Virus record (IMG/VR): IMGVR_UViG_3300034102_000007
Span: 1-25,259 of that record
DNA length: 25,259 bases
Strand: one strand, 5' to 3'
Source: a virus
How positions within the stretch are numbered: the first letter of the stretch is position 1; each line of letters starts with the position of its first letter. The notes below the pieces were generated by a model that was not told the DNA's origin, made no database searches, and was given only the letters and a program-made list of their open reading frames with translations. Below are positions 1-25,259 of this stretch, piece after piece. A program made the position numbers and the translations under genes.

Positions 1-79
1 TCCAGAATGATTTTGCATCTTCAAAAGCATCTGCATAGAACTTAGTCCAGTAGTTTTTAATATCAGTATAGTTTAACAT
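1..79 (-). CDS. Partial small protein, N-terminal 26 residues only
   Basis: An ATG at 79 opens a frame that runs off the left edge of the window; the visible protein begins MLNYTDIKNYWTKFYADAF and is rich in aromatic and acidic residues. A good ribosome-binding site (GGAGAA, five to six bases before the ATG) supports the start. It continues the minus-strand gene row after the 34-aa membrane protein. I do not recognise the family from this fragment; an amphipathic helix-rich protein is plausible but not shown. Confidence 0.6.
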   Translation of the reverse strand, partial: MLNYTDIKNYWTKFYADAFEDAKSFW

Positions 80-84
80 TATAT

Positions 85-126
85 TCTCCATTGGTTAATG
101 GAAACTATATATGTTGCAGTGCAACA
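85..126. promoter_or_regulatory. Intergenic leader with dyads upstream of the leftmost gene
   Basis: Between the 34-aa membrane protein and the partial gene lie two symmetric elements: CCATT-ggtt-AATGG (88-101) and TGTTGCA-g-TGCAACA (112-126), the latter a perfect 7+1+7 dyad. The 14 bases at 85-98 (minus strand TTAACCAATGGAGA) recur exactly in the leader of the major capsid gene at 18855-18868, where they also end in the ribosome-binding site. An operator or RNA-processing role is possible; the sequence alone does not decide. Confidence 0.35.
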
Positions 127-136
127 AATTTCAAGT

Positions 137-241
137 CTATTTTAAATGAGATCTGATAGATTCAATAGCTTTACTGATTTCATCTTTATAAGCGTAACCA
201 ATGAAACCTCCAGCTAGTAAACCAATAATAAGTGTAATCAT
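137..241 (-). CDS. 34-aa single-pass membrane microprotein
   Basis: The frame reads MITLIIGLLAGGFIGYAYKD and then a charged, amphipathic C-terminal tail to a TAG at 139-137. Residues 2-18 form one hydrophobic, glycine-rich segment (GLLAGGFIGY), enough for one membrane span, followed by a cytoplasmic-looking helix with Lys, Asp, Glu and Arg. The ATG lies one base after the stop of the glycosyltransferase gene, so translation is probably coupled; only a weak AAGAAA precedes it. Short glycine-rich membrane proteins of this kind are common in marine phages. A holin-like or membrane-anchor role is possible but unproven. Confidence 0.6.
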   Translation of the reverse strand: MITLIIGLLAGGFIGYAYKDEISKAIESIRSHLK

Positions 242-242
242 A

Positions 243-998
243 TTATTTCTTGTTTAGTTGAGTCATGAACATACCATGATATTCCGTAGAACCCAAGTGT
301 GTAATTGGTGTAGAAAGATCTGTCCAGATTTCGCCACCGCATTCTTCCCATAATCTACAGAAGTAATAGTCTTCAGATAAGAATCTGTTAACTCCATCTT
401 TTTCTTTATAAATTCCGACAGGAAAAAAATCAAACGCATTCTGGGAGTTTTCTATTCCTGTTCTTAGATCTGGTTTGTATTTAAGCTGAGGATTCTTATC
501 CATGATTGTAGTAAACACCTCACGTTTAATTAACATAAAACCTGTAGCTGATTCTTTAACACGAGCAAATCCATTTTTAAATTCTGTATTAGGATATAGA
601 TTAACATTAAACTGCAATAGATAATCACGCATTGTCTGTTCATCTATATTATTATTCTTCTTGATACGATCTAATAATTGCTGCCAGTAAAATCCTTTGA
701 CAGGATAAGTGCATGTAACAACTTCTTTATTAAATTCTATAACTCTTAAAAGATTCTGTAATGTAAATCCTATATCAGCATCAATAAATAATAAGTGTGT
801 TCCATTAAATTCTTTATTATCTAAGAACTTAGTTACAAACTTATTTCTAGCACGATTGATTAAAGATTCAGTTGGAAGTGTTTCTATTCTAAGATTGTGT
901 CCCATATCATTTAAAGGTTTGATGCAATTAAATAATGAATGGAATGTCAGATTGCTGACGTTACCACCATAACATGGAATTGCTATTAGAATATTCAT
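243..998 (-). CDS. GT-A-fold glycosyltransferase-like protein
   Basis: This 251-aa protein starts MNILIAIPCYGG, the usual first beta strand of nucleotide-sugar-binding GT-A folds. It has the NRARN segment (residues 48-52) and a DxD-type metal/nucleotide-sugar motif, FIDADIGF (71-78, DAD at 73-75). A second acidic cluster, SEDYYFCRLW (around 208-217), resembles the ED motif of GT2-like enzymes. The expected activity is transfer of a sugar to an unknown acceptor, in the host cytoplasm. Its position next to the fibre-tip genes suggests modification of a fibre or of host surface glycan, which is inference. It is divergent from the plus-strand fibre cassette; no strong ribosome-binding site precedes the ATG. 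Specificity cannot be read from sequence. Confidence 0.7.
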   Translation of the reverse strand: MNILIAIPCYGGNVSNLTFHSLFNCIKPLNDMGHNLRIETLPTESLINRARNKFVTKFLDNKEFNGTHLLFIDADIGFTLQNLLRVIEFNKEVVTCTYPVKGFYWQQLLDRIKKNNNIDEQTMRDYLLQFNVNLYPNTEFKNGFARVKESATGFMLIKREVFTTIMDKNPQLKYKPDLRTGIENSQNAFDFFPVGIYKEKDGVNRFLSEDYYFCRLWEECGGEIWTDLSTPITHLGSTEYHGMFMTQLNKK

Positions 999-1024
999 TG
1001 TTTTTTTATAAAATATTTAACACT

Positions 1025-1095
1025 TATTAATAAAAAATCAACGAGCATTTGCTACGCAAATAAACACCTCTCTATATTAATAAAAAATCAACGAG
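1025..1095. repeat. Pair of 21-bp direct repeats, 50 bp apart
   Basis: The same 21 bases, ending in AAAAAATCAACGAG, occur at 1025-1045 and 1075-1095, with starts exactly 50 bp apart. The second copy abuts the first base of the plus-strand fibre homology (GGTTCTGC at 1095). Between the copies lies a perfect dyad, ATTTGC-tac-GCAAAT (1047-1061). The repeats occupy the divergent region between the glycosyltransferase and the headless fibre cassette, so they may be recombination-site remnants or promoter/operator elements. On the minus strand each contains TTGATT, a possible -35. Confidence 0.75.
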
Positions 1096-1164
1096 GTTCT
1101 GCGGTACAAGTGTTAAGAGTGAATAGAATATTATGTAATATACTAGCTACTGCATTAGAGTTTG
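1095..1164 (+). repeat. Left arm of inverted repeat in fibre genes
   Basis: This stretch matches, in inverted orientation, the minus-strand fibre gene at 2714-2768. The order of matching blocks is GGTTCTGC (1095-1102), CAAGT, TTAAGAGT and AATAG with single mismatches between, then an exact 19-bp block GCTACTGCATTAGAGTTTG (1146-1164). The left arm carries 19 bases at 1127-1145 where the right arm has only four, a net gain of 15 bp or five codons. Both arms encode (V)QVLRVN..ATALEF in the same frame, so exchange between them keeps the reading frame. Confidence 0.85.
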
Positions 1165-1667
1165 GAACATTAGCTAGTGGAATATTACAAGTTAAGAAAA
1201 CATTAATTACATCTACTATTTCAACTACAGCTTCACACACAAGTTATACAGATGTTTCAGGATTTAGTGTTTCAATAACTCCAACTGCATCAAATAGTGT
1301 AATTTTGCTTTTAGGAATGATTAATAGTTCATCTGTTACAGATGGTGCTAATAGAATAAGATATAGATTATTAAGAGGTTCAACTGATATTACAGTACCA
1401 GATAGTCCAGGTTCAAGACAAACAGGTTTTTTTACAGTTGCTTATGAAACTGATGGTTACGAACCTACAAATGGTTCATTAATTTGGTGGGACACTCCAG
1501 CAACAACTTCATCAATTACATATAAATTACAAGTAACTCATAATTATACTCCTGGTACACAAGTAGCTTATATTAATCGTTCTCATTCACCAGATGGTGA
1601 CAATGTAGATAACGCTAGAACAGTATCTTCTATTGTTGCAATAGAAATATCAAACTCAATATTATAA
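1110..1667 (+). CDS. Alternative tail-fibre C-terminal module without its own N-terminus (probably silent)
   Basis: The frame encodes about 185 residues that look like the receptor-binding end of marine phage fibres: ATALEFGTLASGILQVKK, then a Thr/Ser-rich beta domain ending at a TAA at 1665-1667. Homology to the minus-strand fibre gene begins at its residue 74 (GSAxQVLRVN). The first possible start is a GTG inside that shared region with no ribosome-binding site, and the frame is open upstream without a proper start. It therefore looks like a stored fibre tip that becomes expressed only when joined to the 85-residue N-terminus of the 2178-2987 gene. The 1670-1972 gene follows directly. Alternatively it is a degraded relic, but the open frame and intact partner gene argue against decay. 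Confidence 0.7.
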   Translation: MLRVNRILCNILATALEFGTLASGILQVKKTLITSTISTTASHTSYTDVSGFSVSITPTASNSVILLLGMINSSSVTDGANRIRYRLLRGSTDITVPDSPGSRQTGFFTVAYETDGYEPTNGSLIWWDTPATTSSITYKLQVTHNYTPGTQVAYINRSHSPDGDNVDNARTVSSIVAIEISNSIL

Positions 1668-1669
1668 TT

Positions 1670-1972
1670 ATGAAAATAGATTTAGCACAAACAATATTAA
1701 AATTAAATCCAACTGCAAAAGTTTCAATAACAAATGATGTTTACGAAACTATTGTTTGGAATGATACACCAAAAATAGATTTAGAAACTATTTTGGCTAA
1801 ACAAAAAGAACTTCAAACAAATGAAGATTTAAAACAATACCAAAGAGATAGAGCTAAAGCATATCCTTCAATAGAAGAACAATTAGATTTACAATATTGG
1901 GATAAGGTTAATGGTACTGATACTTGGGAACAAGCTATCAATGCTGTTAAAGCACAATACCCTAAGTCTTAA
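1670..1972 (+). CDS. XkdW-like small protein, partner of the plus-strand fibre module
   Basis: This 100-aa protein ends with a recognisable signature: RAKAYPSIEEQLDLQYWDK, then WEQAINAVKAQYPK. This is the YPS..EQLD..YWD...G..W..AI..VK..YP pattern of XkdW-like tail proteins found after fibre genes in many phages. Such genes are thought to act in fibre assembly or attachment; the biochemical role is not established. It starts two bases after the stop of the fibre module, so the two form one cassette. Its TAA (1970-1972) interleaves with the TAA of the opposite gene (1971-1969) in the shared TTAA, giving an exact tail-to-tail junction. It has no clear ribosome-binding site and probably depends on coupling. 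Confidence 0.65.
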   Translation: MKIDLAQTILKLNPTAKVSITNDVYETIVWNDTPKIDLETILAKQKELQTNEDLKQYQRDRAKAYPSIEEQLDLQYWDKVNGTDTWEQAINAVKAQYPKS

Positions 1973-2169
1973 AGAATAGATTTAACTTCTTCTTCAGTTA
2001 AACCAAGTGCTGTAAGTTTTGCTAATGCACTTGCTTTAGCATCAATCTTAGCTTGTTTTTCTGCTTCGTAAGCTATTCTTTCTGCTTCATGTTTAATAGC
2101 ATCTTGCTCTCTTTGTGCTATTTCTTCAGCAGTTAAATCGTATTCTATATTATTAATTATTTTTTTCAT
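1969..2169 (-). CDS. Small fibre-partner protein of the minus-strand cassette
   Basis: This 66-aa protein begins MKKIINNIEYDLTAEEIAQR, has a helical Ala/Glu/Lys-rich middle (coiled-coil-like, about residues 14-50) and ends LAKLTALGLTEEEVKSIL. This layout is common downstream of tail-fibre genes in marine cyanophages and pelagiphages and is often taken as a fibre-associated or assembly protein. AGGA seven bases before the ATG, overlapping the stop of the fibre gene, supports the start and coupling. It is the positional counterpart of the plus-strand 1670-1972 gene, although the two sequences are not obviously alike. Confidence 0.7.
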   Translation of the reverse strand: MKKIINNIEYDLTAEEIAQREQDAIKHEAERIAYEAEKQAKIDAKASALAKLTALGLTEEEVKSIL

Positions 2170-2177
2170 ATTTTATC

Positions 2178-2987
2178 CTATGCTTTAATTCCGTAAAGTT
2201 TAAATGTACCAGCCATATTTCCACTATCTTGGAAAAAAGATATTCCACTTAAAGCACCAGTACTAGTTAATCTACCAAAACCAAATCTTCTATAATAATC
2301 TGCATTATTTTGATTAGTACTTGTGCCATCAAATATAATTGAAGGATATACGGCAGTACTTAATGGATTAGGAATTTGTATAATATAATTATGTGCAGTA
2401 ACTCCAGCATTATCCATATCCTGAGATAGAGCAATATAACTAACATCCCAACTACTTTCATTAGTGGCTACATCACTGCTACTTGAATTTCTCATAACTC
2501 TACCTGATGCATATCTATAATTTGAAGCTGTTACATCTGCATTACTTCTTCTAAATCTTACTCTTGGAAAACTACCAGCAGTCGCACAAGCATATCCATT
2601 AATATAAATAACATAATTATCGTAATCTGATGAAAAGTATCCATCAAAACTTACTGAAGCTGCAGAAGCAGTAGTTGTAGAAGCAAGTTTTACAAAATCA
2701 GAACTTACAGCAGCAAACTCTAATGCAGTAGCACCACTATTTACTCTTAATACTTGCGAAGCAGAACCGAGTGTAGTTAGTCCAGTTCCACCATTTGCTA
2801 CAGGTAGTGTTCCTGATAATTGAGATACACCGATTGTTTTATTTGTTAATGTTTGAGTTCCTGTTGTTGTTACAACTGTAGAAGGTAATGTTAATGTTGT
2901 TGCAGAAATGTCTAATGTTTGTCCAGAAGGTATTGTTATCGTACTACCTGTAGCAGCTTCAATTGAATTTACTTTAATCTTTGACAT
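2178..2987 (-). CDS. Short tail-fibre / tip protein, currently expressed version
   Basis: This 269-aa protein has a standard marine-phage fibre N-terminus: MSKIKVNSIEAATG, a Thr-rich beta part, TLTNKTI (46-52), SGTLPVANGGTGLTTLGSA (58-76), then LRVNSGATALEF. Residues 86-269 form the variable receptor-binding end, with beta-rich VSFDGYFSSDYDNYVIYING and RVRFRRSNADVTASNYRY segments. It probably sits at the distal end of the fibre, or is a second fibre, and recognises host surface sugars or proteins. Residues 74-91 carry the inverted-repeat arm shared with the plus-strand module; crossing over there would replace residue 86 onward. A weak AAGAAA precedes the ATG. It follows the long fibre gene by 37 bases. 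Confidence 0.8.
   Translation of the reverse strand: MSKIKVNSIEAATGSTITIPSGQTLDISATTLTLPSTVVTTTGTQTLTNKTIGVSQLSGTLPVANGGTGLTTLGSASQVLRVNSGATALEFAAVSSDFVKLASTTTASAASVSFDGYFSSDYDNYVIYINGYACATAGSFPRVRFRRSNADVTASNYRYASGRVMRNSSSSDVATNESSWDVSYIALSQDMDNAGVTAHNYIIQIPNPLSTAVYPSIIFDGTSTNQNNADYYRRFGFGRLTSTGALSGISFFQDSGNMAGTFKLYGIKA
2714..2768 (-). repeat. Right arm of inverted repeat in fibre genes
   Basis: Read on the minus strand, this stretch gives GGTTCTGC (2768-2761), a four-base variable piece, CAAGT, TTAAGAGT, AATAG and, four bases later, the exact 19-bp block also found at 1146-1164. The centre contains TGC-ttc-GCA, a short dyad similar to TGC-tac-GCA at 1050-1058. The arm lies within codons 74-92 of the short fibre gene, whose upstream part would be constant and downstream part variable after inversion. 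Confidence 0.85.
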
Positions 2988-3024
2988 ATTGTTTCTTTAT
3001 TATATTTTTAATTTTATTTCAATA

Positions 3025-4887
3025 CTATAATATTCTCAATTCACTACCACTTGCGATAGTCCAAGTAAAGCCTGAATTTACAGTAATTGGACCAAATAAA
3101 GCAGCATTAACTGTGCCAGCTACAGTAGTTGTTACGTCTGCTGTTATAGTATTATAGTTTGAAAAATAATCACCTTCAGTTGTAATATTTCCACCTTGTA
3201 ATGTAGTAAAAGATAATACTCCTGAACCATTAGTTTTTAATACTTGATTAGCAGATCCATCAGCTTGTGGATAAGATAAACCATCTAATACAACTGAACC
3301 AGTTCCATTAGGTGTAATGTTAATATTACCATTTGATACTGATACAATAGAATTACCATTAACATCTAAGTTACCACCTAGTTGAGGTGTACCATCTTGT
3401 ACAACATCTGTAATACCACCTGAAGTAATTGCTACCCAAGCAGAACCTGTGTAATATTTTAAATTACCTGCAGTTGTGTTGTAATATAAATCTCCAGCAT
3501 TAAGTGCATCACCATCATTATCTAATGTTGGATCATTAGCTTTAGCACCTAAGTATGTATCATCAAAACTATCTGTCGCAGATAGAGCTGCATCTCTTGC
3601 AGCGTTAGCCGCATTAGCTGCATTACTAGCAGTGTTAGCAAAGTTACTAGAATTGTTAGCAAAGTTTGATGAGTTGCTAGAATGGTTGCTAGATGCGTTA
3701 GCGAAGTTACTAGAATTAGCAGAATGATTAGAGCTATTACTTGCATGATTGCTAGAAGCATTGGCAAAGTTTGAACTGTTAGCCGCATGATTTGAACTGT
3801 TGTTTGCAAAGTTAGATGAATTGGCAGAATGATTAGATGAATTACTAGCATGATTAGATGCACTGTTTGAAAAATTACTTGAGTTAGCAGCATGATTAGC
3901 AGAAGCATTAGCTGAATTAGAACTATTGTTTGCAAAATTACTTGAGTTAGCTGAATGATTTGATGCTGAGTTTGCACTGTTACTAGAATTATTTGCAAAG
4001 TTAGAAGCATTGCTAGCAGCATTTACTGCAGCATTAGCATTAGCACTTACATCAGCTAAATAAGTTGAAGCTGTATTAGCTGAATTTGAAGCATTGTTTG
4101 CAAAATTAGAACTGTTTGCAGAATGATTAGCAGATGTATTGGCACTATTAGATGAGTTGTTAGCAAAATTAGATGAGTTAGAAGCATGATTGGCTGCAGC
4201 GTTAGCATTTGCAGATGCTGCTGCGTTATCTACAATTAAAGTATATTTAGCTGATTCAGCATTTGTAGTTAGTGGTTCAGCACCAACAGATGTGTGTGAA
4301 GTATTAACAATAAATATGTTTGCAGTAGATGTATCTTTAACTAGATCTCTAGCATTGTAAGTAGTAGCAGCTGCCCAGTTCCCTCTGTAAGTTCCAAGTT
4401 CTTGTGTAACTGATATTTCTCCACTTGCATCAAATGCTAAAATCTTATTAGCACGAGCAGTAGCACCTACATTAAACTCTGTAGATGTCATTGTATTTGT
4501 TTTAGATAACTTAATTGATCTTTGTAATTCTTCCTGAATTTCTTGAGCTATCATTGTAACTCTATCTAGAGCTTCTTCGTGTGAATTAGCAGGGAATGGA
4601 TCGTTTGCTACATAATCTGTTTCTTGTGTCTTTGTTGTATTTCTTTTTAAAACAACAGTCTGTCCAGTAACAGGAGCTGCTAAGAATGTAATGTTACCGC
4701 CTCCGGCACTACCAACACCAGATACTGTATAATCAGTTGTTTTAGTTTTTATTGTTTCAGTTCCATCAGAAGTACGAATAATAACCTGAATTTCATCATC
4801 ATCTAATATTTTAAATGTATAAGCAAATACAGTAGTTGAACTATTGCCACTGTAACTAACTTTAACTGTAGTTGATGATATTGTCAT
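3025..4887 (-). CDS. T7 gp17-like tail fibre with long heptad shaft
   Basis: Residues 1-130 of this 620-aa protein match the T7 fibre N-terminal (virion-attachment) domain: VSYSGNSSTTVFAYTFKIL, the YTVSGVGSAGGGNITF turn, TVVLKRNT, and the EEALDRVTMIAQEIQEELQRSIKL helix. Residues 221-435 form a repetitive Ser/Asn/Ala shaft with a seven-residue period (SANSSNF, ANNSSNS, ANTSANH and variants). Residues 436-620 form a beta-rich end (GDLYYNTTAGNLKYYTGSAW, GTPQLGGNLDVNGNSI, ITPNGTGSVVLDGL). The protein should be a trimer attached to the tail tube and should carry the tip protein or contact the host directly. AGGG six to seven bases before the ATG is a good ribosome-binding site. The repeated 21-bp units in the DNA make length change by slippage or recombination likely. 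Confidence 0.88.
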   Translation of the reverse strand: MTISSTTVKVSYSGNSSTTVFAYTFKILDDDEIQVIIRTSDGTETIKTKTTDYTVSGVGSAGGGNITFLAAPVTGQTVVLKRNTTKTQETDYVANDPFPANSHEEALDRVTMIAQEIQEELQRSIKLSKTNTMTSTEFNVGATARANKILAFDASGEISVTQELGTYRGNWAAATTYNARDLVKDTSTANIFIVNTSHTSVGAEPLTTNAESAKYTLIVDNAAASANANAAANHASNSSNFANNSSNSANTSANHSANSSNFANNASNSANTASTYLADVSANANAAVNAASNASNFANNSSNSANSASNHSANSSNFANNSSNSANASANHAANSSNFSNSASNHASNSSNHSANSSNFANNSSNHAANSSNFANASSNHASNSSNHSANSSNFANASSNHSSNSSNFANNSSNFANTASNAANAANAARDAALSATDSFDDTYLGAKANDPTLDNDGDALNAGDLYYNTTAGNLKYYTGSAWVAITSGGITDVVQDGTPQLGGNLDVNGNSIVSVSNGNINITPNGTGSVVLDGLSYPQADGSANQVLKTNGSGVLSFTTLQGGNITTEGDYFSNYNTITADVTTTVAGTVNAALFGPITVNSGFTWTIASGSELRIL

Positions 4888-4927
4888 AATTCCCTATATT
4901 AAATTCAATCGTTAATGTCTATCCTAT

Positions 4928-7612
4928 TTATTCAAATATATTAATTTTTGGTGTTCTTTCAGGAAAACTCTCTCCTGGCTTCCAAAAATATTCTTTATCT
5001 TGTTCATCCTTATATTTATTAATTCGTCTAATAATTCTATCATTAAATTTAGGATCAATCATTTTTTGTATATTATCAAAGATTAATCTTTCTAAAGCTA
5101 GTCTGGCATACCATAAACTTGCTCCAGGAGTATATTGTCTTAAAAAATCACTTACATCTCTTCCATAGGTAGTTTCTTCACCTGTTGCCAAATTAATAAT
5201 ATTTCCAAAAGTAAGTTTAGCAACATCTTCAAAGAACCCAGCAGGCGCTCCTAATATTGTACCTGATAGATTTCTTCCATATTGATTTTGTGATGCAGTT
5301 ATGAAATCTCCAAATATACCTAAACCTCCACCTTTAATCATTGCTCTTAACCAATAACTAGGTTCCTGCATTTTTTCTGAAGAAGTAACATCTCTACCTT
5401 TTGTTATCTCTCCAAGCTCATAAGCTAAAGCTCCAAACAAAGTTCCTGAAATAACTAAAGGAACTACATATTTCATTTTGCCGGTTAAATTAGTTTGAGT
5501 AAAACCTCTTCTCAAATGAGTATAAACAAATGTAATTGGAAAGTTTTTATACATTGCAACAGAATTTATTAATTCACCACCAATCGTTCCTGATCTTTGA
5601 TTGCCAAATAAAGCAACTTTACCTCTTGCAGAAGTTGCAGGTATTGCAAACTCAGTTTCATTAACAACTAATTCCATTAATTTACTTGTAAGATCTTCTC
5701 TTAAACTTTCAGTTAAATCAGTTCTTAATCTAATATCATCGGGTCTTAAAAATGTTGCGCCTTTATTTGCATAATTAACATCGTCAATTCCTGCATCATA
5801 TAATTTTGTTTTACGAATAAGATCCCATGATCCATCATTTATTCCATAACGTAAAAATGTTTTTTGCATTGCTTCAGGTAATTCTTTAAATTGCTTACCA
5901 ACATTCTCAGCCCAGAACCCCATAAGCTCCATACCAAAACTCCATCTACCTGCTTGAGTTAAATGTGATAAACCAGATACTCTTAAAACTGAATCTGATA
6001 TTCTTTTTGCAACTTGTGGAGCTTCTATTTCTCCAAGATATCTAGCAGACGCAGATGCTACTGTACTCCAGTGTTCAGCAACTAAACCAAGTCTAATAGC
6101 AAGTTTTGCTTTTTCAAATTTATTTAATGGATCAAATAATAATTTAACACTATTTATTGCTGTTCTGTGTTGAGGTAAACCAACGTGAGCTGAAGCAGCT
6201 CTACTCCAGTTAAAATCTGTTAATGCAAGAACTGATGCAGATCCTAATTGAGCTGATGTTAATATATGTCTTAATCCTGCTAAAGATCTTGCTACAAACC
6301 CATCAACTGGGTTTGTTAAAGCACCTTTATGATAACCATATAAATTTTTAATTAATTCTATTTTTGTATTAGCTCTATCTTCTTCTAATGAACCAAAAAA
6401 TTGAGCTATTGACTTTCTATTAAATTTTTCAGCATCAGAAATATCTTGAGCATATTGACTTACTTGTCTATTTAATTTTTCAATCTCTACAGGATCTGTT
6501 GATTTAGCAAGTAATGCTTTTGCTTCTTCTAATTGTTGTTTAGCAACAGGAAGTCTTACTTGTTTAGTAACATCTGTTTGAGCTTGTTTTTTAATAAGAG
6601 TAGTCATGTAAGAAATGGTAGCATCAGGATTTGCTCCAAGAACTTTCATTAATGCAATATCTCTAGACATTTTATTAATGTGATCCATCATCACTTGGAA
6701 TGCATTATTATTGCCAAATCTATTTTGGTATTCAATCCAAGACTGTGCATTTTTAAAAACTAAAAATCTATGATCTGTATAACGTGATGCAAGATTACTT
6801 CCAAAAGTTCTTTGTGTAGCTTTAACTTTATTAAAACCTTCATTAGTTATTGTTTCATAAACATCCGATAATGCTAATCTTAAAGTCTTTTCATTAAATG
6901 GAAGTTTAGTTTTTTCATTAATCATTTTAGTAATATCTAATCTATCCATAGTATAAGTAATCCAATCTTCTTTATTGGTTTTTCTAATTGCTAAAGTGTC
7001 ATGTATTTGTGGTAGTCCCCAATCTTTTCTAGATGGTATTCTTCCACCATATTTATTAAATTCTAATCTTAAAAATTCAGAAGATGCTTTCCATGCCTCT
7101 GCCATTTCTTTTGCTGCTTGATTTGTAGTTGAACCAGGTTCAATAATTTCTCTAACTAACATAGTTAATGTAGCTTTGTTTCTTGAGCGACCACCAAAGC
7201 CAGGTTTAAATGTATCTAATACATCAACTAATATTTTATGAGCTTGTCCCTTAATAACTTTAACTTGATTTTCTACAGTAACGTATGGTGAGTAGTCATC
7301 AGGAGATAAAATAGAAATACCGGCATTTCCATAATCTACTTCTCCATTCATATTTCTATATGTTTTAAAATGTTTTGATATTGATTGTTGAGCTTTAAGA
7401 GTTAATAATTCTCTACGTTTTTTTTCTGCTGCTTCGTATTTAAAAATATCAAATGAATCTTTAGCTGCTTGTTTTTCAGCATCGGCTTGAGACATTCCTT
7501 TAGCTAAATACTCTTCTACTTTTTCATCAAATAACTTTATCTGTTCATCAGCTTGATTTTTGGTAACATTACCTTCTGCAATACCATTTGTAATACAATC
7601 TTTATAACTCAT
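4928..7612 (-). CDS. Large internal (ejected) virion protein, C-terminal partner
   Basis: This 894-aa protein lies between the big ParB/kinase virion protein and the fibre, the place of T7 gp16 or its C-terminal part. It is helix-rich: charged N-terminus (1-90), a coiled-coil-like part near 340-400 (LEEAKALLAKSTDPVEIEKLNRQV), a Ser/Ala-rich hydrophobic part around 450-475 (ILTSAQLGSASVLALTDF), and one probable membrane-active segment at 715-736 (YVVPLVISGTLFGALAYELGEI). Large helical proteins with such segments in podoviruses are ejected with the DNA and help cross the envelope. Its ATG overlaps the previous stop (ATGA), so the two proteins are made together. No enzymatic motif is clear, and no lytic transglycosylase signature was seen. 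Confidence 0.65.
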   Translation of the reverse strand: MSYKDCITNGIAEGNVTKNQADEQIKLFDEKVEEYLAKGMSQADAEKQAAKDSFDIFKYEAAEKKRRELLTLKAQQSISKHFKTYRNMNGEVDYGNAGISILSPDDYSPYVTVENQVKVIKGQAHKILVDVLDTFKPGFGGRSRNKATLTMLVREIIEPGSTTNQAAKEMAEAWKASSEFLRLEFNKYGGRIPSRKDWGLPQIHDTLAIRKTNKEDWITYTMDRLDITKMINEKTKLPFNEKTLRLALSDVYETITNEGFNKVKATQRTFGSNLASRYTDHRFLVFKNAQSWIEYQNRFGNNNAFQVMMDHINKMSRDIALMKVLGANPDATISYMTTLIKKQAQTDVTKQVRLPVAKQQLEEAKALLAKSTDPVEIEKLNRQVSQYAQDISDAEKFNRKSIAQFFGSLEEDRANTKIELIKNLYGYHKGALTNPVDGFVARSLAGLRHILTSAQLGSASVLALTDFNWSRAASAHVGLPQHRTAINSVKLLFDPLNKFEKAKLAIRLGLVAEHWSTVASASARYLGEIEAPQVAKRISDSVLRVSGLSHLTQAGRWSFGMELMGFWAENVGKQFKELPEAMQKTFLRYGINDGSWDLIRKTKLYDAGIDDVNYANKGATFLRPDDIRLRTDLTESLREDLTSKLMELVVNETEFAIPATSARGKVALFGNQRSGTIGGELINSVAMYKNFPITFVYTHLRRGFTQTNLTGKMKYVVPLVISGTLFGALAYELGEITKGRDVTSSEKMQEPSYWLRAMIKGGGLGIFGDFITASQNQYGRNLSGTILGAPAGFFEDVAKLTFGNIINLATGEETTYGRDVSDFLRQYTPGASLWYARLALERLIFDNIQKMIDPKFNDRIIRRINKYKDEQDKEYFWKPGESFPERTPKINIFE

Positions 7613-10600
7613 ACGCAGTCTGCCAATCTGTTAATAAATAAATTAGTTTGATTTTCTTCATCAAGAATTTGTCTCATAGTTTTTAATTCTGGAACAATTT
7701 CATTAACATCATCTAATTTAGTGCTTAATGAAAATTCTTGATCTAGAATATTTGCAGTATCGTCGCCTAATGTAGCTACAGGTTCTTCTCTAGTAACAAT
7801 TCCTGCTCCAGCTCTCTCAGGAGCTTCAGCTCGTAATTCTCTCCATCTTCGTAAATTTTGTGCAATTTCTTCTTTTGATCCACTAATGTATCTGATGGTG
7901 TCTTCAACTGTGCCATCAATTTCAGCTCTGACATTTATTTGTTCCTTTGTTAGTTTATTGTAAATTGTTTTAATATTATTATCAACTTCTTTTGTAATGA
8001 TTTGACTATCAACATATCTGCCTGTTTTTATAGCTCTTTTAATGTTTCTTAACTCGGCAACAGCAAGAGGAACATCAACTCTTATCATGGCAATTCCATA
8101 TCCTTTGCTTTTTAAAGAATTAATTATTTTAGTTAATGGTTCTTCGTTTCTTCCAAGTGTTGGAATAATAATATTATCTCCATTAGTAATGGTTTTTTTT
8201 AACATTCTTTTAAAGAACTCTTTGCTTTCGTTATGTACTGATGATGTGCCAATACCATTTTTATATTCAGGTATTAATTTTTTATAATCATCAGAATCAA
8301 TTACCATTCCTTTAACTACGTCTTTAACTTCATTTGTAAGTTTTGATTTTCCAGCGGCAGGTACTCCTGTTATAATTACAGCAATACGATCTTTTGTTTC
8401 AGATCCTGTTTTATATACAGCATTTAATACTGTCTCTATTCCTTTGTATTCATCTTGTCCCAATTTATAAATTTTATTGTTTAAATATTCTTCTGTAAAT
8501 CTTCCATTAACAAAATTAGGTTCAATATCAGTACGATTAATTTCATAATAAGCATCTTGATCTTCTATGATTTTTTTAACTAGATTACTGTTTTCAATAT
8601 CAATAACATCTTGTTTTGTTGCAGCGCCTGAATTTATTTTTTCATTAATATCATTAACCATTCTTTGCTCTTCTAAATTAAGAACTTTGTTTTCTGCGCT
8701 TAAAGAATTAGTTAAATCTGTTTGTGTAGGTTTAGCAGGAGGTACTTCTGTATCTAATAGTATTTCGTTTTTTAATGATTGACTTTGCTCAACTGAACCT
8801 TTTCCACCTGGTTCGTCAAATAACTTATTACTTATGTTTTCTGATTCTGGTCTGCTTCCTGCAGTGCTTGTTTGTATTTCAGTTTTAATTGCATTATTGT
8901 CTGGTGATCCGCTAACATTGATCCCATCAAAATCGCCTCTTTCTGCTGCTCGATCGACAGCGTCGGAGAAGTATTTTCTTGCTTCTGCTTTGTTTCCTGC
9001 TTGGTAGAGTCTGGCTGCTTCTGTGAGATCTGTAGAGAGTTGTCCAACTCTGGTTGCAAGGATTTCAATTTTTTCTTGGATCTTCGCATTTTGTGTTAAT
9101 ATTTTTTCGTTATTAATATTATCTAACTTATTGCCGGCAGAAGTCAATAATTCATCTTTACTTACAACAAGTGAGAATAACTTCTTCTTGTCTTTTGTGC
9201 TTTTTGCAAAGTTTGTTAATAATATTGATTTTTCAACAATTAAAGATTGCTTAAACTCTTCAACTCCAAACAATGTTTGTTCCTTCATTTTAACAGAAGG
9301 AGTTTCTCTAATCTGTTTAAGAATAAGATCTACTTGTTGCATATTATCAAATTTTTGTTTTTTTAATATTGTTAAAGCAGACGCATGTAATTCTTTATCA
9401 GGTAATAATTCACCAACTCTAGATGCTATTTTGTAATCAATAAATTTATTAACTACCATTGAGAATGAATCGTTAGATAATTTTGTTAAACCTTGTGCAA
9501 CTTTAACTATTTCTGATTTAACTGGCATACTTGCCATGATTGCATTAATATCAAAATTTTTAACACGCATCATTTTAGCAGCATCAATAGCAGTGCCAGT
9601 TCCTTGTCTTAGATTAATTGCAACACCTTGAAGCATTGCATGATCTGGTACATAACCATCTACTTCTCTAATTCTATATCCATACAATCTAGGTTTTTGA
9701 TCTATTAATTTTTTTGCTAATCCAAATCGTTGATGTCCATCAACGACTGCTAATCTACCATCTTTAAACTCATAAACTAAAATAGTGCTTGCGCTTGGCT
9801 GATCCCACTTTGTAACACCCATAAGTCTTTCAGATATTCCAAATTCATTAGTTTCTGATTTATATTGAAAAGTCTTTGCATCAGTTGTTAATTTATTAAC
9901 ATCAAATTCTTCTACTGCTGAACCTTTAAGAATATCTTCAAATTTTAATTTTTGTGGTAATTCATCAGGTATTGTAATTGGTTCATCATTTAATAATTTT
10001 AAAATTGTTTCTGTAGCTCTTTCATTATGTAAATCTCTGCTTCTAACATTATCCACCATTGGATTTTGTTTTTCTTCAAAAACTCTATTTTCTATAAATT
10101 CAGCCGCAGCATCAGTATCTTTTGTTTTAAATTGTTCTGGAAAGTTTTCTTTATAAATTTTTAAAGAATCCTCATCAGTTAGGTTTTCAATATTATTTTG
10201 AATCTTTGCAATCATTTGAACTTGTTGTTCAGGAGTAGCTTTTGCAAATAATTTAGATATTCCAAAAATACTTGTGTTTAATACACCCCCAATACCTGCA
10301 GCAAAAATTGCAGAGTAAGCAACTTCTTTAGCTCCTGCTTCAAAGCCAGCTTCTGGAAATCCTAATTTTTCTCTATAAGGTTGAACATTTAATTGTCTTG
10401 ATGCTTCAGATCCTGCTCCTAAAACTGTTTCATAATATGCTGTTTTTAAAAATGTTCCTAATGCTGTTCTTCCAAAACCATAAGCTAAACCAAAAGGTAA
10501 TGTTAAAAATACACTTGGTTCTCTTAAATAACTAACTGCGTTTCCTGCAACATTTCCTACTTTGCCAGAAAAGTTTGTATTTTCAAAAAGTTCATTTGCG

Positions 10601-11100
10601 TATGCTTCAGAGTCTTTTGCATCAACACTAATCTTTTTTAGAATGGCATCTAAATTATTTAATGATTTGTTTTCTAATTCTAGTTTTAAATTTTCATTTT
10701 TATTTTGCTCTTCTTGTAATAATGTTAAAGCTCTAGTAACTCTTTCGTGTCTTGTTTCATAACCTTCTAGTCCAAATTCTGTTTTATAAAAATCCAGATC
10801 TGGCATTGGATTATCAAACTGAACATTATTTTTAATCATAATATCAGTGATTTCGCTCCAGGCATTATCAAGATTATTAAGCTCAGATACTTCTGATTTA
10901 GATTTATCAAAGGATTGTCTTGATGCGTTGTAGTTTTCTAAATATTCTTTTGCTGTAAAGTATTCTTCTCTTCCTTTAGCTCTAGATTCAATACCACTTA
11001 ATTGTTCTTGTTCAGGAGGAGCTTCTTTTTGTGCGTAAAAATTTTCTTTAGGTTCTAGTAAAGTATTGGTAGATTTTTCTTCTTCAAAAAAGAATGACAT
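7609..11100 (-). CDS. Giant internal virion protein with ParB-like and zeta-toxin-like kinase domains
   Basis: This 1163-aa protein takes the place of T7 gp16-type internal proteins. Residues 1-150 are charged and helical; 185-280 have hydrophobic Gly/Ala-rich stretches (FLTLPFGLAYGFGRTALG, YSAIFAAGIGGVLNTSIFG) that could contact membrane. Residues about 400-520 contain a ParB/sulfiredoxin-like segment with VVDGHQRFGLAKK (452-464). Residues about 870-1075 look like a zeta-toxin/P-loop kinase: strand and Walker A in VIITGVPAAGKSK (908-920), an acidic VIDSDDYKK (933-941), HNESKEFFKRM (956-966), and KRAIKTGRYV (1021-1030), matching the Arg-rich GR segment of zeta enzymes. Zeta toxins phosphorylate UDP-N-acetylglucosamine; substrate and activity here are unknown. 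It overlaps both neighbours by 1-4 bases (TAATG, ATGA). Confidence 0.75.
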   Translation of the reverse strand: MSFFFEEEKSTNTLLEPKENFYAQKEAPPEQEQLSGIESRAKGREEYFTAKEYLENYNASRQSFDKSKSEVSELNNLDNAWSEITDIMIKNNVQFDNPMPDLDFYKTEFGLEGYETRHERVTRALTLLQEEQNKNENLKLELENKSLNNLDAILKKISVDAKDSEAYANELFENTNFSGKVGNVAGNAVSYLREPSVFLTLPFGLAYGFGRTALGTFLKTAYYETVLGAGSEASRQLNVQPYREKLGFPEAGFEAGAKEVAYSAIFAAGIGGVLNTSIFGISKLFAKATPEQQVQMIAKIQNNIENLTDEDSLKIYKENFPEQFKTKDTDAAAEFIENRVFEEKQNPMVDNVRSRDLHNERATETILKLLNDEPITIPDELPQKLKFEDILKGSAVEEFDVNKLTTDAKTFQYKSETNEFGISERLMGVTKWDQPSASTILVYEFKDGRLAVVDGHQRFGLAKKLIDQKPRLYGYRIREVDGYVPDHAMLQGVAINLRQGTGTAIDAAKMMRVKNFDINAIMASMPVKSEIVKVAQGLTKLSNDSFSMVVNKFIDYKIASRVGELLPDKELHASALTILKKQKFDNMQQVDLILKQIRETPSVKMKEQTLFGVEEFKQSLIVEKSILLTNFAKSTKDKKKLFSLVVSKDELLTSAGNKLDNINNEKILTQNAKIQEKIEILATRVGQLSTDLTEAARLYQAGNKAEARKYFSDAVDRAAERGDFDGINVSGSPDNNAIKTEIQTSTAGSRPESENISNKLFDEPGGKGSVEQSQSLKNEILLDTEVPPAKPTQTDLTNSLSAENKVLNLEEQRMVNDINEKINSGAATKQDVIDIENSNLVKKIIEDQDAYYEINRTDIEPNFVNGRFTEEYLNNKIYKLGQDEYKGIETVLNAVYKTGSETKDRIAVIITGVPAAGKSKLTNEVKDVVKGMVIDSDDYKKLIPEYKNGIGTSSVHNESKEFFKRMLKKTITNGDNIIIPTLGRNEEPLTKIINSLKSKGYGIAMIRVDVPLAVAELRNIKRAIKTGRYVDSQIITKEVDNNIKTIYNKLTKEQINVRAEIDGTVEDTIRYISGSKEEIAQNLRRWRELRAEAPERAGAGIVTREEPVATLGDDTANILDQEFSLSTKLDDVNEIVPELKTMRQILDEENQTNLFINRLADCV

Positions 11101-13223
11101 TATTTATTTACTGTTCCTAGATCTCCTTTAATCTTATTAAGATCTACGATAAAGTAACCGCCATTTTTATTTAATAAATATTCAGGTTGTACATTTGAAC
11201 CAAAAGGTTTTGATAAAGATATTTTATATCTTCCTGGACCCACTGTTACAAAGTAAGGATCACCAAAAAACTTTTCAGAGAATATTTTAATTTCTTTTCC
11301 ATTTCTATCTAATGGTAATGTTTCAATTACATTTCCTTGAGGATCAGTATATGAACCAGATTTTTTTAAAACATTTTCATTTTTTTCTAAATAATCAATA
11401 ATAGAATTAAAGTTACCTTTTTTAACATAAGCAGGAACAACAACATCTAAACCATTATATTTATCAAATCCTCCATATTCTTTTCCATTAACTTTTAATG
11501 AACCAACTGCCTCGTTTAATGCTTCTGTATATCTTGATGAACTAAATGATTTGTTTAATTCATTTGCATCATAAGTTCTTTTTAAATAAATGTTATCAGC
11601 TGTTTCAATAACTCTGTTAAATGTTTCAGCTCCAACTCCTGTAAATGCTTTTTGGTACCCTGATATAATAGATGATTTATCTTTTTCTCTAAAGTTTTCT
11701 AATTTAATATTTTTATTTTTACTTAATAAATAACCATCAATAGCATCTGCAGCTCCTTTAGTTGGAACTCCACCATTAAACATTGTAATGCCACCAACAT
11801 GTGCAAATAATGCATTCTCTTTAGAAATTTCTGAAAAAGCATTAGGAGCATCAGCGCCAAAACCATTTGTTATATTTGATGCTAATTGTAATAACATTTT
11901 ACTATCTGTAGATTTGTCAACAATAGCTTTTAATTGTTTAGATTCTGCATCAGTAAAAAATCTTGCAGGCATATTGTAATATTTACCAGCAGTAGTTGCT
12001 GCATTTTTTCTTGCTGCTAGACTTTCAGTAAATGCTTTTTTGTTTTCTTCAGATGGGTTAAGCATTACATCATTAAAATTAATACTATTTAAAGTAACAA
12101 TATTTCTTTCAGATGCTGTTCTTAATAAATCTTTTTCTAAATCTGTTTGTAAGTCTGCTTTAAATTTTTTAACTATTTCATATTTTTTTAATTCAGAAAT
12201 AGGTACGTCTTTGTTTTCTGCTTTTGAAGTAGTAATCATTGTTTCCATTTTACTAATCTCTGCATCCATTTCAGAAAGTGATTTACTTCTAATGTTTAAA
12301 ATAATATCTCTTTTTTGAATTAGAGCATCAATCTTTCTTGCATTATCAAAATTATCAACTGCTATAGATCTTTCTTTTGCAGCATTAAGAGCATTAATTC
12401 CTGGATCATTACCTTTATCAATTTGAGCTTCATAATCTTTTAAATTATTGCCGGATGTTTCATCTATTTTAAGAGCTGATAGTTTTGCATGAGATCTTAA
12501 CTTTTCAATTTTTTCTATAGGTAAAGTAGAGTCTTTAATAACATCATTGATCTTCATAGGATCACGATCAAGAGTTCTTAATCCTTTATAATAATCTACA
12601 TCTTCTCTAACTTTATTTTTTTCTTCTGCTGCTTTTTTCCCATATACTTTATTATAAACATCAGAATTTAATATAGTGTCTAGTTCATTAGTTGCATTAG
12701 ATATCTCAAGATCAGTCTTTCCATAAACAATAGATTTTTTTAAACGATCAGTATTTGCCTCAACTGCTAATCTATTTCTTTCTAATAAGTTATTAGTTGC
12801 TGAATTTCTAATAAGAATAGAATCTTCAACAGATTGTTTTTGTAAAAATGTACCCAATACTCTTTTAGTAAAGAAATTTTTTGTATCTTTAGTATGATAA
12901 TCTTGAATAGTTTTAAATTGTTCTTTATAATATCTATCCGCTTCATCAGGATCTTCCATCTTAGATGCTTCATCTTTAACTTTAGATAATCCTGGAACAT
13001 TTTCATCTCCATTATATATCTTTTCTTTTTTCTCCAAAACTTCTGTTTCAGCTTTTATTTTTTCTTTTTCAAGAACAAAATCTGTTATACCTTGAGTAAA
13101 TTTAGAAGAAGCAGCTCCAAGAGCTGATGCGGTTTCCATACTAACACGCATGCCAGGAGTTGTTTCTACAGCTCCTATTTCTTCTGTGGGTCTAATTTGT
13201 GATTGATAAATTTTTATTGCCAT
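11100..13223 (-). CDS. Internal virion core protein (T7 gp15-like position)
   Basis: This 707-aa, mostly helical, Lys/Glu/Asp-rich protein begins MAIKIYQSQIRPTEEIGAVE, a typical opening of gp15-type internal proteins in marine podoviruses. It has long charged helices (for example EKEKIKAETEVLEKKEKIYN near 52-71 and repeated helix pairs to about residue 400) and a C-terminal beta part (GDPYFVTVGPGRYKISLS). It has no signal peptide or membrane span. By position between the gp14-like and gp16-like genes it should be part of the internal core that is ejected and bridges the periplasm. Its start overlaps the stop of the 13223-13684 gene by one base, and it ends the same way (TAATG). Family assignment rests mainly on order and composition. 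Confidence 0.65.
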   Translation of the reverse strand: MAIKIYQSQIRPTEEIGAVETTPGMRVSMETASALGAASSKFTQGITDFVLEKEKIKAETEVLEKKEKIYNGDENVPGLSKVKDEASKMEDPDEADRYYKEQFKTIQDYHTKDTKNFFTKRVLGTFLQKQSVEDSILIRNSATNNLLERNRLAVEANTDRLKKSIVYGKTDLEISNATNELDTILNSDVYNKVYGKKAAEEKNKVREDVDYYKGLRTLDRDPMKINDVIKDSTLPIEKIEKLRSHAKLSALKIDETSGNNLKDYEAQIDKGNDPGINALNAAKERSIAVDNFDNARKIDALIQKRDIILNIRSKSLSEMDAEISKMETMITTSKAENKDVPISELKKYEIVKKFKADLQTDLEKDLLRTASERNIVTLNSINFNDVMLNPSEENKKAFTESLAARKNAATTAGKYYNMPARFFTDAESKQLKAIVDKSTDSKMLLQLASNITNGFGADAPNAFSEISKENALFAHVGGITMFNGGVPTKGAADAIDGYLLSKNKNIKLENFREKDKSSIISGYQKAFTGVGAETFNRVIETADNIYLKRTYDANELNKSFSSSRYTEALNEAVGSLKVNGKEYGGFDKYNGLDVVVPAYVKKGNFNSIIDYLEKNENVLKKSGSYTDPQGNVIETLPLDRNGKEIKIFSEKFFGDPYFVTVGPGRYKISLSKPFGSNVQPEYLLNKNGGYFIVDLNKIKGDLGTVNK

Positions 13224-13684
13224 TAACCGAATCCTTTTGAAATTTGTTGTCCAGTTCTTACATCTCCAAGTAAACTTGAACCAGCTCTAAAATAACTAAT
13301 AGTTTCAGCAACTCTTCCACGATATCTTTCAACTCTTGCTTCAGCTTCTTTCATAACAGCTGCATTTTCTAATTGTTCTTTTTTAACAAGAGCATTATAT
13401 TCAAGCATATCTCTATCTCTTGCAAAGTTTAAAGCATTATCCATTAATACTCTGTAACCAGTTCCTTCTTCTGTAACACCTCTGATTGCATAACCAGTTC
13501 TAATATCTCCAACTGATTTTGTTTCTAATGCGTAGATTTGTGGAAGATCAAATTTTTCGTAAACTTTATATCCTTGTTCAGCTCTTTGTCTTGTAACAAC
13601 AGCATCTCGTTCTAATAAAGCAGCATTAGCATTAGCTATCTTTTTCTGCGACTGTCCAGTTATTAGATCACCTACGAATGACAT
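13223..13684 (-). CDS. Internal virion protein B (T7 gp14-like)
   Basis: This 153-aa protein starts MSFVGDLITGQSQKKIANAN, then a long Ala/Glu/Arg helix (ALLERDAVVTRQRAEQGYKVYEKFDLP), and ends with a Gly/Ser-rich tail after EARVERYRGRVAETISYFRAGSSLLGDVRTG. Length, the helical nature and the FRAGSSLLGD-type C-terminus match gp14-like internal virion proteins, which are ejected early and are thought to form the outer-membrane part of the DNA channel. It sits one base after the gp13-like gene and overlaps the next gene by one base. The call is by composition and gene order. Confidence 0.7.
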   Translation of the reverse strand: MSFVGDLITGQSQKKIANANAALLERDAVVTRQRAEQGYKVYEKFDLPQIYALETKSVGDIRTGYAIRGVTEEGTGYRVLMDNALNFARDRDMLEYNALVKKEQLENAAVMKEAEARVERYRGRVAETISYFRAGSSLLGDVRTGQQISKGFG

Positions 13685-13685
13685 A

Positions 13686-14138
13686 TCAATAAATCTTTGC
13701 GAACCTTATGTAATCAGCACCATCTGGTCCATAATGTTTCATTAAACCCTCTGATTTTAAACCTAACCATTCAGCAAATTTTATACCTAAAACAAAATCT
13801 GCTTTTACAGCGGTTTGTAATCTTTTCACTTTATAAGTTTTTGTTAAAATATCTAGCTTTTTTTTAACGTGTCTAGCAATAGATATAGGATTTTTCCATA
13901 CATCATTAGTTGCTAAGACCCATCCTTCGGCAACATTATCCCATAATATGCCAATGCCGCCTGATACCACAATCTTTCCATCTTTGATAGCAGTAAATGA
14001 CATTCCTGGTATTTCTAAAAATAACGCATATTTTTTAAATTGAGGAGCAATCTGAATTGCAGGATCATTCATTGGATTGCTAATAATGTGATGCGCATGT
14101 TCCTTCTTAAAAGGAATGATATCAATATTATCCATCAT
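13686..14138 (-). CDS. GNAT-like protein of the T7 gp13 (internal protein A) family
   Basis: This 150-aa protein shows a GNAT-like acetyltransferase layout: IIPFKKEHAHHII at the N-terminus, beta strands in SFTAIKDGKIVVSGGIGILW, the conserved helix NPISIARHVKKKLDILTK, then LQTAVKADFVLGIKFAEWLGLKSEGLMKHYGPDGADYIRFAKIY, in which EWLGLKSEG is the usual GNAT end. T7 gp13-family proteins share this form and act in virion assembly, and enzymatic activity is not shown. The AcCoA-binding Q/RxxGxG/A loop is not obvious, which suggests loss of catalysis. It overlaps the tail tubular protein B gene by 11 bases. Confidence 0.72.
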   Translation of the reverse strand: MMDNIDIIPFKKEHAHHIISNPMNDPAIQIAPQFKKYALFLEIPGMSFTAIKDGKIVVSGGIGILWDNVAEGWVLATNDVWKNPISIARHVKKKLDILTKTYKVKRLQTAVKADFVLGIKFAEWLGLKSEGLMKHYGPDGADYIRFAKIY

Positions 14139-16380
14139 TAGTAATTAATCTTGGGTATAATGATAATAACGTCATAGGTAGAGCTTGATCCTGTATTACA
14201 AATAAATATCCATCAGTTTCAAAGTTACCTCTAAATTCAATTTTCTTATCTCCGGTAAATAAAGGAACAGCAACATCCATAGGTGCAGCAGAAGATCTAA
14301 AAGGTATCTCTTCTAAGTTATTTAGATCTGGACCCACTTTAGCTCCAACTGTTTCATAAAATCTTAATGTAACATCAAATATTCTTTTAGTTTTTCCTTG
14401 TGAAGTTCCATCTTGTGATCCAACATCTAATCTCATTGTTTGTAATGTTGATGTATATGCTAATCCTACTTTTGCTGCGGTTGTAGTTCTGTCTAATGTT
14501 ATAGATCCTGATGAAACTGTTTTATCAGGGTGTGTTGCACCATTAGCAATAATTCTAACTGTCTGTCCATTTAGGTGATCTAATCCTGTAAGTGTAGATG
14601 TGGCAGATCCTGAATAAGCTAAAGCACTATCTACAAATTGAAATTGTGTAAGTGAACTATCAAATTGAAATGGTGTAAAATATTCTACATAACGTCTTGT
14701 TGTTCCATTAATTGTTCTTTTAACAATAACCCATATTTGATCTTCATCAGTTCTATTGTAAGAATTTCCAGAAATAGAAATAACACTTTCAACTATACCA
14801 TGAGTTGTAGATCCAAAAGATCCACCTAATTTATGTTGATGCCAAGCAACAACTTGTTCTGATCTTTGATATGTTAATCCAACTAATACTCCATCACCAC
14901 GAATACCCCAAATAATACTATGTGGTTCTTGTTGATATGTTAGCTCATCTAATCCAGATAAGGTAACGTCTTCAGCTAATATAGTCATATCCGGAGCGAC
15001 ATAACCATCTGTGTCAAAATTGTAAGCTAATTCTCTTAATTTTCTTTTAGCACGTTGAACAAATAAAGTTGCGTTACCAACTGATAGTGCATCTATGTTG
15101 GATGCTCCATAGTTAGATTGTTTTTTAATATTAATATTTGTAGGCGATACTGCAGTTCCAGTAGAATCTGAGTTTAATGTAAACTCACCACCTGAAGTTA
15201 ATATAATTAATGTTCTTGTTGCTTTTAAAGATTGTATGACGTTTACTTGATTTGATGCGATTGTATAAATCATTGCATCATCTGCAGCAACAGTTCCTCC
15301 TCTATTCTCATCCATGTTTTCATAATCTCCTGATCTTGAAAAGAATAATGTTTGAGGTTGATTAGTTGTTCCTGCAAATACTAATCGTTGTTCATAAAAA
15401 GTTACGCAAGAAGGATAACCTGTAGTGTCTGAAAATGCTCCTAATGCCCAGTCAGTAGATGCAGAACCAGAATTTACATCTTTTATAATAGTCCAAGTTA
15501 CAGCAGTAGAACTTGTAAATGCAGTAATCTCTCCATAGCCAGTTCTGTAAGAAACTAATCTTCCAACATCAGTTGAAGCAAAGGTTGCAGCAGATGCTGT
15601 TAAATCTCTAGCAGTTCCTACTGTATGATTGGATGAACTTAAAGTTACTGTGCTTATATTGTCATCTAAATAGGGACCATTTGTGAAATCTACTTCTGTA
15701 ATAGTCCAAGAGGTATGTCCAGTTCTTGATAATTTTTTAACTGAATAATCAGGATGACATAAATACATAACATCAGCTGATTGAGCATATTTAATATTAA
15801 ACAAATCTGCTGTGGCATAAGTTGTTGTTAATGTATAAACTCTATTTGCAATACCACCAGATGTGTAGGCAGTATAAGATGTAGTGTTTACGTTGTTACC
15901 ATCTACATCTTGTAAAGCAAATGTATCAGTGGCAACACTTGCAACTTTAAATCTTTTATTATTTACTTGCGTCATTCCAACAACACCGGTGATAACGACT
16001 GTATCTCCATTAGAATAACCATGAGCTGTTGCTGTAACTACACCTGGATTTGCTTGAGTTATACCTGTGATTGTTTTATTAGCTTCTAATACAGCTCCAT
16101 TATCTTTATAAAAACGAATATAATTATTTCCAAATTCTAAAGCATAAGATTGTTCAGTTGAAAATTCAAAAGGAATTAATCTTGTTTTAGCTGATGAAGT
16201 TTTTACTTCTGATATAAATGTTGTTCCTGGACGTCTTGTTACTGAACCATGAGGTTGAACTATAAAATTTTCTAAAGTTTTGCAGCCACTAAAATATTTT
16301 TGGAAGTCTGTTCTTCCTTCCATACGATCAGATAACTGACCCCCAGTAAAGTTAGTAAGAGCGGTTGATACTCTTGCCAT
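14128..16380 (-). CDS. Tail tubular protein B (T7 gp12-like nozzle protein)
   Basis: This 750-aa protein starts MARVSTALTNFTGGQLSDRM, the hallmark of gp12-like tail nozzle proteins (NFTGGxLSxRxxGRxD). It continues GCKTLENFIVQPHGSVTRRPGT, again diagnostic, and has a long beta-rich body (QRLVFAGTTNQPQTLFFSRSGDYENM, FTLNSDSTGTAVSPTNINIKKQSNYG, VQRAKRKLRELAYNF). It should form the hexameric nozzle below the tail ring and carry the fibre joints. A domain near residues 105-170 (ITGITQANPGVVTATAHGYS) is an inserted Ig-like/ubiquitin-activating-like repeat common in marine phages. It follows tail tubular protein A by two bases. The length is close to T7 gp12 (794 aa). Confidence 0.92.
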   Translation of the reverse strand: MARVSTALTNFTGGQLSDRMEGRTDFQKYFSGCKTLENFIVQPHGSVTRRPGTTFISEVKTSSAKTRLIPFEFSTEQSYALEFGNNYIRFYKDNGAVLEANKTITGITQANPGVVTATAHGYSNGDTVVITGVVGMTQVNNKRFKVASVATDTFALQDVDGNNVNTTSYTAYTSGGIANRVYTLTTTYATADLFNIKYAQSADVMYLCHPDYSVKKLSRTGHTSWTITEVDFTNGPYLDDNISTVTLSSSNHTVGTARDLTASAATFASTDVGRLVSYRTGYGEITAFTSSTAVTWTIIKDVNSGSASTDWALGAFSDTTGYPSCVTFYEQRLVFAGTTNQPQTLFFSRSGDYENMDENRGGTVAADDAMIYTIASNQVNVIQSLKATRTLIILTSGGEFTLNSDSTGTAVSPTNINIKKQSNYGASNIDALSVGNATLFVQRAKRKLRELAYNFDTDGYVAPDMTILAEDVTLSGLDELTYQQEPHSIIWGIRGDGVLVGLTYQRSEQVVAWHQHKLGGSFGSTTHGIVESVISISGNSYNRTDEDQIWVIVKRTINGTTRRYVEYFTPFQFDSSLTQFQFVDSALAYSGSATSTLTGLDHLNGQTVRIIANGATHPDKTVSSGSITLDRTTTAAKVGLAYTSTLQTMRLDVGSQDGTSQGKTKRIFDVTLRFYETVGAKVGPDLNNLEEIPFRSSAAPMDVAVPLFTGDKKIEFRGNFETDGYLFVIQDQALPMTLLSLYPRLITNDG

Positions 16381-16382
16381 AA

Positions 16383-16964
16383 TTAAAACCTACTGTTGAT
16401 AAATTCGTCTGATAATATTACATCAACTTGACCCATATTAGGATCTGTGTTTTGACCCTCTGTAGCATCAACGTGTTTAGCTTCACCAAGTTTATCTTTA
16501 TAAATTTCTTTCATTGATGTTACTAATGTAGCATTAGCAGTAACAGCAAAACAAATATCTGCAGCTAAAGCTGCTGAAATAGTTTCAGCAAGTAATGTGT
16601 CATATTCATTTGGATCGGTAACTAATTTTACATATTGAAGTTTTATTGGAGATACGTTTGCCATTATTTTTCTACCTTCAATTTTATAATCATAATCATA
16701 ATCAGATATTGTAATAACTCTTAAACAGTCTGAAGGAAGTGTAAATTGTTTAGCCCAGCCCCAAGCAGGAGTTGCTGTGTCTGCTGCAAGTTCTTGTCTT
16801 GCCATTAAACAATTCCAGGCATGAGATCTAAATACTGCATTACGAATGCTTTCATATCTTGCATTACATAATCTTGCATTTTTACTATCTTCTGTAAGAG
16901 ACAGTATTGTGGATGCTCCTAATTGATTTAGTGCATTATTACAAATTTCTACTACTGATGCCAT
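16383..16964 (-). CDS. Tail tubular protein A (T7 gp11-like)
   Basis: This 193-aa protein has the gp11 pattern: ICNNALNQLGASTILSLTED (6-25), NARYESIRNAVFRSHAWNC, then AWGWAKQFTLPSDCLRVI and a C-terminal helix with ETISAALAADICFAVTANAT. It should form the 12-fold ring joining the portal to the nozzle. The length matches T7 gp11 (196 aa). AAAGA-like bases before the ATG overlap the end of the upstream small gene. Together with tail tubular protein B it makes a tail module directly after the two small paralogs. Confidence 0.93.
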   Translation of the reverse strand: MASVVEICNNALNQLGASTILSLTEDSKNARLCNARYESIRNAVFRSHAWNCLMARQELAADTATPAWGWAKQFTLPSDCLRVITISDYDYDYKIEGRKIMANVSPIKLQYVKLVTDPNEYDTLLAETISAALAADICFAVTANATLVTSMKEIYKDKLGEAKHVDATEGQNTDPNMGQVDVILSDEFINSRF

Positions 16965-16965
16965 A

Positions 16966-17190
16966 TTAATCTTTCTTTACTACAATATTGTATTTTTGCC
17001 AAATCTCTTCTTGAGATAAACCTTGTTCATCTTCTTTTTGTTTATTTCTTGAATTAATCTTATTTTGTTTAATAATCTCAACTAATGCGTATCTATAAAC
17101 ATCGCTAGATCCATTCCATTCAAAGTGTAATAGATGTTTAGGTTTTGCATAGATGTCTAATAATCTTGGATCAAAATCACTTAGAGTCAT
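16966..17190 (-). CDS. Small protein, paralog of the preceding 69-aa gene
   Basis: This 74-aa protein contains HLLHFEWNGSSDVYRYALVE followed by a basic stretch and GLSQEEIWQKY. The upstream neighbour shows the same pattern (ILHLQNKDYIYRYVLVD...LTEAEIFAKV), so the two are likely a tandem duplication that diverged. It overlaps that gene by 14 bases and ends one base before tail tubular protein A. The function is unknown; position between capsid and tail genes suggests a connector or assembly role, which is inference. Confidence 0.7.
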   Translation of the reverse strand: MTLSDFDPRLLDIYAKPKHLLHFEWNGSSDVYRYALVEIIKQNKINSRNKQKEDEQGLSQEEIWQKYNIVVKKD

Positions 17191-17386
17191 TTTTAATAAT
17201 GTACTTTCTTCTTAGTTTTCTTGGTTTAACTTTAGCAAAGATCTCAGCTTCTGTTAGTTCTAAATCTTTATCAAAACCATGATGTGCAGTTGATGTATGT
17301 TTAAATCTATCAACTAGAACATAACGATAGATATAATCTTTATTTTGTAAATGTAAAATGGTTTTTATTTCGTTGACTTTTTTCAT
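17177..17386 (-). CDS. Small basic protein just after the capsid terminator
   Basis: This 69-aa protein begins MKKVNEIKTILHLQNKDYIYRYVLVDRF and ends in a strongly basic tail (KPRKLRRKYIIK). It shares the LH...YRY.LV...L(T/S)..EI(W/F) pattern with the following gene. The ATG lies five bases after the hairpin at 17392-17419 and has no purine-rich ribosome-binding site, so translation should be poor unless the hairpin is read through or processed. This may lower expression of tail genes relative to capsid genes. The function is unknown. Confidence 0.65.
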   Translation of the reverse strand: MKKVNEIKTILHLQNKDYIYRYVLVDRFKHTSTAHHGFDKDLELTEAEIFAKVKPRKLRRKYIIKNDSK

Positions 17387-17391
17387 GAAAG

Positions 17392-17419
17392 AATAGTGGG
17401 GATTTTATTCCCCACTATT
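17392..17419 (-). terminator. Strong stem-loop terminator after the capsid genes
   Basis: AATAGTGGGG (17392-17401) and CCCCACTATT (17410-17419) form a perfect 10-bp stem with an 8-base AT loop. On the minus strand the stem is followed by a short T-rich run (CTTTC). It stands 20 bases after the decoration-protein stop, the same place as T7 T-phi after gene 10, which lets capsid transcripts exceed tail transcripts. The T tract is weak, so partial read-through or RNase processing is likely. Confidence 0.8.
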
Positions 17420-17438
17420 AATTGGTTATTAACTATTT

Positions 17439-17939
17439 CTAGTTAACTGTGTACTCTATAGTAAAACTTAGATCACCAGCAGTATCACCAGCCGCAGGAA
17501 AACTAATTCCTACGAAGTAAACAGTTCCTGGATCAGACGAAAGTCCAGCATCTTGCCAAACTTTTTGTCCCATTTTATTTATATTTCTAGCTTCAAATGC
17601 AACTTCAGTTCCTGGAGCAGCAACTGGCGCTCTTAGATCTGTAATTGCAGAAGCATAAGCATCAGCATCTACCACAGCTAAAGCTGTAGTATATAAACCA
17701 ACATCAGCAGTAAGTACTGTGCTTGAATCTAAATCATCATTACATATTTTAATTGATGAAATAGAAGCATTAGTTGGTATCGGTGCTAACATAACTGTGT
17801 CTGAAGCACTTAAATCGCCAGCAGCTAAAGCTATTGTTCCTTGAGCAATCCTTTTCACACCATGTAATTCTTGTGCAGGATTTAATACTTGAGGAACAGC
17901 AACAAAGTTAGCTACTAGACTTGTATTTACGTTTGCCAT
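17439..17939 (-). CDS. Probable capsid decoration / head-stabilising protein
   Basis: This 166-aa protein is beta-rich and uncharged: MANVNTSLVANFVAVPQVLN, GVKRIAQGTIALAAGDLSASDTVMLAPIP, VLTADVGLYTT, and a C-terminal TVYFVGISFPAAGDTAGDLSFTIEYTVN. Position directly after the major capsid gene and before the terminator implies high expression like the capsid itself. Genes of this size and composition follow the capsid gene in many marine podoviruses and are usually detected as structural proteins. GGAGAA seven bases before the ATG is a strong ribosome-binding site. A fibre or tail role is less likely given the location. Confidence 0.65.
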   Translation of the reverse strand: MANVNTSLVANFVAVPQVLNPAQELHGVKRIAQGTIALAAGDLSASDTVMLAPIPTNASISSIKICNDDLDSSTVLTADVGLYTTALAVVDADAYASAITDLRAPVAAPGTEVAFEARNINKMGQKVWQDAGLSSDPGTVYFVGISFPAAGDTAGDLSFTIEYTVN

Positions 17940-17962
17940 ATTTTTATTCTCCTATTGTTAGA

Positions 17963-18847
17963 TTATTCGTCGCAAGCTATTTCTACAACTTTTTCTTCTT
18001 CCATTCTAGTTGCGCCAATGCTCATGCAGTAATAAACTTGAGTGCTGTATGATTTGTCAGCTCTCTCGTCAATTCTTGCCATAACATCTTTACCGATAGC
18101 TAATTTAATAGCATCCGCTGTAAAGGCATAACATAGTCTGTCGTCAGTGTTAGTTGCATCAAATGGTAATCTATTGCTAACAATAAATTTAAAACCTAAG
18201 AAAGAGTCTATTTGACCCTGAGCTAGAGCTTTAACTGTATTGAAATCACTAGATGTAACTTGAGTTGTTCCTAACAAATTAGCAATTTGTCTTGGACCAC
18301 ATACAAAGAATCTTTGTATAGATGGATCAACATCTGCTAAGTCTAGGATTTTTTTAGCATCCACGAGTTTAGTAATGCTCAAACCACCAGCCGCATCATT
18401 ACCTTGTGATGCACTGTAAGGTTTTTGTCCAGAAGGAAGTGATACAGAAGTACCTCCAGTTTCGCCAGTATAACTAGCTCCACCTAAAGCACTAATGATA
18501 ACATCATCCATCGCTCTTCCCATAGCAGCAGCCGCAGCTTTTGCATAAGCAGAAGTTGGATCAATTAGCATTCTAACTTTGTCTTGGTTGTCTATTAGAT
18601 CAGCCCACTCATAGTCTGCAAGACTAACTCGTCTACGACTGTGAGGAGTTTCTATTTGGGGTGTATCAGCGTGTCTAGAAGTTCTTAATTGAGCAGTAGT
18701 TTTTCCTACTTGATCAAAGAAAGCATTCTTCCCAACAATCGTTTCAACATCCGCAGCACTTCTCAACAATGAACCCATTTGCTGAGATAACATTTGTACG
18801 TTTGAACTATACTGCTGTACAAAAGCAGTTGTTATTTGATTTGACAT
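17963..18847 (-). CDS. Major capsid protein (HK97-fold, marine podovirus type)
   Basis: This 294-aa protein starts MSNQITTAFVQQYSSNVQML and shows the order typical of Phage_capsid_2-like proteins: an early helix (QQMGSLLRSAADVETI), the HADTPQIETPHSRRRVSLADYEWADLIDNQDKVRML segment (59-94), AYAKAAAAAMGRAMDDVII (100-118), the RFFVCGPRQIANLL domain and the C-terminal AIKLAIGKDVMARIDERADKSYSTQVYYCMSIGATRMEEEKVVEI. It should form the icosahedral head with the scaffold encoded upstream. GGAGAT six bases before the ATG supports the start. It follows the scaffold after a 145-bp spacer, unusually long here, which may hold a promoter. Confidence 0.92.
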   Translation of the reverse strand: MSNQITTAFVQQYSSNVQMLSQQMGSLLRSAADVETIVGKNAFFDQVGKTTAQLRTSRHADTPQIETPHSRRRVSLADYEWADLIDNQDKVRMLIDPTSAYAKAAAAAMGRAMDDVIISALGGASYTGETGGTSVSLPSGQKPYSASQGNDAAGGLSITKLVDAKKILDLADVDPSIQRFFVCGPRQIANLLGTTQVTSSDFNTVKALAQGQIDSFLGFKFIVSNRLPFDATNTDDRLCYAFTADAIKLAIGKDVMARIDERADKSYSTQVYYCMSIGATRMEEEKVVEIACDE

Positions 18848-18992
18848 ATTGTCATCTCCATTGGTTAAGTTTAATTAAAATAAACGAATGGATTTTCCAC
18901 AATGTGGATCTATTCTAGAATTTTACATCTTCGTAGATGTTTGTCTTTTCCAAATGCCAATAGGGTCTAAAAGATTATCCTAATGATTTGCT
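18848..18992 (-). promoter_or_regulatory. 145-bp leader of the capsid gene with two hairpins
   Basis: This is the longest gap within the structural genes. It holds TCCAC-aat-GTGGA (18896-18908) and ACATCT-tcgt-AGATGT (18925-18940), plus the 14-bp sequence 18855-18868 shared with the left end of the window. Placement before the most highly expressed gene suggests a late promoter or processed leader that stabilises the capsid message. I see no convincing -35/-10 pair and no T7-type promoter. Confidence 0.4.
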
Positions 18993-19844
18993 CTATACAT
19001 CAGTTAACTGCTGACGTAAAGCGAAAACTTCTTGTACAGCTTTATCATGGTTTGGATGTGTTTTATTCCAATATGCAGATCCTGGCGCTTGTAATTTAGC
19101 TATTTCATTCTCTATTTCATTAGGAGTTAAATAGTTTGGACCAGCTTGTCCCACAAAGCTATCTTCACCTACCATATCAGCTAATTGAGCAAATGCTTTA
19201 ACAACTTGAGGATGATCACCTAATTTAGTGCCATTTTCTAAGTTCATATTTAAAACATCTTCACCAACATATTGTCTAGCAAGTTGAGATGCTTTAGTTA
19301 TTTTTTGTTCAAAAGCTCTACCATATTCTTTACGAAGAACCTGTTCGCTTTCAACACGTGCTGTTTCAGCAGCTGCATCTAAACTTTTTAAGTTTTCTTG
19401 CATAATGTCATTATAAAATTTAACAACACCATCTGCTTGTTGTGGTAATAAACCAAGTTTATGAGCTTGTTGTGAAAAAACTTTTAGCGCATTTTCATCA
19501 ATGGTTGTATCTTCGCCAATATTATATTTATATTCTTCGGCTGATTTGGGTCTACCTAGTTTATCAAAAACTACATTCCAATCTTCCTCAGTTGCATGTT
19601 TATTAGGTAGTGGTATTTTTTCTACACCAACTAATTTTTGCGCATGAATATAACTTTTAGCTAAACTATTAATATCTTTAATAGGTGCTAAAGATTTATC
19701 TGCTCTGATATCTTCTGCTAAACCAGCTCTCCAATCTGCGGCAGCTTGTTCAACTACACTTGTAACATTATTATTTACCGGAGAAGTCTCTGGACTTCCA
19801 GATGGTTGAACTGCTTGTTCCACCACTCCCTGTTGATCACTCAT
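18993..19844 (-). CDS. Scaffolding protein
   Basis: Starting at MSDQQG, this is a 283-aa acidic, helical protein: a disordered N-terminus rich in Gln, Pro, Ser and Val (about 1-35), then AAADWRAGLAEDIRADKSLAPIKDINSLAKSYIHAQKLVG, the LPNKHATEEDWNVVFDKLGRPKSAEEYKY segment, and a helical C-terminus. These are features of podovirus scaffolds, which line the procapsid and leave before packaging. The upstream ATG at 19856 would add four residues, but GGAGG lies in those codons, five bases before the ATG at 19844, so the inner start is preferred. It sits between the Bbp19-like and capsid genes. Confidence 0.85.
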   Translation of the reverse strand: MSDQQGVVEQAVQPSGSPETSPVNNNVTSVVEQAAADWRAGLAEDIRADKSLAPIKDINSLAKSYIHAQKLVGVEKIPLPNKHATEEDWNVVFDKLGRPKSAEEYKYNIGEDTTIDENALKVFSQQAHKLGLLPQQADGVVKFYNDIMQENLKSLDAAAETARVESEQVLRKEYGRAFEQKITKASQLARQYVGEDVLNMNLENGTKLGDHPQVVKAFAQLADMVGEDSFVGQAGPNYLTPNEIENEIAKLQAPGSAYWNKTHPNHDKAVQEVFALRQQLTDV

Positions 19845-20058
19845 TATTTCCTCCATTTTTTTTGTTGATCATTGATTTAATAAATAGATAGACAGATCTT
19901 TGTCCCTCTAAATATGCGCTCTCATAACTATCTCCTTTAACAAAAGTAGTTACGTTAGCATTACATCTTCGCTTTAGATCTTCAAGAACTTTTTCTCCAT
20001 TCTCAGATCCAAAACAAATCTTATAATCTGTTACTAAATTTTTTATATCTTTATTCAC
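19837..20058 (-). CDS. Bbp19-like small head-tail protein
   Basis: This 73-aa protein has the pattern DYKICFGSENGEKVLEDLKRRCNANVTTFVKGD...EGQRSVYLFIKSMI, which fits the Bbp19-like family (small phage proteins encoded next to the portal; named from Bordetella phage BPP-1). The role is presumed structural. The GTG start at 20058 overlaps the portal stop by eight bases, so translation is coupled to the portal; no strong ribosome-binding site is present. The end overlaps the scaffold's start region. Confidence 0.75.
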   Translation of the reverse strand: MNKDIKNLVTDYKICFGSENGEKVLEDLKRRCNANVTTFVKGDSYESAYLEGQRSVYLFIKSMINKKNGGNNE

Positions 20059-21646
20059 TTATCGCTTTTAATGCAGGAGCTGCTTTACCGGCTGCTTCAG
20101 CAGTTTGTAAATCTTGTTGCATCTGCATTTGTTGTTTTTGCATTTGTTCTCTTTGCAAGCGAATTTGTTGTACTTCAGTATCTGATTTCATAACCTTAGC
20201 AGGTATTCCTAAAATATCCTGTATATATTTTACTAAACCATTTACGTCTATGTGATCAAACACAGGAGCTATGTTTTGTAAAGAACCAAATATTTCAACA
20301 CCTCGCATGATTGAGGATAACTCTGAAGTCTTCTGAGCTTTAGCTAATGGCGATACATATTCTATTTCAATATCTTGATCTCCTAAAAACTCAGGAGGTT
20401 TTGGAAGTTTTTTATTTCTTAATAGAATATTGAAAGCTCTTGTAATTAATGGTTGTAATAATTCTGATTGTAGTCTGCCAAGCACTGGACCCAACAATCT
20501 CATTTTTTCTTCTGTTCTTTGCAATACTTCTGTTGCAGTCATTTGTGGACCAGTTGATGTCATAAGTTGATCAACGAAAAAATTCTCTCTAATTGCTTTA
20601 CGTCTTTGCTCTTCCATATTTAAACCTAATGGATTGTTAGCTCCAATATTCATTGGTTCAATTTTATCTCTAGTTCCAGCTCTATAGTAATTTAATCCTC
20701 CAGGTATGGTTCTTATTGGTAAAAGAAAACCATCATCAGGTACAAGCAGCGGAGGATCTATTTGTTTTTGTGCAGCTCTAATAGTTGTTTTAGACATTGT
20801 ATTTAACATCTTAACATCTGCCAAAGCATTCATTGCAGGTGATCTTCCATAAATTTCATTAGATGCTTTTAAGTATCTAGGTACAACATAAGGGAACTCT
20901 TCATAACCACCTTCTTTTAAAACAGCTCCACTATCTGGATCTACGTAAACTGAATAATAAGGTTTACCTTTATTTCCTTTTGCAATTTTAAATTCTTCAT
21001 TTGGCATTACTAAATGTAATATTGGAACTTCTTCGTATGGATATGATTTAGCTTTATCTTTTAAATTTTTAGGTAAGTTTTGTTCGCCAAATTTTAATGA
21101 TACTGTTCTGGCTGGTAGATAAAATTTTCTAAGCAAACTATCTACCATACCTCTTTCATCTTCGGTGATAAAAATTTCTGCAATATAAATAGTTCTAAAT
21201 CTTAGATCGTCATTAACATCTTCTTCAATCAACATTGCTGCTGTACCAAAAGAAATTAAATCGTGGTATAATTCAAATATTTCTTGTTGAAAATTTGATG
21301 CTGAAAAAACTTTGTACATAACATCTGTACAAGACTCTAACCATTCTTTTGCTTCATCATCTTTATCAAGATCTGTATTACGATATCTTAAATAAAAAAA
21401 TGGTGATGCAATATTAGTTAGCATTCCATGTAATGATGCTGACAATAATTCTAAAGAATGAATTGCTGTACCATCAAAAATTAGTTCGTGTCTTTTGTCT
21501 CCCTTAGATCTTTTTTTTGTAATGTCTGCTTTTCTTGGCATCATGTAATCAGCAACTTCTTGCCAATGTTCTTCCCAAGTTTGACGTTGAGTATTCAAAC
21601 TTTGGTATCTATCTAATACCAATTTTGCTTTTGGATTCATTGCCAT
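20051..21646 (-). CDS. Portal (head-to-tail connector) protein
   Basis: This 531-aa protein matches the T7 gp8-type connector family: LVLDRYQSLNTQRQTWEEHW followed by DYMMPRK (7-39), LIFDGTAIHSLELLSASLHGMLTNIASPFFYLRYR (55-89), EIFELYHDLISFGTAAMLIEED, and the C-terminal NFFVDQLMTSTGPQMTATEVLQRTEEKMRLLGPVLGRLQSELLQPLI wing/crown region. The last 40 residues are Gln/Met-rich (QREQMQKQQMQMQQDLQTAE) and coiled-coil-like, as in the crown that faces the capsid interior. It should form the 12-mer through which terminase pumps DNA. The ATG is preceded by the GGC-GCA-TAA end of the last mini-gene rather than a classical site. The length is like T7 gp8 (536 aa). Confidence 0.93.
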   Translation of the reverse strand: MAMNPKAKLVLDRYQSLNTQRQTWEEHWQEVADYMMPRKADITKKRSKGDKRHELIFDGTAIHSLELLSASLHGMLTNIASPFFYLRYRNTDLDKDDEAKEWLESCTDVMYKVFSASNFQQEIFELYHDLISFGTAAMLIEEDVNDDLRFRTIYIAEIFITEDERGMVDSLLRKFYLPARTVSLKFGEQNLPKNLKDKAKSYPYEEVPILHLVMPNEEFKIAKGNKGKPYYSVYVDPDSGAVLKEGGYEEFPYVVPRYLKASNEIYGRSPAMNALADVKMLNTMSKTTIRAAQKQIDPPLLVPDDGFLLPIRTIPGGLNYYRAGTRDKIEPMNIGANNPLGLNMEEQRRKAIRENFFVDQLMTSTGPQMTATEVLQRTEEKMRLLGPVLGRLQSELLQPLITRAFNILLRNKKLPKPPEFLGDQDIEIEYVSPLAKAQKTSELSSIMRGVEIFGSLQNIAPVFDHIDVNGLVKYIQDILGIPAKVMKSDTEVQQIRLQREQMQKQQMQMQQDLQTAEAAGKAAPALKAISE

Positions 21647-21647
21647 A

Positions 21648-21902
21648 TTATGCGCCTAATAAAGTTTTAGTTGAAAGAGTAGTCTGATCGCTTACACCAG
21701 ATGGAGATGTAAGTATAGTCATAGATCTACCTTTTCTTTTTGCTTTTAATAATCTTGATGTTTCTCCTTGCTCAACTTCTGCCTGAGTAGGTGATGATAA
21801 AGGTTGTGGTTTCGGAGCTTCTACTTGTGGAGCTGCTGCTGCAGGTTTTGCTCCTCCTCCAAAAAGTGGTGCTATTATTTTTACTGGATTTGCTCCTCCC
21901 AT
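21648..21902 (-). CDS. Tandem mini-protein 3 with KRKGRS-LLG motif
   Basis: This 84-aa protein has an N-terminus MGGANPVKIIAPLFGGG, a Pro/Ala linker, then SRLLKAKRKGRSMTILTSPS and KTLLGA at the end. The same KRKGRSxTxL...G...KTLLGx ending occurs in the two genes before it, so the three are tandem paralogs. Proteins with this ending lie near terminase and portal genes in many phages, but their function is not established; a head or connector accessory role is inferred. Its last codons, TTA-GGC-GCA-TAA, precede the portal ATG by one base. Confidence 0.75.
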   Translation of the reverse strand: MGGANPVKIIAPLFGGGAKPAAAAPQVEAPKPQPLSSPTQAEVEQGETSRLLKAKRKGRSMTILTSPSGVSDQTTLSTKTLLGA

Positions 21903-21903
21903 A

Positions 21904-22149
21904 TTAACTTCCTAATAATGTTTTTTTAGATACTGATGCTTCGTCAGCAACTCCAGAAGATGAACTAAGAACAGTTGCTGATCTTCCTTTTCTTTTTACT
22001 CTTAACAATCTTTTTGTTTCGCTTTCTTCTTTTGCTTCCGCTTGTTTTGTTTCTTCTTGTTTTGGTTCTTCTTGTTTAACTTCTTTTATAATACCTTTGT
22101 CTTTTGCCATTCCTATAACTTTAGTAAATGCTCCTTTTGCTCCACCCAT
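21904..22149 (-). CDS. Tandem mini-protein 2 with KRKGRS-LLG motif
   Basis: This 81-aa protein begins MGGAKGAFTKVIGMAKDKGI, has a Glu/Lys/Gln-rich helix or linker (KQEEPKQEETKQAEAKEESE) and ends with RVKRKGRSATVLSSSSG and KKTLLGS. The linker is charged, unlike the Pro-rich linker of the first copy, so only the C-terminal motif is under clear constraint. GGAGAA in the last codons of the preceding gene serves as its ribosome-binding site. The function is unknown. Confidence 0.75.
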   Translation of the reverse strand: MGGAKGAFTKVIGMAKDKGIIKEVKQEEPKQEETKQAEAKEESETKRLLRVKRKGRSATVLSSSSGVADEASVSKKTLLGS

Positions 22150-22150
22150 A

Positions 22151-22369
22151 TTATTCTCCTAATAAAGTTTTCTTCTGTAAAGTTTCTTCTTCTGTTAATC
22201 CTTCTGGACCAGTTAAGATTGTAGATGATCTACCTTTACGTTTACGTTTAATTTCAGCTTGTTCAGCAGCAACTTTTGCTTTTCTTTCTTCATCATCAAA
22301 AGCAGGTGGCGGCGCTGGTGGTGGCGGAGGTGGCGGCGGCGCCGGAGCTTTAGGCATTAAAAATCCCAT
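22151..22369 (-). CDS. Tandem mini-protein 1, polyproline linker and KRKGRS-LLG motif
   Basis: This 72-aa protein starts MGFLMPKAPA, followed by an almost pure proline/alanine stretch (about residues 7-27), an acidic-basic helix (DDEERKAKVAAEQAEIKRKR) and the ending KGRSSTILTGPEG...KKTLLGE. The polyproline part makes a GC-rich patch in an AT-rich genome. GGAGAA five bases before the ATG is a strong site. As first of the three copies after terminase it is probably virion-associated, but no activity can be stated. Confidence 0.75.
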   Translation of the reverse strand: MGFLMPKAPAPPPPPPPPAPPPAFDDEERKAKVAAEQAEIKRKRKGRSSTILTGPEGLTEEETLQKKTLLGE

Positions 22370-22371
22370 CG

Positions 22372-22407
22372 CTATTCTCCTAAAAATTTTGTTAAGTTTT
22401 GTAACAT
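22372..22407 (-). CDS. Possible 11-residue ORF upstream of the mini-gene row
   Basis: The minus strand reads MLQNLTKFLGE and stops with TAG, four bases before the next start. Its GGA-GAA codons supply the ribosome-binding site of mini-protein 1, as the ends of the mini-genes do for their followers. It could be a leader peptide or a shrunken fourth copy that kept only its LGE ending. It lacks a clear ribosome-binding site, so it may be chance. Confidence 0.2.
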   Translation of the reverse strand: MLQNLTKFLGE

Positions 22408-22446
22408 GTTAAATCCATATTATATTATTTACTGTTCGTAAATACC

Positions 22447-23724
22447 TTATTTAGAAAAGATCTTATACTCAGAATCTGTAGCTCTAGGCATAGACGTACT
22501 CTTTGTTAAAACATCATTAACTGATAATGCTAAATATCTAAAAGCATCTGCAGCATGAGAAGACCAGGCATGTACAGGTTTACTATGAAATATCTTCATC
22601 TTTTCGTTATATTTTCTATGGTAGTGTCTTAATGCATCAACTAGATGTTTACAATTATCCATGTCAATCCAACATCTAGGTAAGATCATTTTAGCGGAAT
22701 GGATCCCATCTTCCAGCGGCAGTTTCGGCAAAATTTTAAAATTAATACCTAACTGATAAGCAACATCTCTTCTAGTCTTGCCAGAGGAAAATTCAGTAAC
22801 CTCTATATCATGCGGTGCATAATGTGTTTTATAATAGTAATCTTTCTTGCTAACAATATCGCAGTAGTGTGGTAAACCTTCTTTGTTGTTTTCGTAGTAA
22901 TCTATTATATGAATTGCAGCTCCAATTTGTTGGTAGAATATTATAGCTGTAGAATCTCCAACTCCAATATCCCAAGATGTATTAACTGGGAATGCCGGAT
23001 TGTAAGGAACTCTAGTTAATTGTTTTTTATCTTCTAAATCTTTTATAATAGATCCAAAAATAGATCCTGATATATTTGCTATCCAGGAGCATTCAAATTC
23101 TTGTTGATATTTTTCTTCTCCCATTTGCTCTCTTGCAGCTTTTAATTCTCCTTCATCAACTATGTTTGTTTTGGATGCTGGAGCTGTATAAGCAAACCAA
23201 TCATCATGGGTTAATGCATACTGATATAATTCATAAAACTGATTTGACATTCCAGCAGGGGTTCCAATAAAAACGCACCATCCTTTTCTGTCTGACAAAC
23301 AGGGTCTAAGAACTTCATTCCAAAGTGTTGGATCTATTTGCGCCATCTCATCGCAACAAGCTCCATCTAAAAATATACCCCTAATGCTATCAGGTGTTTC
23401 AGAAGATAGCAGGGTTATTCTGGCGCCATTGGGTAGATCGCATCTCAATTCTGTTTCGTGAAATCTAACTCCAGGAATAACACCAGCATATTGTTTTAAA
23501 TAATCCCAAGCAATGTTTTTCGCTTGGCGATATGTTGGAGCGATATAGGCATATCTAGGATTCTTTTTTGTGTTTAGCAGTGCCTCAATAAGTAAATGAT
23601 TAATTAACATTACTGATTTGCCAAACCTTCTATGACAAGCAAGTACAGAAAAGCGGAACTCTTTTAGCTTTTCATGCAGCTCTTTTTGCTGGGGTCTAGG
23701 ATCGTAAGGTATATCAACTATCAT
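22447..23724 (-). CDS. terL: Terminase large subunit
   Basis: This 425-aa protein carries the packaging ATPase and nuclease. Walker A is CHRRFGKS (30-37), Walker B with catalytic Glu is IFLDGACCDEM (117-127), and a coupling-type motif is FIGTPAG (152-158). The RNase H-like nuclease has SWDIGVGDSTA (250-260, first Asp 252), the HDIEVTEFSSGKTRRDVA segment (304-321) and a final SHAADAFRYLA (388-398, Asp 392). The protein docks on the portal, drives DNA into the head and cuts it. It is shorter than T7 gp19 (586 aa) and close in size to other small podovirus terminases. The start overlaps the previous stop (TAATG). No strong ribosome-binding site, so coupling is likely. Confidence 0.95.
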   Translation of the reverse strand: MIVDIPYDPRPQQKELHEKLKEFRFSVLACHRRFGKSVMLINHLLIEALLNTKKNPRYAYIAPTYRQAKNIAWDYLKQYAGVIPGVRFHETELRCDLPNGARITLLSSETPDSIRGIFLDGACCDEMAQIDPTLWNEVLRPCLSDRKGWCVFIGTPAGMSNQFYELYQYALTHDDWFAYTAPASKTNIVDEGELKAAREQMGEEKYQQEFECSWIANISGSIFGSIIKDLEDKKQLTRVPYNPAFPVNTSWDIGVGDSTAIIFYQQIGAAIHIIDYYENNKEGLPHYCDIVSKKDYYYKTHYAPHDIEVTEFSSGKTRRDVAYQLGINFKILPKLPLEDGIHSAKMILPRCWIDMDNCKHLVDALRHYHRKYNEKMKIFHSKPVHAWSSHAADAFRYLALSVNDVLTKSTSMPRATDSEYKIFSK

Positions 23725-23915
23725 TAGTGTATCTTTGGCATATCAGAAATATCATCTATTTTATGATAATCAATTCCAATCTTTTTTAAAATTTTGTTTG
23801 CGAATTTATCCATGTGATCGTTATCCTGGAATCCATTAAAATGAATTACCAAAGAACCAGAATCTTCATTTACAAATAACAAAGCTGTAATTAATGCGTC
23901 ATCTTGTTTAGACAT
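23724..23915 (-). CDS. 63-aa acidic protein coupled to terL
   Basis: The protein reads MSKQDDALITALLFVNEDSG then LVIHFNGFQDNDHMDKFANKILKKIG and ends DDISDMPKIH. It is a compact alpha/beta protein with no membrane span. Similar short genes precede the large terminase in marine phages; no function is known. It shares one base with the terL start (TAATG), so it may set terL translation. No ribosome-binding site is seen before its ATG. Confidence 0.65.
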   Translation of the reverse strand: MSKQDDALITALLFVNEDSGSLVIHFNGFQDNDHMDKFANKILKKIGIDYHKIDDISDMPKIH

Positions 23916-24223
23916 GGTGATCGTGTGCCTGTGTGTGTGAAATTCCCAATATAGATATAAATAATTTTGGCGCCAGGAAATTGGGGTATACCCCCCTAAA
24001 TGTTCTTGGTTTGTTCGCTAAAATCCAAGCAATACAACCTACACTGCATTTCCGATAATTAACAGTTATCACCCATGCACTGCAACATACTGCTTTTATT
24101 ACTAATGATAACTTATAGGTTATCACTAGCAACCTGTAATTGTGTAGCAATAAACCGCATAGAATATAGAAAGAACTCCATAACGCGCGCGCAAGACTGT
24201 GTGCCAATGTATACATTAACCAA
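23916..24223. other. Gene-poor 308-bp stretch with dyads between terS and terL genes
   Basis: No convincing gene fits here. It contains GGGGTATACCCC (23983-23994, self-complementary), GGCGCC (23969-23974), and three copies of a GTTATCA element: GTTATCAC at 24065-24072, TGATAAC at 24106-24112 and GTTATCAC at 24119-24126; the last two form a 7-bp inverted pair with a six-base spacer. A CGCGCGCG run lies near 24183-24191, unusual in this AT-rich sequence. Lying just downstream of the terminase small subunit gene, it is a candidate packaging-recognition or regulatory site. I found no tRNA-like structure and no clear terminator. Confidence 0.45.
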
Positions 24224-24673
24224 CTATTCCACATTATCAGCATCAACCTGTATTGTTTTCTTAACCTCTCCACCCCAACGTATAGTAATTGTGTTATCCT
24301 GTTTAATCTCTTGCTTAGACTTCTCACCAAAGATATCTGATATCAATTTACTAACCATCCAACGTACATGCGTTAACTTCTCTCGCCAATACATCATCTC
24401 CTGATTACTCTTGGGGTTTGCTAACTCTTCGTTAATCTCATCAAGCAAAGTAAATGCACCAATCCTTCTCGCTTTCATTACTGTTAAATAAATCTTATCG
24501 TCTTCACGCATCCATTTGTAAACTGTAGATAAACTTGGCATCGTTTTATCTTTACAAATTTTAGTGAGTGGAATTCCCTTCTCTAGCTCAGTAGAGATTT
24601 TATCAAGTGTTATTAATTGTTGAGCTGTCTTCTCTTGGATCTCGCTGCTTAATGTATTTTGCTCTGAGTTCAT
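24224..24673 (-). CDS. terS: Terminase small subunit
   Basis: This 149-aa protein has a helix-turn-helix of the Sf6-type small terminase near residues 34-58: GIPLTKICKDKTMPSLSTVYKWMRED, followed by KIYLTVMKARRIGAFTLLDEINEEL, a coiled-coil hairpin with YWREKLTHVRWMVSKLISDIFGEKSKQE, and a short beta end (NTITIRWGGEVKKTIQVD). Such proteins form a ring that binds the packaging site and hands DNA to TerL. The ATG at 24673 lies inside the end of the HGG gene (71-base overlap); no other Met occurs before the helix-turn-helix, so this start is kept although its ribosome-binding site is poor. Confidence 0.88.
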   Translation of the reverse strand: MNSEQNTLSSEIQEKTAQQLITLDKISTELEKGIPLTKICKDKTMPSLSTVYKWMREDDKIYLTVMKARRIGAFTLLDEINEELANPKSNQEMMYWREKLTHVRWMVSKLISDIFGEKSKQEIKQDNTITIRWGGEVKKTIQVDADNVE

Positions 24674-24929
24674 CTTCAGTTAAATGTTTTAAAAACTTTA
24701 AGTTACGTAATGCTTTGAGTTTACCTTCAATCGTCTTAGCATTCCAATCACTCATCCCACCATGATTTTTACATCTATAAAAACCAGACTTCATCAGGTA
24801 ACCTTTTGCCTTACATCTTACAGTGTACTTACTTCCCCTCGTCATACTATCGCACTGAATCTTATGTAAAGGTTTCCCAACCATATCTTGTGGATTATCT
24901 AAGCGAACATACAACCTATTGCAACACAT
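24603..24929 (-). CDS. HGG-motif (zinc-knuckle-like) protein next to terminase
   Basis: This 108-aa protein contains RCKAKGYLMKSGFYRCKNHGGMS (Cys 39, Cys 53, His 56, then Gly-Gly), the HGG-type motif often found in small phage proteins encoded beside the small terminase. It is preceded by CDSMTRGSKYTV with another Cys (26), so a Cys/His metal site is plausible. The C-terminal half is a basic helix (TIEGKLKALRNLKFLKHLTEDEL). The context suggests a role with DNA or terminase, not shown. The ATG at 24929 has no strong ribosome-binding site. Confidence 0.7.
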   Translation of the reverse strand: MCCNRLYVRLDNPQDMVGKPLHKIQCDSMTRGSKYTVRCKAKGYLMKSGFYRCKNHGGMSDWNAKTIEGKLKALRNLKFLKHLTEDELRAKYIKQRDPREDSSTINNT

Positions 24930-24941
24930 AAGTTATAAACA

Positions 24942-25073
24942 CTAATCCGGTATTGGTTCTTGTTTTTTGAACCTGTGTATTTTAAACCTCTTGCCTGAAG
25001 CTCTTTCCTCAACGCACACAAATTCCCCCTCAATACCAATAGGTTTAAATTTAACTAAGTATTTATCATCCAT
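24942..25073 (-). CDS. 43-aa basic protein; longer upstream reading doubted
   Basis: From the ATG at 25073 the protein reads MDDKYLVKFKPIGIEGEFVC and ends KRFKIHRFKKQEPIPD, a small beta-type, basic protein of unknown function. The frame stays open upstream to a GTG at 25253 (103 residues), but that part crosses a region with two 15-bp direct repeats in different frames, an AT-rich TATAAT segment and unusual composition, so I judge it non-coding. The ATG has no purine-rich ribosome-binding site, which leaves the start uncertain. Confidence 0.5.
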   Translation of the reverse strand: MDDKYLVKFKPIGIEGEFVCVEERASGKRFKIHRFKKQEPIPD

Positions 25074-25133
25074 AGGGATGGGGGATCTGGGATTAAACTG
25101 AGTTGGGTTTTTACTAAAATTTTTATATCTACT

Positions 25134-25139
25134 ATTATA
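25134..25139 (-). promoter_or_regulatory. Candidate -10 box of a late-operon promoter
   Basis: The minus strand reads TATAAT here, a perfect -10, inside an AT-rich stretch (about 25103-25165). No good -35 is found 16-18 bases upstream, but two 15-bp direct repeats lie just beyond. That arrangement fits a promoter dependent on an activator. Transcription would run into the HGG and terminase genes. Confidence 0.4.
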
Positions 25140-25167
25140 GTTATATATATCTAGTTTATTATTATGC

Positions 25168-25204
25168 CTGTGAGGCACATCTGAGTGTTCTGTGAGGCAC
25201 ATCT
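25168..25204. repeat. Two 15-bp direct repeats with 22-bp period
   Basis: CTGTGAGGCACATCT occurs at 25168-25182 and 25190-25204. The 22-bp spacing, about two helical turns, puts both copies on the same face of the DNA, as for paired protein-binding sites. Relative to the TATAAT at 25134-25139 they would be centred about 48 and 70 bases before the expected transcription start. Because 22 is not a multiple of three they do not encode a peptide repeat. Confidence 0.75.
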
Positions 25205-25259
25205 TGTTTTGAAGCGGTAATGTATAAGATTGCGTGGATCTTAGTCTATGCACGATTAT

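Follow-up and report, generated by a model that had tools for sequence, protein, structure and literature searches.

A probable invertible tail-fibre tip cassette in an HTVC010P-type podophage, with counterparts in uncultured relatives

The stretch of DNA analyzed here (the window) is an IMG/VR virus fragment of 25,259 bp and represents an incomplete genome, lacking ~10 kb. Its list of open reading frames (ORFs) includes two fibre units arranged tail-to-tail. The minus strand carries an expressed fibre gene of 269 aa (2178..2987), in which residues 1-85 form a constant shaft and hinge and residues 86-269 a tip designated type A, together with a 66-aa partner gene (1969..2169) encoding a probable fibre assembly factor. 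A gene of the same partner family follows A-type tips in other contigs. The plus strand carries a silent fibre tip module, type B, without an N-terminal shaft (1110..1667) and its own 100-aa partner gene (1670..1972; PHROG 9114, E 1.6e-23). Tip B matches the tail fiber protein family PHROG 6942 over profile positions 542-707 of 708. A single TTAA at 1969-1972 provides both stop codons where the two units meet. Elsewhere in the window, a 620-aa fibre contains 21-nt periodic repeats encoding Asn/Ser/Ala-rich heptads (3549-4207), and a tandem array of three small paralogues (84, 81 and 72 aa) sharing a KRKGRS motif adjoins the portal gene (21648-22369).

The two fibre units are bounded by an exact 19-bp inverted repeat, GCTACTGCATTAGAGTTTG, located at 1146..1164 on the plus strand (silent-side arm) and 2714..2732 on the minus strand (expressed-side arm), and coding in frame for ATALEF on both sides. 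With up to three mismatches allowed, this sequence has 2 matches in the window versus 0.00 expected from shuffles; it is not expected by chance. The wider similarity of the arms, from about 1094 to 1164, is also real, the silent copy differing by a 15-nt insertion (VLRVNRILCNILATALEF vs VLRVNSGATALEF). This insertion lies in a constant border on the silent side (1067..1145, plus strand), encoding VLRVNRILCNIL. In seven other contigs, the 19-mer occurs once, as their ordinary hinge sequence; thus, arm identity alone does not prove recombination. Next to the border is an intergenic stretch (999..1066, no strand assigned). It contains the first copy of a direct repeat, TATTAATAAAAAATCAACGAG, whose two copies, at 1025 and 1075, are spaced 50 bp from each other in the region of the conserved silent border (1025-1095); a promoter, an enhancer or an old duplication are possible roles for these copies.

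Inversion of the 1,587 bp between the outer ends of the arms (1146..2732, no strand) was carried out in silico. It joins residues 1-85 to tip B in a protein of exactly 258 aa, places the start of partner B 2 nt downstream, and leaves on the plus strand a headless frame of 196 aa bearing tip A. An initial annotation of the window, made without database searches, had given the coordinates of the four ORFs, the common TTAA, the exact in-frame repeat, the wider similarity around it and a predicted inversion product of 258 aa with exchange of the partner gene; all of these held, and the 15-nt insertion is an addition.

The window phage is an HTVC010P-type podophage, as determined by major capsid homology and gene order: in the major capsid protein it shares 65-71% identity with Pelagibacter phage isolates, with which its gene layout was compared. 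The initial designation 'T7-like' is thereby corrected, being valid at most for shape. The cultured phages HTVC010P/HTVC203P, HTVC026P and HTVC106P have virion gene families in common with the window and with other carriers of such cassettes, described below, in two of which a terminase (G031, 56%) and a structural protein (L206, 75%) show identity to cultured pelagiphage relatives. Unlike the window, the Pelagibacter phage isolates checked have all fibre genes on one strand and no inverted cassette.

Structure prediction yielded compact beta domains for both tips, following hinge residues modelled as disordered. The tip A model is an all-beta domain (pLDDT 86, pTM 0.82) that resembles viral tail-fibre tips with TM-scores up to 0.88, and no convincing match to it was found in the PDB. 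The tip B model has a fold like that of TNF-type lectins and of the fibre head of cyanophage A-1(L), a short tail fibre. These models fit receptor-binding tips, a role that is predicted only and for which there are no binding data.

A search with the exact silent border retrieved, besides the window, only two contigs, L004 and L005. As the initial annotation had proposed, these relatives were compared for a swapped arrangement: L004 keeps the layout of the window, with a 20-bp inverted repeat, and L005 shows the reciprocal state. In L005, the same silent border precedes a tip and a partner that are both A-type, and the 196-aa headless frame is the predicted reciprocal product; the contig stops before its expressed fibre. 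DNA identity between the window and L004 is 84% in the neighbour gene, 95.6% in the intergenic stretch, 97.5% in the border, 100% in the core, 65% in the silent tip, 71% in the expressed tip and 90% in the tip A partner gene. For L005, the corresponding values are 92.4% in the border (1067..1145) and 82% in the next gene. With the border at 92-98% against 82-84% for the neighbour gene and 65-71% for the tips, the border is strongly constrained while the tips change. A search with the neighbour gene returned 80 contigs, and the border was absent from those in which the upstream stretch was read, except L005 (recovered again as L144). Those inspected gene by gene have their fibre clusters on one strand.

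Profile searches with tips A and B identified three further cassettes, in L196, L242 and L206, which have exact repeats of 30, 30 and 42 bp, respectively, at the homologous hinge (QVLQTNGSGVLSF). A hinge pattern, in which 22 of the 26 bases of a 26-mer were fixed, matched 45 stretches in IMG/VR. Two copies were present in 26 contigs, in opposed orientation in 26/26 and 1.36-1.65 kb apart. Both arms carry the 26-mer CTTCAAACAAATGGAAGTGGGGTTTT in 25 of these 26 contigs, and exact identity stops within 26-30 bp. The four wobble positions left free by the search show no variation in 20 distinct phages, and adjacent synonymous codons vary; some single, unpaired hinge copies do vary at those four positions. 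In each census cassette, one arm follows a shaft and the other a short border. The silent frames are open for 125-199 codons in 26/26 contigs, and those of L004 and L005 are open too. Arm sequence and length depend on the lineage (19, 20, 26-30 or 42 bp) but the arm is always hinge code, and the tips are common across many lineages, as the profile searches with both tips showed. GTDB genomes do not contain the 26-mer and no complete copy was found in phage records, so neither a host nor a cultured carrier was identified.

The window has just two alternative modules, whereas more than two occur in 11 contigs of the wider class. These have a second, outer inverted pair of 30-31 bp, mostly 216 nt upstream, and thus form nested cassettes with up to four tips; an outer pair GTTCTTAAAGACAGATGGTGCTGGGAATTT surrounds the inner 26-bp pair in L255 (4900-8300), L288 (2700-6000), L260, L261, L262, L264, L268, L270, L275, L290 and L291. 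The convergent partner genes of most census cassettes (for example, L254, L269, L287) overlap at the centre in a near-constant joint of their stop codons, CCTAAAGAATAGACTTAACTTC, which may be a second connector for exchange of one cassette half. L271 has an inverted hinge pair at 1202 and 2790 with two mismatches (GGTGTTTT vs GGTGTACT), possibly a decaying or a newly formed cassette. By eye, ORFs of L165 (11181-12032) and L189 (6669-7337) start like fibres (MAYIGKQ) and continue as an apparent HNH-type endonuclease (VHHIIPKSCGG); a homing endonuclease in the fibre cluster is a possibility inferred from sequence alone.

Several pairs of contigs differ by inversion. Between L254 and L269 the flanks are colinear (88% and 84% identity), and the whole segment aligns only when inverted (73%). 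The flanks of L262 and L290 are 96% and 99% identical and enclose 882 bp inverted at 81%. L255 and L288 have a 0.8-kb tip unit, 96% identical, at opposite positions inside nested inversions. L284 and L273 match L206 at 99.6-99.7% identity for 5,010 bp, up to the last base of the 42-bp arm, and have a different tip beyond it, of the type that is silent in L206, although L273 runs on for only 10 bp. The L284 tip is only 78% identical to the silent tip of L206; thus, tip replacement must have occurred as well. Tip types are found at both expressed and silent positions: B is expressed and A silent in five contigs, and A expressed and B silent in five (two of the B/A contigs being near-copies of one phage). 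Both orientations were observed by comparison of contigs and not within one clone, each contig showing only one, and there is no read-level proof for the window's phage. An assembly artefact was considered; against it, usual read lengths exceed the length of the arms and the pattern recurs in many metagenomes, but mis-joins at the 42-bp arm of L206, L284 and L273 cannot be excluded without reads.

The initial annotation had noted no invertase in the window; this held, and extended to relatives for the families tested. Serine recombinases (PF00239) and tyrosine recombinases (PF00589) were each found in 0/16 and 0/44 records, the PF00239 controls being positive, and Piv/IS110-type DEDD recombinases (PF01548) in 0/44, the 44 records being the hinge-bearing contigs. 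Near relatives were covered for PF00239 and PF00589 but not for PF01548, and many records are fragments; the negative set includes G031, a siphophage carrier of 32,570 bp that looks near-complete by gene content. The four arm sequences show no more dyad symmetry than shuffles, and no dyad half-sites were found around a 2-bp core. A promoter scan gave 12 sites versus 12.3 expected, that is, no enrichment.

An ERF annealing protein is encoded by HTVC203P, HTVC010P and the near relative G007; the internal virion proteins of G007 and the window are 98% identical over the part available. Neither ERF nor RecT was found in the window fragment or in G031; G031 does encode an exonuclease. For Redbeta, the published minimal pairing length is 23-27 bp, and for RecA it is 31-34 bp (PMC3945230). 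Arms of 26-42 bp in the census class fit the Redbeta value, while those of the window and L004 (19-20 bp) fall below it and fit poorly, the window arm being 19 bp with imperfect similarity outward. Invariance of the 26-mer may reflect a recognition site or the freezing of two copies obliged to match. Its constancy between phages suits site recognition better than simple homology, with the caveat that the search pattern itself fixed most of the bases. Inversion driven by annealing, through a phage exonuclease and an ERF-type single-strand-annealing protein, is preferred to an unseen site-specific recombinase, but it is as likely to be wrong as right.

These observations make it likely that segment 1146-2732 is an invertible tail-fibre tip cassette serving as a host-range switch. 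The anatomy, its conservation, the presence of both states in relatives and segment inversion in the wider class are shown by comparison; the flip in the window's own phage, which was not directly seen, and a change of host range through tip choice are inferred. The proposal of a switch in the initial annotation is thus supported as the best reading. It was to be refuted by a single orientation in deep populations and in all relatives, or by independent expression of the plus-strand module with its own N-terminus; relatives show both states, and silent modules have no consistent start codon or N-terminus. In the proposed mechanism, one of two receptor-binding tips would continue the constant shaft, and each tip would come with a dedicated partner gene; short in-frame inverted repeats in the flexible hinge would enclose the two tip-partner units, which are arranged tail-to-tail. 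Recombination at these repeats would flip the segment, silencing the current tip and fusing the other to the shaft, and the likeliest machinery would be the phage's exonuclease and ERF-type annealing protein acting on repeats of about the minimal pairing length.

The strongest competitor retains the switch but assigns it to a site-specific recombinase that has escaped recognition, is encoded in genome sequence absent from the fragment, or acts in trans from the host or from a different phage, with the 26/30-bp hinge repeats as its sites. The identity of the 26-mer on both arms, its invariant wobble positions and its sharp end favour this view, as do the distinct inner and outer repeats of nested cassettes and the proposal of trans-acting invertases for a recombinase-less phage locus (PMC6109161). 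Against it stand the absence of matches to the three families in the 44 hinge-bearing contigs, the near-complete 32.6-kb carrier included, and to PF00239 or PF00589 in near relatives, as well as arms that lack a dyad, vary in sequence and length by lineage and are always hinge code. It is less likely than not. Alternatively, tips may be exchanged at the hinge between phages by ordinary homologous recombination, in-place inversion being rare or absent. The divergence of the L206 and L284 tips, in backbones of 99.6% identity, and the spread of tips across lineages agree with this, but it leaves unexplained both the opposed silent tip and partner with matching arms in all 26 paired contigs and the whole-segment inversion of L254/L269, and is considered unlikely.

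Two further explanations dispense with a switch, and both are very unlikely. The plus-strand unit could derive from a fibre gene that was inserted backwards and is now a dead remnant, without any inversion, as its missing N-terminus, the single orientation of each contig and a tip dN/dS near 1 would allow. However, the silent frames are open throughout the census contigs and in L004 and L005, conservation is higher in the border than in the flanking gene, and segments are inverted between related phages. The dN/dS is saturated, and thus neither proves selection on silent tips nor separates silent from expressed ones. The plus-strand module could instead be expressed by itself from the conserved border, starting at a GTG (1110), as a separate short fibre or chaperone-like protein. 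The border is strongly conserved (999-1145) and the window, L004 and L005 all have a GTG, but the equivalents in L196 and L206 lack a usable start ahead of the hinge, A and B tips both occur behind the same border, and promoters are not enriched.

If the invertible cassette is real, relatives of the SAR11-type phages, which are abundant, could reversibly flip their host-recognition tips in a genome of ~33-35 kb without a known invertase; no report of such a switch in these phages was found in the literature searched. It would also help to account for the high variability of their fibre region, and both states, the sites and the predicted junctions are specified to the base. A bolder reading is that uncultured pelagiphage relatives widely carry tail-fibre shufflons, single or nested at two levels and offering up to four tips, that operate with no site-specific recombinase dedicated to them, the phages' own recombination proteins flipping tips at invariant 26-30 bp hinge repeats near the minimal pairing length. 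This can be advanced only tentatively, the balance being slightly against it; if true, repeats common to many phages would double as connectors for tip swaps between them. The nested form is a compact shufflon for asking whether general recombination proteins suffice for a programmed switch.

Among known systems, Rin, a shufflon of bifidobacterial prophages, exchanges the C-termini of receptor-binding proteins by inversion, and a trans-acting enzyme was suggested for another inverted locus (PMC6109161); Rin has a flanking tyrosine recombinase and 11-bp sites, neither of which was found in the window class. The Min shufflon of p15B generates several fibre tips by multiple inversions (PMC6109161), to which the nested two-level cassettes are comparable. 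Min has a serine recombinase, whereas the nested cassettes have two pairs with different repeats and no recombinase was found. Gin and Cin are named as fibre switches (PMC6109161). Gin of Mu and Cin of P1 have a constant N-terminus, two convergent C-terminal modules with partners, and in-frame coding inverted repeats. The window class differs from them in that no serine invertase was found, the arms lack the dyad of an invertase site and arm length is 19-42 bp depending on lineage. Since the recombinase and site features tested are not met, the switch is not assigned to the Gin, Cin, Min or Rin systems. Of the Gin/Cin resemblance drawn in the initial annotation, the mechanism is unsupported and the organization held: like Gin and Cin, the window combines a constant N-terminus with convergent alternative C-termini and their partner genes, bounded by in-frame inverted repeats, and both orientations are seen by contig comparison.
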